From: Verrucomicrobiales bacterium
GTDB taxonomy: Bacteria; Verrucomicrobiota; Verrucomicrobiia; Limisphaerales; UBA11320
Direction: 5' to 3'
DNA length: 64,000 nt
Assembly (NCBI GenBank): GCA_016793885.1
Contig: JAEUHE010000178.1
Location: forward strand, 1-64,000
The notes beneath the pieces were generated by a model. The model was given only the letters and a program-made list of their open reading frames with translations. It was not told the origin of the DNA and did no database searches. The position numbers and the translations under genes were made by a program. Shown piece after piece: positions 1-64,000 of the stretch (position 1 is the first letter of the stretch; every line of letters begins with the position of its first letter).

Positions 1-72
1 GGCGACTACAGCAGCATCAGTCGGCGAGCGGCCGAGATCGCTGGTTGGGTACGCGACGCGAAGAAAAGTTGA
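1..72 (+). CDS. C-terminal fragment of an unidentified protein
   Basis: An open frame runs from base 1 to a TGA at 70-72 and encodes 23 residues (GDYSSISRR...VRDAKKS). The helical, charged tail is plausible protein, and no other gene covers it. The start lies outside the window, so the family cannot be named. It points away from the minus-strand pgk-tpiA-secG operon, so the two 3' ends converge on the repeat-bearing region 73-672. Confidence 0.4.
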   Translation, partial: GDYSSISRRAAEIAGWVRDAKKS

Positions 73-357
73 AAGGAACCCCGCGGCGGATTTTCTCCCG
101 AGCGTCGTGACGACACGGGGTGGACGAGATTCCACTCGAGCCGTGATGGGCCCTAGGTTTTCAAATTGGAAGACGCTGCTGCGTGGAGAGCCGAGGAGGA
201 GTCGATCGCCCAAGGCCCCTCGCGGAGTTGCCTGTTTGTTACTCAGAGCTTGGGGCCGGCATGGGCTCGACGGAGTCTCTCCCTACCTTTCGACGGGAGT
301 CACCCCTCCGCGCCGTGTCTAGCAGCAGGATCATCTTAACCATAAACCTAAAACCGG

Positions 358-514
358 GAATGGATTAACCACCGATTTCACCGGATGACACGGATTAAGA
401 AGGCATAGTGACATTCTTGAGCCCGAGTTCGCAGTGTCTCTCAAGGTGATGAGGGTCTTCCTTCCAAGTCTTTGCGGATCCGTGTCATCCGCGGAATCCG
501 TGGTTAATCCATTC
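358..514. repeat. Palindromic element with ATGGATTAACC termini, copy 1
   Basis: The ends are inverted copies: GAATGGATTAACC starts at 358 and GGTTAATCCATTC ends at 514. The GGATGACACGG and CCGTGTCATCC segments inside are also inverted. The right arm with its inner flank (about 430-514), read on the minus strand, is closely similar to the second copy at 44507-44618, including the shared 'AAAGACTTGGA' core. No coding potential is evident. The rest of the 600-bp gap 73-672 shows only a terminator hairpin; the short open frames there look spurious. Confidence 0.75.
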
Positions 515-563
515 TCCTTTTTAGGCCAAAACGCGCCCCGAACGGGATACCGGTACAGAATTG

Positions 564-589
564 AGCCCGGTTCTTGATAGAACCGGGCT
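564..589 (-). terminator. Hairpin terminator downstream of secG
   Basis: A perfect 11-bp stem (564-574 with 579-589) has a 4-base TGAT-type loop, 84 bases beyond the secG stop codon. On the minus strand it is followed by CAATTCTG rather than a clean U-run, so it may be a weak intrinsic terminator or only a stabilising 3' hairpin. Confidence 0.5.
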
Positions 590-672
590 GAAAAGGGACT
601 CGGTTCGGCAGACGACCGCCAGCCAACCAGTTCGCCGGCGGATAAAGCCACCGACGAACTCCAGGAACGAAC

Positions 673-1083
673 TTACGGTTTTGCCGGAGCCGGTGCCGCG
701 GGGGCAGTCGGTGCCGTAGTCGCGGGCGCGGGCGCATTGGTCGCCAAAGCCTTGAAAGCGTTGTTGGTCGGCGCCACTACCGGATTCGCCTTATTCGCTT
801 CAGCCTTGATCGCCTGCTCGAGCGTGGAGGTGTTCCGTTTAAAGGTGCTCTGCGCGAGAATCGAGAGCAGGATGACCATGCCTAGAAAGAAGGCCGCGGC
901 ATATTTGGTGAGCTTGGTCATGGCATTGCCACTTCCCGCCCCCAGCAGCGCATCAGCCGCCCCCGCCCCAAATGCCAACCCCATACCAGCTTCCTTTTTG
1001 GGCAGTTGAATCAGGACCAAAAGGATCAGCAGCAGGCAGTCAAGCAGCAGAAACGTGGTCAGCAGTACAATGATGAATTTCAT
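673..1083 (-). CDS. secG: Protein translocase subunit SecG
   Basis: Small inner-membrane subunit of the SecYEG translocon, which assists protein export by SecA. The 136-residue product has two hydrophobic segments (about 1-28 and 60-80) flanking the typical glycine-rich loop (GMGLAFGAGAADALLGAGSG) and a TKYAAAFF stretch, as expected for SecG. After about residue 95 it has an alanine/proline/threonine-rich tail that makes it longer than usual SecG proteins (about 75-115 residues); such low-complexity tails are common in this family. It is the last gene of pgk-tpiA-secG, 25 bases after tpiA, an order seen in many bacteria. Confidence 0.9.
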   Translation of the reverse strand: MKFIIVLLTTFLLLDCLLLILLVLIQLPKKEAGMGLAFGAGAADALLGAGSGNAMTKLTKYAAAFFLGMVILLSILAQSTFKRNTSTLEQAIKAEANKANPVVAPTNNAFKALATNAPAPATTAPTAPAAPAPAKP

Positions 1084-1108
1084 AGCAGTTCAGGTCTATC
1101 CACTCAGA

Positions 1109-1873
1109 TCAAATCGAATTCTTCACGATGTCAGCAAAACTTCGCACTTCCAGCGACGCCCCACCAACCAGCGCGCCATCGACATCAGGCTGGCTCATCA
1201 GTTCACGGGCATTGGCCGGCTTCACGCTGCCGCCATATTGGATCCGGACGCGTCGGGCGACGGTATCATCGAACATCTGAACGAGCAATCCCCGGATGAA
1301 GGCATGGGCAGCTTGCGCCTGCTCGGTCGAGGCGGTCTTGCCTGTGCCGATCGCCCAAACCGGCTCGTAGGCAATCACGGTCTCGGCCATCTGTTCCTTG
1401 GTCAGCCCAGCCAGACTGCCGCGGACCTGGGTAGCCAGCACCTGCTCCGTCAGGCCACCTTCACGCTCCGCCAGGCTTTCCCCGACGCAGATAATGGGCT
1501 TGAGCTCCACCTCGTGAGCCCGAAGAGCCTTCTGGGCGATCAAGGCATCCGACTCCTTCTGATACAGCCGTCGCTCGGAATGACCCAAGATCACGAAGCG
1601 CACCGAGAACTCCTTGAGCATCATGGGAGCGATCTCACCGGTGTAGGCGCCACCAGTATGCTCGCTCATGTTCTGAGCGCCCAGCCTGAGGTTGGAATCG
1701 AAGATCTGCTTCGAAACTTCACTGAGGGCCGTGAAGGGGGGGCACACCACCAAATCCACTTCCTTGACAGTGGCGAGATCTCGCTTGAGACCTTGGATCA
1801 AATCCAAAGCCTCAGCCGCGGTCTTGTTCATCTTCCAATTGCCAGCGATGATTAATTTGCGTTCTTTATCCAC
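1109..1873 (-). CDS. tpiA: Triose-phosphate isomerase
   Basis: Cytoplasmic glycolytic enzyme interconverting dihydroxyacetone phosphate and glyceraldehyde 3-phosphate. The 254-residue length is normal. Active-site residues are all visible: Asn12 and Lys14 in NWKMN, His98 in ILGHSERR, Glu170 in AYEPVWAIGTGK (also the mobile loop 6), and the phosphate-binding GGSV and GGASL motifs near the C-terminus. It lies between pgk (89 bases upstream) and secG (25 bases downstream) on the same strand, so it is very likely co-transcribed with them. Confidence 0.97.
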   Translation of the reverse strand: MDKERKLIIAGNWKMNKTAAEALDLIQGLKRDLATVKEVDLVVCPPFTALSEVSKQIFDSNLRLGAQNMSEHTGGAYTGEIAPMMLKEFSVRFVILGHSERRLYQKESDALIAQKALRAHEVELKPIICVGESLAEREGGLTEQVLATQVRGSLAGLTKEQMAETVIAYEPVWAIGTGKTASTEQAQAAHAFIRGLLVQMFDDTVARRVRIQYGGSVKPANARELMSQPDVDGALVGGASLEVRSFADIVKNSI

Positions 1874-1962
1874 AACGTTCTTTCGGTTTCAGCTCTTCGT
1901 TCTTCAAAAATGCTGCTTTTCAGGTCCATAAGGAGTGCCGAAGGCCGCTCCCAATACGACGG

Positions 1963-3216
1963 TTAGCGGTCGCTCAATGCGTCTACCCCGGGTAGCACCG
2001 CCCCCTCAAGAAACTCCAGGCTCGCCCCACCCCCGGTGCTCATGAAGGTGACCTGGTCGCCCAAGCCCGCCTGGTTTAGCGCCTTCACGCTGTCGCCGCC
2101 TCCGATGATGCTCTTGGCGCCGCTCTGCGTCGCTTGCACCACCGCCTGAGCAACCTGGTTCGTTCCGGCGGCAAACCGACTATCCTCGAACATCCCCATA
2201 GGACCGTTCCACAGGATGGTCTTAGCTCCGCGGATCACCTCCGCATAGCGCTTCGCCGTCTCGGGCCCCACATCGAATCCCTCGGCATCGTCCGGAATGT
2301 CCAGAGAGGCGTTCACCCGCGCGTTCTGAAACTCAAAGACAGGCTTGCCCTTTTTGTTGACCTTGCCGCTGTCGACCGGCGTCGCAATGACATTGTCGCT
2401 AGGCAGGAGAAACCGAACCCCGCGCTCCGCGGCCTTGGCCAACGCGCGGGCCGCCACATGGGCCGCATCAGGTTCAATCAGGGACTTGCCGGTCTTGTAG
2501 CCCTGAACCAAACGGAAGGTGTAGGCCATCGCCCCACCCACCAAAATCGTGTCGGCCTTCTCGAGCAATCGGTCGATGACCATGATCTTGTCCGAAACTT
2601 TCGCTCCACCAAGAATCACGACAAAGGGCCGGGCCGGACTCTCCAACTCGTCGCCCAAAAACTTCAGCTCCCGCTCCATCAACAAACCGGCCGCGCAGAA
2701 TCCGCCACGCCCCTTGACGATGCGAGCGACCCCATCGGTGGAGGCATGCGCCCGATGGGCGGCCCCGAACGCGTCGTTGACGTACAGATCCGCCACCTTG
2801 GCCAACTTCTCCGCGAACACCGGGTCGTTCTTCTCCTCCTCGCTGTAATAACGAGTGTTCTCCAAGAGGACGATGTCGCCGTCCTTCATCGCACCCACCG
2901 TGTTCTCGACCTTCTCGCCGATACAATCGTCCACAAAGGCCACCGGGCGCCCCAGCATGTCCGCCAACTTAATCGCGACCGGACGCAAAGACATCGAGGG
3001 TTCGCGCTTGCCATCCGGGCGTCCAAGGTGCGCCGCCAAGATGATCCGCGCGCCGCCCTGCGTCAGTACATCAAGGGTCGGGAGGGTCTCTTTGATGCGG
3101 GTGACATCATTGATCACCATCTGGCCGTCTTTTTCGGCCATGGGGACGTTATAATCAACCCGGACAAACACTCGTTTGCCCTTCAACTTCAAATCACGGA
3201 CGGTCAGTTTCGCCAT
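1963..3216 (-). CDS. pgk: Phosphoglycerate kinase
   Basis: Cytoplasmic glycolytic enzyme transferring phosphate from 1,3-bisphosphoglycerate to ADP. The 417-residue protein has the N-terminal [11 protein letters not shown] signature, the substrate-binding AHRAHAST segment, the GGAKVSDK nucleotide-binding motif, NGPMGMFE and the C-terminal GGGDS loop, in the usual order for the two-lobed fold. It is the first gene of the pgk-tpiA-secG unit. The promoter probably lies in the 3217-3600 gap, but no clear -35/-10 elements were recognised. Confidence 0.97.
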
Positions 3217-3663
3217 AAAAAAGCAGGCGCGGAGGATATCCGAGCGGATGGCTGAGTCAAAAGGAAATGTTAGCCTCTTTTTTCCCTGATCGCTTCATTA
3301 CCAAGGAGTTTCATGCGCCATCCCCCTAAGCCCCCCCGCCCGGCAGGAGACTGCCGCCGATCTTGTTCGGTAGGCACAGGCCCCAAAATGCCCATCGTGG
3401 CTTTCCGTAGTTCTCCGAATTTCGGTTTGAGGAAGCCAGGTTACCTTCTCCAGAATGCCCGATTTGTGCGAAAAGTTAGGTCTGATGTGGATTGCCCCAC
3501 GCAATCTCCACCTCGCCCCAATTCCCTTCGCAGCCGGGCTGCTCGGTGACACATTCCAGGCTGAAATCAAGGAAGTTCACTCCGAGAACCTATTTAGCAG
3601 GTGTCAGAGCTAGCGCAAGGACGGCTCAAAGGAATCACACAGCCAGCTATCAGTCAGGAGTTT
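3217..3663. other. Intergenic region between divergent pgk and haloperoxidase gene
   Basis: About 450 bases separate the pgk start from the chosen start of the next plus-strand gene. Open frames on both strands exist here but have no recognisable protein features. The region presumably holds the two divergent promoters. No riboswitch or repeat was seen. Confidence 0.5.
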
Positions 3664-5130
3664 ATGAAACATATAAAGAAAGAAGTCTTACAGGCAGCCT
3701 TGATCGTGAGCTGCGGCATGTGCCTGACGGCGCAGGCGGACAGCATCGTAACTGATTGGAATTCCATCACGCTCCAAGCCATCCGCGTGACCAAACCAGG
3801 CCCGCCCATGGTGGCCCGCGCCCTCGCGGTCGTTCATACCTCCATTTTTGACGCCTGGGCGGCGTATGATGCCACCGCCACCGGAACTCGGTTCAACGAG
3901 TATCTCCGACAACCGCCCGAGGCGCGCACCGACTACAACAAAGGCGTGGCCATCAGCTATGCCGCCTATCGCTCCTTGATCGACCTCTTCCCCAGCGAAA
4001 AGGCTACGTTCGACGGTGTCATGATCAGCATGGGTTTCGACCCCAACGACACCTCGAAGGACCGCACGACGCCCATCGGGATCGGCAACTTGACCGCTTC
4101 GGCCGTCCTGGATTTCCGACATAGCGACGGGTCGAATCAGCTGGGAACTCCTCGCTACGGTGATACGACGTTCTACACACCGGTCAACACTGTGGACGAA
4201 ATCAAGGATCCGAACCGTTGGCAGCCGCTCCGGTTCTCGAACGGAACGGGTGGGTTCGTCATTCCGGGTTACATCGCTCCTCACTGGGGAACCGTGGTGC
4301 CGTTCGCCTTGAAGGCACCCGATCAATACCGACCGAGCGCTCCTGCCCAATACCCACGCGATCCTCGTTACGCTTCCCAAGCTGAGGAGATTATCCGCTT
4401 TTCCGCCACCCTGACCGACCGCACCAAGATGATCGCAGAGTACTGGGCGGATGGCCCCAGCTCAGAATTGCCGCCGGGCCATTGGAACTTGTTCGCTCAG
4501 GTCGTGTCCAAGCGGAACAAGTATGGCATCGACAAGGATGCGAAGCTCTTCTTCGCCCTCGGCAACGCTTTGTTGGACGCCAGCATCTCCGTCTGGGAAG
4601 CCAAGCGCTATTACGACTATTGCAGGCCCATCACCGCCATCCGTTTCCTGAAGAAGGGCAAGAAGATCCTGTCGTGGGCCGGCCCCAACTTGGGAACCCA
4701 GTGGATCAACGGTGAAGATTGGCTGCCCTATCAACCCCCGACCTTCATTACGCCGCCCTTCCCCGAGTATACCTCGGGCCATAGCGCCTTCAGTGCGGCG
4801 GGAGCTGAGGTCCTGCGCTCGTTCACGGGCAGCGATAAATTTGCCTATGGGGTGACTCTCAAAGCAGGGTCGTCGCGAACCGAGCCAGGCACGGTGCCGG
4901 CTCGCGACCTGGTGCTCTACTGGAATACCTTTACCGAGGCGTCCGACGAAGCCGGCATTTCGCGGCGTTACGGCGGCATTCACTTTGCGCAAGGCGACCT
5001 GGAGTCTCGGGATATGGGACGCCGCATCGGCAAACAAGTTTGGCGGAAGGCGCTCCGCCACTTCAATGAACCCAAGTCGGACCGTAGATGGATGTTCCGA
5101 GATTGGGAAGATGATGGGCGCGGGAAATAG
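3664..5130 (+). CDS. Exported vanadium haloperoxidase / PAP2-type phosphatase
   Basis: Member of the vanadium-dependent haloperoxidase/PAP2 acid phosphatase superfamily. The 488-residue product starts at the ATG at 3664, preceded by a good CAGGAG ribosome-binding site and followed by a signal peptide (MKHIKKEV...AQADS); an in-frame upstream start at 3601 would spoil the signal peptide. The oxyanion-binding signature is complete: Lys314-x6-Arg321-Pro322 (KRYYDYCRP), Ser371-Gly372-His373 (TSGHSAF), and Arg434-x5-His440 (SRRYGGIHF). The length matches the bacterial chloroperoxidase-like group better than small PAP2 lipid phosphatases. Whether it binds vanadate or acts as a phosphatase cannot be read from the sequence. 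It is probably monocistronic, with a terminator at 5157. Confidence 0.85.
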   Translation: MKHIKKEVLQAALIVSCGMCLTAQADSIVTDWNSITLQAIRVTKPGPPMVARALAVVHTSIFDAWAAYDATATGTRFNEYLRQPPEARTDYNKGVAISYAAYRSLIDLFPSEKATFDGVMISMGFDPNDTSKDRTTPIGIGNLTASAVLDFRHSDGSNQLGTPRYGDTTFYTPVNTVDEIKDPNRWQPLRFSNGTGGFVIPGYIAPHWGTVVPFALKAPDQYRPSAPAQYPRDPRYASQAEEIIRFSATLTDRTKMIAEYWADGPSSELPPGHWNLFAQVVSKRNKYGIDKDAKLFFALGNALLDASISVWEAKRYYDYCRPITAIRFLKKGKKILSWAGPNLGTQWINGEDWLPYQPPTFITPPFPEYTSGHSAFSAAGAEVLRSFTGSDKFAYGVTLKAGSSRTEPGTVPARDLVLYWNTFTEASDEAGISRRYGGIHFAQGDLESRDMGRRIGKQVWRKALRHFNEPKSDRRWMFRDWEDDGRGK

Positions 5131-5156
5131 TCTCAGCGCCACTTAGAGTACCGCGC

Positions 5157-5197
5157 ATCTCCCGGGCTGCCACGAACCAGCCCGGGAGATTTCTTTC
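5157..5197 (+). terminator. Rho-independent terminator after haloperoxidase gene
   Basis: A 12-bp perfect stem (ATCTCCCGGGCT at 5157-5168 with its complement at 5179-5190) and a 10-base loop are followed directly by TTCTTTC. It lies 27 bases after the stop codon. Confidence 0.85.
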
Positions 5198-5309
5198 GGA
5201 CCCGGCCAGGCTTGATCGACGCCTCCCGCATCTGAAGCTTGTCATGGCCCCGTCCATGGGGGATAAGATCCCCAGATTCCGAACGAACTGAAGTAATCCT
5301 GCACGAATC

Positions 5310-7379
5310 ATGACCATTGTCGTATCCCGCGGCTTCCGCTTATTGCTCGCTTCTGGACCTCTGGCTGTGGCCCTCCTGGCCGCCATTCCGCAACTCTGGA
5401 GTCCCACCACCGCCGGGGCCGCATCTTACCCCTGCTACAACCTGAGCCCCGCGCAACTGACCGGAAAAACGCTGTGGCTGGCGGTTGAGAGCGGGAGCGC
5501 TCCGTTTGAATCCGCAGGGACTATTCAAATGCAGCTCAACGCGAACGGGACATATGCAGTGCCAGGGGGAGCCGGCGTGGTCGCTCGAACCGGAACCTGG
5601 TCTACCGCCGGCTCCGCGGAGAATATAGTTCTCCGCTTCACGGGCTTTTTCAATGATGCCACGGAGGACGTTCTCGTCCTGTTCAATGGATGTCTCGACG
5701 GCGCGAGTTGCACCTCCTGCGGCTATGGGTTTACCAGGGAAGGCGTTGCGGGCCTTCAGACGGGCTCCTACAAGATCACCGATGGGGAAGCTCCATCCGT
5801 GACTGGACTCACCGGAATAGGTCTTCTGACGGGAGGCGGGGCGTTCCCATCCGGGGCCAACGTCTTCCTCTTCCCTGAGGTCTCGGGGAACCCCAGCCGC
5901 TACACGTTCAAATGGTTCAAGGACGACGTCGCCCTACCAGGCGCCAGCCTGTCCTTTCTCTCGCTGAGTTCACTCCGGGCGGAGGATTCGGGGGTCTACT
6001 CGGTGGAGATCAGCGCCGCCGGGAATAAGGCGAAGCTCAGCACGCCCGTCACGGTCGGTGCCCCCGGCTCTCCCAGCGGATATTTGGGACGACCCTGGGT
6101 GAAAGTGGTGGATCAAGCAACGGTGATTCCAGGGGCCTCCGCGCCCATGGGAGGTTTCGCCGCGCGACAGATGTCTCTGCGCAACGGCGTGGTGGTCGTT
6201 AGGGACTCCAACGGCAAGAGCCTGATCAAATGGTCAGCCCAGTCGACCCTGGAATCAGTCGTCACGGAAGGCGCCCCCCTACCCGGTGGCCACACGCTCC
6301 AGGTAGTCATCGAAGCCACCGTGGAGTCGGAAGGGGCGATCAATTTTTTTGCCCGCCACAATACCGGCTACGGCGTCTACGAGATCAAAAATGGGGTTAT
6401 CACTCAAATCACTGGAGTCGGCAGCCCCACCCCGAACGGAGGCTCAAACTTTACCGGATTCCTCTGGCTGGCAAGACGGGACGGCCGACTCGTATTCTCA
6501 GCCAGCAACACTGCCAACCAAGTGGGCGTTTACCTCTGGGACGGCGTCCAGCTGTCGACGCTGTTGGAACCAGGCGCCGACCTGCCCGGTTTGCTCGGCG
6601 GCATCAACCAGGCGCTGGAACTGGATCTCGATGCTCAAACAGTCGTGCTGCGCGCCAACGATTCCGTACCGTTCCAGGGAAACAACCGCCAAGGAATCTA
6701 CCGCCACACCGCGGGCAAAGGCTGGGCCGAAATCGCGAACGTCACTCAGCCCCTGCCGGGAACCCCGAGCTCGGTCTACAAATGGTTTACCGGAGTGGAC
6801 ATCGTTTCCGGGACCATCGTTTATGCCGCACTGCCTCCTCAAGGAGTTCAAATTTTCGCGTCGGATCCCGTTGGAAAGCCTCGCTTCATTGGGAACGGCT
6901 TCTCAGCCGACCTCGTGAGCGCTCAGTTTAGCGCCTCGACCCCCATCACTATCCACCAACGCTACGTCCAATCGTTGCAATCGATGAGCCCGGTCTCCTC
7001 CGAACAGATTCTGGGGCCAGGCCATCTGCTGGGAACACAGATACTTTCCGAGGTGCTCGATGTGGTGTCCCAAGGAACGGATGTGGCCATTGTCGCGCGG
7101 CTCAGCGACGGAACGACGGGGGTCTTCGCAGCGGTCGGAACACCGCCGTCGAACACGCCCATCGTGCTCGGCGCACCTGCCTTCAGCCAAGGGAAACTGA
7201 GCTTCCAACTCCAGACGCAGGCGGGCATCACCTACCAGGTCGAGTTCAAGTCCACGTTCACCGATCCCAGCTGGACCGTACAGCAAACGGTCATCGGTGA
7301 CGGCTCCAGCCGAACCGTCACCGTCGACACCGCCGGAACCGCAGGCTTTTGCCGCGTGGTGCAAGCGTCGGCGCCCTGA
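5310..7379 (+). CDS. Secreted Ig-domain protein of unknown function
   Basis: 689 residues. An N-terminal signal sequence (hydrophobic 10-30) precedes a Cys-containing region (about 35-150). An immunoglobulin-like domain lies near 180-245 (FKWFKDDVALPG, then the EDSGVYSVEI hallmark). A long beta-rich region follows, with recurring phrases on the pattern 'TEGAPLPGG' and 'EPGADLPG' that suggest propeller-type blades. The last 50 residues (YQVEFKSTFTDPSW...FCRVVQ) match a C-terminal module found on three other secreted proteins in this window. No catalytic motif is evident. It is probably exported and surface-bound or extracellular; the role is unknown. Confidence 0.75.
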   Translation: MTIVVSRGFRLLLASGPLAVALLAAIPQLWSPTTAGAASYPCYNLSPAQLTGKTLWLAVESGSAPFESAGTIQMQLNANGTYAVPGGAGVVARTGTWSTAGSAENIVLRFTGFFNDATEDVLVLFNGCLDGASCTSCGYGFTREGVAGLQTGSYKITDGEAPSVTGLTGIGLLTGGGAFPSGANVFLFPEVSGNPSRYTFKWFKDDVALPGASLSFLSLSSLRAEDSGVYSVEISAAGNKAKLSTPVTVGAPGSPSGYLGRPWVKVVDQATVIPGASAPMGGFAARQMSLRNGVVVVRDSNGKSLIKWSAQSTLESVVTEGAPLPGGHTLQVVIEATVESEGAINFFARHNTGYGVYEIKNGVITQITGVGSPTPNGGSNFTGFLWLARRDGRLVFSASNTANQVGVYLWDGVQLSTLLEPGADLPGLLGGINQALELDLDAQTVVLRANDSVPFQGNNRQGIYRHTAGKGWAEIANVTQPLPGTPSSVYKWFTGVDIVSGTIVYAALPPQGVQIFASDPVGKPRFIGNGFSADLVSAQFSASTPITIHQRYVQSLQSMSPVSSEQILGPGHLLGTQILSEVLDVVSQGTDVAIVARLSDGTTGVFAAVGTPPSNTPIVLGAPAFSQGKLSFQLQTQAGITYQVEFKSTFTDPSWTVQQTVIGDGSSRTVTVDTAGTAGFCRVVQASAP

Positions 7380-7411
7380 AGGAGCCGACGCAGAGGATCA
7401 TATCCGGGACA

Positions 7412-9007
7412 TCATTTTCCGACGGAGGCCGCGGGAACTGAGTTGCGGATGAACTTGCTCAGGTCCTTCTTGAGAGCGACGAGCGCGGGCTTGACCGTGT
7501 ACATCATGTGGCCTCCCTCGTAGTCCACCATGGTGATGTTCTGCTGGAGCTTCGGATCGAAGCTGAAATGGTCGAAGGTGTAGCGGGTTGCGAAGTAGGG
7601 CGTCGCTAGATCGTACACCCCATTTGCCACAAACACCTTCAGATACGGATTGTGCGCCATCGCCTGGCGCAGGGTTTCGGCGACGTTCAGATAACGGTTC
7701 CGATAGTCACCATAGTTCCACGGCTGCACCTTACCGGTCAGGATCTCATACGGAAGATCGCTCTCGAACTTCAGATCGCGGCGCAGGTAGTCGTTCAAAG
7801 CGCCGGTGAAAGGCCCCAGGACGCCCGTGTAACTGGGATCGTAGTCCGGGCTGTCGCCCACGCCGTCGCGATCCACCCCGGTCATCCGACTATCAAAACG
7901 TCCGATGGTCTTGCCCTCGCTGCGGAGCAGCTCCTTGAAGAACTGGAAGACGTTCACTCGCAAATGAGAGCGCTCCACGAAGTCGACGCTCAAGCCGGTC
8001 AGCTGAGCGAGACGCTGCGCGGTCTGCCGACGCTCCTCGGGAGTAAGTCGGTTCCCCTTAAGCAAGGCCGTGGCATACTCACCCAGCGCGAAAGATTCCG
8101 ACTGCTTGAGCGCGGCGGCCAGATCTGCTTGCAACTCAGAAGGGAGCTTCTTGTGGTACCAGGCCGTCGCCGTCAGGGTGGGCAAAAAGAGAGGAAACGG
8201 CAGTTCGTTCCCGACCGCGTAGCTGATGGTTTGAAAATCCAGCACCACGGACACGAGCATGACTCCGTTCAGGTAGATGCCATACCGGCTTTCCAGGTGT
8301 CCCGACAGCGCCGACGCTCGAGTCGTCCCGTAGCTCTCGCCGATTAAAAATTTGGGTGAAGCCCAGCGCTGCGCCCGGGTGATGTAGAGCCGTATGAATT
8401 CACCGACCGACCGGATATCCTCATCCACCCCATGGTATTTCTTGGCATCTTCCCCTGGCACCGGACGGCTGAATCCGGTGCTCACGGGGTCAATGAAGAC
8501 CAGGTCCGTGTCATCCAGAATGGAATGCTCATTCTCCGTGACGCGGAAGGGAGGTGGCGGCAGGGTTCCATCCTCATTGAGAACCACTCGACGCGGGCCC
8601 AGCGTTCCCAGGTGCAACCAGACGGATGCCGATCCGGGTCCGCCGTTGAAAGAAAAGGTGATCGGGCGGGTGGAAACATCGCCGGCGTTGGTCCGGGTGT
8701 AAGCGACGTAGAAGAAAGAGGCCTGCGGTTTGCCATCCTCCTCTTTCAGCACCAGCGTGCCAGCGGTTGCGGTGTACCCGATCTTAACGCCTTCGATGGT
8801 CACGCTGTGACTGGTTACCGATGATTCGTCTCGAGGTTCCTTCTTGTCGTCTTTCTTGTCCGCCTTGGTCGCCTCCTTGGAGTCCGCCGCCCGCACGTCC
8901 CCAGCCAGGCCTCCACTCAGGCATAGCGCAAGTGCCAACGCCAGGAGCCCCGAGCTCGAACTGAGACTTTGCGACCACCACCAACCCATCGACGAGATCT
9001 TCATCAT
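7412..9007 (-). CDS. Secreted serine carboxypeptidase, S10 family
   Basis: Alpha/beta-hydrolase peptidase that removes C-terminal residues. The frame stays open upstream, but ATG at 9005-9007 is preferred: it gives a signal peptide (MKISSMGWWW... cleaved near VRAAD) and avoids overlap with the neighbouring gene. The 531-residue product has the oxyanion NGGPG at 121-125, nucleophile Ser225 in GESYG, and probable Asp466 (NGVYDLATPY) and His500 (EGGHMMY). A lysine/aspartate-rich linker follows the signal peptide. It lies 85 bases after a minus-strand protease gene and may be co-transcribed with it, giving a secreted-protease pair. Confidence 0.88.
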   Translation of the reverse strand: MMKISSMGWWWSQSLSSSSGLLALALALCLSGGLAGDVRAADSKEATKADKKDDKKEPRDESSVTSHSVTIEGVKIGYTATAGTLVLKEEDGKPQASFFYVAYTRTNAGDVSTRPITFSFNGGPGSASVWLHLGTLGPRRVVLNEDGTLPPPPFRVTENEHSILDDTDLVFIDPVSTGFSRPVPGEDAKKYHGVDEDIRSVGEFIRLYITRAQRWASPKFLIGESYGTTRASALSGHLESRYGIYLNGVMLVSVVLDFQTISYAVGNELPFPLFLPTLTATAWYHKKLPSELQADLAAALKQSESFALGEYATALLKGNRLTPEERRQTAQRLAQLTGLSVDFVERSHLRVNVFQFFKELLRSEGKTIGRFDSRMTGVDRDGVGDSPDYDPSYTGVLGPFTGALNDYLRRDLKFESDLPYEILTGKVQPWNYGDYRNRYLNVAETLRQAMAHNPYLKVFVANGVYDLATPYFATRYTFDHFSFDPKLQQNITMVDYEGGHMMYTVKPALVALKKDLSKFIRNSVPAASVGK

Positions 9008-9092
9008 GGGAAGGGATCCTACAGGGCGATAGGAATTCGGAAATGAGAATCGTGCAAACGGGTGCAGGGCAGGTTCCGGGAGATGGCTCCGC

Positions 9093-11372
9093 TCACAACG
9101 ACCGAAGAATCTCTTCCAGCTTCTCCGGATCGAGACCGGGCGGGGAATGGTCCAGCAACCACTGAATATCTTCCTTGGCACCGTCCACATCGGCCATCTG
9201 TGCGCGCAGACGGGCTCGATCCAATCGGTCGACAGGCGAGTTGGGCTGCAACCCAATAATCAAATCCAGATATCGAAGCTGCTCAGCTACCGATTCATCC
9301 GCTTTGGAAATACCCTGAAGATTCCGCGCCATGCGCAGAATGATTTCCCGCTTCCGGGCCGGCTCCAGATGCTGGCTGCGGGCTGTCCCCTCCGAATAAC
9401 GCGCCGCCACCAGATCCGCCTCAGCGTGGGTCAGTTCCCGGCCGCCTTCAAAGACATCAATGACGCGCTCCACTCCGTTGGTCGGTTTGTAGAGAACCAT
9501 GAAATGGCCAGGCAGCGGATGTCCCACCAAACCTGACAATCCCACCTTCTGTCCGAGTTCCATGAACAGAACCGCGAGGGTGATGGGGATACCCTCCCGA
9601 TACTCCATGACCGAATTGAGATAGCTGTTGGCTTTCTCGAAATAGTCATGCCGGCTGCCATGGAACCCCTGCTCCTGAAAGAAATACTTCTTGAGCACAC
9701 GCAACCGCTCCTGCTCATCCGCTCGCGGCTCGATCAGCTGCGCAAGCTCTCGCCCCATGCGGTCGAAATGCTGACGATAGGCCTCCACGTTCACCTCCGG
9801 ATCATCAAAGCGCGACAGCAGCAGCGCCGCCTGCACCAGATCGATCTCCTTCTCAGCGGCAGTCAAAGTAGTCTTCAACTCCGACTGGATGTTCAGCGAA
9901 TGGGTTCGGAGCGAGAGCCGCTTCAAGTCCTGAGCCTGCTTCTCCATGCGCTTGGCCCTCTGATGGAGGTAGCGTTGGCCGGCCTCCGGCTGGGCCGCCA
10001 GGGCATCCGTCAAAGTCCTTTCCCCTTCGCGACTGGGAGCACGAAGAAAGTCATCCACTCTGGCCACCAGAGGTTCCGGTAAATCTCCCCCCGCTGCCGA
10101 AGCCGGCTTGCCCACAGTAAAACCCCGGAACTCAGCCTGCGTTTCGCGAAACTTGCACAGCCCCACCCGCGTCCCCGCAAAGCTGCGATCGCGGGTCTCG
10201 AAGACCTGATGCCCATTCACAAAGCACAGGATGCGCTCCGCCTCGACCCGCACTCGAATCTGATTCCACTCACCCTTCTGGTAATGCTCACTGGGGCCCT
10301 GCTGAAGGATTTGCCAGGTGAACACGTTGGCCCCCTCGAACCGGGTCAACCGGAGCTGTCCTCCGGTCGGGTAAAAGCCATAGTGCTTCTCCCCGGCATC
10401 CGAGGCGAATACCAAGCCAGCCGCGCCCGCCTCATCGTCCAACTTAACCGAGACGCCAATCTCGAATGGAACCTCGGGAGGATTGGTCTTCGACAGGCAG
10501 AGGGCCCGACCTCCGAATCCGTTGCCCGGTCCTTCGACCACGACCCTATCCACGCGTTGCCGCCAGCGAGAACCCATCAACGGTTCCCATTCCGAGGCAT
10601 CCAGCATTCCCATGTTCAGCCATCGGTCCATCGAGATAGGGCTGGGCCGCTCCAGCAGTGTCTTCAGGGCATTGACAGGAACCGCAAACCCTAAGTTCGC
10701 CGTCATCATCGATTTCAGGGCCATAATGCCGCAAACCCGGCCCTTGAGGTCCAAGAGGGGACCCCCGCTGTTGCCCGGCTCGATCGGCACCGCCACCTGG
10801 ATCATCTCCACGCCTTCAATCTCCCGCCTCGCCGAAGCCACCCCTCGCACCACGCTATGTTCCAATCCCATCGGATTCCCGATCACGACCACATCGTCCC
10901 CCTGCTTCAACGCATCGGAGTCTCCCAGCGGCAAGGGAGGCGGCAGCTTTCCTTTGACCCGCAACAACGCGAGATCGAATTTCCGGTCCCACGCGTGAAC
11001 TCCCAGCACTTCCAGTTTGGAACCATCCGCCGCTTGAACGTTGACCTGCCGCCCTTCGCCGATCACGTGCAAGCTGGTCGCCACCAGACCGTCGGCGGAA
11101 ACCATCCACCCCGCCCCTACCCCGTCGGATTTTCCCTCGCGGCCGAAATGGGAGATGACCACGACGGATTGTCGCGCCGACTCGACCACGCCTTGAATGG
11201 GATTTGCTTCCGGCTTGGAGCCGGCTTTGGAGTCGGATTTCGACTCGCCAGCCTTGGAAGGACGCGATCTGGACTTTGAGGATTCTGCGCCCAGGCAGGT
11301 TATCGCCAGGACCAGGGAAAGAATTCCGACGCAACCGAAGCGAGCGGAAAAAGTTGAGCGCCATCGTGGCAT
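9093..11372 (-). CDS. Trypsin-like protease fused to SirB1-type transglutaminase-like domain
   Basis: 759 residues in three parts. After a signal sequence and a Ser/Lys-rich linker (30-55), residues 60-225 form a trypsin-like domain of the HtrA-like S1C type, with the triad His102 (TSLHVIG), Asp133 (KFDLALL) and Ser202 (PGNSGGP). The middle (about 270-430) is a beta-sandwich resembling LamG or 3-keto-disaccharide hydrolase domains (WNQIRVRVEAERILCFVNG). The C-terminal part (about 530-750) resembles the SirB1 N-terminal/Transglut_core2 family (YLNSVMEYREGIPITLAVL, GHPLPGHFMV), followed by TPR-like helices. No PDZ domain is seen, unlike DegP. ATG at 11372 was chosen; a GTG lies one codon upstream. 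The fusion is uncommon. Confidence 0.82.
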   Translation of the reverse strand: MPRWRSTFSARFGCVGILSLVLAITCLGAESSKSRSRPSKAGESKSDSKAGSKPEANPIQGVVESARQSVVVISHFGREGKSDGVGAGWMVSADGLVATSLHVIGEGRQVNVQAADGSKLEVLGVHAWDRKFDLALLRVKGKLPPPLPLGDSDALKQGDDVVVIGNPMGLEHSVVRGVASARREIEGVEMIQVAVPIEPGNSGGPLLDLKGRVCGIMALKSMMTANLGFAVPVNALKTLLERPSPISMDRWLNMGMLDASEWEPLMGSRWRQRVDRVVVEGPGNGFGGRALCLSKTNPPEVPFEIGVSVKLDDEAGAAGLVFASDAGEKHYGFYPTGGQLRLTRFEGANVFTWQILQQGPSEHYQKGEWNQIRVRVEAERILCFVNGHQVFETRDRSFAGTRVGLCKFRETQAEFRGFTVGKPASAAGGDLPEPLVARVDDFLRAPSREGERTLTDALAAQPEAGQRYLHQRAKRMEKQAQDLKRLSLRTHSLNIQSELKTTLTAAEKEIDLVQAALLLSRFDDPEVNVEAYRQHFDRMGRELAQLIEPRADEQERLRVLKKYFFQEQGFHGSRHDYFEKANSYLNSVMEYREGIPITLAVLFMELGQKVGLSGLVGHPLPGHFMVLYKPTNGVERVIDVFEGGRELTHAEADLVAARYSEGTARSQHLEPARKREIILRMARNLQGISKADESVAEQLRYLDLIIGLQPNSPVDRLDRARLRAQMADVDGAKEDIQWLLDHSPPGLDPEKLEEILRSL

Positions 11373-11513
11373 CACCCGGACACCATAGCACTCAACGACC
11401 GAGAGAAAAGCCCCATTCCGCCAATTTTGCGGGAGGGGTGTCAGGCAGATTTCGGGAACTACCCCCAGAACTGTTGAACCGCAACGGGCCCCTTCCCGGC
11501 TCGGCCGCGCAAG

Positions 11514-12968
11514 TCAGGTCAGTATCGCCCTTAGCGGCGAGCCGTCCGGGACCATGGGACGCGGCCGCCCCGTGAAGTCGTGGATGAAGGCGTTGCTGTC
11601 GATGCCCATCGCGGCATAGATCGTGGAAATCAAATCTCCCGGCGACACCGGGTGAGAAGTAGGACCAAAGCCTTTGGCATCCGATGCTCCGTAAACCAAT
11701 CCCTTCTTAACCCCGGCACCCGTGAGCAGGACGTTTTGCAGATAGGACCAATGGTCGCGTCCTCCGGCGGCATTCACTTTCGGAGCACGCCCCATCTCCC
11801 CCATCACCACCACCAATGTCTCCTCCAACAACCCACGTGAAGCCAGGTCTTCGCAGAGCGCGCTGTAGACTTGATCGAGAGTCGGAAGGTGAAAGTCCTT
11901 CATGATCGGGAAATGCCGCTCGTGGGTATCCCAGGAACAGGGCTCGGAGCTTTGCTTCTCGAAGGACTCCCAAGACACGGTCACAAACCGTGCCCCGCGC
12001 TCCACCAACCTTCGCGCGGTGAGGGCCGCCTCGCCATAGAGATGACGTCCATAACGCTCGCGCAGCGACGGCTTCTCTGCAGCAAGATCGAACGCCTTCC
12101 AGGGACTATTCTCGCCATCCTGCCGTCCAAGAATTTCAAAGGCCTTGCGCTGGTAATGATCATGTCGATCGAACTCGTCGCTGCGCCCCAGCTCGTCGAG
12201 TTGCCGATCCAAGCGCTCGGAAAGAGAGGCACGGCCTTGGAGGCGATCCACGGTCAGCCCGGGCCCTAGCTCTGTCGCCGGGACACCGACATGGCCGACC
12301 GGCTCGCTCTGCGTGTCGTAGAAGTTCTTGGCCTCGTATTTCTGAGTGATCTGGCAGGACGTGAAGAGCGGATCGAATTTCCTCCCTAAGAATCCCGCAT
12401 AGGGTCCAGGCCGGTAGATCTGCTGTCCCCAACCCGGATAGCAAGGCATCCACACCGACGCCGGAAGACTGCGCTTTTCCTCGCGGGCGAGATATTCGAT
12501 CACGGCATTCATGCCAGGCGCCTGAGTGGCAAGAATGGGAACCAAAGATTCCAGTTTGTCCGGAGCCATCCCCGTCATCGTATGGAGGAGTCCCGCGCTG
12601 TGGTCGTTCGATTCGTGGGTGAATGAACGGATGAGTGTCGACCGGTTCATCCACTGGGCCATCCGCGGAAGATACTCACAGAAGTGAACCCCAGGCACCG
12701 ACGTCGGGACCGTCCCGAAAGCGCCTCGATACTCGGCCGGCGCGTCGGACTTGGGGTCGAAGGTCTCCTGAGCCGCCGGGCCGCCAAAGAGGTAGAGCAG
12801 AATAACCGACTTGGCCCGATGGCGTCCGGGATTGGCCGGAAGACGATCTTCGGCACGAAGGAATTGTGGCAGGTTTAGGCCCAGCAGCGACAGCCCGCCG
12901 ATCCGAAGCATCTCCCGACGGCTGAAGCCGCCACAGACCGTCTTCGTTGTTCCCAAAACGCGGATCAT
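11514..12968 (-). CDS. DUF1501 family protein with twin-arginine-like leader
   Basis: A 484-residue member of the DUF1501 group, distantly related to alkaline-phosphatase/sulfatase-fold proteins and abundant in Planctomycetes and Verrucomicrobia. The N-terminus carries a Tat-like signal (SRREMLRIGGLSLLGL). Family features include LYLFGGPAAQETFDPK, HESNDHSAGLLHTMTG, VTVSWESF, and the C-terminal GEMGRAPKVNAAGGRDHW block. ATG at 12968 places the leader correctly. Such genes usually sit beside a DUF1549/DUF1553 cytochrome-like gene; none is present here, so this copy stands alone. The biochemical function is unknown. Confidence 0.85.
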   Translation of the reverse strand: MIRVLGTTKTVCGGFSRREMLRIGGLSLLGLNLPQFLRAEDRLPANPGRHRAKSVILLYLFGGPAAQETFDPKSDAPAEYRGAFGTVPTSVPGVHFCEYLPRMAQWMNRSTLIRSFTHESNDHSAGLLHTMTGMAPDKLESLVPILATQAPGMNAVIEYLAREEKRSLPASVWMPCYPGWGQQIYRPGPYAGFLGRKFDPLFTSCQITQKYEAKNFYDTQSEPVGHVGVPATELGPGLTVDRLQGRASLSERLDRQLDELGRSDEFDRHDHYQRKAFEILGRQDGENSPWKAFDLAAEKPSLRERYGRHLYGEAALTARRLVERGARFVTVSWESFEKQSSEPCSWDTHERHFPIMKDFHLPTLDQVYSALCEDLASRGLLEETLVVVMGEMGRAPKVNAAGGRDHWSYLQNVLLTGAGVKKGLVYGASDAKGFGPTSHPVSPGDLISTIYAAMGIDSNAFIHDFTGRPRPMVPDGSPLRAILT

Positions 12969-13368
12969 GGTGTCGGGACCCCACCCAACCACCGCCGCCA
13001 CGGGAGAACCGGGGCGAGCTGGTCATGGGGCACTTCGAAATCCTATCCGATCATGAAAGAGGAAGGCAAACTCGATCTACTGGGTAGTGTCAGAGTCGCG
13101 ACATTGCAGTTCGAGCCGCATCAACTGGGAAAGGGATCAGAATCCGAACGAGCTCGAGCCTCCTCCGCATGTTGCCGAGCGATGGACTGCTCGACTTACA
13201 ACCCTCTCGATAAATTGCCCGATCGAAAGCTTGAAATAGTTTCGTAAAAAGGTCGCAATCAAGTGCGTGGATCCCTCGTGGAGCAACACAACGACACCGT
13301 AGACCAACGGGATGCCGTTCCGTGCTTTGCGTGGAGAAGCACTCCTTTCCGCGCCTACCTTCTATCTT
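12969..13368. other. Intergenic region between divergent DUF1501 and large exported-protein genes
   Basis: A 400-base gap that should contain promoters for both divergent genes. A 64-codon open frame at 13053-13247 lacks a recognisable domain, signal peptide or convincing ribosome-binding site and is not called. No repeat was seen. Confidence 0.45.
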
Positions 13369-16300
13369 ATGAAGTCCTTATCTCCTCCTGGACTGGTGGT
13401 CTTACTCCTGGCATCAGGTGCGCTCCTTCGATCGGGGAGCGCCCACGCCGAGGGAATCTACCCCAACTCCTGGGTATACCCCTCCGCCACCGGCAACCTG
13501 CTCTACCGCCACGACGAACACGGGGTGCGGCTTTGCGACTTCTCCGATTGCGGCTACCAGGCAGGCAAACAGGAACTGCCCAGTGTCGGCCACGTGGTGC
13601 AAGAACAGGACCGCTGGGTATACGTCTTCCCTTCTAATGGTGCCAACGATGCCGACCTGATCCAAAACGCGATCGATCTGATGAGTCAAAAGCCGCTCAA
13701 CACCAATGGATTTCGCGGGGTTGTACTGCTGACGGCCGGCGAGTTTAAGGTCGATCGCACTCTGTCTATCACCCAGAGCGGGATCATTCTCAAGGGTATG
13801 GGCAGCCCCGGCCAGCCCCAGACAACGATACGCGCCACCGCAAAAACCCAATACGACCTGATTCACATCACCGGCCTGGTGGAGCGAACGGAGGTCAGTC
13901 CGGACCAACTGACGATCATCAACCCGGTCGTTCCGGCAGGGTCGCGCACATTTAAGCTTTTCGATACCCGCGACCTTAAAGTCGGAGACTCCATCCTGAT
14001 CACTCGCCCATTCACCGCGGAATGGATCTCCGAAATCGACATGGACAAATTGGCGATTCCGGTCTGTCCTCCGAATGTCACCTCGCCTAGCCAGTGTGTC
14101 ATCAAGGGACTCAATTGGGACACTCGGAGGAGCCTCGTCTTCGAACGGAAGATCACCCGGATCGAGAACTCCTGGGTGACCGTGGATTCACCCTTGGCTC
14201 AAACATTCGACCTTCAATATGGTGGAGGATTCGTTCAAAAAACCAGTTGGCCCGAACGAATCCAAAACTTGGGGATTGAGGACCTGCAACTCGTCAGCGA
14301 CTACGGCGACGATGACGATGAGAGTCATGGCTGGGTCGCCATCGAGGTGCGGAATGCCGAACATGTCTGGGTAAGGAACGTCATCGGCAAACATTTTGGC
14401 ATGTCGCTGGTGAACATGTCTCACGGCAGCCGATATACCACCGTCGCGGAGTGCCGAAGCTTGGACCCTATCAGCAAGATCGAAGGAAATCGGCGCTACC
14501 CCTTCCGCATGGAGAAAGGAAACCACCACCTCATGCGCGATTGTTATTCCGACGACGGCCGTCACGATTTCGCGTTCGGCTCGCTGGTTCCGGGCCCTAA
14601 TGCCAATGTGCGCTGCCAGACCCATGAATCGCACGCCGACACCGGCCCGCACTTCGGCTGGTCGGTGGGAGGGCTGTATGATCTAATCTCTATGGACGCC
14701 AGCTGGGGGGCTGACTTCGTCGGAAAAGTAGGCATCAACGTTCAGAACCGTGGACGAAACACCAAGAACCACGGCTGGACGGGGGCCTACATGGCCGTGT
14801 GGAATTGCGTGGCCCCCAACTTCCGGGTCCGCAATCCGCCGACCGCCCGGAACTGGCTGGTTGGGAGTATTGGCTTCATCGAAGACAGCCAATGGTGGCT
14901 GCCCCCAGTGGGCGATGATCCGGATGGAACCTACGAATGGTCAGGTCCTCTCACTCCCCTTCCTCAATTTGGCCAGTCCACGATCGGGCGTCACGTAAAT
15001 CCCTACAGCCTCTACTTCGCCCAGCTGCAGCAGCGGATGAAATGGCCGCAGAGTGAATACCGGGAGTATCGGCTCGGCGACATCGACAACTTTGGAGACG
15101 TGGCTTCCCCGGAGGACAGGGGGCCGGTGGATCCCAGCTTCCTCGCCGCCATCCAGCAAAACTCAGGCGATCTCATCGTGAGCCAAAGCTTTGACCAGAA
15201 AACGGCGAACCGCCGGATGGCGTTCACCTTCTTCGCCCCTCTCCAAGGCGCGGAACGAATCGTCGCGGCCTCACTGGTGCTATGCCTGAAGGCGGTCGGA
15301 ACCATCGGATCTTCAGACGCGCTCTTCCTCGACGATGCCACTGTCGGAACCCCATTCCCCGGCCGAGGGCTTGGCTGGGATATTCGCACCGACCGAGCCA
15401 CGGTGAACACATTGGAGATCGATCCCGCTCTGCTCAAAGACGGAAAGTTAAACGTCTCGATCCAGCGAAACGTGGCCGTGGACTGGGCAGTCCTGCATTT
15501 ACAGGTGACAACCGCAGCCGTTTCCGAACTGGCACTCCCGCCCATCGCGGACACTTATGTGCGCGGTGGGAGTCACAAACAGGGAAACTTCGCGACGGAA
15601 ACCTCCCTCTGGGTAAAGCATGAGGACGACGGCGACTTCTCTAGGCGCACCTACCTGAGTTGGGCGCTGCCAAACCAGCCAGGCACGTTGGTCGGAGCCA
15701 AGGTCAGACTCTTCTGCAACGGAACCGGCGATCCCCGGAATGTGTTCTATGCGGCTCGAGCTCTCCATGATGATTGGAATGAGGGCTCGATGAACTGGAT
15801 CAACCAACCTGGGAACCTGCCTCCGTTCGCCTACCTGGTTCCCGAGAGCGATGGCTTTATCGAATTCAGTGTACTGCCCCAGGTCATCGACGCGCTGCAA
15901 GAACAGCGTCGGTTGCCGCTCCAAATCTGGGCACCCTATGATCTAGGCGATGCTGGATTTACCTCCTTCGCGAGCCGCGATCATCCGGATGCTTCCAAGT
16001 GGCCCCAATTAATCCTGCAGACACGCGACGAGCCACCAAGCATGAGCCTGGTGACCAACGTCACCCTCTCGGCCAATGTGTCCTTCGGCCCGATCCCGAT
16101 CACAGTTCATGATCCGGAAACCGCCGCGGGCCAGCTTCAGCTGAGAGCCAGGTCTTCGAACCCAACACTTCTGCCTCCGGCCGGGTTGGTAGTGGCCGGA
16201 TCCGGTGCCAACCGGACGTTACGATTGATCCCGGCCGTCAACCAAACGGGAGCGGCGGACATCACGCTCTCGCTGTCGGATGACAAGCAAACAGTCACTC

Positions 16301-17169
16301 AAACATTTAAAGTCCGAGTGGGTAACCCCACGCCGCCTCCGGTTCTCTCGGTCATTGCGAATCAGAATCTATGGGAGCACACGACCTCGCCTAGGATCCC
16401 CTTCACCATCACCGATTCGCGCGGGAAGGCGGGGGAGATCGAAGTGCGACTCACAGCCTCGTTGTCATTGAGGCGTCCCCAGATCATTGCGTCCTTTGGA
16501 AGAAATGAGGCCGCCGACACCGGGGATTCAACGGTCTCCCATCGTTACCTGGTTCTGAGTCCGGCTCGCGGGTTTACTGGCATCGCTCGCCTCACCCTCC
16601 AGATCACCGACGGCTTCAACATCGTCGATCACCCGCTCGTCGTGAACGTCGCGGCTATCGACGATCCTCCGGGCCCGATCACCTTGGTCGAACCGCCCAT
16701 CGGAACCTCCTTTCCGGTCCGGCAGGCGATCAACCTGGAGGCGATCATCAACGACTCGGAAAAGGACCTGGCACAGGTGGAGTTCTACAACCATACCAAT
16801 CTGCTGGGCATCGTGAAAACTCCGCCGTATCGAGTGAGCTGGCAAAATCCACCCACGGGAACGGAGCCAGTGACGGCCATCGCAGTGGACCGCGCGGGCC
16901 AGCGAACCACCTCCGAGGAGGTGCTGTTTCAAATCGGCCCCCAGGCAGAAGCACCGCCGCTGCTCGCGATGCGACCGAATGACGGTGGCATGCAAATCAG
17001 CTGGGAAGTTGAGTCCGGAACGTATCGTTTGCAATCGACGGACGATTTGTCAGAACCCGTGGTGTGGATCAACGTCAGCCGCTTTACGAGTTCAGGGGGA
17101 GGCTCCACATTTGTCCCTGTTCCCGAAGGGATGAGGGAGCGCTTCTATCGGCTCATCGAGGTCGAATGA
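13369..17169 (+). CDS. Large exported pectin-lyase-fold protein with DNRLRE and Ig-like domains
   Basis: 1266 residues from ATG 13369, chosen because it begins a clear signal peptide (MKSLSPPGLVVLLLASGALL, cleaved near AHAEG). Residues about 90-560 look like a right-handed beta-helix (ANDADLIQNAIDLM, GIILKGMGSPGQPQT, GIEDLQLVSDY). Residues about 720-880 form a DNRLRE/CBM96-like module (PIADTYVRGGSHKQG...RRTYLSWALP). Two cadherin/Ig-like segments and a bacterial Ig-like domain (AQVEFYNHTNLLGIVKTPPY) follow. The extreme C-terminus (YRLQSTDDLSEPVVW...ERFYRLIEVE) is the module shared by several neighbours. A polysaccharide-binding or polysaccharide-cleaving surface protein is plausible, but no catalytic residues could be assigned. 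Confidence 0.8.
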   Translation: MKSLSPPGLVVLLLASGALLRSGSAHAEGIYPNSWVYPSATGNLLYRHDEHGVRLCDFSDCGYQAGKQELPSVGHVVQEQDRWVYVFPSNGANDADLIQNAIDLMSQKPLNTNGFRGVVLLTAGEFKVDRTLSITQSGIILKGMGSPGQPQTTIRATAKTQYDLIHITGLVERTEVSPDQLTIINPVVPAGSRTFKLFDTRDLKVGDSILITRPFTAEWISEIDMDKLAIPVCPPNVTSPSQCVIKGLNWDTRRSLVFERKITRIENSWVTVDSPLAQTFDLQYGGGFVQKTSWPERIQNLGIEDLQLVSDYGDDDDESHGWVAIEVRNAEHVWVRNVIGKHFGMSLVNMSHGSRYTTVAECRSLDPISKIEGNRRYPFRMEKGNHHLMRDCYSDDGRHDFAFGSLVPGPNANVRCQTHESHADTGPHFGWSVGGLYDLISMDASWGADFVGKVGINVQNRGRNTKNHGWTGAYMAVWNCVAPNFRVRNPPTARNWLVGSIGFIEDSQWWLPPVGDDPDGTYEWSGPLTPLPQFGQSTIGRHVNPYSLYFAQLQQRMKWPQSEYREYRLGDIDNFGDVASPEDRGPVDPSFLAAIQQNSGDLIVSQSFDQKTANRRMAFTFFAPLQGAERIVAASLVLCLKAVGTIGSSDALFLDDATVGTPFPGRGLGWDIRTDRATVNTLEIDPALLKDGKLNVSIQRNVAVDWAVLHLQVTTAAVSELALPPIADTYVRGGSHKQGNFATETSLWVKHEDDGDFSRRTYLSWALPNQPGTLVGAKVRLFCNGTGDPRNVFYAARALHDDWNEGSMNWINQPGNLPPFAYLVPESDGFIEFSVLPQVIDALQEQRRLPLQIWAPYDLGDAGFTSFASRDHPDASKWPQLILQTRDEPPSMSLVTNVTLSANVSFGPIPITVHDPETAAGQLQLRARSSNPTLLPPAGLVVAGSGANRTLRLIPAVNQTGAADITLSLSDDKQTVTQTFKVRVGNPTPPPVLSVIANQNLWEHTTSPRIPFTITDSRGKAGEIEVRLTASLSLRRPQIIASFGRNEAADTGDSTVSHRYLVLSPARGFTGIARLTLQITDGFNIVDHPLVVNVAAIDDPPGPITLVEPPIGTSFPVRQAINLEAIINDSEKDLAQVEFYNHTNLLGIVKTPPYRVSWQNPPTGTEPVTAIAVDRAGQRTTSEEVLFQIGPQAEAPPLLAMRPNDGGMQISWEVESGTYRLQSTDDLSEPVVWINVSRFTSSGGGSTFVPVPEGMRERFYRLIEVE

Positions 17170-17454
17170 GCCGAGGGGGGGCGAAGCACTCCGCGAAGCG
17201 CTGTAGACGAGCGCTTCCCTGGCGGAGGCATCCCAAGATGGCTTGTGGGTTCCCAAACGATCATAGACATCGCGCAAGGTACTGCGATTCCAATCCAGGG
17301 AGCTTAAGGACAACCGCGCCTCGAGAGGGATGGGCGCCTGGGTGCGGTTTCCGACCACAGCGGAAGCGGACTCACCGGAATGCGCTCCGTCCTGTTGGCG
17401 ACACGAACAGGTTGCCAAAAGTGCAAGGCCGATCCAGAGAGTGATGGGTCTCAT
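17092..17454 (-). CDS. Possible short lipoprotein, perhaps a gene remnant
   Basis: Reading from ATG 17454 gives 120 residues with a convincing lipoprotein signal (MRPITLWIGLALLATCSC, lipobox LLATC). A WDASAREALVYSA helix-like segment follows, then a poor tail. The last 78 bases are antisense to the 3' end of the preceding plus-strand gene. Loss of protein-like character in that overlap suggests truncation of a once longer gene. The family was not recognised, and a non-coding explanation is possible. Confidence 0.35.
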   Translation of the reverse strand: MRPITLWIGLALLATCSCRQQDGAHSGESASAVVGNRTQAPIPLEARLSLSSLDWNRSTLRDVYDRLGTHKPSWDASAREALVYSASRSASPPLGSFDLDEPIEALPHPFGNRDKCGASP

Positions 17455-17600
17455 TGCTCTTAAAAAATGCTCCCGCCTCAGATTGTAACCACGTTCCGAA
17501 AGATGATGACTTATAGCCTCCATCCAGATCGGAGGCGAGGAAAGAGTCGAAAAATCCAGAAGAACAATGGGTTGGCCCGAGCGCCCTCCCTCTCTGCACC

Positions 17601-18530
17601 TCACTCCGGAGCGACGGCCGAATCGGTTCGCCCCGCCGATGTCCACTCCTGCATCGGGGAGGCTGTACCGCACTCAACGCACATTGTATTTGGAAAGGCC
17701 GTGGAGCAGCCGGGACAGACTGCACCGGTAGCGAACGTGTCGAAGGGCCGGCGGCATTCGCCGCAGACCCAGAACTCGCCCACCGGGGGCACGGCTTGGC
17801 ACCGAGGACAGACGAAGCCCGAACGACGCGGGGCTGACTCCAACCCGGCCAAATGCTTGGCTTGCTTGAATGAGTTCCAACACTGCCACAGGAGGAACGC
17901 CGCCATGAGAACGATCCAGGGCGATCCCATCCAGATCGCCAAACCCACTAGACCCAAGCCGCCCAGAAAGCCAATCCCCGTCGCAACCATCAAGCTGCGA
18001 CTTCTGCCCAGAACGAACCACAGCAACGAGCGAAGGATCTGTCCCCCGTCCAGCGGGTAGACGGGAAGAAGGTTGAAAACGAGGAGAGCCGTGTTGATGA
18101 AAAGGACCGCCGAGATCCACTTAAACGCATCGGGATGTGAGTCCCCCCAACCAGCCGAGCGCATCATCCAATAGGTGGCGAGCAGAATCGGGGTCAGAAG
18201 AACGTTGACCAAGGGTCCGGCGGCAATGCTCCATAGGGTCGCACCAGGACGGGGCGGAGGGGCCACAAAGGCGATACCCCCCAGAGGCCACAGCACGATC
18301 TGGGAAGCCTGCCCACCCACCTGCCGGCAAGCCAGGGAATGACCAAATTCATGGAGCAGCACGATCAGGAAGAGCGAAAGATACTCGAGGACATTCCAGC
18401 CCAAAGAGGAGTACTCCGCGGAGCGGGTGTTGATCTCATACGCCCCCACCACAAACCAGGACCAATGCAAAAAGACTTCGATACCCGAGAATTCGAAAAG
18501 TCGGAGCGAACCGCTGCGCGTCGGTAACAT
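17601..18530 (-). CDS. Site-2 protease family (M50) membrane metallopeptidase with zinc-ribbon tail
   Basis: 309-residue integral membrane protease. The metal site is complete: HEFGH at 60-64 in the second hydrophobic helix and the NLLPVYPLDGGQ motif with Asp161. About six hydrophobic segments occupy 15-215. The C-terminal 75 residues contain four CxxC pairs (CPRC, CGEC, CPGC, CVEC), probably two zinc ribbons on the cytoplasmic side. PDZ and CBS domains typical of RseP or SpoIVFB relatives are absent. Intramembrane proteolysis of a regulatory protein is the family role; the substrate is not evident. A 62-base gap separates it from the upstream same-strand gene. Confidence 0.85.
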   Translation of the reverse strand: MLPTRSGSLRLFEFSGIEVFLHWSWFVVGAYEINTRSAEYSSLGWNVLEYLSLFLIVLLHEFGHSLACRQVGGQASQIVLWPLGGIAFVAPPPRPGATLWSIAAGPLVNVLLTPILLATYWMMRSAGWGDSHPDAFKWISAVLFINTALLVFNLLPVYPLDGGQILRSLLWFVLGRSRSLMVATGIGFLGGLGLVGLAIWMGSPWIVLMAAFLLWQCWNSFKQAKHLAGLESAPRRSGFVCPRCQAVPPVGEFWVCGECRRPFDTFATGAVCPGCSTAFPNTMCVECGTASPMQEWTSAGRTDSAVAPE

Positions 18531-18592
18531 GGCCCGATAGTGTCGCGGTCGCCCCCGGGATCACAAGCGATTTAGCCGCCAACACCCTCGGG

Positions 18593-21500
18593 TCAGGGCG
18601 GAGAGACGACGCGGTAATAACGATTGCCCACAATCGGAGCCAGGTGTCGCTTCTCCAGCAGCACGTCCTCGGCGATCACATCGTCAGCCACATCCCTCCA
18701 TTCGACCGTCTCCAACTGATCGCACCACTGAAGGCGATACACCGCACCAGGCAACCCTCTCCACCGCACCAAACTCCCCTCGGGACTCGGCACTACCTCC
18801 ACGATGACCGGCTGCGGCACCTCCACCGATCCGAGGGTCACCCAGTCCATGCGACATTTCTTGAAGTTCGTTTCCGGCAGGAGCTTGGTGATGGTCGTGT
18901 CGCCATACCAGATCCGCGTGCCGCTATCGCTCAGAATCTGGACCTCGGTGGTGGGGAGCCAGGGAGCTGGCGGCAGTTCCACGATGGCTTCCGGGTTGAG
19001 ACCGCCGAGGAAGGCGGAGAGCAGCTGCGGTGAATCCCCAGGTTGTCCGGTCCAACGGTAGAGCCGAAAATCCTGCGGATAACGACCTGGCGCCGGCCCG
19101 GCAGGACCCGCGACGATCAGATAGTTAGTGCCCTCTCCTTCAATGCTCCTAATCCCGCGCCCAAATAGATCCAGCTCAATCGGAGGGCCAAACTGAGCCG
19201 AGCCCGGCGGGGCATCGCTGGCCGCCAAGGAGGCGAAGTTCAGGACCGTAATCACCAGGGCATGGGTGCGCCGATGTGCCGGAACCAACGGCGCCCGACA
19301 CGCGATGTACGCCACCTCCGAGGAACCAGGCGCCAGACACAGGCCTTCCAAGTTGAATCCGGACCCATCCTCCGCCTTGGGATCAACCCCCTCCGCCACG
19401 CTCACGGCCAAGCCATAGTAGTTCGGCCCCTTGCCATGCAGATTCCGCACATCCCAGTCCACTAAATCCTCCTTGAGATGATCATACCGACCGACATAGG
19501 TGAGACTCGTGGCAGCGCCGGCATCCACTAGGTCGGTAGCGAAGATCCGTCCCCGGTTGACCCGCACCTCCGCAATGTTGGCGTGCGAGTGGGCTCCCAT
19601 CCAGAACAGACGATTTCCAACCCGTGTCGATCCCTCGATGTCGACCTCGCGCGGTATTCCGTCCTCAATGTCCAATAAGCCGAGGAAAGGCGTCATGGGA
19701 AATCGGGACTGGGGCAGCCCCGAGCGATCTCGTTGATAGAGGCGGATCATTTGGTTCTCGTCGTCTCCCACCAGCATCCACCCATCCGCAAGAGGGATGA
19801 CGGTCGAACCGTCCCCAGCGCCCATCAGATACCGGGTGCGCTCCGATGCCATACCCGATGCGGCATAGTCGAAGGACTCACGGGCCAGCAGGCCCCCATC
19901 CCAGGCCTCGACGGTCAGACGCGCGTAACCCACTCCCGAAGGCTGGATGCGCAGTCGCCACTGTCCTCCCGGCGCGGCCTCCAAGGTGAGACCGTCGGCC
20001 GACACAACCGTCGGCGCATCGCTCGCTACCGTCACGCGAAGCTGCGCGCTTTCCGACTCGTTGTCTGAAACCGAGAAGAGAACTGAAGGATTGGTGGGAT
20101 CACCCAGGGCCCCACAAATCGGGTCAATCTTGGAAATGACGGGCGGTGTGTTGTTGGCGGCTCCGGGAGTTAGTAAACCGCCGGCGGGCAGGTTGGTGCT
20201 CGAGAGGGACCGATCGTAACGCAGACCGGCAGGATCGCTGGATCGAAGATCTCCAAAATACCAGGCCGTGGCCTCGTTGGGCAGGTTGTTGCCGTAGAAC
20301 CGGGTCGCGGCATCCGGCGGGTTGCTGACCAGGTCAGCGAGCACGACGCCATAGGCTAGGTCACCCAGCACTTCGCCGCGCCAGGCTATGGAGTCCAGGA
20401 TCGAACTGCGCTTAGGAAGCCCTTCCAGAACTCCGTTGTCGCCATTGTCCCAATCGTCGTCTTCATCCACCTCCCCGCTGGCGGCGAGGAGTAGGAGTGA
20501 GAATGAACCGTTAGGGAAAGAACCACCGGTAGCCTCCCCCGATCGCGGCAGTGGGAAAATCCCCGTGGCAGGATCGACCGGAACAGGGTCCCGGGCCGAG
20601 GTGATCCACAGCAGCCCATTGGTACCCAACTGAGTCCCCGTGAGGGAGAGAACCCGGCGAGCGGTTCCAAGATTGCGCGTGGCTTCACTTTCTATCACCA
20701 CCAGGTAGATGTTGCGCAGAACCGCGCCCGGCGTGCCGCGCAATTCGACGAACTCCTGATCCTGATCAGCTCCCAAGGGATTGACGACAACCTCGTTCAA
20801 CAACAGGAAATCATTTTCTTGAACCTCGAACTCAACCGCGGGCACCAGCGCATCCTTGAAGCGGCCATCCTGAGTTTCGGTGACTCGGTGATGGAGCCTC
20901 AGCTCCCGGACCGAGACGTCCACTTCCAGGTTTTCCACCGCCCGAACCCAGATAGCGTGAGGCTCCGTGCTGGTCAGGCGCAGCGAGCGATGCGTCCCAT
21001 AGGTCGCTCCCCGATCGATGCTTAACTCGAGGCCGGGATCCGCCTGGATCTCCAGATCCACCTCACCGGTTGGAGTCACAGAAAGAGCCACGCGATACTG
21101 GCTGGTGCCACCCGCCTCGGCCAGCGGAGGGAGATCGGGGGGGACCTGCACCACCACGCCGGGAGCAGTAGGCGCACCGAAATTCGAGGCGCCAATATGG
21201 TTCAGCTGGGCGTTGGCCAAAGCGATCGGGTAGGTCCTGGAAGCCTCAGCCAAGGAGAAAGGCGGACTCAAGGAGTTGATCTCGCTCGCCGCCCAATCCG
21301 TCGCCTTGAAGGTGGTGGAGTTGTTGAGCCGGGCAATCCAGGTCGGCGTAAACCCGAGCGAGACGACCGTTCCACCCGCGGTTGCTCGGCTGCCCGGCAG
21401 CCCCGCGCGACGAAAGTTCAGCAGCCCATAGGCGATGTCGCCCAGGCCGTCGACGTCCAGAATGCCCACGGAGTCGTAGATAGCCGCCTGCTTCAAGGCC

Positions 21501-22048
21501 TCTCCATCCAGGACACCGTCATCGTCCGCATCCAGGTCATCCCCAATAAGGATGTCCGTGTCGCTCTGGACCAGCAGGAACGTGAGCGAGGCGTTCTCAA
21601 TGTCAGTCTGGGATCCCTCGCCTCGATGCCGCACAGTGCTGTCGCCCCCATGTCCCCATCCCGGTTCGGGCCCCGTCTGCTCGATCCGAGCGGCCGCAGA
21701 ATGCACCGGATAGCCGTGTCCATTCTGAAGCAGCACCAAGAGCCCGTTGCCGCCCACGCGTCGCCCCGACAGATCGAAAATGTCCTGCACCGTGCCGGGA
21801 TTATTGGCCGCGTCCCCTTCCAGGCCCAGCAAGTAGGTACCCTCCGGAAAAGCACTGTTGGGAACCCCGCGGAGTTCAATCCATTCATTGGGGGCATCAG
21901 CGCCGGGAGGGTTGAAGAAGATCTCGTTGATGAAAAACGACTCCGCACGACCAAGTGGCACCCCACCAAGACCTTGGACCGCGCAGACAAGCGCCCAAAG
22001 CACCCGCCAACGCGTCACGACTAAGGCACTCTCAGAAAACCACCTCAT
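18593..22048 (-). CDS. Exported lamin-tail-domain and DUF3616-like protein
   Basis: 1151 residues with a signal peptide (cleavage near GRAES). Two related modules near the N-terminus and near 410-560 resemble lamin-tail domains (FFINEIFFNPPGADAPNEW and LLNEVVVNPLGADQDQEF, each followed by 'WIELRG/FVELRG'). Residues about 740-1080 resemble DUF3616, with propeller-like character (GWMLVGDDENQMIRLY, DIEGSTRVGNRLFWMGAHSH, FNLEGLCLAPGS). The last 60 residues (AVYRLQWCDQLETVEW...NRYYRVVSPP) form the shared C-terminal module. Lamin-tail proteins in bacteria are usually extracellular and sometimes accompany nucleases or phosphatases; no catalytic domain is apparent here. Confidence 0.8.
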   Translation of the reverse strand: MRWFSESALVVTRWRVLWALVCAVQGLGGVPLGRAESFFINEIFFNPPGADAPNEWIELRGVPNSAFPEGTYLLGLEGDAANNPGTVQDIFDLSGRRVGGNGLLVLLQNGHGYPVHSAAARIEQTGPEPGWGHGGDSTVRHRGEGSQTDIENASLTFLLVQSDTDILIGDDLDADDDGVLDGEALKQAAIYDSVGILDVDGLGDIAYGLLNFRRAGLPGSRATAGGTVVSLGFTPTWIARLNNSTTFKATDWAASEINSLSPPFSLAEASRTYPIALANAQLNHIGASNFGAPTAPGVVVQVPPDLPPLAEAGGTSQYRVALSVTPTGEVDLEIQADPGLELSIDRGATYGTHRSLRLTSTEPHAIWVRAVENLEVDVSVRELRLHHRVTETQDGRFKDALVPAVEFEVQENDFLLLNEVVVNPLGADQDQEFVELRGTPGAVLRNIYLVVIESEATRNLGTARRVLSLTGTQLGTNGLLWITSARDPVPVDPATGIFPLPRSGEATGGSFPNGSFSLLLLAASGEVDEDDDWDNGDNGVLEGLPKRSSILDSIAWRGEVLGDLAYGVVLADLVSNPPDAATRFYGNNLPNEATAWYFGDLRSSDPAGLRYDRSLSSTNLPAGGLLTPGAANNTPPVISKIDPICGALGDPTNPSVLFSVSDNESESAQLRVTVASDAPTVVSADGLTLEAAPGGQWRLRIQPSGVGYARLTVEAWDGGLLARESFDYAASGMASERTRYLMGAGDGSTVIPLADGWMLVGDDENQMIRLYQRDRSGLPQSRFPMTPFLGLLDIEDGIPREVDIEGSTRVGNRLFWMGAHSHANIAEVRVNRGRIFATDLVDAGAATSLTYVGRYDHLKEDLVDWDVRNLHGKGPNYYGLAVSVAEGVDPKAEDGSGFNLEGLCLAPGSSEVAYIACRAPLVPAHRRTHALVITVLNFASLAASDAPPGSAQFGPPIELDLFGRGIRSIEGEGTNYLIVAGPAGPAPGRYPQDFRLYRWTGQPGDSPQLLSAFLGGLNPEAIVELPPAPWLPTTEVQILSDSGTRIWYGDTTITKLLPETNFKKCRMDWVTLGSVEVPQPVIVEVVPSPEGSLVRWRGLPGAVYRLQWCDQLETVEWRDVADDVIAEDVLLEKRHLAPIVGNRYYRVVSPP

Positions 22049-22196
22049 GCGTCGACGACAACAGAACCCGCCCCATACATCGGTCCTGGGAAGGCCGGGT
22101 TAACCTCGGAAAGAGGCGGCTAACCCCGGCCTGCCCCTGCGACAGAAAGGAGAGCACACTCACCCAAGGCGGAGCGAGCCAGAAATGACCCGAGGA

Positions 22197-23918
22197 TTAG
22201 AGGATTGCCGGCTCACCCATGATGGGAGTGCCATCTAGCTGAGAAGTCCCGCCCACGGCCAGGGCTTCGCGCTTGTCGGTGTAGCCGGGGATGATGCGTT
22301 CGAGTTGGGCTTGCGTGGAGCCAAGGTGGTCGCGAATGATCTTTCCGAGCACGCTCCGATAGTCATAGGCACGCTTCAGATAGCGATTATCGACGCCGAA
22401 CATGGAGCCATCCCCAATACCAGTTTGGTTGGGAGGACCGGGAATCCACTTCACCACGTCGTTGGGATGACACCCGAACACTCCAGAGCGACCCTGGCCA
22501 TAGCCACTCACACTGCCGCCCGCGACCCACATGAGTCCCGCTTCGGCATGGTCCGTGCCTTCATCGGAATTCTGAACCGTCGTACGCCCGAACTCCGTCA
22601 ATGTCACCACCACCACGTTCTTCCACTGAGCGCGGTCGGCGTAACGGGTGAAATACTTGCGCAGGGCATAAATGGCCCAGCCTATGCGACGCTGCAGGTT
22701 GGCATGCGAACCGGTGGCTCCGCCCTGGTTGGAGTGCGTGTCAAAGCCATCCAACTGAGTTCCGGCCACAATCGCATCGGTCTTGTTGAGGATCAGCGCC
22801 GCGGCCTTCAAATTGGTGAAGAACTCTTCCGATGTCGTACCGGGGGGCACGACATACTTTTGAGCATCCTTGGGAGCCCCGGCACCCGGGCGAACCCAGC
22901 CGCCATTGATCTCGTCTCGCGTGGGGAAAAGGTAGTAACCCTGATTGCCGTTGGCTTCATACCAATCCCGGTCCCCATCCGTGATCCCGTCGTCCCGAAA
23001 CGTGTTTCCCGCCTCATTGAAGCCGGGCCGCAAGTCCTCGAAGATCGAGAGGGTCTGACTCAGATTCTCATGCTGAAGGTGCAACATCTCGCGCTCGCGC
23101 TTCGGCGTGTACGGGAGTCGATTCAGCTCCTTGAGGAACTCGGCACTCTTTCCGGCTCCAGAGAGGCCCGGAACACCCAGCAGCGAATAGCGGTCGGTGT
23201 CGGTGAGATTGGTCATCGCAGCGCCAGAACCCCGAAGGATCATGGGCAGGGATCGCTGAACCGAAACGCCGGTCAAGGGCGACGTCTGGGCCAATCCCGA
23301 CTCGACCATGGCCCGGTAGAACACCCCATCCCGAACGGTGTTGCTGAAAGGCGCGCCATTCTCCCAAAAATTCTGGGAATCGAAGTGGGAGCGCGATTGC
23401 TTGGGATAACCAACCCGGTGAATCAAGGCCAGCTGGCCGTCGTTGTAAACCGGAGCCAAAAACTTGAGGCTGGGATGTAGAGCCGCGAAGCCGTTCCCCA
23501 AGGAGATCGCCTTGTCGTAGCTGTAAACCGGATCCGTCGATAACCGCGCGGTGCCCGCAGCATCGCGGGCCAACGTCGCATCGAAGCACGGCCGGCCGGA
23601 CACATCATAATTTGCCCCTGCCGCAGTGTCTTTGGCGATGCCAATGTCGGGCCGGGTGAGATCCGGGGAGGCGACCGTACCCATGTTGTAATAGGCGCGG
23701 TCCTGAACTGGGATCACCGAGTTCAACGCATCGTTCGCCCCCCGCAAAAAAATGAAGAGCACCTTTTTGCCATTGAGGCCGATGTTCCCCTCCGCCAGAG
23801 CCTGACGAACGAAGGGAGGGATATCCACGAGGGTGGAAAGCGCCACCCCCAAGCCGCTCTTGACCGAAAGATCCAAGAAGGAGCGCCGGGTGATTAAGTT
23901 CAGAGACTTGTCACTCAT
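22197..23918 (-). CDS. DUF1501 family protein, partner of DUF1800
   Basis: 573 residues. The leader TRRSFLDLSVKSGLGVALS is twin-arginine-like. Family motifs include VLFIFLRGANDALNSVIP, HRVGYPKQSRSHFDSQNFWE, VVVTLTEFGRTTVQNSDEG and the C-terminal YDYRSVLGKIIRDHLG. The ATG lies six bases after the stop of the DUF1800 gene, so the two form an operon, as is usual for this pair in many phyla. Both products are exported; their joint function is unknown. This copy is clearly different from the solitary DUF1501 at 11514-12968. Confidence 0.9.
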   Translation of the reverse strand: MSDKSLNLITRRSFLDLSVKSGLGVALSTLVDIPPFVRQALAEGNIGLNGKKVLFIFLRGANDALNSVIPVQDRAYYNMGTVASPDLTRPDIGIAKDTAAGANYDVSGRPCFDATLARDAAGTARLSTDPVYSYDKAISLGNGFAALHPSLKFLAPVYNDGQLALIHRVGYPKQSRSHFDSQNFWENGAPFSNTVRDGVFYRAMVESGLAQTSPLTGVSVQRSLPMILRGSGAAMTNLTDTDRYSLLGVPGLSGAGKSAEFLKELNRLPYTPKREREMLHLQHENLSQTLSIFEDLRPGFNEAGNTFRDDGITDGDRDWYEANGNQGYYLFPTRDEINGGWVRPGAGAPKDAQKYVVPPGTTSEEFFTNLKAAALILNKTDAIVAGTQLDGFDTHSNQGGATGSHANLQRRIGWAIYALRKYFTRYADRAQWKNVVVVTLTEFGRTTVQNSDEGTDHAEAGLMWVAGGSVSGYGQGRSGVFGCHPNDVVKWIPGPPNQTGIGDGSMFGVDNRYLKRAYDYRSVLGKIIRDHLGSTQAQLERIIPGYTDKREALAVGGTSQLDGTPIMGEPAIL

Positions 23919-23924
23919 AACAAA

Positions 23925-26444
23925 TTATTGTTCTTCGAAGCGTGGAGAGATCATCAACAGGGAAACCATGGAGCGGACGCGCGTGTCGTAGGCCAAGGTG
24001 TCCACTCCCAGAAGATTGAACGGCGAGGCGGTCAGACCGTCGTCGGACTGGTTCAGGAACCGAACCATGGATGCTTGATAGTCCAACAGATTCCCGGCCC
24101 CCTCCCCCGGAAAGAGGCGATCTAAGAAGAATTGAGCGACCTGCCCGGGATCACTCCAGGATGCCGCCGGAAGTTTCGCCTTCAGTAAGGACACAGGATC
24201 GGAAAGGTTGCGGTTTCCTCCGCTGATACCATCCGACTTCTGCGCATCGCCCGGCCCCATCAAGAAGCTTTGGACAAAGTGCGCGCGCTCGGCCAGGGTG
24301 CCGCCGCTGATCCACCCCGCCCCCGCTTCGGGATAGCCATCCGGCTCCACGCGACTGAACAGACGCATCACTCCCATGCGCGTCAGCGGAGAGGTCGAAG
24401 CGCTGGCGCTGCGGCCCGAAATCGAAAAACCATCGGTTGAGGCTGAGAAATTGCCATTGCCGAGGTCCGCTCGCAGTGCACGAATCGCGCTCACGCAGAA
24501 TTCCAGAGGGGTCTTTACCTTCTGCATCGATCCGCCATTCTTGCGGAACAGCTCGGAGTTAAAGATGGTGCGTAATACCGACCGGATCTGCCCCTTCGGA
24601 TTGCCATTCTCCCAAGCCAGCATGCATTCATGCACCAGCTTTCCCTCGGCGGATAAATCCGGATCGCGATAGTCATACTCCCCATGCACGAATCCGTCGT
24701 GGATGAAGAGCCGACAGAACTTCACGCTGATGAACTCGGCCGTAAACGGTTGGTTCGCCAGATGGTTCACCACATCGTAGCCATCTTTCACCCCATCATT
24801 CCCCGATCGGGCAGGCAGCCGCAGCTCGTAGTTTCGTCCCGCCCAGGGAGGCCCAAACCGCTCCGGAACGACTTTCCCAGGGAAGATAACCTTTTCTTTC
24901 AGGTTGTGGCGATTGGTGCGGAAGCCGAAACTCCAGACTCCGACCAGATTCGAGATCGACCCCAGGGCGACCGCGTTGGTCAACGTGCTGTCCAGCTTGT
25001 TGGTGGTCTGAGGAGCAAATGGATCGCCCACGTTCTGCGGGTCCACCAAGCGGATCGACCAGCCAGTCCAGGCCCGGGAAGTGGCGACGATATCCTTCTG
25101 ATCGTAGCCGTTGTCCACTCCGAAGGTATAAAGCTCCAGCAGCTCGCGTGAGTAATTCTCGTTGGCAATATTGTTTCCATCCCCTCGGCTGTTTACCGTG
25201 TCCAGATAGATGATCTGGGCGGGACTTTCCGCGCTGATCTGAAGAAGTTCGCGGAAGGTGCAATCCGGCTTCAAGAGGGCGCTGCGCCAGCGGGAGATCT
25301 CGCGGAACTCCAGCCGAGTCGCCTCCCGATCCCGCCAAGCCCCGCCATCATAATAGCGATCCAGATACTCCGAAGACTTGGAGTGCTCAGTGACGAAGTG
25401 ATTCTCAAAGAACTGCGTCAGAACCTCCAGCAACTGCCGCTTGCTCTCGACCGCGTGCAAGACGAACCAGCTTCTCAGGATGGACACATCCGCCTGGCCC
25501 GAGGTGAGCAGTGAGTAGGCTTCCGATGCCAAAGGGCGGACCGGCCGAATCGGCCGAGTGGAATTCACCGACGTCCCCCCCGAGCACCGGAGGGTGAGAG
25601 TGACGTCCTGGTTGGTGGTGTAATACCAATAGCTCAGGGTGTAGGTCTGATTGACCTGAAGCCCCGTCAAATTCTGATACAGCGCGTTAGCTGAACCGCT
25701 CCCGGCCGCCGTCGCCACCAACAGCAAGCACTGGTTGCCCGAGTGCCCGACGTTTGTAACCAAGGTGGATTGGGCGAAGTTAGCGGTCGCCACCCAACGA
25801 GGGGCCAAAGCGCTCTCGAAGCTGCCATTTTGAACAAACGACGTGCCAACCTCCGCTTGCGTGCCCCGCACGAGCTTCACATCATCCAACAGGACCGAGC
25901 CCGGGCCGCTGAGATAGAGATAGAGCCGGGCGGCAGTGACCACCCCGGTCTCCGTAACATAGATCCACCCCGTTTTGGGCGGAAGCTGATCCATGTCTTC
26001 AGTGAGCCCTTCGGGGGCCAGCTGTTCCTCGATATAGGCTTGAGGCCCAATTGGCGAGGGTCCCGTCAGAATGCGATCGAGCTCATCCGGCGTGGGACCA
26101 TAGGCCAGACGGTTCAGCACATTGGCGGTCAGCAGCGCCTCATCGCTCAGAGGCTCCACCCCGAGCCGGAAAAACTCGGAATCCAGGTCACTCGATCCGC
26201 TCCAGGAGGAACTCGACACCTCGCCCGCCGAGTCGGCGATAAATGGTCCCAAGGCAGTTTCGGATCTCTCGATGCGGTAGGATTTGGCCGCAGGATACGG
26301 AGCCCATTCGAGTCGAACCTGGGAGTTGGTTCGGCTGAACCGACTCACTGTCAACGGTTCAGATGCGATGCTCGATAGCGCAGCGAGAAAGGGCAGCTGC
26401 ACGGTCAAGCCTAGCAGGACAAGTGAAGCACGCATAGTGGACAT
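23925..26444 (-). CDS. DUF1800 family exported protein with FN3-like and CBM-like inserts
   Basis: 839 residues from ATG 26444, which begins a signal peptide (MSTMRASLVLLGLTVQLPF). Residues about 30-95 are FN3-like (VRLEWAPYPAAKSYRIERSE...FFRLGVE), similar in style to the C-terminal module of neighbouring proteins. The DUF1800 core starts with NRLAYGPTPDELDRI and resumes after an inserted carbohydrate-binding-like domain (SFVQNGSFESALAPRWV, about 200-300). Core landmarks are FENHFVTEHSK, YSRELLELYTFGVDNGY, FISVKFCRLFIHD and RLFSRVEPDGYPEAGAGW. It is first in the DUF1800-DUF1501 operon. The molecular function of the family is not known. Confidence 0.88.
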   Translation of the reverse strand: MSTMRASLVLLGLTVQLPFLAALSSIASEPLTVSRFSRTNSQVRLEWAPYPAAKSYRIERSETALGPFIADSAGEVSSSSWSGSSDLDSEFFRLGVEPLSDEALLTANVLNRLAYGPTPDELDRILTGPSPIGPQAYIEEQLAPEGLTEDMDQLPPKTGWIYVTETGVVTAARLYLYLSGPGSVLLDDVKLVRGTQAEVGTSFVQNGSFESALAPRWVATANFAQSTLVTNVGHSGNQCLLLVATAAGSGSANALYQNLTGLQVNQTYTLSYWYYTTNQDVTLTLRCSGGTSVNSTRPIRPVRPLASEAYSLLTSGQADVSILRSWFVLHAVESKRQLLEVLTQFFENHFVTEHSKSSEYLDRYYDGGAWRDREATRLEFREISRWRSALLKPDCTFRELLQISAESPAQIIYLDTVNSRGDGNNIANENYSRELLELYTFGVDNGYDQKDIVATSRAWTGWSIRLVDPQNVGDPFAPQTTNKLDSTLTNAVALGSISNLVGVWSFGFRTNRHNLKEKVIFPGKVVPERFGPPWAGRNYELRLPARSGNDGVKDGYDVVNHLANQPFTAEFISVKFCRLFIHDGFVHGEYDYRDPDLSAEGKLVHECMLAWENGNPKGQIRSVLRTIFNSELFRKNGGSMQKVKTPLEFCVSAIRALRADLGNGNFSASTDGFSISGRSASASTSPLTRMGVMRLFSRVEPDGYPEAGAGWISGGTLAERAHFVQSFLMGPGDAQKSDGISGGNRNLSDPVSLLKAKLPAASWSDPGQVAQFFLDRLFPGEGAGNLLDYQASMVRFLNQSDDGLTASPFNLLGVDTLAYDTRVRSMVSLLMISPRFEEQ

Positions 26445-26589
26445 CAGTGGATCAGGTAATACGGATGTTAAACTGTCGCAAGTGATATTTGGATGCAAGT
26501 GACATTCTTGGCTCTTTGCGGTGCAAGAATGGAGTGGGCATGGGCCGACCAGGACGGCAGAGTTGGTCGGCCCCTAATCCGGTGCCTTC

Positions 26590-27528
26590 ATGCCAGAAAA
26601 CGTTCCAGTTTCAAGACAGACGCAGCCTCAACCCGGCCGGCTGTCGCTGTCCACCCGAGGGGTGATCGCGGTGGTCCTGGGGGCGGCGGGCATCGGTTTG
26701 GCCCCGATCTGGATCCGGCACAGCCAGCTCGGACCTTTTGCGACGGCTGCCCACCGAATGCTCCTGGCCGCACCGTTTCTCTACTTGTGGAGCGTGCTCG
26801 AACGTCCCAGGGTGCCGGATCAACGTCCCGCCCTGACCTCATCGGACTGGAAATGGCTCTTCGCCGCCGGCTTTTTCTTCGCCGGAGACATGGCCCTCTG
26901 GAACTGGTCGCTCCATCTGACCACGGTGGCCAATTCGACCCTCATCACCAATCTGACGCCACTTCTGGTGATGATCGCCGCCCGGATCTTCCTGGGGGAA
27001 ACGGTCAGGCGGGCTTACTTTTTCGGCATGCCGGTCGCCTTCCTGGGAGCCCTGTGCCTGGTAGGCTCTAGCTCGGTGTATAGGCCCGAGCATTTAAAAG
27101 GGGATCTCATCAGCGCGTTGGCGATCGTTTTTTACGCCGGCTACCTTTTGACACTGCGCCAGCTTCGCCAGAGGCTCTCATCGGCACAGGTGCTCTCCGC
27201 TTCAGGACTCGTCAGCTGCGTGATCCTGTTTACCATCGCCTTCACGGCGGAAGAGCAGATCCTTCCCGCGGCTGGCGCGGGATGGCTGCCGCTGCTGGGC
27301 CTGGCGCTGATCAGTCACGTCGGCGGACAAGGCTTGATCGCCTACGGCTTCGGTCATGTTCCTGCCGCCGTGGGCTCTCTCATCCTCCTCGTACAGCCCG
27401 TGGTGGCGACGTTTCTGGCGTGGTGGCTTCTGGGCGAGAAGTTGGGATCCGTGGAGATTCTGGGGGCAGTCCTGGTATTAGCCGGCATCGTCATCACCAC
27501 GATGCCTAGCAGAAATCCAAGGCAGTAG
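26590..27528 (+). CDS. EamA-family (drug/metabolite transporter) permease
   Basis: 312-residue inner-membrane protein with about ten hydrophobic helices in two EamA repeats (about 25-155 and 170-305). Typical features are the PIWIRHSQLGPFATAAHRM region in repeat 1, ANSTLITNLTPLLVMIAARI after helix 4, and AAVGSLILLVQPVVATFLAWW with LLGEKLG in repeat 2. Family members export amino acids, nucleosides or other metabolites; the substrate cannot be predicted. It is transcribed divergently from the DUF1800 gene. Confidence 0.88.
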   Translation: MPENVPVSRQTQPQPGRLSLSTRGVIAVVLGAAGIGLAPIWIRHSQLGPFATAAHRMLLAAPFLYLWSVLERPRVPDQRPALTSSDWKWLFAAGFFFAGDMALWNWSLHLTTVANSTLITNLTPLLVMIAARIFLGETVRRAYFFGMPVAFLGALCLVGSSSVYRPEHLKGDLISALAIVFYAGYLLTLRQLRQRLSSAQVLSASGLVSCVILFTIAFTAEEQILPAAGAGWLPLLGLALISHVGGQGLIAYGFGHVPAAVGSLILLVQPVVATFLAWWLLGEKLGSVEILGAVLVLAGIVITTMPSRNPRQ

Positions 27529-27594
27529 GATTTCCCGGTCACGAGAAACCCGCGCCCTTCTCCGCTGTGCTGCGCCCGGAAGAGTCGGGGAATC

Positions 27595-27630
27595 GATTAC
27601 GATTACGATTACGATTACGATTACGATTAC
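27595..27630. repeat. Six tandem copies of GATTAC
   Basis: Six perfect head-to-tail hexamers lie in the 496-base gap 27529-28024, which otherwise holds no recognisable gene. A nine-G run follows at about 27646. Two GATTAC-like units also occur near 53784-53796. It is probably a slippage-prone simple repeat. Confidence 0.9.
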
Positions 27631-27913
27631 GATGGCGAGGCGAAGGGGGGGGGAAGCCCCCAAGCATGCTGGGGTTCATAGAAAGGCGTGTCGCCCCTTT
27701 ATGGACCGCGCGTGGCATGCCACCGCTTTTCCTACACGCTGCGGCAATCCCCGTCGCCCCCTCGCCTAATCAGGTGACTTCGTAGCAATCAATAATAGGC
27801 ATCCTGCCTACCGTCCGATGCTATCTCTTGAGGTTGTAGGCCGTGCTCACCAGGGTCCACTCCAGTTTCAAGCAAACTGACAGCGGATCGGCTCTTTTCC
27901 GCAGGAAAAATAT

Positions 27914-28012
27914 CTAGCAGCCTGTCGCGACGTTTCCTACGTCATGCTCTAGAACGAATGAGGCTCAACGCCGGACTCACGTCCGGTCGGGACAAGTCCG
28001 AAAGGCTGCTAG
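27914..28012. repeat. Structured palindromic element downstream of the delta-60 gene
   Basis: Outer arms CTAGCAGCCT (27914-27923) and AGGCTGCTAG (28003-28012) are perfect 10-bp inverted repeats. They enclose a small hairpin CCGGAC-TCAC-GTCCGG (27971-27986). The element begins 12 bases beyond the stop codon of the minus-strand gene at 28025-30406, so it may act as a 3' stabiliser or terminator. A REP-like repeat is the alternative. Confidence 0.55.
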
Positions 28013-28024
28013 CTGAATCAAGAG

Positions 28025-30406
28025 TCATAAAGCCCGCAATCGCACCCGGTAAAACCCCTGACCTGCGTCTCTATCGATCGGGAGCTCGAACTGGAGGCGA
28101 TAATCCTCGGCGAACCAATCCCGAAAGGGAGTCCAGTTCACCAGATCCAAGGACCTCTGTAGCTCATAGGTGCCCCCTGGTTCCGAAGTAAACTGGACCA
28201 TCCAGGAACCGTTTTCCGGGGACGGAAGAACCTCTAACTGAATCGACGTCGGACGTCCAAGCCTCAAGGGAAATGACGCGGACGCCGTGTGTCCCGCTCG
28301 GTCAGACACCACCACCCGGTAGTCCGCTACGCTCGCCGCATCGAAATCGCGAATGCGCAGCACTTGACGATCAGCGCCTTCGATGGGGAGCCCGTCCCGG
28401 TGCCAGACATACTTAAGAAGTGGATCCGCGTCGACGAACACGAACAAGTCAACTGCACCTCCCGGTTCCACCTCCGCTACTTGAGACTGTGCAACAATGT
28501 TCGGACGCGAGGAAAGGGCTGCGGTAAAGGACACCGAATCGACGAATAGGCCCTCATCATTGGTCATCGGCACCCAATAATCGCGCTGCGGAGAACTCAT
28601 CCACCTCAAGGTATGCCAGCCGGCGGGTATCGTCACCGAGCGCTGGGTCCAGGGATAGGATCCAACCATCAGCGGAGCCCCGATGTTGTTCGCCTGGAAC
28701 TCCAGCATCCGGGTATATCCCGGTAGCTCTCCACGTTGGACGAAGCGCACTGTCCCAGGCCCGAAGACTCTCGTTTGAATCCAGCTCGCTGTAGACGGCC
28801 GATACTCGTCGCTCCTCGCGCAGGTAGGTCCGGAGTTCGGGGATGCTTTGCTTTCGGTCCACGGAGTCCCGGTCGTGATCCACACGCGTCCGGTGGTGTT
28901 CAACGCGGAACCCAGTTGAGAGTCCGGGTATACAATGAGGCGGACCGCGTCCCCCACCAGGCGAGAGCCATCCACCCGCTCCGCCACGGCTCGGTACCAG
29001 CCCGACTGATTGGTGGTGATGTCGGGAATCAAGAGCTGGGAGTTGGTCTGTCGAAACAAAGGTCGATCATGCTGATACCACTGCCAACTGCGAATTCCTT
29101 CCACAGAGGAGGATGCTGCCAGACGGAGGTTCTCGCCCTGGTGGAGGAGGGTCAGCGGACGCTGATAGTTTATCGGGACATTCGAGCCTAATCCAGGCGT
29201 CTCCACTCCGCCTTTGATGCGGAGAATGGATGAATAGTGAATACCGTCGTAGGTCGTTCCGGTCCAGGCTCCACCACTTACAAAAGCGTCCCCGAGGGAA
29301 TTGAAAGTGAGCGCACTTAAAGAGCTTCCCAGGCTGAACGCTGATTCGGGGACAAAAGTCGGGTCCCAATCTCCATCGATGCTCAATCGATAAATATCTG
29401 TGCCCACCACCCAAGGACGGCCTGACGGATCCAAGGTGATCTCTTGCACTGGACCGCGGATGCGTTCGGCGACGGGGTCGAAGCTGCGATCCCATCGCCC
29501 GTCGGCATGCAATCGAAAAAACCGATTGGTGAAGCCTCCCGGATTCATTTTGTAGCTGGCGCCCACGAGGAGCCGGCCGTTACGCAGGACACAGACACTT
29601 TCAGGCCCACCGCGAAACGGAGACTTGAAGGAACGATCCAGTTGAAAATTGGAGTCGAGACGTATTAACCCGCTCGTGTCTGGATCAGCTGGATCTCCAG
29701 CGACAAAAAAACCCGAAATATAGATCCGACCTTCCTCGTCTCGAGCGAAGGTATTGACTCGCCCCGCTGAACTGCCAGCCTCCGCTGGCAGGTTCAGGTG
29801 GAACGTCGAATCAATCGTGCCGTCGGCGAACACTCTCACCAGGTTGGTATGCGGGGCGCCGTTGCATTCGTTGAAGATGCCCCCTAACAAAATGTGGCCC
29901 GTCCCAGTCCGAATCATCGCCATCGCTCCCCCGGAAGAGCGGACCCCCTTGAAGGAAGGATCCAGCGACCCATCCGACAATAACCGGAAGAGGATGAGGG
30001 AATCCGTCTGCCCCGGCTCAGAAGGCAGCTTGCCGCACGCCAGGAAGCGGCCTTCTGAGTCCGGAAGAAGCCCCTTCACGCCCGAATAGATGCGATCCAA
30101 AATCAGGGGAGAATCCGCGGTGTAGCCAAGTCCACGAAAGGATGAATCTAAGTTCCCCGCGGCAGTCAATCGTGTGAGTATGGGATAGGGGTTGAAGGCA
30201 TGGGACGCGTAACCTCCGAAACTTCCACCGACCCACAATCTTCCCTCACTGTCCCATTGGAGCGCCTGCGCGGATCCTGTGGAGGGAAAAAAGGGAGCCT
30301 GGAATTGTCCGTCGATATGACCCGGTTGGAGGTTAAGATCTGCACTCTGGAGTCCCAACGTGGCAGCCAGAAACAACGCAAACGAGGCAAGCCAGGGCAA
30401 ATTCAT
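28025..30406 (-). CDS. Exported delta-60-repeat beta-propeller protein
   Basis: 793 residues with a signal peptide (MNLPWLASFALFLAATLGLQ). Residues about 25-400 contain at least six delta-60-type repeats, recognisable by the pattern 'L..DG.LD.SF' and 'GR..VGG' (for example AAGNLDSSF, SDGSLDPSF, ADGTIDSTF, SNFQLDRSF), usually taken to form a propeller. An Ig-like domain follows (SWQWYQHDRPLFRQTNSQ), then a beta-sandwich region and a second Ig-like segment (YVWHRDGLPIEGADRQ). The shared C-terminal module ends the protein (YELQRSLDLVNW...QGFYRVRLRAL). It is probably surface-exposed or secreted; no enzyme activity is indicated. Confidence 0.85.
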   Translation of the reverse strand: MNLPWLASFALFLAATLGLQSADLNLQPGHIDGQFQAPFFPSTGSAQALQWDSEGRLWVGGSFGGYASHAFNPYPILTRLTAAGNLDSSFRGLGYTADSPLILDRIYSGVKGLLPDSEGRFLACGKLPSEPGQTDSLILFRLLSDGSLDPSFKGVRSSGGAMAMIRTGTGHILLGGIFNECNGAPHTNLVRVFADGTIDSTFHLNLPAEAGSSAGRVNTFARDEEGRIYISGFFVAGDPADPDTSGLIRLDSNFQLDRSFKSPFRGGPESVCVLRNGRLLVGASYKMNPGGFTNRFFRLHADGRWDRSFDPVAERIRGPVQEITLDPSGRPWVVGTDIYRLSIDGDWDPTFVPESAFSLGSSLSALTFNSLGDAFVSGGAWTGTTYDGIHYSSILRIKGGVETPGLGSNVPINYQRPLTLLHQGENLRLAASSSVEGIRSWQWYQHDRPLFRQTNSQLLIPDITTNQSGWYRAVAERVDGSRLVGDAVRLIVYPDSQLGSALNTTGRVWITTGTPWTESKASPNSGPTCARSDEYRPSTASWIQTRVFGPGTVRFVQRGELPGYTRMLEFQANNIGAPLMVGSYPWTQRSVTIPAGWHTLRWMSSPQRDYWVPMTNDEGLFVDSVSFTAALSSRPNIVAQSQVAEVEPGGAVDLFVFVDADPLLKYVWHRDGLPIEGADRQVLRIRDFDAASVADYRVVVSDRAGHTASASFPLRLGRPTSIQLEVLPSPENGSWMVQFTSEPGGTYELQRSLDLVNWTPFRDWFAEDYRLQFELPIDRDAGQGFYRVRLRAL

Positions 30407-30578
30407 CGGTACTTACCTTAACCGATTGAGGGTCATCAATCAACCGTGACGTTTCCCTTTCAAGCCTCACCCGGGTTTGATCACACCCCTCCACCCCCTC
30501 ATTTTTTGGTGCTTGCCGCCCACAGCGGCGCGCCGATAACTTCTTAAAACGTCAAGTTACTAACTCCCAAGATCAGAT

Positions 30579-30809
30579 ATGGATAGAATCAACTTTGTTC
30601 CTCGGGCGGCACGCGGCGGCGGCTTCATCAGCCAGATGATCCGCTGGTTCATCATGGTGGCGATCTATGACATCTGCATCGGCACCATCGCCGAGGTTCT
30701 CGGTGTCTCACGCCTCGTTGCCTGCTTTATTTTCCTGGGCGTCCTGCTCGCCATTAGCGGCATCGGATACATCATCCGCCAGAAAATGAGCACGCCGGCC
30801 GATATGTGA
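30579..30809 (+). CDS. Small two-helix membrane protein
   Basis: 76 residues with two hydrophobic segments (about 17-40 and 44-66) and basic residues at both ends. The family was not recognised. The stop codon is 29 bases before the next gene's chosen ATG and overlaps an alternative GTG start of that gene, so it is likely the first gene of a unit with the AIM24 and M48 genes. The codon usage and clean start support a real gene. Confidence 0.65.
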   Translation: MDRINFVPRAARGGGFISQMIRWFIMVAIYDICIGTIAEVLGVSRLVACFIFLGVLLAISGIGYIIRQKMSTPADM

Positions 30810-30838
30810 TCCGCATCGGGAAATCCGCCGCCACCACC

Positions 30839-31531
30839 ATGCGTTCCCAGATCGCCCACGCGCCCACGTTCACCACCCTGGAACTCACGTTCTCCGCGGG
30901 TGAATCCATCCTGGTACAGCCAGGGTGCATGCTCGCGATGACGACCGGGTTCGAACTGAAGGCGGGCCTGGGCAGCCACATGACCGGCCAAGGTCGACTG
31001 GGACGCGCCACCCGCAGCGTGCTGGCCGGGGAGAGTTTCGTGACGGCGATGTACACCGCCAAACGCGACGCCGAGCGCCTCACACTCGCGCCCGATCAAA
31101 TGGGCGAAATCCGGGAGCTCCACATCGGTTCCGAACCCGCCTACTGCATCGCCAGTGGCGCCTTTTTGGCCTGTACGTCCGGCATCCAGATCAGCCTCGA
31201 ATTCGCCGGCGTCCGCGGATGGCTCGCCACTCGCGGGCTGTTTCTCATGCGTCCGCAAGGTGAGGGGTCCCTCTTTATCTCCAGCTATGGGGCCTTGGTG
31301 GAAGTCGACCTGCAGGAGGGGGAACGTTACGTTCTCGACAACCGCTACATTGTCGCCTTTTCCGCCTCTCTGAGCTTCGAGACCGTCAAGGTGGCGTCGT
31401 CTCTTCGCCACTCCTACCTGTCCGGAGAGGGCCTGGTCAACCGCTTCACCGGCCCCGGAAAACTGCTTTACCAGACTCGCGCGCGTCCGGGTCGCGGCTT
31501 CATGCGCAGCATGCTGGACGTAGCCACCTAG
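30839..31531 (+). CDS. AIM24 / TIGR00266-family protein
   Basis: 230-residue beta-rich cytoplasmic protein of the AIM24 family. Landmarks are LELTFSAGESILVQPGCMLAM near the N-terminus, the glycine-rich GLFLMRPQGEGSLFISSYG core, and the terminal VNRFTGPGKLLYQTR segment typical of the family. ATG 30839 was preferred over the in-frame GTG at 30806 because family members begin just before the first beta strand. Bacterial members have no firm function; the mitochondrial namesake affects inner-membrane organisation. The M48 peptidase gene follows 18 bases later. Confidence 0.85.
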   Translation: MRSQIAHAPTFTTLELTFSAGESILVQPGCMLAMTTGFELKAGLGSHMTGQGRLGRATRSVLAGESFVTAMYTAKRDAERLTLAPDQMGEIRELHIGSEPAYCIASGAFLACTSGIQISLEFAGVRGWLATRGLFLMRPQGEGSLFISSYGALVEVDLQEGERYVLDNRYIVAFSASLSFETVKVASSLRHSYLSGEGLVNRFTGPGKLLYQTRARPGRGFMRSMLDVAT

Positions 31532-31549
31532 TCGCGCGCCCGACACCGT

Positions 31550-32899
31550 ATGGCCGGCGAGGCACCACCGATCCCAAGCCTGTCCGATCGCCGACTCGAC
31601 ACTCCCACCCGAGAGGCGCTGCTCCAGCGCTACGCTTGGACGGTGCAATATTCCCGCGTAGTCCTGGCGGCCGAAGCCATCCTGGTTGTGTCCGTGCTGG
31701 CCTGGAGCTTCTACCGAGGCTTCAACTTCCGGGAGCCAGCGCCCTGGATCGCGTTCAGCATCGGTTTCTTTGGATCCTTTCGATGGATCCTCAATCACGT
31801 GTTCCTGAACAAGAAGCGCCTCGCGGAGATTCGACCCGAAGCCCGTTTCGGAGTGCACACACGGGATTCGCTGCTGGCCTTGTCCGACCGCGTCTTTGCC
31901 CGATTGGGCCTGCCACCGCACAGCGCCCCGGTCTTCATCACTCGCGACAAAGATGTCAATGCGCAGGCGGTCCGATTTGAGCTTTGGCCCGGATACCACG
32001 CTTTCAACGGAGTGTTCCTGAACCGGTCGATCCTCCACCTGCTGGATGAAGCTGAATTGGGAAGCGTGATCGGCCACGAACTTGGCCATGTCTTCCCCTA
32101 CGCCCCACTGCTCTCCCGCTGCCAGCTCGTGCATGCCACCTTTATAGGTGTCACCGCCTTCTGTATCGCGAGCTGGTTCCCCCACTTGGCCACCGCCATT
32201 GTGGTCCCCGGCGCCCTGCTCTGGATCATGCCCTGGATCATCGCCTACCCGCACATCCAGCTCTCGCGCGGGATCGAGTTCCTGTGCGATGACTACGGGG
32301 CGCAGGCCGTCGGACTCCTCCCCGCGCTGAAATGCGAGCTGAAGATCGCCGCCGAGAACGACGTGCGCAACCAGCTCCTGACCCGTGCCCTTGAGGCCAA
32401 GGTTCAGGGTAGCAGCCTGAGCCTGGAGGAACTGATCGCCGCGTACCAGGAAGCGGTTCCCTTCGGAGCAACCGACCGCGAGCACTTTGCCCAGGAGCTC
32501 AGCCGCATCGTCCGTGATAAGGAAACGGCCAACCAGGGCCTCTCTTTGGGAGGCTTCCTGAGCTACCTCGGGGACGGCGGAAAAGGCGACGAGCCCGAAG
32601 CGCTCGAATGGGTGAAGAAACACGTGGAGCAGCAGGCGATTCTCAATCAGCTTCCCGTGCTGAACTGGGATCCGGTTCGAATCCTTCAAACCGATCAGAG
32701 CTGGACGTTGTCCGAGGCTGAACGACTGCTCACGGCCATTGAAGCTCAGCCGGACCGTTTGCTCTTCCCCACGCTGGTGGAGATGGATGATCGTTCATCC
32801 ACCCACCCCAATACGTCCCGCCGCATGCTGTACCTGTGGCGCAACCGCCATCACTTCCCCGTAGGCGGGCATCCGACAAGCCCGCGAAACGAACAGTAA
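31550..32899 (+). CDS. M48-family membrane zinc metalloprotease
   Basis: 449 residues. Two hydrophobic segments (about 38-56 and 64-85) precede the catalytic domain. Zinc ligands are His176 and His180 with catalytic Glu177 in HELGH, and the downstream Glu243 in GIEFLCDDYGA. A hydrophobic hairpin (about 195-235) lies between them, as in HtpX/Ste24-like enzymes. The C-terminal 150 residues are helical and may regulate access or bind substrate. The gene follows AIM24 by 18 bases, which suggests a joint role in membrane-protein quality control; that link is inferred. Confidence 0.87.
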   Translation: MAGEAPPIPSLSDRRLDTPTREALLQRYAWTVQYSRVVLAAEAILVVSVLAWSFYRGFNFREPAPWIAFSIGFFGSFRWILNHVFLNKKRLAEIRPEARFGVHTRDSLLALSDRVFARLGLPPHSAPVFITRDKDVNAQAVRFELWPGYHAFNGVFLNRSILHLLDEAELGSVIGHELGHVFPYAPLLSRCQLVHATFIGVTAFCIASWFPHLATAIVVPGALLWIMPWIIAYPHIQLSRGIEFLCDDYGAQAVGLLPALKCELKIAAENDVRNQLLTRALEAKVQGSSLSLEELIAAYQEAVPFGATDREHFAQELSRIVRDKETANQGLSLGGFLSYLGDGGKGDEPEALEWVKKHVEQQAILNQLPVLNWDPVRILQTDQSWTLSEAERLLTAIEAQPDRLLFPTLVEMDDRSSTHPNTSRRMLYLWRNRHHFPVGGHPTSPRNEQ

Positions 32900-32967
32900 C
32901 TGGCGAGCCTCCTGCGGAAGGCTCTTCTTCGTCGGACGCACTCTCCAGGAACCTTTTCTTCTCCGCG

Positions 32968-33045
32968 TTCTCCGCGCCTCCGCGAGAGATTCCGCCAGTC
33001 CTTCGGAGCCAGGGGAGGGATCTTTTCTCGCGGAGGCGCGGAGAA
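32968..33045. repeat. GC-rich palindrome with 20-bp perfect arms
   Basis: The arms TTCTCCGCGCCTCCGCGAGA (32968-32987) and its exact complement (33026-33045) enclose 38 bases. A degenerate second copy with the same right arm and central 'CAGGGGAGxGATCTTTTCTCG' phrase lies at 37147-37230. Here it sits between the convergent M48 and MFS genes, where it could also end transcription in both directions. Confidence 0.85.
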
Positions 33046-33127
33046 CCGCAGGCTCGTGCAGATCAGCCCGATCAAAGCCAGCCCCCCCGCACGTAGTGCC
33101 TTCCAGCAGCGCAGGCGGTCTGCGCTG

Positions 33128-34492
33128 CTAGTGCGCGAAGCCGCGCTCGTTCTCCGGCAGGGGCTTTCCCTTGGTCTCGGGAGCGAACGGCAAGGCGATC
33201 AGCCCGATGAGAAACACTGCGCACATCGCGACACCCGCATAGCGCATGGGCTCGGGCTTATCGACAAAGACGGTGCTGGTCAGATGCCCCAGGAGATAGG
33301 GTCCAGTGGCCGCGATGAAGCGCCCGACGTTGTAGCAGAAGGAGACCCCGGTGCTGCGAAGGTTCGTGGGAAACAACTCCGGGAAATAGACCGCGTAGCC
33401 GCCGAAGAGGGCGAACTGGAAGAAGCCCATCAGCGGAATCATCCAAAAGACCTGACTGAGTTCCTTCAGATTCCAGAACACCAGGGCCGTGGTGAGCATG
33501 GCCCCAATGAAGGTGATCGCAAACGTCGGACGGCGTCCGATTCGCTGAGCCAGCAGGCCGAAGCAGCAGATCCCGGTAAAGCCGGCGATGTTCTGCATAA
33601 TCAGGGCTATGCCCGTCCACCGGAACAGCTGCTTGGCCACCTCGGCGTCCGTCATTCCTTGAGCCACAAAGTGCTTGGTGAACACCAGGCGCAGCAGATC
33701 CGGGCTAAAGAACCCGATGCCCCACAGCCCCACCACACCCGCGAACGCCAAAGCCAGACCGACGAACGCCCGATACCTCCAGACCGGATGCCCGAAAAGC
33801 GCTGCATAGGACCCCAGCTGCTCGGACTTCTTACCGCTTCCTGCGACGCTCTTCCAACGTTCCGGCTCCTTCAAGCGTGTGCGGATGGCAAGGGCGAGGA
33901 AGGCCGGCAACGCACCAATGAGGAACATGATCCGCCATCGGCTCATCCCTAAATCTTCCATCTCCCCGAGCCCGATGTTAATCAAGGCCGCGCTGATGTT
34001 GCCCACCGCCGAAAGCGCCTGCAGCAAGGAAATCGCATAGGGCCGCGCTCGATCGGGCATCACTTCCGCCACGAGGGCAACTCCGACCGCAAATTCACCC
34101 CCGACTCCCAGGCCGGTGATGAACCGATAGAAGGCGAAATCGGCAAACCCCGTGGAAAAGGCGCTCAACCCGGTGCAGAGCGAGTAGATCAAGATCGTCC
34201 ACAACATGGTCTTGGCGCGTCCAATCTTGTCACCCAGCACCCCGAAGATCAGCCCACCCGTCGCCCACCCGAGCAGGAAGATGGAGGTTGCCATGCTCCC
34301 GTACTTGGCGACATCGGCCTTCGACGGCGGCACACCGTTGACCGCCAGCAACTCGGTCATCGCGGGTACTCGCGCCAAGGTGAACAGCTGCTGGTCAAGA
34401 CAGTCGAAGAGCCAGCCGAGGGCGGCCACGATCAGTACAAACCAGTGATACCGGTTTAGTTCCTTCCACCAAGGGCCGTTCATCTGTGTCAT
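33128..34492 (-). CDS. Major facilitator superfamily transporter, metabolite:proton symporter type
   Basis: 454 residues with about 12 membrane helices. Motif A of the family is visible as GDKIGRAKT after helix 2, and RFITGLGVGGEFAVG marks the helix 4-5 region common in aromatic-acid and sugar symporters. A long central cytoplasmic loop (TRLKEPERWKSVAGSGKK) separates the halves. The second half includes LLAQRIGRRP and ELFPTNLRSTGVSFCYNVGR, again typical of the symporter branch. The protein ends in PFAPETKGKPLPE, the usual closing motif. The substrate is unknown. No catabolic genes sit beside it. Confidence 0.9.
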   Translation of the reverse strand: MTQMNGPWWKELNRYHWFVLIVAALGWLFDCLDQQLFTLARVPAMTELLAVNGVPPSKADVAKYGSMATSIFLLGWATGGLIFGVLGDKIGRAKTMLWTILIYSLCTGLSAFSTGFADFAFYRFITGLGVGGEFAVGVALVAEVMPDRARPYAISLLQALSAVGNISAALINIGLGEMEDLGMSRWRIMFLIGALPAFLALAIRTRLKEPERWKSVAGSGKKSEQLGSYAALFGHPVWRYRAFVGLALAFAGVVGLWGIGFFSPDLLRLVFTKHFVAQGMTDAEVAKQLFRWTGIALIMQNIAGFTGICCFGLLAQRIGRRPTFAITFIGAMLTTALVFWNLKELSQVFWMIPLMGFFQFALFGGYAVYFPELFPTNLRSTGVSFCYNVGRFIAATGPYLLGHLTSTVFVDKPEPMRYAGVAMCAVFLIGLIALPFAPETKGKPLPENERGFAH

Positions 34493-34643
34493 AGCAAGCG
34501 TCGAGACATGTTACTCTGTCCGTGGGGACCTGGCGTGCGTACACAGAAAAAAGGGGAAAGCCAAGGCATAACTTTGGTACGTGACTCCGGATCGCGGCTT
34601 GTTTTAACTGCGACGTGTCCGGGCAACACCGGGACTCCTGACC

Positions 34644-35840
34644 ATGAAGCGCAAACCATCCTTTCGGAGCAGCCTAGCGCTGACTCTACTGACCTTCGGA
34701 AGTCTGCTGGCCACCGCCGCCGACATCTCGTCTTCGATTCAAGCCATCCGGAACGTCGGCCCAGAGGGCAAGGGCAATCTGGAAGCCGCCGCCGCCGTTC
34801 GCTGGCTCTCCCAGCAGGAGGTCGGCGCGCTGCCGACGCTCCTGGCCGGGATGGATGGAGCCAACGAGCTGTCCGCCAACTGGCTTCGCTCGTCCATCGA
34901 GGCGGTGGTCCAACGACAGAAGCAGCAGGGCAAATCCCTGCCGGTCGCCGAGATAGGCGCGTTTCTGCTCGACACCCGGCACGACCCCAAGGCCCGTGAA
35001 CTGGCGTTCGATCTGCTGTCGCAGCTCGATTCAGGCGCCTCCCGCGCGCTCTTGGCTGGAATGCTCAACGACCCCAGTATGACGCTGCGCCGCGGATCGG
35101 TGCAGCGGCTGCTCGATCAGGCCGCCAAAGCGAAGTCGGACGGAACCACCAACACTGCCAACCTGCTGTATCAGCAGGCTCTGACTTACGTTCGCGATGT
35201 CGATCAGATCCAGAGCATCACCGACGCTCTCAAGGCGCTGGGACAGAAGACCGATCTCCCCGCCCTGTTCGGCTGGGTGCAGAACTGGAAGGTGATTGGA
35301 CCCTTTGACAACACCAAGAGAGCGGGCTTCGACCAGGGATTCCCTCCGGAAACCGAAATCAATCTCAGCGCCACGTATGACGGCAAGGGTGGCAAAGTAA
35401 AATGGGTGGACCTGAACGGCACCGATGACTACGGAAAAATTGACGTCAACCTGCCCCTGGGAAAACTCAAGGAGACCATCGCTTACTGTTATACGGAGCT
35501 GCATTCTCCCAAGGCCCAGAGTGTGGAGATTCGATTGGGCTGCAAGAACGCCTGGAAGGTGTGGCTGAATGGGAAGTTGTTGTTCGGACGCGATGAATAC
35601 CATCGGGGCGCTGAAATTGATCAATACCGCTTGCCGGCCGAGCTCAACGCTGGAAAAAATGCCCTGTTGGTCAAACTGGGACAAAACGAACAGAAGGAGG
35701 AGTGGACCGTCGAGTGGGAGTTTCAGCTGCGCGTCACCGATGCGCTGGGAACCCCCATCACCCCATTACGAGTCGGAGTGCCGCCCCCCACGACCGCGGC
35801 ACTGAGTTCGCCAACTCCATTCGCCCCCAACGCCAACTGA
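34644..35840 (+). CDS. Exported HEAT-like protein with a 'WLNGK' beta-sandwich domain
   Basis: 398 residues with a signal peptide (cleavage near ATAAD). Residues about 30-205 are helical and repeat-like (LPTLLAGMDGANELSANWLR, ASRALLAGMLNDPSMTLRRG), suggesting HEAT-type repeats. From VQNWKVIGPFDNTKRAGF onward the protein is beta-rich and contains KNAWKVWLNGKLLFGRDE and NALLVKLGQNE. This domain recurs at the end of the giant protein at 37351-43164. The PQQ-propeller gene follows 53 bases later on the same strand. No enzymatic motif was seen. Confidence 0.75.
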   Translation: MKRKPSFRSSLALTLLTFGSLLATAADISSSIQAIRNVGPEGKGNLEAAAAVRWLSQQEVGALPTLLAGMDGANELSANWLRSSIEAVVQRQKQQGKSLPVAEIGAFLLDTRHDPKARELAFDLLSQLDSGASRALLAGMLNDPSMTLRRGSVQRLLDQAAKAKSDGTTNTANLLYQQALTYVRDVDQIQSITDALKALGQKTDLPALFGWVQNWKVIGPFDNTKRAGFDQGFPPETEINLSATYDGKGGKVKWVDLNGTDDYGKIDVNLPLGKLKETIAYCYTELHSPKAQSVEIRLGCKNAWKVWLNGKLLFGRDEYHRGAEIDQYRLPAELNAGKNALLVKLGQNEQKEEWTVEWEFQLRVTDALGTPITPLRVGVPPPTTAALSSPTPFAPNAN

Positions 35841-35893
35841 CCTACCGACATTGACTCGTGACCAACGATCCCCAACGACACCCTATCTCGAGT

Positions 35894-37096
35894 ATGAAAC
35901 TAATTCTCTGCCTGACCCTCAGTGTGTCCTTGTTCGAACTGGGAGCCCTCGCCAACTGGCCGCAGTTCCGCGGACCTCAGTCCAATGGCACCCAGGAAGC
36001 CTTTGAGCTGCCGTCGAAGTTCTCGGGAGCGGAGAGCATCCAGTGGCGGGCCGACCTTCCGGGGCGCGGCCTGTCGAGCCCGATCATCATCGGGGATCGT
36101 GTCTATGTGAGCTGTTCCAGCGGACCGAAGCAGACCAAGCTCCATGTGCTGTGCTTCGCGGCTGCGGATGGCTCGCGCCTCTGGGAACGGACATTCGTCG
36201 CCACCGGGCGAACCATGTGCCATGAAAAGACATCCGTCGCGGCCCCCACTCCCACCTCCGACGGCAAGCGCATCTTCGCCCTGTTCTCGTCCAACGACCT
36301 GATCTGCCTCGACCTCGATGGAAATCTCCAATGGCTTCGGGGTCTGACGCGCGATTATCCGAACGCGAGCAACAGCCTCGGAATGTCGTCCTCGCTGGTG
36401 GTCACGGACGGCGTGCTGGTCGCCCAGGTTGAGAACGACAGCGAGTCCTTCGCCGCCGGCATTGATGTGGAGAATGGCCAGAATCTTTGGAAGCTGGACC
36501 GGCCCAAGATGGCGAACTGGTGCTCGCCAGTGATCTTGAAATCCGGCTCGGGGCGAAATCTCGTAGGCCTGCAGTCCGGGAAAGGCATCACTGCCGTGTC
36601 CCCGCGCACCGGCGAGGCGGCCTGGTCTTACACGGAGGGAGCGTCGACAGTCGCCTCCAGCGCACTGAGCGGCGACACGATCTACGCACCGTCCCAGGGG
36701 TTGACCGCCCTCCAGATGAGCGGCACCACCGAGCCACCGAAACAACTGTGGCGCGCTGGCCAGCTTCGGCCCGGCACCGCGAGCCCCGTGGTTTTGGGCG
36801 ACAAACTTTTCGTGATGAAGGACAATGGGGTCGTGACCTGCGCCGAGCGGGAAACCGGCAAACGTGTTTGGGAATTGCGCCTTAAGGGTCCCATGAGCGC
36901 CACCCCCGTGGGAGCAGGCACACGCCTGCTGGCCGTGAACGAGAAGGGCCTGGTTCAGCTGGTGGATGTCACCAAGCCGGAAGGCGAAGTCCTCTCCGAG
37001 CTGGACCTCGGGCAAACCGTCCTCAGCACGCCATCGCTTTCAAACGGCGGCATCTACCTCCGCAGCGATCAGTCTCTGTGGAAGCTGAAGAACTAG
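35894..37096 (+). CDS. Exported PQQ-like beta-propeller protein
   Basis: 400 residues from ATG 35894, the start that gives a signal peptide (MKLILCLTLSVSLFELGALA). The mature protein begins WPQFRGPQSNGT, a common opening for PQQ-propeller proteins in Planctomycetes and Verrucomicrobia. It then shows repeated blade motifs (GSRLWERTF, ENGQNLWKLD, RTGEAAWSY, ETGKRVWELRL). It resembles BamB only in fold. It lies directly downstream of the HEAT/WLNGK gene, with which it probably forms an operon. Confidence 0.85.
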   Translation: MKLILCLTLSVSLFELGALANWPQFRGPQSNGTQEAFELPSKFSGAESIQWRADLPGRGLSSPIIIGDRVYVSCSSGPKQTKLHVLCFAAADGSRLWERTFVATGRTMCHEKTSVAAPTPTSDGKRIFALFSSNDLICLDLDGNLQWLRGLTRDYPNASNSLGMSSSLVVTDGVLVAQVENDSESFAAGIDVENGQNLWKLDRPKMANWCSPVILKSGSGRNLVGLQSGKGITAVSPRTGEAAWSYTEGASTVASSALSGDTIYAPSQGLTALQMSGTTEPPKQLWRAGQLRPGTASPVVLGDKLFVMKDNGVVTCAERETGKRVWELRLKGPMSATPVGAGTRLLAVNEKGLVQLVDVTKPEGEVLSELDLGQTVLSTPSLSNGGIYLRSDQSLWKLKN

Positions 37097-37146
37097 GAGC
37101 CGGTCGGACTTGTCTAGGCCGAACTCTCTCTCCATGCACTCTTTCC

Positions 37147-37230
37147 TCTCCGCGGCTCCGGGAGAAATTCCGGCAGTTCTTCCGAGTCAGGGGAGAGATC
37201 TTTTCTCGCGGAGGCGCGGAGAACGCGGAG
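37147..37230. repeat. Degenerate second copy of the GC-rich palindrome
   Basis: This shares the central phrase CAGGGGAGAGATCTTTTCTCG and the right arm GCGGAGGCGCGGAGAA with 32968-33045; the left arm has decayed. It lies between the convergent PQQ-propeller gene and the giant minus-strand gene. Confidence 0.65.
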
Positions 37231-37238
37231 GAGCCCTA

Positions 37239-37257
37239 AACCTAGAAACGGCAGTTG
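37239..37257. repeat. Solo half-site identical to the arm of the 61.3-kb palindrome
   Basis: The 19 bases AACCTAGAAACGGCAGTTG are identical to the left arm of the element at 61293-61460. No inverted partner is present nearby. It directly follows the degenerate GC-rich palindrome. Confidence 0.8.
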
Positions 37258-37350
37258 GGTGATCCAAGGCGAACTCTGACAGTGTTACTTTTCTCGCAGG
37301 GCAGTACGTCCTTGGACGACTCCCCTCCCGCAACTCACACTCGTCACTTA

Positions 37351-40300
37351 TCACTCGCCACTCATCACTATCCCTATCCGCGTGCCGTCGACGCCGCGGA
37401 TGCGACAGCCCAATTGCCAATCGCCCTCGGTCTGCACGCTCTTCAGCAGAACGTCATTCCATCCGGGCTGGAGCTCTACCGGATGCCGATCGGACTTCGA
37501 TGATGCCCTGCGCGGCTTTTCCAGCACCTGCTCGCGCACGAGCTTCCCATTGAGCCAAAGCTTGTAGGATTCGTCGCTGGCTATCTGGAGCATCACGTTC
37601 ATCGCTGCGGGTGCCTTCACCCTCATGCGCGCATAGACGCAGGCGTTGGTCGCTCCATAGCGCTGGCCAAGGTTCAACAGCGTGGGACCACGAGGACTCG
37701 CTTCCGCCGTCCAAGTGGTCCAGGTGATCTGGGCCGACGGTTCCTTCTCCGGCTGAAACTCAATGGAGAGCAACGGATCATCGTTTCCGGCCGGCCGGCT
37801 AAAGGGCTCCGACACCTGCCAGGTTTTGACAAAATCCTCAAAGCGCTGCAGATAATCCAAGGTCTCTCCAGCCTGGGTGAACAGTGGCGAATCACCAAGC
37901 ACGCGACGCAGCTTCAACATCGCAGCGACGGCCGCATCAGGATGGGACTCACCCACGCTCTTGGCCATGTGCAGGAGCGCGGCAGCTGCATCGGAACGGT
38001 TCTCAGGAGTATCGAGGGAAGGTTCCACCAGGCGGAGCGCCTCCACCGTTCCCACTCGCGACAAGCCATCAAGCACAGGCCGACGCTGGAGCGCAGTGGT
38101 TGCGAGGCTCATCGCCTGGGCGTGCCCTTTCACCAACTCCGCGGCCGACTTGCCACTTCCCGAAAACAGAACTCGAACCGCGCCCGCCAACGCCTGATGG
38201 CGATGCGTATCATCGGAGGTAGAGGCTGCCAATTCCAAAAGCGGATCGAAGGCTTCTGCACTGCTCCACTTCTCGAGCGCGGACCAGGCTGCGTCACGAA
38301 CCGCCACATCCTGATCCTGGGTCGCGGATCGCACCGCCGCGAAGCCCTCACGGGAGCCCATCGCACCGAGGAGCCCGATCCATTCCTGGCGAGCCGCAGC
38401 GCCTTTCTCCCGAGTCAGCGCAGTCACCAGGGGTTCGGAGCGATCTGTGGCGTTCGATAGCCGTCGCGACGTCAGCAGCACGGCCTGTCTGACTTGCTGC
38501 CGATCTTCTGAGGTTTCTGCCAAGCCCATCAGCCCGATGATCGCGGGATAGTGACGAACGAGGGCCGCCTGGGGAATCGCACGCAGTGCGGCGGCACGGA
38601 TCCGACGATCGGAGTCGCGTGCCGCCTGGAGGAGCTGGGGCATGGCCTGAGAAGCACCCCGATCACCGAGGGCCTGGATGGCCTCCAGCCGGAGCATCGG
38701 ATCGGCGTCCTCGAGGAACGACAGCAGCAACGGGTTCACCTTCGGCGAATCCAAAAGCCTCAGGACAGCCCGCGCTGCGACCTGGTCCGGCTCTTGTCCA
38801 TGCGTCGCCAGGCGCACCAACAGCGGGGTCGCCTCCCAGGCTTCCTCGCGATATCGCGAGGCACCCAAGGCACGAATAGCGGACAAGCGGGTATCGCTGG
38901 AAGAACGCGACAGGAGTTCCAGAAGTCCTTGTACCCGCGAGGATTTGCCCGTTCCAGCGAGCGCGCGCAACAATTGGGTCTGCTGCCGATCCGGCATAAA
39001 AGCGGCCGATGTCTCCATCCAAGACCCACAGCTGCACCCGCCTCCCCCCTCCGGCGACAGCACCATGCCCAGGGCTGGCAGCGTGCTGATCCAGCAATCG
39101 GGTCGCAACCGAGCCCAAGAGGTCTGCTTGCTCTGATCCGTCTCCCACATGCTCACATTCCCCGACCTAAAGAACAGTGCGTTGGCCGAAGCGGCGTAGG
39201 TTCCACACCCCCCGCCAGCCATCTTCAACCCGGGAATCTCGTCGCCCGAATGCAAATCGAACACTCGGGGACGAATGAACAGACGGTTTCCCACGATGGC
39301 CGGGCGAGACATATGCCCTCCGTGATCCGCGTTCATCCACTTAAACTCGGTTTGCCACAGCAGCTCGCCGGAATCCGAATCTCGGACATACACGTAGTAG
39401 CTGGAGGTCTGCTGATGCGATGACACCAGAACCAGCTTCCCCTGCCCTTCGGCCAGGTACACCACGGCGTCGCCGCTGACGATCTGCATGGGTTTCTCCT
39501 GAAGCACTTCCCCGCTCTGCGCGTCCAGCACCACTAGTCGTAACTCATCCCACAGCTGCGGCGAATGGATCCATCGGTTCGTGCCGGTGAGGAGTTCCGA
39601 GCGACGGTTCTCCAGGAAATAAACGCGCCCTTTGGAAGTCGTGATGGTGGAGTTGAGGATGAGCCCTTTGGCATAGGTCCAGAACACCGAGCCGCTCCGC
39701 GGATCGCACGAGAACAGATGATCGCTGCAAACCTTGGCCGCCTGTTCGCCACCCGGCGCGTCATACCAGCCGATGCCGCCCCAGAAGTCCCGCGCGGCCG
39801 TGCCCTCCTTGACGCCGGTGCCGATCAGACGATCTCCCTCGCGGGCCAGAAAACCCCAGTCGTAGTTCCAGTCGGAATGCGGCCCCGGGGCCACGGGGAA
39901 CCGAACCTCGACCCTGCCCGTTTGCTGGTCGATTCGCCAGCACTGTCCGCGAATAGCCAGGTACAGGCTGTCCTGATCCGCACACCAGTTGGCACAGTCG
40001 CGCGGAACATTGTAACGCATGAAGTCGGGGGTCTCCACCGTCCACAGAATCGAGCCGTTGTGGGCGTCGACGCAGATCACCCGCTCCAGCCCCTGACAGA
40101 AGAGCCTTCCCTTGACGGCCAGCGGCGCGGCATTTCTCCCGTTGCGATCGTCCTGGTACCGCGGACCGGGCTCCCCCAGCCATTGAACCTCCAACTCATC
40201 CACATTCCGAGCCCCCAGCAAGGCCTCACCTCCGAAGGCCGAGTTGTCGGCCCCGCCATATTGATGCGTCCAATCGCCGGCACCCACCAACTCGTCGCGG

Positions 40301-43164
40301 ACCACCCGGAACCAGGCTCCTGGGGACTCGGTCAACCGCTCGATGGTCACGCCTGCTCCACGCAGCTCCCCTTCCACCAGCGAGGCCTGCGAGCCCGACT
40401 GGCTGGCTCCACCGAGCAACGCGACGCCACTACCGGGTTTCATCAGCCGCAGAATCTCGAGAGCCGGAGCCGGCAGTTGGGAGGACCGTCGCATGGTTTC
40501 GGAAACCAGCACGTTGGCAAAATGGCCAGGGACCGGAAGCTCGTCCAACGCACTCACCAGATGCAGCGTCACCCGTGAACCATACCAGCCCGCCGTCTGC
40601 AGTCGTTGACGGACCGCAGCGAGCGACGATGCGTTCGTGGCGAACCCGATGATCCGGTATTCCGTCATTCGGCAAAGCTCGTCGAGATAGGTCCCATCCT
40701 CCACCCCCAGCACCAAAGCGATGCCGCGGGCTCCCTTCAACCGACGATCCAGATCGGCCAACCGCGGATGCGCCCCGGGTTCAGATCCCGAGGGTGTTCC
40801 ATTCCCGACCACCGAGGGGCTGTAGTTGAAGTAAGTGTCGCACTCAAACTCGCGGGAAGAGCGCAGGTCTTCGCCGACGCGAACCGCCACGGAATACTTG
40901 TAGATACGGTCGTAGCGCAGCCCGGTGAGCCGAACTTCATGAGCCGACGCCAGGGCCGGATTCTCAAAGCGAAACCCCTGGCCATTCAGATCATACTCCA
41001 GAACGGTGGGCGACGGAACCGTGGTATGCCAGCGCACAACTGCCTCCGTGGGGCTGGTAAACTGCAAGGAAGGTCCGGCCGCCAATCGCGCACCCGCATG
41101 AAACCTGGAGCGTTCCTTGTTGAAGCGTGCTTGAATCAGCTCACTCGGAGCGGCCGAATATTGAACTCGAACCCGATGAAGCAGCCCTGAGAGAAACACT
41201 TCCTTGGCCCCCAGCTTGGTTTTGGCCATCTCGTAAACGGGGGTTGCGGGGTACACAATCTCCCCCCCGGGAAAATCCCGAGTTCCCATCGATTCCCCAT
41301 CCAAGTAAACACGAAGTTGCCGTCCGTCGTACACCCCGGCTACATGGTGCCAAGTATTGGAACGACAGGGGGCGGTCGCGATGACCTCAATCCATCCATT
41401 GGTGCGCGAGCAGGCGAGCCCGAAGACCAACCTGCCCTCGCGAGTCCCTAAACGCCAACCGCGATCCGCCGCGTTGGTCGATTCGAGCCCGCGAACGCCT
41501 ACAATGGCCAGTTCGCCAGCCAACCGATCGAACTGGATCCATGCGTCAACGCTGAGCTGCTGCCAGCTCGACTGAAGACCGCTCAAACCTCGGTCCACGC
41601 GGACCGCATTTTGTTTGCCGTCCAGCTTAAGCGCATAGACTTCCCCCACGCGCTGGACGTCGGCGATGCCGGTGACCTGGGCATCCAGGGCCGAACTGCC
41701 CGCCGAGCGAATCCGTCCATCCCGCAAGGGCCAGAGTGGACTCTGCTCTTCGCCGGAGTGCAGGGCAGCTCGATGAAAAATCCAGTCCTGCGCGGAGGAG
41801 GAGTTCGCGTCCTCACCTTTCCGGATCCCGGCATCCCAGGAGCTTAGCGGGGACCACCCGCGTCCGACCGGGACTTGATCGGCGGTTGGAAGCAAGGCGG
41901 CCACAGCGGCAGCGGGGGGTGGGTTCGTGGCCGCACCCAAAACGAAACTGTAGATCCGGCCGGCGTCCGTGCTGACCACCAAGTGTCCCGCAGCGGCCGC
42001 TAGCCCATAGACTCGTCCGCTGAGCGGCTGGCTCCAGATCTTCTTGCCGTCCGACATTCGATAGCCAGCCACCGCATCTGTCCCTCCGACAAACAAGGTC
42101 TCCCCCGCCCCAATCAAGGCGAAGGAATAGCCACAGTCGACGGTCCACCGCGCCTCGCGTGTCGATCGCTTCATCGCCGAGAGCGTGGTATCGGTCAGCA
42201 CATACGCGATGGCTCCGACTACCACAATCGCATTAGCTTGGTCGAAGGACGCGAGCTGGGTGCGCGACGCGACCTGGCTCGCCACCATCCGCCCGGTGAG
42301 GTTGCCCGGACCGTGGAGGATTTGGTTGTCGTCGGCCAGGAGAACGAAGGATCCCCCTCCCCCGCCCAGCGCTCCCCGATCCTCCCCGTTCGATCGGGAG
42401 TAGACCCGCGGCGCCACTCGCCCCTGAGGCATGACCAGATGCTTCGCGGATGCAGCGAACGGACCTTCAATCGATTGGTTGTCCATCTCCCGCACATAGC
42501 GCCCAGCCCCATTGGTCGAGCCGGTGACGGCATCCACCGCACACAGATAGCTGCGTTTCCACGGCAGCATCGAAGCGGCGAAATAAGCGATATCGCCATC
42601 CACCACCACCCCGGTCCGGACCGGCCAAAACGAGATGAGCTTACCGCCATTCAACACGCGCCGGGCCGCGGCCTGAGGCGAGAACTTCCACAACTGACTC
42701 CCGGTCCTCGCATCAAGGCAATAGGCAAAGCCATCATCGGAGCCGAAATACAATCGTCCCCCATGAAGGGTGGGCGCCACACGAACCGGCCCTTCGGTGG
42801 GAAAGATCCACCGAGCTTCGCCCGTCCGAAGGTCCAAAGCGTGCACCGCATCATCGACCGACGAACCGAAAAACGCCAACCCTCCGCCCATCGTGACGTG
42901 GAACACAGGATCATAGTTCCGCATGGACTTGAGCCCGTGAATGTATTTGTAGGAGTCCCATTTGGCAGGCTGAGGCCAAGCGGGCTGCGGAACCTGAGGC
43001 GAACTCCACGCCCAGGCCAACCTCATCCCTCGCTCAACCGGAAAAGACTCCTCCGTGAAAGCGTTGCGCGCGTAATTCGCCTGATGTGTCGGCCAATCCG
43101 CCGCCTCCAAGGAAAGCCGACCGAGGCACAACAGCGAAAGCAGGAGCTGGCGATAGCGGATCAT
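37351..43164 (-). CDS. Giant exported PQQ-LamG-methyltransferase-like-PQQ-HEAT-WLNGK protein
   Basis: 1937 residues from ATG 43164 (a TTG lies four codons upstream), with a signal peptide (LLLSLLCLGRLSLEAADWP). The order, in approximate residues, is as follows. A first PQQ-like propeller spans 25-415 (DLRTGEARWIFP, DARTGSQLWKF). A LamG-like domain lies at 510-680 (WHHVAGVYDGRQLRVYLDG), then an FN3-like domain at 700-790. A class I methyltransferase-like segment spans 800-965 (GIALVLGVEDGTYLDEL, LEILRLMKPGSGVALLGG). A second propeller lies at 970-1390 (DAHNGSILWTVE). HEAT repeats span 1390-1760 (DPMLRLEAIQALGDRG), and a terminal beta domain with YKLWLNGKLVREQ ends the protein. An exported methyltransferase is odd because SAM is cytoplasmic, so this segment may be a catalytically inactive relative. 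Confidence 0.8.
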   Translation of the reverse strand: MIRYRQLLLSLLCLGRLSLEAADWPTHQANYARNAFTEESFPVERGMRLAWAWSSPQVPQPAWPQPAKWDSYKYIHGLKSMRNYDPVFHVTMGGGLAFFGSSVDDAVHALDLRTGEARWIFPTEGPVRVAPTLHGGRLYFGSDDGFAYCLDARTGSQLWKFSPQAAARRVLNGGKLISFWPVRTGVVVDGDIAYFAASMLPWKRSYLCAVDAVTGSTNGAGRYVREMDNQSIEGPFAASAKHLVMPQGRVAPRVYSRSNGEDRGALGGGGGSFVLLADDNQILHGPGNLTGRMVASQVASRTQLASFDQANAIVVVGAIAYVLTDTTLSAMKRSTREARWTVDCGYSFALIGAGETLFVGGTDAVAGYRMSDGKKIWSQPLSGRVYGLAAAAGHLVVSTDAGRIYSFVLGAATNPPPAAAVAALLPTADQVPVGRGWSPLSSWDAGIRKGEDANSSSAQDWIFHRAALHSGEEQSPLWPLRDGRIRSAGSSALDAQVTGIADVQRVGEVYALKLDGKQNAVRVDRGLSGLQSSWQQLSVDAWIQFDRLAGELAIVGVRGLESTNAADRGWRLGTREGRLVFGLACSRTNGWIEVIATAPCRSNTWHHVAGVYDGRQLRVYLDGESMGTRDFPGGEIVYPATPVYEMAKTKLGAKEVFLSGLLHRVRVQYSAAPSELIQARFNKERSRFHAGARLAAGPSLQFTSPTEAVVRWHTTVPSPTVLEYDLNGQGFRFENPALASAHEVRLTGLRYDRIYKYSVAVRVGEDLRSSREFECDTYFNYSPSVVGNGTPSGSEPGAHPRLADLDRRLKGARGIALVLGVEDGTYLDELCRMTEYRIIGFATNASSLAAVRQRLQTAGWYGSRVTLHLVSALDELPVPGHFANVLVSETMRRSSQLPAPALEILRLMKPGSGVALLGGASQSGSQASLVEGELRGAGVTIERLTESPGAWFRVVRDELVGAGDWTHQYGGADNSAFGGEALLGARNVDELEVQWLGEPGPRYQDDRNGRNAAPLAVKGRLFCQGLERVICVDAHNGSILWTVETPDFMRYNVPRDCANWCADQDSLYLAIRGQCWRIDQQTGRVEVRFPVAPGPHSDWNYDWGFLAREGDRLIGTGVKEGTAARDFWGGIGWYDAPGGEQAAKVCSDHLFSCDPRSGSVFWTYAKGLILNSTITTSKGRVYFLENRRSELLTGTNRWIHSPQLWDELRLVVLDAQSGEVLQEKPMQIVSGDAVVYLAEGQGKLVLVSSHQQTSSYYVYVRDSDSGELLWQTEFKWMNADHGGHMSRPAIVGNRLFIRPRVFDLHSGDEIPGLKMAGGGCGTYAASANALFFRSGNVSMWETDQSKQTSWARLRPDCWISTLPALGMVLSPEGGGGCSCGSWMETSAAFMPDRQQTQLLRALAGTGKSSRVQGLLELLSRSSSDTRLSAIRALGASRYREEAWEATPLLVRLATHGQEPDQVAARAVLRLLDSPKVNPLLLSFLEDADPMLRLEAIQALGDRGASQAMPQLLQAARDSDRRIRAAALRAIPQAALVRHYPAIIGLMGLAETSEDRQQVRQAVLLTSRRLSNATDRSEPLVTALTREKGAAARQEWIGLLGAMGSREGFAAVRSATQDQDVAVRDAAWSALEKWSSAEAFDPLLELAASTSDDTHRHQALAGAVRVLFSGSGKSAAELVKGHAQAMSLATTALQRRPVLDGLSRVGTVEALRLVEPSLDTPENRSDAAAALLHMAKSVGESHPDAAVAAMLKLRRVLGDSPLFTQAGETLDYLQRFEDFVKTWQVSEPFSRPAGNDDPLLSIEFQPEKEPSAQITWTTWTAEASPRGPTLLNLGQRYGATNACVYARMRVKAPAAMNVMLQIASDESYKLWLNGKLVREQVLEKPRRASSKSDRHPVELQPGWNDVLLKSVQTEGDWQLGCRIRGVDGTRIGIVMSGE

Positions 43165-43341
43165 GGTATGAGGCAAGGCAATGCGGCTGTGGCAAGCATT
43201 CGGGACCGCTGGTCTGGTTTCAAGAGGAAACGAAACAAGCTCTTAAGTCGCCGTAAAGGACGCCGATCATGACCTAGGTGGTTGAACACCTTAGAACTTA
43301 GAAGTGAACGAGGAACTCGTTCCTGATCTCGAAATGGCACC

Positions 43342-44373
43342 ATGACGAATTTAGACACAGATTCAGTGGCCGGCGGTAAACCGTCGGCACCCCAAGATCC
43401 GTTGCACGTCGTGTTCATGGTCGATGACCAGGCGATCGTGGGCGAATCGATCCGACGGATGCTGGCGGAGGAGCCGAACGTCGAGTTCCACTTTTGCCGC
43501 GATCCAGCCGCAGCCGTCGCTGAGGCGCAACGGGTTCAGCCCAGCATCATCCTTCAGGATTTGGTCATGCCCGACGTGGATGGACTCACCTTACTCGCCG
43601 CCTACCGGGACAATCCGGCCACTCGCGACATCCCGGTCATTGTGCTTTCCTCTCGCGATGTACCCGAGATCAAGCGGGAGGCCTTCACTCGCGGAGCCAA
43701 TGATTATCTCGTGAAGCTGCCGGATCCGATCGAGTTGATCGCGCGCGTCAAAGCCCACTCCCGCAGTTATCACACCCAAGGAGAGCTCCGCAGCCTTCAG
43801 CGCCAGTTGGAGGCCAGCAACGCTGTCTTGAAGCAGCTCTCTACTCAGGACGCGCTGACCGGCATTCCCAACCGCAGGCATTTTGATGAATTGCTTACCA
43901 AGGAATGGCGGCGCTGCCTGAGGAGTTACAAGAGCCTCGGGCTCCTGCTGATTGATGTCGATGGATTCAAATCGTTCAACGATCACTACGGGCATCAGGA
44001 AGGAGATCGCTGCCTGCAGCAGGTCGCCCAGGCGTTGAGCAAGGCGATGCTGCGTCCCGGCGATGTCGTGGCTCGATACGGAGGCGAGGAATTCGCTGTG
44101 ATTCTGCCGGAGACAGATCTAGAGGGCTCGATGGCGGTCGCCGAGCGACTGCGCCAGGTGGTTAGCTCCCTGCACATTGCGCATGAGCATTCCCCTTGCG
44201 AGGACCATGTGACAATCAGTTTAGGAGTTGCCGCTTGCGTCCCCAGCCTCAAGAGCAACGTGGCTGATCTGATCAGCGAATCCGACCAAGCGCTTTACCG
44301 AGCGAAGCGCGGAGGGCGAAATCGGAGCATCGGATCCCAAGGTGGCCCCGGCCAGTTGCCGAAAGCCGCTTAG
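43342..44373 (+). CDS. WspR-like response regulator diguanylate cyclase
   Basis: 343-residue cytoplasmic enzyme making cyclic di-GMP. The receiver domain (about 20-140) has acidic pocket Asp28-Asp29, probable phospho-acceptor Asp73 in LQDLVMPDVDG, and conserved Lys125. A short coiled-coil linker (145-165) joins it to a GGDEF domain with DALTGIPNRR, IDVDGFK and an intact GGEEF at 247-251. The product-inhibition site RxxD (RPGD, 238-241) is present five residues upstream. The layout and the LQDLVMP context match WspR, but no Wsp chemosensory genes or cognate kinase are nearby. It is divergent from the giant gene. Confidence 0.93.
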   Translation: MTNLDTDSVAGGKPSAPQDPLHVVFMVDDQAIVGESIRRMLAEEPNVEFHFCRDPAAAVAEAQRVQPSIILQDLVMPDVDGLTLLAAYRDNPATRDIPVIVLSSRDVPEIKREAFTRGANDYLVKLPDPIELIARVKAHSRSYHTQGELRSLQRQLEASNAVLKQLSTQDALTGIPNRRHFDELLTKEWRRCLRSYKSLGLLLIDVDGFKSFNDHYGHQEGDRCLQQVAQALSKAMLRPGDVVARYGGEEFAVILPETDLEGSMAVAERLRQVVSSLHIAHEHSPCEDHVTISLGVAACVPSLKSNVADLISESDQALYRAKRGGRNRSIGSQGGPGQLPKAA

Positions 44374-44506
44374 CGTGTCGCGATAGCGCGATAGTCAGCC
44401 AGGGACTTAGGAGCGACGACCGGTCCTGATCGCGATGGGCATAGAGGGCTCTCGGCCTGTAGGAGACGAGGACAAGAGACCAACCGCTCATCTAGCCTAA
44501 ATCCGG

Positions 44507-44618
44507 GAATGGATTAACCACGGATTTCACGGATGACACGGATCCGGAAAGACTTGGATGAAGGACCCTCACCACTCCTTCTTTATCCGAGTCATCCGAG
44601 AAATCCGTGGTTTCCATC
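44507..44618. repeat. Palindromic element with ATGGATTAACC termini, copy 2
   Basis: This second member of the family at 358-514 is 112 bases here. The left arm is GAATGGATTAACCACGG; the right arm, ATCCGTGGTTTCCATC, carries mismatches. The internal 'GGATGACACGGATCCG' and 'AAAGACTTGGA' are shared with the minus-strand reading of copy 1. Confidence 0.75.
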
Positions 44619-44625
44619 AACCTTT

Positions 44626-44996
44626 TTAGGTTCAGCCGCAAGAAACGAAAGACGGCGAAAAATGGGCGAACCCAGGAACTCACTCTCCCTACCTCCATCT
44701 GCTTCTTTCGTCTTTTTTCGTTCTTTGCGGCTAATGCGGCAGTTCCGGCGAACGGGTCCCCGCCGTCTCGGGCAGCAGAACTCTTCGTGGCTTTGTGGCT
44801 TCGTGTGAAAAATTCTTAGGTTCAGCCGCAAGAAACGAAAGACGGCGAAAAATGGGCGAACCCAGGAACTCACTCACCTTACCTCCATCTGCTTCTTTCG
44901 TCTCTTTTCGTTCTTGGCGGCTAATGCGGCAGTCCCCGCGAACATGGCCCCGCCGTGTCGGGCAGCAGAACTTTTCGTGGCTTCGCGTGAAAAAAT
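44626..44996. repeat. 190-bp tandem direct duplication
   Basis: Two adjacent copies start with TTAGGTTCAGCCGCAAGAAA at 44626 and at 44816, giving a 190-base unit. The copies differ at scattered positions and by small gaps. The whole is flanked by a further direct repeat (GATCGCGATGGG...TCGGCCTGTAGGAGACGAG) at about 44428-44470 and 45017-45060. No convincing gene lies in the 749-base gap between the cyclase and the GT4 gene. Confidence 0.85.
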
Positions 44997-45122
44997 CGAA
45001 GGGTTACGGAGGGATGGATCGCGATGGGGAAATAGGGCTATCGGCCTGTAGGAGACGAGATAACAAGAACCCCAATCCGCGGCTATCACCGCAATCGGCT
45101 GCTGCGACCTTCTAAGTCGCAA

Positions 45123-46304
45123 TCAGAGCCGCGTCGAACTCGTCTCAGTTATATCGACGCCGCTCACGTGACTGACGATCTCAAGCCAGCTTGGAATCAC
45201 CGCATCCCATGTCAGGGTCTCGGCGAACCTACGTCCGGAAACCCCGTACTCCGAGCGGAGCTGCGGATTCAGGTAGAGTTTCTCGATACATCGCGCCAGA
45301 TCGTCGACATCCACAACCGCTTGATCAAGCACACTGGGTCCCAGCGTCAACGTGGTCAGGACACGTGCGAGCTCTCCATGCCCGTGGATGAGTTCGGTGC
45401 ACGCGCTGCAATTCGTCGCTACCACCGGCGTCCCGGCCGCCAAGCTCTCGATGATCGGCAACCCAAAGCCCTCACCCATGGTAGGCAGCACGCTGATATC
45501 GAAAAGGTTGTAGAGCTGGTTGAGTGCGACATCTGGTAACGGTTGCTCGATCGTCAGATCGGGCCGCGAAAGATCCGCTCGCCCCTGCAGGCCATAGCGC
45601 TTGAACAGAGTTACGAGATCGTGTCCCTCGTCAGACGCAGTGCAATGAAGGTAAAGATGGATGTCCTTAAAGCACCGCGCTAAAAGTGAAAATGCTTTAA
45701 TGAGGCTAGGCAGGTTCTTGCGCATCTGATTGCGAGCCACGCACCCGACGATAAACTTACCGCGAAAGCGCTCATGATTTCTCAACAGAGACCGATCCGG
45801 AAGCGGACGAAAAACCGTGGTATCAACTCCGTGATAGGAGACCTGCACCGGTTTGGAAGGAACTCCCAGCTCAATGACTCGACGACCGAACCGCGACATC
45901 GCCACAATCCCATCCATGTCCGCAAAAATCGGCTGCCACGGAGGATAGAAAGGTCCGCTGTCGAGGGGGATGTAACCTATCCACTTGAAGGTCGGACGAG
46001 CCTCATGCATTCGAATCCAGTGAATCGAGCGCACCTCGCCTAGAGTAATCACGACATCCGGTGCGAACTGCCGAATCACGTCACCAAATGAGGCTTGTCC
46101 ATAATACTCAGGAACCGAAGGAAAAACCCGAAACGGCCATTGGTGCGGGTTGCCGGCCCTCTCACAAGCACCCCATCCCTTTACGACCAACTGCATTCCC
46201 GGATGACGGCAAAGACGAGACACCACCTCGCGCGTAACCCGGCCGAATCCGCTGGCGAGCCAAGGATTGTCACTCATCCACAACACCTTAAGTCGCCGTC
46301 TCAT
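45123..46304 (-). CDS. GT4-family glycosyltransferase
   Basis: 393 residues with the GT-B fold expected of family GT4. The N-terminal half has RRLKVLWMSDNPWLASGFGR (acceptor-domain glycine loop). The C-terminal half has VGCVARNQMRKNLPSLIKAF and the nucleotide-sugar signature GEGFGLPIIESLAAGTPVVA with the conserved Glu residues seven apart. No membrane segment or signal peptide is seen, so it is cytoplasmic. It is the last gene of the seven-gene unit; its ATG overlaps the TPR gene stop by four bases (ATGA). A role in glycosylating a product of this operon is inferred. Confidence 0.9.
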   Translation of the reverse strand: MRRRLKVLWMSDNPWLASGFGRVTREVVSRLCRHPGMQLVVKGWGACERAGNPHQWPFRVFPSVPEYYGQASFGDVIRQFAPDVVITLGEVRSIHWIRMHEARPTFKWIGYIPLDSGPFYPPWQPIFADMDGIVAMSRFGRRVIELGVPSKPVQVSYHGVDTTVFRPLPDRSLLRNHERFRGKFIVGCVARNQMRKNLPSLIKAFSLLARCFKDIHLYLHCTASDEGHDLVTLFKRYGLQGRADLSRPDLTIEQPLPDVALNQLYNLFDISVLPTMGEGFGLPIIESLAAGTPVVATNCSACTELIHGHGELARVLTTLTLGPSVLDQAVVDVDDLARCIEKLYLNPQLRSEYGVSGRRFAETLTWDAVIPSWLEIVSHVSGVDITETSSTRL

Positions 46305-46984
46305 TCAGCCTGGCGCTCCCACCATCCGGGGCAGAGGCTTCTGAGGAAGCCTCCACTGACCGAGCCGCCTAAGGGCAATGTGAGGAGAATTCCTTGAACA
46401 CCGGAGAGGGCCTCAAGACGCGTTCGGCAATCTGCGGGGAGCTGAGGATGCTCAAGTAACCGAAGGGCAATGAGGGTAGCCTCGGCCTCCCGGCCAAGAG
46501 CCTGACAGGCGTACACGAACTCGAGAGGCAGAATGAGTTCGTAAATAGATAGATCGAAACCAAACCCTTTCGACGGCACAACTGCACCGATGCCTAGCTT
46601 GGAAAGTTGGTAGGCGGTCTCGTGCGCACCGTTCTCGCGATAGATGCGTGCCAGAGGGGCCAGAGGCTCTAGCCGTGAGGGCAGAAAATCGTAGGCTCGG
46701 GCGTACGCCTGGATAATAGCTTCAGGCGTAGCACCCTGAGTGAAATGTGTCAAAACCGCGACCTGATAGAGACAGTACCACGTCTCCTCCTTGGCTCCTG
46801 ACAGCTCGGCCCGTCGGGAATACCACTTCTTAGCATCAGCTAATAGTCCCCGGGCGAAGCAAGCCTCCGCCAGTCGGAACAAGAGTGTCGCATTCTCCGG
46901 CGCTTTCTCGGCCGCAAGGGCAAGCTCGAGAATTTCAGCGGCTTCATCGGGCGAATTACCCAGGCCCAGTGCTTTCACTCCCAT
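46301..46984 (-). CDS. TPR-repeat protein
   Basis: 227 residues, almost entirely helical, with tetratricopeptide-like repeats (ENATLLFRLAEACFARGLLADAKKWY is the clearest, by pattern W/L-G/A-Y-A-P). No signal peptide or membrane segment. Its start overlaps the glycine-rich gene by ten bases and its stop overlaps the GT4 gene by four, so the three are translationally coupled. TPR proteins fused or coupled to glycosyltransferases often recruit protein acceptors, which is a reasonable guess here. Confidence 0.7.
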   Translation of the reverse strand: MGVKALGLGNSPDEAAEILELALAAEKAPENATLLFRLAEACFARGLLADAKKWYSRRAELSGAKEETWYCLYQVAVLTHFTQGATPEAIIQAYARAYDFLPSRLEPLAPLARIYRENGAHETAYQLSKLGIGAVVPSKGFGFDLSIYELILPLEFVYACQALGREAEATLIALRLLEHPQLPADCRTRLEALSGVQGILLTLPLGGSVSGGFLRSLCPGWWERQAE

Positions 46985-47934
46985 TGCTTGAAGCTAGCAT
47001 TGTAACGAAGAATGGTACCGGGGCTCCCATCAACCGCCTCGGCTCCTCCTGTGTTTGGCGTCCCCAAACCACCTTTGGTTCCTCCGCTCACAAGGAACGG
47101 AGTCGCGACCGCGGATGAGAACCAGCTGTACACCGCATAGATGACACCTCCACCGCCTCCTCCACCGCCGGCACCACCTTTGCCTGTTCCCACGGACACA
47201 CTTCCACCCGCTCCACCATCCCCACCCATCGCCCGAATTTGTCCGCCGGTCAGCAACTGAAGACGTTGAGCGAAGATCATGATCACCCTCCCCCCACCAC
47301 CACCTCCTCCAGCGGCAACGTTTCCGGGAGCCCCGAGGCCAGATCCTCCTCCTCCGGCACCGGCACCGCCGGTCAAGGGAGTTCCCAGAGAGAACAAAGA
47401 CGGGCTCAAGGATCGAAACGGCCTGGCGGTGGCGACGCCAGGGCTTCCGCTAGTGCCCCCCGGGCCTCCACCAGTTCCACCTGCGCCACCCCCTGCGGTG
47501 CTACTCATCGATGTTACATTGCCACCGGGGGATCCGGAAACTCCCGCTCCAGCCGAGCCAGTGCCACCAGCTCCGCCTGCCCCAGAGCTACCCAAATCAC
47601 CGGCGGGAGCGGCAAGCCCTCCGCTTCCGCTCGTCCCACCTGAACCTCCGCCCACTCCGTTTCCACCGTTATTTGAGACGAAAGTCGCAATAGAAAGCGT
47701 TCCGGTGCAGAAGATGCGAAATCCCGCCGTGTTCAACGCGCCGGCTCCAGTCAGCGTGAGGTTGCGGGCGAAGACGGAACGGGTCAGGGTGTAAGGGCCC
47801 ATGCCACTCACCCAAGTCGGCCCAGTGCCCGTATTCAACGTCACATCTCCATCCGAACCATCGCCGAACATCCCAGGTTCCAATGGCGCGGCGATCAGAT
47901 CCGTCACAATGCCGGAAGAGTTGATTAATTTCAT
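46975..47934 (-). CDS. Glycine-rich tail-fibre-like structural protein
   Basis: 319 residues. The N-terminal 90 residues have the pattern FGDGSDGDVTLNTG...LTLTGAGALNTAGFRIFCTG, a style seen in glycine-rich phage tail-fibre or adhesin proteins. Residues about 90-270 are a glycine/serine/alanine-rich repeat region, interrupted by GGGRVIMIFAQRLQLLTGGQ. The C-terminus (TILRYNASFKQWE) is more ordinary. No signal peptide. Its ATG shares one base with the preceding gene's TAA (TAATG). A fibrous or surface structural role is inferred from composition and context only. Confidence 0.7.
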   Translation of the reverse strand: MKLINSSGIVTDLIAAPLEPGMFGDGSDGDVTLNTGTGPTWVSGMGPYTLTRSVFARNLTLTGAGALNTAGFRIFCTGTLSIATFVSNNGGNGVGGGSGGTSGSGGLAAPAGDLGSSGAGGAGGTGSAGAGVSGSPGGNVTSMSSTAGGGAGGTGGGPGGTSGSPGVATARPFRSLSPSLFSLGTPLTGGAGAGGGGSGLGAPGNVAAGGGGGGGRVIMIFAQRLQLLTGGQIRAMGGDGGAGGSVSVGTGKGGAGGGGGGGGVIYAVYSWFSSAVATPFLVSGGTKGGLGTPNTGGAEAVDGSPGTILRYNASFKQWE

Positions 47935-48341
47935 TATTGATCCCTTTCGGCTCCATTGACGACGCAGTCGATCCCGGTGGCCACGCCGGTCCCTCCGGCG
48001 AATTCGAAGATTAGATAGTCTGTGCCTGCGGTCGCATCTCCGCTCATCACAACCTCGGTGTCGAGCACGATCTGTTGATTCGCCGGCACCCGCAGGTCGG
48101 GTGGCGCAATTCTGAAGAAAAGAGTGTTCGTGCCGGTAACATCTCCGATGGCGGGCGCACTCGTCTTTCTACCCACATAGATGCCCTTGATCGTACCATC
48201 CGTCGCAGAGTAGTTGGTGAGCACGATCGATTTTAGAAGCGCTGCCTTGGCAGTGGCCACGCTGTATGGGTTGGCTGCTAGTGCTGGCCCGGCTGCTGAA
48301 GCAATTTTAGCCCTATAGAGAGGTTTGAGTATTAATGCCAT
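47934..48341 (-). CDS. Small virion-like beta protein
   Basis: 135 residues with no signal peptide. The order 'LLKSIVLTNYSATDGTIKGIYVG...FFRIAPPDLRVPANQQIVLDTEVVMSGD' recalls small phage structural proteins in which 'LTN' and 'LP(A/P)N...VLDTE' landmarks delimit a beta-sandwich. This is pattern recall, not a database match. It is followed by the glycine-rich gene with a one-base overlap and preceded by a 109-base gap after the 542-residue beta-helix gene. Confidence 0.65.
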   Translation of the reverse strand: MALILKPLYRAKIASAAGPALAANPYSVATAKAALLKSIVLTNYSATDGTIKGIYVGRKTSAPAIGDVTGTNTLFFRIAPPDLRVPANQQIVLDTEVVMSGDATAGTDYLIFEFAGGTGVATGIDCVVNGAERDQ

Positions 48342-48450
48342 GTGTGTCCTTCGCCCTGGTTTTCGTCCGTGTTTGGTTTGTGCTACTGCAGTGTACTCAG
48401 CCTAAACGCCTTTCCAGCGCCGGAGTTAAGCACACCTAAATGCATATCGA

Positions 48451-50079
48451 TCACTGTTCCCAGTATGCCATCACAAAGGCATCCTCCGTGAGGGTCGCCA
48501 GTTCATCGTACTTTTTCGCTGTCTCTGCGTTGTAACCTTGGACCAATAGGCCCAGAGGAGTGAGGTCATTGAAGTAGGTAGCCGCGCCACACCGGGAATT
48601 CCTCAAGGGATTCGCGGGGGCGCAGTCTACTACATTATTCTGGACCTGAAGATTCTTCGCTCCTCGCACATCGCTGCAAAAGCCCAGATTCGTGGACTTA
48701 AACACTCCGTCCACATACCGAACCTTATTGTTACGGAAAATGATGTCCCCATGGGCGTAATCAGGGCGCTCGACGTAAGGAGTTCCGCCCCCGTTGTTGT
48801 CATCAACCTGAAAAGCCACACCAACCAAGGAAACACTGGGGGCCACTTCGATGGTGTTACCTTCCACGGTGGCCCTTCCAACACTGAGCAACTTCTTCAC
48901 GGAGGTGATCGTCGTCGCAGGCGGACTCGCCACCTTGGTCACAATCTCGAAAGTGGTCGCAGTTACATTCTGGATGGCGTACACGCCCGTGACACTCGCT
49001 TGGTTCGTCGCTAAAGCGACTCGATCACCAGCCCCAAGATAGGCCATTCCTCCGGTGTTTAGTCCGTTCACGGTACCAACGGATCCCACCCAGCTTATCG
49101 TTGGAGTTCCGGTCAATGCGGAGGAGGCCTGCCCCAGGTCGAAGAAAGGCCCGCAGGCGACGTTTTTGAAGAAGTTGTTTCGCACGATGATGTCGCGAAC
49201 GCTGCGCTGATCTTGAAATGGACCGGCGATGTCCGTGTTATAAACTTGGTTACCCTCAACGACTCCCCCTCGACACCATCCCATCGCGAGCCCTCGAAAT
49301 TTCGCGGTCGCTGGATCCGGGTCGGGCGTGGTTACGCCGCAATCCACATAACAGTTCCGAATAAATGGACTCTTGGCATGCAATTCCTTGGGAAAGCCGA
49401 TGTTGTCGTGGCCTCCGACATTGATGATGGTGACTTTTCCTCCCGCGACTATCGTTCCGGGGGTGATCGCGTAACAATCTTCAATCCCTGTGTTAACAGC
49501 TTCCAGAGCGTTCGGAGTCGCGTTGGGGATCGCTGTGATCAGGGAAAACACATAGCACTGCTTGGTGGAATCACGGGTTCCCCAGTTGGTAGCGCGTACC
49601 CGACGGATCCGAGCGTGGCTTCCCATGATGCGAATAGCTCCATAGGCAGACGTCGCGGCAATGTTCGATCCACAATCGATTTCCAAGTCTGAAATCTCAA
49701 ATGCATCCACCGGTGCCACCGCCAGATTTGCCGTGGCCAGATCATGCCCCACCACAAAATACTGCACCCCGTTCTGCGTAACCCCGCTCAACTGAAGCTT
49801 CGTGACCGCTACCCCTGAGCCCAAGATTTTCATCCCCGGCTTCGCTTGCCATCCTCCAGCGACTCCATCCGCATAGCCTTTGGTGGTGAAGACCCCCGGC
49901 CCCAGCCGAATCATGAGATTCGCGGTGGCGGCGAATTGGTTCATGATCCCATCGAATTTTCCCGCCCCACCGTCAAACGGATCGTTCGCGGTTCCTGAAC
50001 CTTTCTGACGGTCTGCTCTATCAGCTATCCATATTTGAAAAGGGGCCGGATCGAGAAGAAGCGCATCAAGCAGAGACAT
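48451..50079 (-). CDS. Beta-helix protein without signal peptide (paralogue A)
   Basis: 542 residues, likely a right-handed parallel beta-helix of the pectate-lyase/tailspike type. It begins MSLLDALLLD and has KGSGTANDPFDG near 26-37, a motif that in such proteins precedes the helix. It shares with the 811-residue neighbour a series of landmarks: ILGSG (86-90), ISDLEIDCG (129-137), GSHARIRRVRATNWGT (153-168) and RNCYVDC (241-247). A single 'GDRVAL...GVYAIQNVTATTFEI' module interrupts the helix near 345-385. The start codon overlaps the 3' end of the PEP-CTERM gene by 14 bases. No catalytic residues could be assigned. Confidence 0.75.
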   Translation of the reverse strand: MSLLDALLLDPAPFQIWIADRADRQKGSGTANDPFDGGAGKFDGIMNQFAATANLMIRLGPGVFTTKGYADGVAGGWQAKPGMKILGSGVAVTKLQLSGVTQNGVQYFVVGHDLATANLAVAPVDAFEISDLEIDCGSNIAATSAYGAIRIMGSHARIRRVRATNWGTRDSTKQCYVFSLITAIPNATPNALEAVNTGIEDCYAITPGTIVAGGKVTIINVGGHDNIGFPKELHAKSPFIRNCYVDCGVTTPDPDPATAKFRGLAMGWCRGGVVEGNQVYNTDIAGPFQDQRSVRDIIVRNNFFKNVACGPFFDLGQASSALTGTPTISWVGSVGTVNGLNTGGMAYLGAGDRVALATNQASVTGVYAIQNVTATTFEIVTKVASPPATTITSVKKLLSVGRATVEGNTIEVAPSVSLVGVAFQVDDNNGGGTPYVERPDYAHGDIIFRNNKVRYVDGVFKSTNLGFCSDVRGAKNLQVQNNVVDCAPANPLRNSRCGAATYFNDLTPLGLLVQGYNAETAKKYDELATLTEDAFVMAYWEQ

Positions 50080-50845
50080 TTTTCGTGTGTTCTTGGTTTC
50101 GTTTCGAACGTCGGAACAACCACGCGAGCGACCCGCTCGCGAGAAGGAACAGAGGGACGGAAGAAGGCTCAGGGATCGAATGGTAGTGGAAAAGAGTTAC
50201 AAACCCTTTCGTGCTGACCACTCCGCTAGTCGGGATCTCGCCGGTTTCACTGAATCCGCTCACCGTCGCGACGGAGTCCCCTAATACATTTTCCGCGTCC
50301 ATTGAGGAGGTTTGGATGCCTTGGAAACAGGTAATATCAACGAGCAGGTTCCCTTTCGAGGGATCATAGAAGAATGGTCTCGCATAGAACGTCAGACTAG
50401 TACCAAAGCTTCCGGGCTCCTGGCCAGACGGCCGCGATGTATAGAAGGACACCTTATCAGTTTTATCGACTCCTATCGTTCGATCCCGTCCCACGTTCAG
50501 CTCGAACGAACTGCTCAAGCTATCCACAGCCACACTCGTGATCGAAAGCTCGATCTGAATCCCAGTGCCGTTGTAGCTGGTGTTCCTCCCGAACCGTTCA
50601 TCAGCCCGAAACGCGATCTCATCGATCCAAACCCCGCCCTTGGGAAGGAACGAGAAGTACGAGGCGTCGTAGATCTGTTGAACACGGCCGGTAAACCCAT
50701 CAGGCACGAAGACTGTTCCGTCGTCATTCCCGTGGCGTGTCCGCAGTTCTTCATTCGGAGATACCGCTACTTCAGACCGCTCAAGCGCTCCGACCGAGCT
50801 GACAAAGGAAAGTGTGATCAGAGTAGATAAAAAAACGAATTGCAT
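50066..50845 (-). CDS. PEP-CTERM sorting-domain protein
   Basis: 259 residues. An N-terminal signal peptide (MQFVFLSTLITLSFVSSVGA) precedes a beta-rich body of about 190 residues, probably a choice-of-anchor-type domain. The C-terminus has the full exosortase-type sorting signal: PEPSSVPLF, a hydrophobic helix, then RRSKR. The family of the body is unknown. It is the only protein of the seven-gene unit with a recognisable export route, lying between the two beta-helix genes with an 11-base gap upstream and a 14-base overlap downstream. Processing would require an exosortase encoded elsewhere. Confidence 0.85.
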   Translation of the reverse strand: MQFVFLSTLITLSFVSSVGALERSEVAVSPNEELRTRHGNDDGTVFVPDGFTGRVQQIYDASYFSFLPKGGVWIDEIAFRADERFGRNTSYNGTGIQIELSITSVAVDSLSSSFELNVGRDRTIGVDKTDKVSFYTSRPSGQEPGSFGTSLTFYARPFFYDPSKGNLLVDITCFQGIQTSSMDAENVLGDSVATVSGFSETGEIPTSGVVSTKGFVTLFHYHSIPEPSSVPLFLLASGSLAWLFRRSKRNQEHTKNVSA

Positions 50846-50856
50846 AGGATCGATTG

Positions 50857-53292
50857 TTAAAAAAGCGCCATCATTACTACGTCCTCGATTTGGGAACTCA
50901 ACTCATCAACGCGTTTCGGGGGCACTAACGGTGTGACATCCGTCTCCGGGACAAGAACTCCGCTCATGCGCTGGTTGTTAAAAGAAAAAACATTTATCGA
51001 GTTGAGATGTTCCAGAGGGGTAGGCGATTCCACATCTACCAGGTTTTCTTGGACCAAAAGGCCGTTTACTCCCTTAACCCGAGTTCCTTTGGAGACGTCG
51101 CTCGTAGATACTTTCCCATCGACATGCCGAATCAGGTTTTCGCGAATGATCCATTGATTGAAAAGAAACGGAGCAACTACTAGCTCACCGTCGCCGAGCG
51201 CCCCGCGAGGAAAGATCCCCGAATTCAGATCGACAGAATACAAATCAAACTGGTTACGCTCGATCACCAGACGACGGGTATCCCAACGACCAGAAAACTC
51301 TATGGGATCGGTGCCGCTCGGAGGATCAGCAGGCCCGCCTGGATTGGCGGTCATCCGATAACGGAATTTCGTATTCGAGGGAACATCCTCCACTAGGAAA
51401 TTGCCGTTATAAGGATTGTTGGTAGGCGGAACAGCACTGGTCCTTGCTCCTTGGACAAAGACGATATTTCCGATGGAAAGGTTATGTGTAGTTCCAGCCG
51501 CTACTGTAAATTCAGCTAGGAAGGGATCCCCACTTACCTGGACGATGCCGCTAGCTTTGGCCAACGTGTCTTGCCCACCCACCCCAAAGTTCATCCAAAC
51601 GCCATACTGACAGTCCGAGTAATAGCCATCTCGAACCAAGGTGTCCCGACTCACCCCGGTATCGTTGTAGATCGGAATGGTGCAATCAAACGCGCTGTTC
51701 GATTCGACCGTTGATCCCGTTCCCCCGATGGCTTCCGGACTGTGATAGTCCACGCCAAGAGTCTTGGTGTTGCCAAACCCCGGAGTTGGAAAAGGAGATG
51801 GTGGGAAGACCATTTTGCAAGTGACTTTGATATCACTGACCCTGAGCACCACGCGAAACGAGGAGTTGTAGGGATGCGACTTCGTGGGATCGGTGGGGTT
51901 ACTGACACCCGAGATCACTACATTATCCCCCGCCACGCGGTTGTGAGGGCTTTTCGTCGTGACGTCGAAGAGTCCCGAGGCGTTTGGGGGTGTCGTGATC
52001 GCCGTGATTTCCACTCGCTGGGTTGAGAATCCCGTCGGATAGCGACAATCCGCATAGCACCGGCGAACCACCGCGCCGTTCCCAGTGCTTTTCAACGAGC
52101 TGGATGGAGCGTTCTCAATCGGGCTGGCGATCATCAGCGTCGATTCGTGGAACGGATTGCTGCCTGGCTTCTCCACCATACAATCCGAGATAACCAAGTT
52201 CTTGCTGACGTCACTCCACCCATGGAGCGCCATCACGAAACACTCCGGGAAAGACTGAGTGCCGAACCGTGTCGCACGAATCCTGCGCAGTCGGTTGTGA
52301 CTCCCCCTCAATGGGCCCGTCGCACCCGTGGTGACCGGCGCAAAGTAGCCTTCGTAAGGGATGGGCTGATCGGGAAGATTGCAGTCCACGCTGAAATCGG
52401 ACGCGCTAAAGCCTAGCAGCTCTTTGAAGCTGCCGAGCGCGGTCGTCATCGTAATCTGGTCGACCGCCATCTCGAGTTTTACCGAAGTGGTTTCGATGCC
52501 TGAGCCTAGGATCGTTTGGCCCGACTTTACCGAGCATCCGACGTAGAGTTTATCCGTATCGCTCGGATCGGAAACATAGACCGAACAGAGACCACGCGTA
52601 CGGATAGGATTATTGGGAGCGGCAACACCCAGCTGAATCAGGCTGTTCGCTGGCACGCGGGTCAACGCAGCGTCGAATCGGTGCTGCAGCCTTGCGAAGG
52701 TCATGGAACTCCCCGCTGCAGCTATCGGTTTGCCAGGGAGCAGGTAATGAAACGCATTGGAGCTGATACCGAGAGCCACGAAAGAACCATTGTAGGCAGC
52801 ATCTGCGGCCCCGGTCACGCTCACCGCGTCGAACTCCACCAGACCGTGAGCCGCAGCCGTTGCGGCCGCAACCGGCCAGAAAAGCCGAACCACGATCGGT
52901 GAGGTTGGAAAGCCACTGGTTCTCTCAGATCTAAACGAGCACAAGCCGGACGCAGGAGCCGTTGGATCTGCCGCCAGGAGAAAGGAAAACGCGCGGGCAG
53001 AGATTTTTGTGATCGAGAAGGAAGCCGTGTAAGGACCTGCACTGGGTCCTCTTTCCAAGGTAATGAGAACGGTCTCGCCGCTATTGTAGGGGTGATCGGA
53101 ACCCGTGATAGCGATCACCAATTTAACGTCAAAAGACAATCCCGAAAGCGGCTGAGTTAAACCCGCAACTACACTTGAATCCCAGGGGTCAGAGAGTGTA
53201 CCCGAACCGAAAAGGTGATCCGACCGGGCCGCCACATATCGATCCTTCGGGTCCGAATACTCGTCCAACAGCAATGCGTCGAAGAGAGACAT
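50857..53292 (-). CDS. Beta-helix protein without signal peptide (paralogue B)
   Basis: 811 residues. MSLFDALLLD and FGSGTLSDPWDS (28-39) mirror paralogue A. Further parallels are ILGSGIETT (261-269), ASDFSVDCN (297-305), GSHNRLRRIRATRFGT (330-345) and RRCYADC (410-416). The extra length comes from inserted modules of about 45-55 residues with the pattern 'H..GD.V.I.GA...YNG.F.V..V....F.Y', clear near 148-195, 450-500 and 602-660, and weaker near 58-116. Similar modules occur in phage tail proteins. No signal peptide. It is the first gene of the unit; a promoter should lie in 53293-53500. Confidence 0.75.
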   Translation of the reverse strand: MSLFDALLLDEYSDPKDRYVAARSDHLFGSGTLSDPWDSSVVAGLTQPLSGLSFDVKLVIAITGSDHPYNSGETVLITLERGPSAGPYTASFSITKISARAFSFLLAADPTAPASGLCSFRSERTSGFPTSPIVVRLFWPVAAATAAAHGLVEFDAVSVTGAADAAYNGSFVALGISSNAFHYLLPGKPIAAAGSSMTFARLQHRFDAALTRVPANSLIQLGVAAPNNPIRTRGLCSVYVSDPSDTDKLYVGCSVKSGQTILGSGIETTSVKLEMAVDQITMTTALGSFKELLGFSASDFSVDCNLPDQPIPYEGYFAPVTTGATGPLRGSHNRLRRIRATRFGTQSFPECFVMALHGWSDVSKNLVISDCMVEKPGSNPFHESTLMIASPIENAPSSSLKSTGNGAVVRRCYADCRYPTGFSTQRVEITAITTPPNASGLFDVTTKSPHNRVAGDNVVISGVSNPTDPTKSHPYNSSFRVVLRVSDIKVTCKMVFPPSPFPTPGFGNTKTLGVDYHSPEAIGGTGSTVESNSAFDCTIPIYNDTGVSRDTLVRDGYYSDCQYGVWMNFGVGGQDTLAKASGIVQVSGDPFLAEFTVAAGTTHNLSIGNIVFVQGARTSAVPPTNNPYNGNFLVEDVPSNTKFRYRMTANPGGPADPPSGTDPIEFSGRWDTRRLVIERNQFDLYSVDLNSGIFPRGALGDGELVVAPFLFNQWIIRENLIRHVDGKVSTSDVSKGTRVKGVNGLLVQENLVDVESPTPLEHLNSINVFSFNNQRMSGVLVPETDVTPLVPPKRVDELSSQIEDVVMMALF

Positions 53293-53887
53293 GAAGGTGC
53301 GTGCGTGGAGGTTAGAGGTTCATCCGGGCACAACTTGGGTTGAAGGATGAAGAGGAACCAAATTCCATCGTTGAGACGGACTTTGGGCACAACATAGGAA
53401 CGAGGAAGTTAGACGAACGAGCCGACGAGCCGACGAGCCGACTCAGACGACCTGATCGCAATCGACATTGGGTTGTAGCTCCTCATGGGTTCTCTGCCCT
53501 TCTTGGCGTGGCTTGTTGTGAAGGCAATATCCTCCGAACTTATCCAGAGTCAACTGGGAATTTGCAAATTTCTATTTTTGTGTTCGTCGGCGGTCGGGCA
53601 TTTGAACCGACCCCTTGCCCTTCGCAGGAACGCCCCGAGGTGTGGCCCACGGAGCACACAGATCACACGGAGGGGACCAGCGAAGGCAGTGATGAGTGGT
53701 AGTGAGTGACGAGTGATGAGTTGGAGTTGCCGAAGGGGACTCGTCCGGGGACGGACGATGGTACAAGGGGATGGCGGGGGCGATTACGATTACGGCAGGG
53801 TACGGGAACACGCGAGCGCTCCCAGGCTTCCTCGTCACTCGTCACTCGTCACTCGTCACTCGTCACTCATCACTCATCACTCATCAC
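53293..53887. other. Repeat-bearing gap upstream of the seven-gene unit
   Basis: 595 bases without a supported gene. It contains tandem GACGAGCC-like units at about 53417-53441, TGAGTGA-type units on the opposite sense at about 53688-53722, a short GATTAC pair near 53784-53796 and the heptamer array at 53831-53890. The promoter of the operon is expected near the 53300 end. Confidence 0.6.
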
Positions 53888-53890
53888 TCA
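53831..53890. repeat. Heptamer array, five CTCGTCA and three CTCATCA units
   Basis: Eight uninterrupted 7-base units run into the stop codon of the pseudouridine synthase gene. The change from CTCGTCA to CTCATCA occurs once, consistent with amplification after a point change. Related CACTCRTCA sequences occur at about 37338-37372. Confidence 0.9.
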
Positions 53891-54664
53891 GACCACTCCA
53901 GCCTTGAACCCAAATCGTGACAGAAACTCGGCCGTCGGCGCCTTGATCTTCACGCGCCGACCATCGAACGGATTCTCGTATTCCAGTTCGATGGAACGCA
54001 GACCCAACGGCGGCGGGGCATGCTTCACAAAGGGGGCCGTCCCATAGACCGTGTCCCCCACGACGGGCAATCCCGCCCCGGCGGCATGCACGCGAATCTG
54101 ATGCGTACGCCCGGTGATCGGATGCGCCTGAAGCAGCGAAATCCGATCCAACGTGGCCAGCAAACTGAAATGCGTCTCGGCCGGCTTGCCCAGCTTGGAA
54201 TCAATCACCATGCGACCGATCTGACGCGGGTCGGGGGAGATCGGCTGTTTGGAGATCCATTCCGACTTGGTCGGAACGCCCTCCACGACCACCAAGTAAG
54301 TCTTCTCCATTCGACGCGACTCAAACAGCGAGGTGAACGGGCGCAAGGCACCCTGGCTCTTCACCATCAGCAGAATCCCGGTGGTCTCGGCATCCAGTCG
54401 ATGCACATTCTGAAGGAACTTGAGATTGCGGGACCGAGCCCAGAAATCCTTCGCCGCGATGCTTGAAAGGATCGCGGCCTGCAGGTTGCGATCCGTCTTC
54501 TGCCAACTCACCGGCACCAACATCCAGCCGGGCGGCTTGTCAATCGCCATGACCGAACGGTCCTCGTACAGGATGGGTATTTGCTCCCCGTCCCCCAGTT
54601 CAATGTAATTCGTCTTCGCCAAGGGAGGGAGAGTCGTCAATTGGGACGAGAAAGTCGCGAACAA
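53888..54664 (-). CDS. RluA-family pseudouridine synthase
   Basis: 258 residues. Converts specific uridines in rRNA or tRNA to pseudouridine. Catalytic Asp91 lies in HRLDAETTG, the RluA-family signature. IDKPPGWMLVP and the later GRTHQIRVH and GDTVYG motifs fit the family. No S4 RNA-binding domain is present at the N-terminus, so it belongs to the shorter RluA/TruC-like group; target specificity cannot be assigned. It is divergent from engB with an 18-base gap, so the two promoters must overlap the neighbouring genes. Confidence 0.92.
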   Translation of the reverse strand: MFATFSSQLTTLPPLAKTNYIELGDGEQIPILYEDRSVMAIDKPPGWMLVPVSWQKTDRNLQAAILSSIAAKDFWARSRNLKFLQNVHRLDAETTGILLMVKSQGALRPFTSLFESRRMEKTYLVVVEGVPTKSEWISKQPISPDPRQIGRMVIDSKLGKPAETHFSLLATLDRISLLQAHPITGRTHQIRVHAAGAGLPVVGDTVYGTAPFVKHAPPPLGLRSIELEYENPFDGRRVKIKAPTAEFLSRFGFKAGVV

Positions 54665-54682
54665 AAATGGTAGTATCCTCCC

Positions 54683-55471
54683 ATGGCTGTTCGTGCCACT
54701 CTGTTGACCGAGTTTGAGACTGTGAATATAACATCTGCCATTTTTGATCGAAGCGCGCCCGACCTGTTGTCCTGCCCGGACGAATCCCTGCCGGAGTTTG
54801 CGTTCATCGGACGCTCGAACGTGGGCAAATCGTCCTTGCTAAACATGCTCGCCGGCAAGAACGGCCTGGCGCGGGTTTCGCCGGTCCCGGGCTTCACCAA
54901 GCTCATCAACTTCTTCACCATGAACAAGCGCTGGCGCCTGGTGGATCTGCCCGGTTATGGCTTCGCCAAGGTTGCCCGGAAGGACAGCGCCCGATTCAAC
55001 CAGGCGGTGGATGAATACCTGCGCAACCGGAGGAACCTCTGCTGCATCTTCGCGCTGATCGATTCCAATATCCCTCCCCAATCCATCGACCTGGAGTTCG
55101 TCGAAGGACTGGCAATCAATCAGCTCCCCTTTGTGCTGGTCTTCACCAAGACCGACGCGTCCAAAGCCACCCGCGTCAAAGCAAACATCGAAGCATTTCA
55201 GTCCCGGATCTCCGAGCTCTTCGAGGAGCTTCCGGCGGTCTTCACCTGCTCGGCGAAGAACAAGCAAGGCCGACAAGAACTGCTGGGCGTCATTGAGGCT
55301 GCGCTCCGCGACGGAGAGACCTCCATCGAGGCCGAGGCAGCCGCGGAAGCCCCAGTCCCCAGCGAAGAGCCACCGCAGGAATCCCGCGCGGCAGATCCCG
55401 CCGAGGAGGATCGAACAGTGACCCTGCGCAAAGCCCAAGTCCGACGACCCAATCCGGCCCGTCCGTGGTGA
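54683..55471 (+). CDS. engB: Ribosome-biogenesis GTPase EngB/YsxC
   Basis: 262-residue GTPase needed for large-subunit assembly. GTP-binding motifs are all present: P-loop GRSNVGKS (43-50), Thr of switch I in PGFTK, G3 DLPG (88-91) followed by YGFAKV, G4 TKTD, and G5 CSAKN. The GTPase domain ends near 205. The remaining 57 residues form an acidic, alanine/glutamate-rich tail ending in basic residues, longer than in most EngB proteins. Confidence 0.95.
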   Translation: MAVRATLLTEFETVNITSAIFDRSAPDLLSCPDESLPEFAFIGRSNVGKSSLLNMLAGKNGLARVSPVPGFTKLINFFTMNKRWRLVDLPGYGFAKVARKDSARFNQAVDEYLRNRRNLCCIFALIDSNIPPQSIDLEFVEGLAINQLPFVLVFTKTDASKATRVKANIEAFQSRISELFEELPAVFTCSAKNKQGRQELLGVIEAALRDGETSIEAEAAAEAPVPSEEPPQESRAADPAEEDRTVTLRKAQVRRPNPARPW

Positions 55472-55483
55472 GCTGACTTGAGC

Positions 55484-55521
55484 GGATTTTGGATTTTAGA
55501 GTTTAGATTTTGGATTTTGGA
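55484..55521. repeat. AT-rich GGATTTT/TAGATTTT direct repeats
   Basis: Several imperfect copies of a 7-8 base T-rich unit lie just after the engB stop. The gap 55472-55661 shows nothing else recognisable. Confidence 0.6.
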
Positions 55522-55661
55522 TGAGTTGAGGTTGTCGCTGCTCGCGGGTCTGCAACGAGATTAAGCTCGATGTCTCAATCCGCTGGCCCTGGGCCAAGGC
55601 TTATGCTACCCCATCGGCCGTGCAGCCGACCGGCACCGAACTGACCACGCGACTTCCTTCG

Positions 55662-56882
55662 ATGAGCGAATGGAAGCCTCTCCTGCTTCCTCTGCTCGAA
55701 GAAGGAAACACCCCCTTTTATCTCTTCTCGGCCGACCCGATGGCGAGTGCCTTGGCGGAACTGAACGAGGCCTTTAGCGGCCTGCCCATCACTCATTGGC
55801 TGTCGGCGAAGACCCAGCCACTTCCGGCCCTGTTCCGCTGGTGGCATCGGCAGGGACGCCCAATCGAGGTCGTCAGCGAGTTAGAATTCCAGGCGGCCCG
55901 GGCCACCGGATTCGACCCGGAACAAATCCTGGTGAACGGCCCGGCCAAGCATCGCTGGCTGCATCGCCACGCCCTGCCTGGCCTGAACGTGAATTTCGAC
56001 TCGGTAGCCGAGATACGGGCCCTCGGGCCTGTGGCGAGACAGCTCAACTGGCGATTGGGCCTGCGCGTGAACACCGAGGCGGAGTACGATCCCGAAAAAC
56101 CCGACTATCCCACCCAGTTCGGATTCGCGCCCGAGGAGCTTCCGAGCGCGGTCCGGCTGACCGAGGAACTGGGTCTGCGCCTTCCGATCCTGCATCTCCA
56201 CCTCCGCACCAATGTCGCGAGCCCGGAGGTTTACGAATCGGCGGCCGACCAGGCCATGCGCCTCGCCCAGGCAGCGGGTTTAAAGCCGGAGATTCTCGAT
56301 CTCGGCGGTGGGTTCCCTCCGGCGCGCGTTCGGACCAAAGGGGGCGAAAGCGTGGCGGCCCAGTTCTCCTTGAAGGGGATGGCCCAGGTGTATCGCCAGT
56401 TACTAGAACGCTATCCTCAGCTCCGCGGGCTCTGGCTGGAGAATGGCCGATGGTGGAGCGCCCGCTCGGGAGTTCTGGTGGTCCGAATCCTCGATACCAA
56501 GGAGCAGCGAGGCAAACGTAACCTGATCTGCGACGGCGGACGCACGATGAACGCTCTGGTCTCGACCTGGGAAAATCATGAGATTTTCTTCCTGCCGGAA
56601 CGCACCGGGGAGGAAGTCATTACCACTATCAACGGCCCGACCTGCATGGCTTTTGACAAGCTCGTGCGCCGCCGTCTGCCGCGCAGTTTGAGTATCGGGG
56701 ATCACGTGGTCTGGATGGACGCGGGGGCCTACCACCTACCCTGGGAAACCCGTTTCTCCCACGGCCTCGCCGCGGTTTACTGGCACGAGAACGGCACGAC
56801 CCGACTGGTCCGTCCCCCTGAAGGTTTTCCGGAATGGTGGAAGCAGTGGGCGCCAGAGGTCAGCCTACGGGCAAACCCGTAG
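55662..56882 (+). CDS. PLP-dependent decarboxylase, fold-type III (LysA/ornithine decarboxylase superfamily)
   Basis: 406 residues from ATG 55662 (an in-frame GTG lies 14 codons upstream). The N-terminal TIM barrel carries PLP-Lys50 in SAKTQ, where the family usually has (Y/F)A(V/M)KAN. HLHLRTNV takes the place of the usual 'HIGS' segment, and LDLGGGFP binds the phosphate. The usual EPGR is replaced by ENGR (260-263). The catalytic C-terminal Cys328 is present in GPTCMAFD, as is a later MDAGAYH. The fold is secure but the deviations make diaminopimelate decarboxylase unlikely. Relatives act in siderophore, polyamine and exosortase-linked pathways. Confidence 0.8.
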   Translation: MSEWKPLLLPLLEEGNTPFYLFSADPMASALAELNEAFSGLPITHWLSAKTQPLPALFRWWHRQGRPIEVVSELEFQAARATGFDPEQILVNGPAKHRWLHRHALPGLNVNFDSVAEIRALGPVARQLNWRLGLRVNTEAEYDPEKPDYPTQFGFAPEELPSAVRLTEELGLRLPILHLHLRTNVASPEVYESAADQAMRLAQAAGLKPEILDLGGGFPPARVRTKGGESVAAQFSLKGMAQVYRQLLERYPQLRGLWLENGRWWSARSGVLVVRILDTKEQRGKRNLICDGGRTMNALVSTWENHEIFFLPERTGEEVITTINGPTCMAFDKLVRRRLPRSLSIGDHVVWMDAGAYHLPWETRFSHGLAAVYWHENGTTRLVRPPEGFPEWWKQWAPEVSLRANP

Positions 56883-57048
56883 ATCCTTTCGAGGGCCGGC
56901 AACCAGTTGAACCTTGTTTCGGCCCGGGCTTCCTGGTCATGGTAGGAGGTCTTCCTGGGACAGCTATGTCAGTCCCTTGTCGGATTGGGATAGAGCAGGA
57001 GAACAGCACGAACCATCAATACCAACTTAATCTGGATTCATATCACCC

Positions 57049-57627
57049 ATGAAAACCATCGTCTTTTCCATCGCCATGGCATCCGGGCTCATGGCCGCGC
57101 AGGCAGAAGTCCTGTCCTATACAGCCTATCTCGACGGTCCAAGCGAACCCAACAGCGCCTCGCTGGGAACGGGCAGTGCCACCGCGGTGTATGACACCGT
57201 CGCTCGCACCTTAAAGCTCGACGTAAGCTTCACCGGACTCACTGGCAACACGACCGCCGCGCACATTCACGGGCCGACGGCGGAAGCGCAGGCCGGCACT
57301 GCCGGCGTCATCACCCAAACTCCGTCCTTCAGCGGCTTCCCTCTGGGCGTCACCAGCGGCACCTATTCTGCCACGTTCGACCTGACGGCCGCAGCCAGCT
57401 GGAACGCTGCCTACATCAACAACAACGGTGGCACCCCAGGGACTGCTGAAGCAGCTTTCGCCACGGCGCTGGCTGCCGGCAAGACCTATCTGAACATCCA
57501 TTCGAGCGTCTACGGAGGCGGAGAAATCCGGGGATTTCTGCTTCCGGTTCCCGAGCCTTCCAGCCTCGCGCTGGCGGCCCTGGGCTCTCTAGGGCTCATC
57601 GCTGGGCTGCGCCGACAGAAGCGCTAA
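57049..57627 (+). CDS. CHRD-domain PEP-CTERM protein
   Basis: 192 residues. A signal peptide (MKTIVFSIAMASGLMAAQAE) precedes a CHRD (chordin-like) domain at about 22-165, with the landmarks AHIHGPTAEAQAG and the closing YLNIHSSVYGGGEIRGFL. A PEP-CTERM signal follows (VPEPSSLALAALGSLGLIAG, then RRQKR). It is probably exported, cleaved by an exosortase and surface-attached. CHRD domains in bacteria are of unknown binding function. Confidence 0.93.
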   Translation: MKTIVFSIAMASGLMAAQAEVLSYTAYLDGPSEPNSASLGTGSATAVYDTVARTLKLDVSFTGLTGNTTAAHIHGPTAEAQAGTAGVITQTPSFSGFPLGVTSGTYSATFDLTAAASWNAAYINNNGGTPGTAEAAFATALAAGKTYLNIHSSVYGGGEIRGFLLPVPEPSSLALAALGSLGLIAGLRRQKR

Positions 57628-57656
57628 CCCCCCCAATCCATATCACTTCCGAACGA

Positions 57657-57682
57657 GGCCGGAGCCTGCTTAGGCTCCGGCC
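57657..57682. terminator. Bidirectional hairpin between convergent genes
   Basis: Perfect 10-bp stem GGCCGGAGCC (57657-57666) / GGCTCCGGCC (57673-57682) with a 6-base loop, followed by CTTCGTCTTCTT on the plus strand. It lies 30 bases after the CHRD gene stop and includes the stop codon region of the minus-strand gene, so it can end both transcripts. Confidence 0.75.
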
Positions 57683-58971
57683 TTCGTCTTCTTGAGTTTC
57701 TTCACGTAAGTGCCAGCCACAAAGCGCATCTCCATGGAAAACTTCAGGGATAAATCCACCTGATTTCGATCCACATCGAGAACCAGGCTCAGATTCTCGA
57801 CCAAGCTGGCTTCGTTGCCCGAGAAGGCGAGTTCAAACTGAAGCGAGTTGGAGCTCGGAGTTTGATTGGAGAATCGGAAACGGAACACCAGCGATTTCCC
57901 ATTGAAAACGAAATTTCCCTCCAGGTTCAGATCGTAGTTGAGGGATGCGTCATCACCTGAGACGAGCGCTTTGAAGACGAGCTTGTTTTTCCCGCCCGCC
58001 TTCTCCCAAGAGTAGGCCGCGGTGATGCTGAAATCGACCGCCGTCTTCCCTCCACCCGCCTTCACGCTGGCGACGCCCGAGAGCTCCAGCACATTGCCGT
58101 TGTCGAAGGTATGCTTGACCGCGCCCGAGAACTTCGCCGTGAAGACCTGATTGGAATAGCCCAACCCCAGTTTCCAGGAAGCGCTGCTCGCATCCCAGGT
58201 ATGTTGACCACTGATGGTGAACGCCAGCTTCGTGCCAGCGGCATCCGAGAAATAGGCAAAGCCCGCGGTGATCGCCTTCACCTTGCCGCCAAAGGCGATG
58301 GCTACATTCTTGTTGCTGGTCCCCCGCTGAACATTCGCGGCAAAGCGAAGTCCATCCTTCGTCAGGTCCCATTTCCCAGTGAATTCAATCTGGGCGCGGT
58401 AACGTTTGGGTTTGGCCTGTCCGGGGAGTAGATTCTTGGTGAACGCGTTGAAGCGAATCAGATCGTCGCCCAGCAGGTCCGCATCGGTATTCCGAATCGC
58501 CTCGAGGCTCTCGGTTTGCTCGGCCCCCTGGATGGTGGCCTCCCCCCCGCCCACGAGACGAACCACCAGATCATTCGTCTCTTCGGCGAATTCGATATCG
58601 CCATACACAACGAGGGTTCTGCCCGTCAGCTTTCCGTCCTCCCCAATGAGTTCGTAGTGAAGCTGCTGCGGATCCGGAACGACGATCTGCCCAAAGTAGG
58701 TCACCGGATCGGCGGTGATGCCATCCACGGACTGGTCCTTGACGGTGGCCTGAAGCTGGTTGTCCTCGTTGAAGCGATACTCAAGATCGATGGGATCTTG
58801 GCTGACCCCATCCAACTCATAGCGCAACTGGTTGTCTTTCGGATCGTCATTAAGCGACTGCGAGCGCCAGCGACCCCGAACCCTGGGCTGGCCATCCGTG
58901 ATGATGGCAACGTCGCCGTTGGCCATAAACAAGCGCGTTTCGGTGCCAAAGTTGACTTTTAATTCATTCAT
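57670..58971 (-). CDS. Beta-strand-rich protein of unknown function paired with an Omp85 barrel
   Basis: 433 residues with no signal peptide. The first 180 residues are mixed. From about 190 the protein is a series of alternating hydrophobic strands (for example AIAFGGKVKAITAGFAYF, LGYSNQVFTAKFSGAVKH, FSITAAYSWEK) ending in SLKFSMEMRFVAG and a lysine-rich tail. The strand pattern resembles an outer-membrane barrel or a large beta-sheet, although nothing marks it for export. It starts 15 bases after the Omp85-like gene, so it is co-transcribed. The family was not recognised. Confidence 0.7.
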   Translation of the reverse strand: MNELKVNFGTETRLFMANGDVAIITDGQPRVRGRWRSQSLNDDPKDNQLRYELDGVSQDPIDLEYRFNEDNQLQATVKDQSVDGITADPVTYFGQIVVPDPQQLHYELIGEDGKLTGRTLVVYGDIEFAEETNDLVVRLVGGGEATIQGAEQTESLEAIRNTDADLLGDDLIRFNAFTKNLLPGQAKPKRYRAQIEFTGKWDLTKDGLRFAANVQRGTSNKNVAIAFGGKVKAITAGFAYFSDAAGTKLAFTISGQHTWDASSASWKLGLGYSNQVFTAKFSGAVKHTFDNGNVLELSGVASVKAGGGKTAVDFSITAAYSWEKAGGKNKLVFKALVSGDDASLNYDLNLEGNFVFNGKSLVFRFRFSNQTPSSNSLQFELAFSGNEASLVENLSLVLDVDRNQVDLSLKFSMEMRFVAGTYVKKLKKTKAGA

Positions 58972-58986
58972 AGTTGTGTGCGTTCA

Positions 58987-61257
58987 TTAGAAGCGTTGAG
59001 AAAAAGAAACGATGAACATGCCCGATCGTTCAAGCGTTGAATCGGGCGAATAGCCGTAGCCGAGCGAGAGACTGCCATTGCCCAGGTTGCGAATCTCCAC
59101 CGCAATGCCGTACCCCAGCTGATCCAGATCGAAGGTCAGCATCTTTTCCATCGAGGATTCCGTCAGCACCCGCGCGCGATCCACAAACAGCTTGATCAGG
59201 ATTTGGTTCAAGGCAAAGGGAAGATCCGAATGGGCCGAAGTCGGTGCCTCGGAGCGGTCCTTGATCGTCAGGAGCTTCGCCAGGAACTCCACGTTGGCTC
59301 CCAGCTCCGCTCGATCATAGCTGACCGTGCGGCCAATGAATTCACCATCCCGCATGCCCCGCAACTGGAAGGAACTGCCCAGCCGGAACTGCTCCATCGC
59401 GGGCGTCCGATCGCTGGTCGCTCCGCCTCCGATGCCGTAGCGCAGAAGGAGATCCTCCGGTCCCCACACGCGGAAAGCATACTCCGACTGGAAGTGGACT
59501 GAGAGCCGGTTGAAGTCGAAGTCTCCCCCCATGCCGGCGAACGCCTTCTCCGCCTGGATCCTGACCCCGAACGTGAGCAGATCGATTCCCGCGCCGTGGT
59601 TGGCGGGGGCTTCATACTGCAGCGAGGACCGCCCCTCGACCGAGGCGATGGTCGTGCGCCCGTCGATCAGATCGGCGCTGGATCGCAAATCGGTTTCACC
59701 CCAGCTCAGCTCGGTGTCTAGCTGTTGCCTATGCTGGAAACGCGACACGGCGCCCATTCGATCCAGCGATCCATGGATCAGCGAGTGTTGCAGGTGGAGG
59801 TCGTTGCGGCGCTCCTCAACTCGACCGGGAGCCAGCTGGCCCAGCCGCTGATTCGGCCTTCGATCAAACTCGCCGCCGGCGGTGAACTGCCCTGACAGGG
59901 TGGTGTCCGGCTTGTCCCAGGGCTGGAAGCCGTTCAAAGCCACTCTCTGCAAGTCCGGGCCGCCCTCCAGGTTCAACGCCAGTCGTCCGCCAAAGCCAAG
60001 CAGATTGGTGGTCTGCAAACCAACACCCAGGGTGGCATTGTTGAGAGTGGAGTATCCCGCCCGCAGAACCAATCGGACCGATCTGACGTCGGGCTTGTAG
60101 TAGACCAGATAGGTCAACAGGCCCCGATCCAGCTGCGAGGTCACTTTCTCAACCTGCGATTCCTCCCTGAGCTGGACGAGATCAGCGTCGATGCGGGTAG
60201 CGGTGGCGAGCCCACCCACTCGGGCAGCCAGCTTGTCACCCACCTTGGCCCACAGCTCCTTCGCCAGCACCTGCCTGCGGCGTGACAGCGCGGCAACATT
60301 GTAGGCCGCGTTCGCCGGAGCCTCCTGAATCCCCTGTTCCCGCGACCGTTCCATCTCGGCCTCCGCCTCTTCCTCGTCGGGGAACTTGGGGATTTCAATC
60401 CGAATCTCCCGAATGAGCGGCGTGGAAGCGAACTGCAGGACCAGTCGGCGGTCCTGGTTTCCGAACTTCGTGTTGACCTGCACGCTGCCCGCTAACATGT
60501 CGGGCTGGGCCGTGATTTCCTGCTTGAGTTGGGTGAGCGCTCTTTCGCTCGCCACGATCGAAGTCGGGGCGTTCGGCCTCCAGCCGGCCTTCATCACCTG
60601 TTGCAACACCGAGCCGAGCCAGGTCCAGAACTCTTCTGGCAACGCCCCCGCGTCCGCCGGTGCCATCACCTGAATGCGGTTGGTGAGCTCCTCTGCCGAT
60701 AGCCCCAGAGCCAGATGAGGCAATACCCTGGCGATATCCACCGGCGCCAGACCCGCGCCGGGGAGTTCAATGACGATTTTCTCGAGACGAGTGGGCTCCG
60801 GGGCACGAAGCTCCGCGCTCATCGTAAACGAAATCGACTGCCCCACGACCGTTGGAACTGGAAGCCCGGACATGTCGGGGGCGAAATCGATAAACTCCGC
60901 CGTCACTCGCTTAAGATTCTTCCGGTAGTCGTCGAGGCTTGGAAGCTGCGTCCCAAATCGAGAGGAATAGGAGAGGACATAGCGACGGAATTCCGCAGCC
61001 TCGGATTCGATGTCCGCCGGCTCCGGGAATCGCTCCAGATGCCATTTGAAGGGGGCCCCCTTGGCCTGAAGGAGCAGCTTGATGTCGCCAGCCCACACCT
61101 GAACTTCCTGAGCGCAGAAGGCATCGCCAACGGCAAACAAGCTCCCGACGAGAATCAGACATCCAAGGAGCCTCCGAACCCACGCGAGACGCCATCCGGC
61201 AGGGGACGGAACCTTAGATCGGCGCGAACGTTCCAAGGTGCACTCCAGTTGCGTCAT
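58987..61257 (-). CDS. Omp85-superfamily outer-membrane barrel (BamA/TamA-like)
   Basis: 756 residues. A signal sequence (about 25-50, cleaved near AFCAQ) is followed by a periplasmic region to about 400 with at least two POTRA-like stretches (for example RRLVLQFASTPLIREIRIEI), then a C-terminal beta-barrel. The lid-loop motif characteristic of the superfamily is present as FQLRGMRDGEFIG, and the protein ends with the expected C-terminal aromatic signature (FIVSFSQRF). It is unlikely to be the essential BamA, as the POTRA region is atypical. It is followed immediately by the signal-less beta-rich gene. Confidence 0.85.
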   Translation of the reverse strand: MTQLECTLERSRRSKVPSPAGWRLAWVRRLLGCLILVGSLFAVGDAFCAQEVQVWAGDIKLLLQAKGAPFKWHLERFPEPADIESEAAEFRRYVLSYSSRFGTQLPSLDDYRKNLKRVTAEFIDFAPDMSGLPVPTVVGQSISFTMSAELRAPEPTRLEKIVIELPGAGLAPVDIARVLPHLALGLSAEELTNRIQVMAPADAGALPEEFWTWLGSVLQQVMKAGWRPNAPTSIVASERALTQLKQEITAQPDMLAGSVQVNTKFGNQDRRLVLQFASTPLIREIRIEIPKFPDEEEAEAEMERSREQGIQEAPANAAYNVAALSRRRQVLAKELWAKVGDKLAARVGGLATATRIDADLVQLREESQVEKVTSQLDRGLLTYLVYYKPDVRSVRLVLRAGYSTLNNATLGVGLQTTNLLGFGGRLALNLEGGPDLQRVALNGFQPWDKPDTTLSGQFTAGGEFDRRPNQRLGQLAPGRVEERRNDLHLQHSLIHGSLDRMGAVSRFQHRQQLDTELSWGETDLRSSADLIDGRTTIASVEGRSSLQYEAPANHGAGIDLLTFGVRIQAEKAFAGMGGDFDFNRLSVHFQSEYAFRVWGPEDLLLRYGIGGGATSDRTPAMEQFRLGSSFQLRGMRDGEFIGRTVSYDRAELGANVEFLAKLLTIKDRSEAPTSAHSDLPFALNQILIKLFVDRARVLTESSMEKMLTFDLDQLGYGIAVEIRNLGNGSLSLGYGYSPDSTLERSGMFIVSFSQRF

Positions 61258-61292
61258 GGCCTGGTGAAATACCGGGAGGGAGGGGAGAATTC

Positions 61293-61460
61293 AACCTAGA
61301 AACGGCAGTTGAGCGGCGTCGAGATGCGCAATGGCTTGGATGAGCATGACTTGAGTCGAACCGAGGCGTATCCGGAAGGTGATACGGCGAGGTTCGACGA
61401 AAGTCATGCTCGCCAAGATCTTGCGTCAGATTGATGCCGGGCAACTGCCGTTTCTAGGTT
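61293..61460. repeat. 168-bp long palindromic element with 19-bp perfect termini
   Basis: The outer arms AACCTAGAAACGGCAGTTG (61293-61311) and the exact complement (61442-61460) enclose further nested pairs: GAGCATGACTT/AAGTCATGCTC, GTCGAACC/GGTTCGAC and CGTATC/GATACG. The whole element can therefore fold into one long hairpin. A solo arm occurs at 37239-37257. It lies between the TonB-ExbBD unit and the Omp85 gene. No open frame. Confidence 0.9.
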
Positions 61461-61602
61461 CAACCGAGAAACCGTGGGGAAGTTGGAAAGGCATCCGACA
61501 CCCGCAGGGAAGCGCTGCCTGGTGTAACCGTTGCTGGCCGAGCGGAACGTCCGGGGGCAGACGTCGCTCTGGCTTCAGAATGTGGGGCGCGGGAACCGCT
61601 CT

Positions 61603-62031
61603 CTACTTTCCCGCTGCAGCCTTTTCGGTGATGGCGTTGATGCTGCCCACCTGGGCGGCCTTGGCCGCATCGATGACGCGAATGAACTCGCCCACCGGAG
61701 CATTCCGATCCGACTTGATCGCCACGCTCACCTTGGGGTTGGCTTTCGCGGCCGCGATCAATTCATTTTGCAGGCGATCGAAAGTCACGGGAGTGTTGTT
61801 GATGTGAAAGTACGGGAAATTGGTGGAGACCTGGATCAGGAACGGCTTGGCATCCTGCGACCCACCTTGCTTCGCCTCCTTGGACTCCGGCAACGCCAGC
61901 TTCAAGGAGGCCTCCTGATTCTTGAAGTGAGTGGTCACCATCAAGAAGATGAGCACCACGATCAGCACGTCGATCAACGACACGATGATCACCGAAGGAG
62001 CCGCTCTCCGCTTGTCTTTTCCGAATCTCAT
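61603..62031 (-). CDS. exbD: ExbD/TolR-family biopolymer transport protein
   Basis: 142 residues. A single N-terminal membrane helix (about 15-37) carries the conserved Asp (SLIDVLIVVLIFLM) used in proton-coupled force generation. A periplasmic domain follows, with the VAIKSDRNAPVGEFIRVID pattern of the family. It is third in the order tonB-exbB-exbD and lies 59 bases after exbB. The complex uses the proton gradient to energise TonB-dependent outer-membrane events. Confidence 0.92.
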   Translation of the reverse strand: MRFGKDKRRAAPSVIIVSLIDVLIVVLIFLMVTTHFKNQEASLKLALPESKEAKQGGSQDAKPFLIQVSTNFPYFHINNTPVTFDRLQNELIAAAKANPKVSVAIKSDRNAPVGEFIRVIDAAKAAQVGSINAITEKAAAGK

Positions 62032-62090
62032 AGTTCAGTCAGGATGATGGGCCACAGACAGCCGGGGAACCCAGGCTAACCTCGACGGGG

Positions 62091-62669
62091 TCAGCCTTTG
62101 TTCGGATAGTTCTTGCGCAGAAACTCGTCGCACAGGGTTTCGAGTTCCACGGTGTAGGTTTCCACCCGACGCGAATAAAAGCTCCAGGCAACCAGAGCCG
62201 GAATCGCGATAATCAAGCCGCCGAATGTCGCCCGCAACGCGAGAGCGATGCCGCGGGCGAAATCCGCGTTCTCCCCGCCGGCCACCGACTTCATGCTGCC
62301 GAACAGCTCGATCAGGCCGTAAACCGTGCCCACCAAGCCCAGCAGCGGTGCCACTCCGACCAGGATCTCCAAAATGAACAGGTTGCGCTCCAGCTTGCTG
62401 ATCTCATGGCGCGCCCGCGTTTGAACGATCTCCACTGCCTGTGTGCGAGGCCAGTCCAGATGGTCCGCCGCAACCATCAGCAATCGTCCCAGGGTCGATG
62501 GATACTTCTGGCAGAGCGCCTTCACCTCGCTCACGGAGGCCAGTTCCATCCCGCGAACCAGCGCCACCGGAGTGACCTTTTCGCGCTGCAACGAAATGCC
62601 CCGCTCAATGATGATCGTCACGCCGAGAACCGAGGCGGTGAACAGGCTAAGTAGGAATAATAGTTCCAT
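62091..62669 (-). CDS. exbB: ExbB/TolQ/MotA-family proton channel protein
   Basis: 192 residues with three membrane helices (about 2-20, 100-125 and 140-170). Typical features are ISKLERNLFILEILVGVAPLLGLVGTVYGLIELF and LALRATFGGLIIAIPALVAW, the most conserved part of the family. It lies seven bases after the TonB-like gene, so it is co-transcribed with it and with exbD. A TolQ-like function cannot be excluded, but no tolA, tolB or pal genes are nearby. Confidence 0.92.
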   Translation of the reverse strand: MELLFLLSLFTASVLGVTIIIERGISLQREKVTPVALVRGMELASVSEVKALCQKYPSTLGRLLMVAADHLDWPRTQAVEIVQTRARHEISKLERNLFILEILVGVAPLLGLVGTVYGLIELFGSMKSVAGGENADFARGIALALRATFGGLIIAIPALVAWSFYSRRVETYTVELETLCDEFLRKNYPNKG

Positions 62670-62675
62670 AGGTTT

Positions 62676-63770
62676 TCAGTAATAGAAAAAGGTCAACGTC
62701 ACCGGCCGCACATTGCCACCGACCATTCGGTGCATGTCGGTCGGCCACTTGGGATACGGAGAAGGATCTACTACGGCGCGTTGGCAGAGGATCGCCAGCG
62801 GCTCCCCCACTTCCGTCTCGCGAATCCTCAAGTCGGTGATGGATCCGTCAAATTTCAAATTGAACTGCAGAACCACCTTGCCGCTTTTGGGACTCAGGGA
62901 GGAGTTGTCCAACAGATTGTACCATTGCTCCTGCACGGCCCTGATCCAGGCGGCATCGTATTCACCGAACGGTGTGGCCTTGGCATCCACGGCCAACTGC
63001 CCCACGCGCCGAACACCTCCTTCTTGTTTCATCTTCTCTCCGGCCAGTCCAGCCTGCTGTCGAGCGTCGGCCAAGGTTCGAGGTCGCGGCTTGGGAAGCG
63101 GGGGCGGCGGGGTCGGGGTCTGCAGCGCCGGATCCCGACGGTCGGGCGCAGGCTGAGGCGAAGGTGGCTTGGGGGCCTCCGCCGCGCGGGCGGTTTCGGT
63201 ATTGCCCGGGGCGGGTTCAGGCGGCTGCTTCGGGGGCGGGACCTCCTTCGGCGGCGGCGGGGTCGGCTGCAACGCAATCTCGGGCTTCGTCGGCCGAGGG
63301 GGCGGAGGAACCGGATTGGGTTTAGGCGGCGGGGGGACAGGTGCGGGCGGGGCCGGCAACGGGGGCGCTGCGCGCGGGACATCTCTCAGCTTGGCGATGT
63401 TCTCCTGACGCCCATCGACTTTCGGAAGCGACGTGTCCCGCTTGGGATCGGGGTTCGCGGCCTGACTGTTCGCCGCCGAATAAAACTTGGCATCCTTAGG
63501 CGGCGCTTGGTTCGATGGCTCAATCTCGATGAACGTCAGCGGGATCTCCCTCGGGATCGATGGAAAATTCGTCGGGCTGTTGGGCGGCGGTCGCTGGGCG
63601 ATCGGCGGCTTGCGCTTCACAAACGCCTGAATGAGCCGATCCGGCAAGTTCAACACACCAAACCGCCACATGAGGAACACCACCAGATGAATCAGAATCG
63701 AGTACAGCAGAGAAACCCAGAGCGGGTTCTTACGCCACTCCTCGACTCGCTTCTCCATCCATTGACTCAT
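62676..63770 (-). CDS. TonB-like energy-transducing protein
   Basis: 364 residues from ATG 63770 (a GTG five codons upstream is also in frame). An N-terminal cytoplasmic basic helix and a membrane segment (about 20-36) are followed by a very long proline-rich linker (about 50-245, with runs of P and PKP/PPP), then a C-terminal domain (about 265-364) of TonB/TolA type (WYNLLDNSSLSPKSGKVVLQ, ILCQRAVVDPSPYPKWP). The operon position before exbB and exbD supports TonB function. The cognate outer-membrane receptor is not in the window; the nearby Omp85 gene could be a client, which is speculation. Confidence 0.85.
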   Translation of the reverse strand: MSQWMEKRVEEWRKNPLWVSLLYSILIHLVVFLMWRFGVLNLPDRLIQAFVKRKPPIAQRPPPNSPTNFPSIPREIPLTFIEIEPSNQAPPKDAKFYSAANSQAANPDPKRDTSLPKVDGRQENIAKLRDVPRAAPPLPAPPAPVPPPPKPNPVPPPPRPTKPEIALQPTPPPPKEVPPPKQPPEPAPGNTETARAAEAPKPPSPQPAPDRRDPALQTPTPPPPLPKPRPRTLADARQQAGLAGEKMKQEGGVRRVGQLAVDAKATPFGEYDAAWIRAVQEQWYNLLDNSSLSPKSGKVVLQFNLKFDGSITDLRIRETEVGEPLAILCQRAVVDPSPYPKWPTDMHRMVGGNVRPVTLTFFYY

Positions 63771-63836
63771 CCGGGTCGTGTCCACTCAATCAACCTATCA
63801 GCTGACGTCTCAACCGCCGTCTCATTCAGATTAAGC

Positions 63837-64000
63837 TCAAGCAACCAAACCAGTTAAGAACAAATCGGCACCGATCGGCTCCCACTGCAGGCCGGATAAT
63901 CGGGGTGCCTCCGCCAAGGATCCAAACCCCTGGCCCGCCACGGCGCGCCGGGCATCCCGTCCTCCCAAGATTTTGGGGGCATAAAAGAAGGCAACCCGGT
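63837..64000 (-). CDS. ribD: 3' end of riboflavin biosynthesis protein RibD
   Basis: The frame is open from the window edge to a TGA at 63837-63839 and encodes 53 residues. The sequence VAFFYAPKILGGRDARRAV is characteristic of the C-terminal reductase domain of RibD, as is the closing 'GADLFLTGLVA'. The deaminase domain and start lie beyond the window. It is on the same strand as the TonB unit but 66 bases upstream of it, so read-through is possible. Confidence 0.8.
   Translation of the reverse strand, partial: RVAFFYAPKILGGRDARRAVAGQGFGSLAEAPRLSGLQWEPIGADLFLTGLVA

Follow-up and report, generated by a model that had tools for sequence, protein, structure and literature searches.

The window, as we call the whole 64-kb stretch of DNA analysed here, belongs to a draft genome of 8.7 Mb in 274 contigs (G000) and carries seven open reading frames on its minus strand, exactly where the preliminary description had placed them. 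From the 5′ end of the row, these encode a long beta-helix-type protein with inserts described as FCCH-like (bhB; 50857..53292, 811 aa), a secreted PEP-CTERM protein (50066..50845, 259 aa), a protein with a predicted right-handed beta-helix (bhA; 48451..50079, 542 aa), a small jelly-roll protein ending in GAERDQ (47934..48341, 135 aa), a glycine-rich protein whose alignment shows an N-terminal GDGSDG..TLTRS module (46975..47934, 319 aa), a tetratricopeptide repeat (TPR) protein with the C-terminus PGWWERQAE and PF14559 above the cut-off (46301..46984, 227 aa), and a retaining glycosyltransferase of family GT4 (45123..46304, 393 aa). The junctions between them (+11, -14, +109, -1, -10 and -4 bases) were all confirmed, and Pfam recovered the predicted PEP-CTERM, TPR and GT4 domains. 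The lower GC content of the region was likewise borne out, the nine 1-kb bins from 45 to 54 kb ranging from 0.516 to 0.625 (mean ∼0.56) against ∼0.60 for the window, as were the repeats in the gene-poor flanks: a direct repeat (171/190 nt) and a 37-nt hairpin in 44374-45122, and, beyond 53293, a tandem array of the 7-bp unit CTCGTCA at 53831-53889. No tRNA gene lies within the 64-kb window, a promoter scan gave no excess over shuffled sequences, and a terminator scan gave fewer candidates than the shuffles did.

The two beta-helix proteins share both of their ends. According to the alignments, bhB starts with MSLFDALLLDE (53260..53292, minus strand) and closes with ELSSQIEDVVMMALF (50860..50904, minus strand), and the corresponding motifs of bhA are the invariant or nearly invariant MSLLDALLLDP (50047..50079, minus strand) and ELATLTEDAFVMAYWEQ, a predicted helix (48454..48504, minus strand); in both families the N-terminal consensus is MSLxDALLLDP and the C-terminal one ELxTxIEDALxLAL. 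The window's bhB is 27-38% identical to the bhB proteins of other copies. Inserts in bhB match PHROG tail fibre and virion families; the FCCH domain proposed for this protein (PF16190) is present in two of ten bhB homologues and absent from the window's own. Inspection by eye revealed no signal peptide on bhA or bhB. The beta-helix assigned to bhA was supported by an AlphaFold2 single-chain model of modest confidence (pLDDT 61, pTM 0.68), with a short helix at both ends, and by its fold neighbours, which at Z-scores of 26-29 comprise the Vibrio polysaccharide lyase RbmB, the alginate epimerases AlgE4 and AlgE6, the pneumococcal adhesin PfbA and phage tailspikes. Given such similar scores, lyase, epimerase, adhesin and tailspike cannot be told apart by fold alone; the modelled right-handed beta-helix body is itself unspecific, as lyases have it too. 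Searches of phage records and profile searches of viral contigs found no sequence relatives of bhA or bhB, and two members of the bhA family match a pre-neck appendage PHROG. Searching PDB sequences with the bhA and small-protein profiles yielded nothing significant.

The protein encoded between them has a signal-like N-terminal segment, as judged by eye, and a C-terminal PEP-CTERM motif (PF07589, 22.6 bits against a cut-off of 20.7). Its homologues occupy the same place between bhB and bhA in other copies, and the nine that we aligned have a common body, with PEP-CTERM in three and a different C-terminal extension in the rest. The suggested exosortase-anchored component thus holds for the window's protein and not as a general trait, and the anchor is best regarded as a feature of one subtype.

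The small jelly-roll and glycine-rich proteins both match genes of phage tail regions, in agreement with the tail-like modules initially proposed. The model of the small protein is reasonably confident (pLDDT 80), and proteins annotated as structural parts of virions are among the viral folds that it matches; in the PDB, the turret of Haloferax tailed virus 1 scores highest (Z 9.3), and cement proteins also match. Phages of Bordetella, Streptomyces and Pontimonas encode relatives of the family in their tail regions, and a Pseudomonas phage does so among its structural genes, with a weak homology of at most 38% identity; the window's small protein, used as a query against phage records, had no match. 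In the viral contigs L139 and L143, a small gene is directly followed by glycine-rich genes, and in a tail-like region of genome G546 a small-type protein is encoded directly between a tail-like and a glycine-rich one.

The glycosyltransferase has PF13692 and PF00534 above their cut-offs and an E-x7-E motif (EGFGLPIIE) in which both glutamates are invariant. The operon GT4s cluster together in a tree, apart from the phage GT4s sampled (90/97 support). Just upstream of the GT4 gene, in all eight GT4-bearing loci, the preceding gene ends in a WW-containing tail (PGWWE, EPGWWEG, EAGWWEG, WGWWE or PPWWEE); in the window this conserved tail (46304..46330, minus strand) directly overlaps the GT4 start. 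Of the pair formed by a TPR protein and a GT4 enzyme in the preliminary description, the dedicated GT4 was retained, while the TPR part proved inconstant: the tail is carried by a TPR protein in the window and in L025 and by a shorter open reading frame in the other six loci. Its recurrence in eight of eight loci points to a functional partnership, and the GWWE-tailed protein is, judging from sequence, the likely partner of the GT4.

The gene order begins with bhB, the signal-peptide protein and bhA, continues with one or two genes for small all-beta proteins and, in some copies, one or two for glycine-rich proteins, and closes with the GWWE-tailed protein and the GT4. It recurs elsewhere in G000, in congeners and in other families, far beyond chance, which supports the idea of a dedicated, conserved operon. 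Four copies in G000 bear a GT4. Searching that genome with bhA added copies from contigs C233, C154, C249 and C149, while C152 yielded a fragment. C233 and C249 show the full order minus the glycine-rich gene; C154 (bhA to GT4) and C149 (bhB and the secreted protein) are both cut by contig ends and may represent one or two further copies. Within G000 the GT4 subfamily and the small-protein family are confined to these operons: a GT4 profile finds exactly four genes in G000 at E < 1e-10 and a small-protein profile seven at E < 0.01, all of them in operons. Outside G000, the bhA search matched the congeners G001 to G004 (in G001 weak beta-helix relatives only) as well as G012 and G018 from other families, and the copies range from partial to complete across Limisphaerales congeners and several other families. 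The glycine-rich gene is optional, and in its stead there is often a second gene of the small jelly-roll type; L042 encodes the secreted protein, bhA, two small proteins and the GT4, like contig C142 of G115, and G012 lacks the operon GT4 and has a different gene in that slot. All carriers are draft genomes in which many copies are truncated at contig ends, and some copies are degraded.

The cassette has a narrow distribution. Among the 313 genomes of the order, six contain the GT4 at E < 1e-30 and five of these have the operon; in the sixth, G107 (E 7e-35), our searches turned up nothing else of the operon. Across 388 genomes sampled over the phylum, the small protein turned up in G000 and, as a single weak match, in G546, and bhA produced partial matches in two genomes only outside G000. 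Two bhA peptide patterns scanned against 84,980 species genomes hit at least five loci, a lower bound since near-exact peptide matches are needed; four of the five are labelled Verrucomicrobiota (one of them Limisphaerales) or, in the case of two loci of one assembly, Akkermansia MAG. One of the carrier records is a MAG from groundwater. We found no description of such an operon in the literature covered, which included few subscription journals.

Comparison of copies indicates that the operon genes measured are maintained by purifying selection, as dN/dS is low (∼0.07-0.12) in all measurable pairs. Between L010 and L011, dN and dS were 0.08 and 1.13 for the GT4 and 0.19 and 2.47 for the small protein, whereas for bhA dS was saturated and dN reached 0.33; for bhB, compared between L033 and L034, the values were 0.29 and 2.45. 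Within the L010/L011 pair bhA therefore changes much faster than the GT4 (dN 0.33 against 0.08), as expected for a part that determines specificity. In the GT4 and bhB trees the window copy joins the copies of G004 (97/97 and 100/100 support), apart from its paralogues in G000, and two subtypes thus coexist in both genomes.

We tentatively favour, with somewhat less than even confidence, the explanation that the product of the operon is a domesticated fibre resembling a tail tip: it would bind or process polysaccharide, a secreted protein of the envelope would hold or receive it, and the operon's own GT4 would glycosylate it. The locus would then be one copy of a multi-copy cassette. Through their shared terminal motifs, bhA and bhB may dock on one common partner, and the phage-tail-type small jelly-roll and glycine-rich proteins could act as connectors. 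At the cell envelope, the structure would be held or received by the secreted protein, which has PEP-CTERM in some copies; the GT4, probably together with the GWWE-tailed protein, would glycosylate one of the operon products, and the faces of the beta-helices would bind or process a polysaccharide, their presumed ligand. Several diverged copies would amount to a repertoire of specificities, and assembly, export and display are further steps that we infer. Several observations weigh against this explanation: bhA and bhB are devoid of detectable viral sequence relatives and have a fold that cellular lyases and epimerases share to the same degree, no export route was identified for the leaderless proteins, PEP-CTERM is not general, the homology of the small protein to phage proteins is weak and the bhA model modest (pLDDT 61), and the carriers are drafts with contig-cut and partly degraded copies.

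The operons could instead supply spare receptor-binding cassettes to a particle encoded elsewhere, such as an extracellular contractile injection system (eCIS), a gene transfer agent or a tailocin, onto which the leaderless proteins would assemble in the cytoplasm. Leaderless tail-type parts with a common N-terminal motif fit such docking, and the gene transfer agent of R. capsulatus is reported to use a detachable tailspike (PMC13420450). A contractile-sheath-like gene is present in G000, G003, G004 and G018, that is, in four of nine clear carriers against one of 15 other genomes (∼0.05 in a hypergeometric count made by hand, kinship being ignored). Yet no sheath match was obtained in G012 (96% complete and with a near-complete operon) or G149 (92%), nor in G001, G002 and G115 (80-86% complete), and a signal-peptide protein would be out of place in such a particle. 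The gene not being found in G012, a contractile particle is not required, and we rejected a role as eCIS cargo or fibre as a requirement; an unlinked particle of any of these kinds seems to us rather improbable.

Another reading, which we likewise consider unlikely, makes the locus an operon for polysaccharide processing, in which bhA and bhB are lyases or C5-epimerases for a polysaccharide of the cell itself or of foreign origin, the GT4 contributes to making or capping that polysaccharide, and the phage likeness reflects convergence or shared modules. GT4 enzymes frequently function in exopolysaccharide synthesis, and the GT4 of the operon has weak NCBIfam similarity to EPS glycosyltransferases; the top fold matches of bhA, RbmB and AlgE4/AlgE6, are enzymes of just this sort. 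However, bhA and bhB show no visible signal peptides, the small jelly-roll and glycine-rich proteins have no known role in such pathways, and neither the operon nor the flanking proteins scanned include further polysaccharide-synthesis genes.

The genomic surroundings bear on the question of a decaying prophage or selfish mobile relic that serves no cellular function. Among 19 proteins flanking the window copy and L009, L010, L011 and L033 (the flanks scanned being those of the window, C233, C154, C249 and the copy of G012), Pfam detected no head, portal, terminase or integrase, and sheath, tube and baseplate genes were absent from the operon as well as from these proteins. The flanks are cellular, with for instance a GGDEF response regulator, a pseudouridine synthase, an EngB-like GTPase, NADH-quinone oxidoreductase subunits and an Hsp70. 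The orphan fragments L032, L041, L026 and L034, contig ends that have IS-like sequence at or near bhA, and the fact that flanking genes are hardly common between copies would suit a relic; the purifying selection seen in pairs, the gene order conserved across families and the lack of phage and integrase genes in the scanned flanks argue against it. With no phage genes adjoining and copies lying among unrelated housekeeping genes, a decayed prophage is unlikely, and the initial view that the locus is not one stands, the operon being conserved elsewhere; we give a relic without function very little credence. In G004 and G001, the orthologues of the GGDEF gene have no cassette nearby, and the wider gene order around them is not conserved either, so that no clean empty site is apparent. 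A fibre or pilus built of small jelly-roll proteins with beta-helix tips, similar in principle to Bacillus endospore appendages, appears highly improbable: each operon does have one or two small paralogues and Ena subunits are among the PDB matches of the small protein (7a02, Z 8.1, rmsd 3.0 over 101 residues), but a Z-score of ∼8, at which many jelly-rolls tie, falls within the background for common folds, viral jelly-rolls score equally or better, and the search found no sequence match to Ena.

Returning to the proposed domesticated tail-tip-like fibre, the closest known systems each resemble it in part. TspA of the R. capsulatus gene transfer agent is reported to be a detachable tailspike with which a phage-derived element acts on biofilm polysaccharide (PMC13420450); the Limisphaerales operons differ in having no particle linked to them. 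Phage tailspikes (Det7, Sf6, phi29 gp12) share the right-handed beta-helix with bhA (Z 25-28, and 26-28 for Det7 and Sf6) in spite of divergent sequence, whereas the operon is chromosomal, with no adjoining phage genes or viral sequence relatives found. The small jelly-rolls of phrog_1276 and phiPsal1 gp021, the latter matching a virion protein of Pelagibacter phage HTVC010P according to its record note, are likewise all-beta, at ∼110 aa, and the order of small and then glycine-rich genes is common to L139 and L143; the operon differs by having one or two of them between the beta-helix gene and the GT4 gene. Phage GT4s (phrog_2170; S-CBS4, phiPsal1 and contigs L047-L051) are 24-38% identical to the operon GT4 and lie near structural genes in phiPsal1 and S-CBS4, while the operon GT4s form their own group and are encoded directly after the GWWE-tailed protein. 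Exosortase-sorted PEP-CTERM surface proteins have the motif in common with the window copy and differ in that it is absent from six of nine homologues.

Taken further, the operon may stand for a new kind of cell-encoded extracellular device in Limisphaerales, a glycosylated fibre derived from a virion tail and lacking tube, sheath and capsid, which would be held at the envelope by a secreted protein encoded alongside it and whose diverged copies would form a repertoire of polysaccharide tips; we regard this as a possibility, albeit a doubtful one. If real, such a device would give environmental bacteria a new route to handle surface polysaccharides, and since a single operon contains the GT4 together with its likely partner and likely targets, it would offer a compact test case for the targets of virion-associated GT4 enzymes. 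To our knowledge, wherever cells are known to use phage tail parts, as in tailocins, contractile injection systems and gene transfer agents, a tube or a capsid is retained; here only tip- and fibre-like parts appear to have been kept, several times over, alongside one protein that is secreted and a glycosyltransferase dedicated to the operon.

IS-like sequence, judged by eye, lies at contig ends at or near the junction between the secreted-protein gene and bhA, which encodes a predicted beta-helix protein (end of L010, start of L012, ends of L024 and L025, starts of L028 and L029). The end of L010, from the window's own genome, carries by the same judgement the start of an IS3-type ORF, and in the congener G004 the contigs appear by eye to have element ends in common, with bhA divided between L024 and L025. 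Such repeated insertion at bhA could reflect selection against this gene, for instance if its product served as a phage receptor.

The MSLxDALLLDP-type motif also opens orphan or truncated ORFs at four loci (L032:7833-8243, L041:7697-7987, L034:79-357 and L026:7626-8207), which are apparently leftovers of additional operon copies. The intergenic repeat CACGGATNNCACGGAT lies beside the window's operon (44516-44612) and beside the operons on contigs C154 (at 51906) and C149 (at 4292) of the same 8.7-Mb genome; these three, out of 29 sites genome-wide, fall within about 0.65 kb of operon copies. This proximity may reflect an intergenic bias or a part played by the repeat in operon mobility.

In G012, a carrier from another family of Limisphaerales, a 339-aa protein that differs from GT4 takes its place after the TPR gene (L033:7877-8896), and may be another glycosyltransferase. 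The window encodes a second PEP-CTERM protein, with a CHRD domain (57049-57627).

On contig C225 of the window's genome, a contractile-sheath-like gene (L179:1153-2736, 527 aa) scores under the Pfam cut-off for PF04984 and matches sheath-like genes in G003, G004, G017 and G018. The viral contigs L139 and L143 carry, near their small-protein and glycine-rich genes, one gene of the tryptophan-halogenase type along with others of the 2OG-Fe(II) oxygenase type, both kinds tested on L143.
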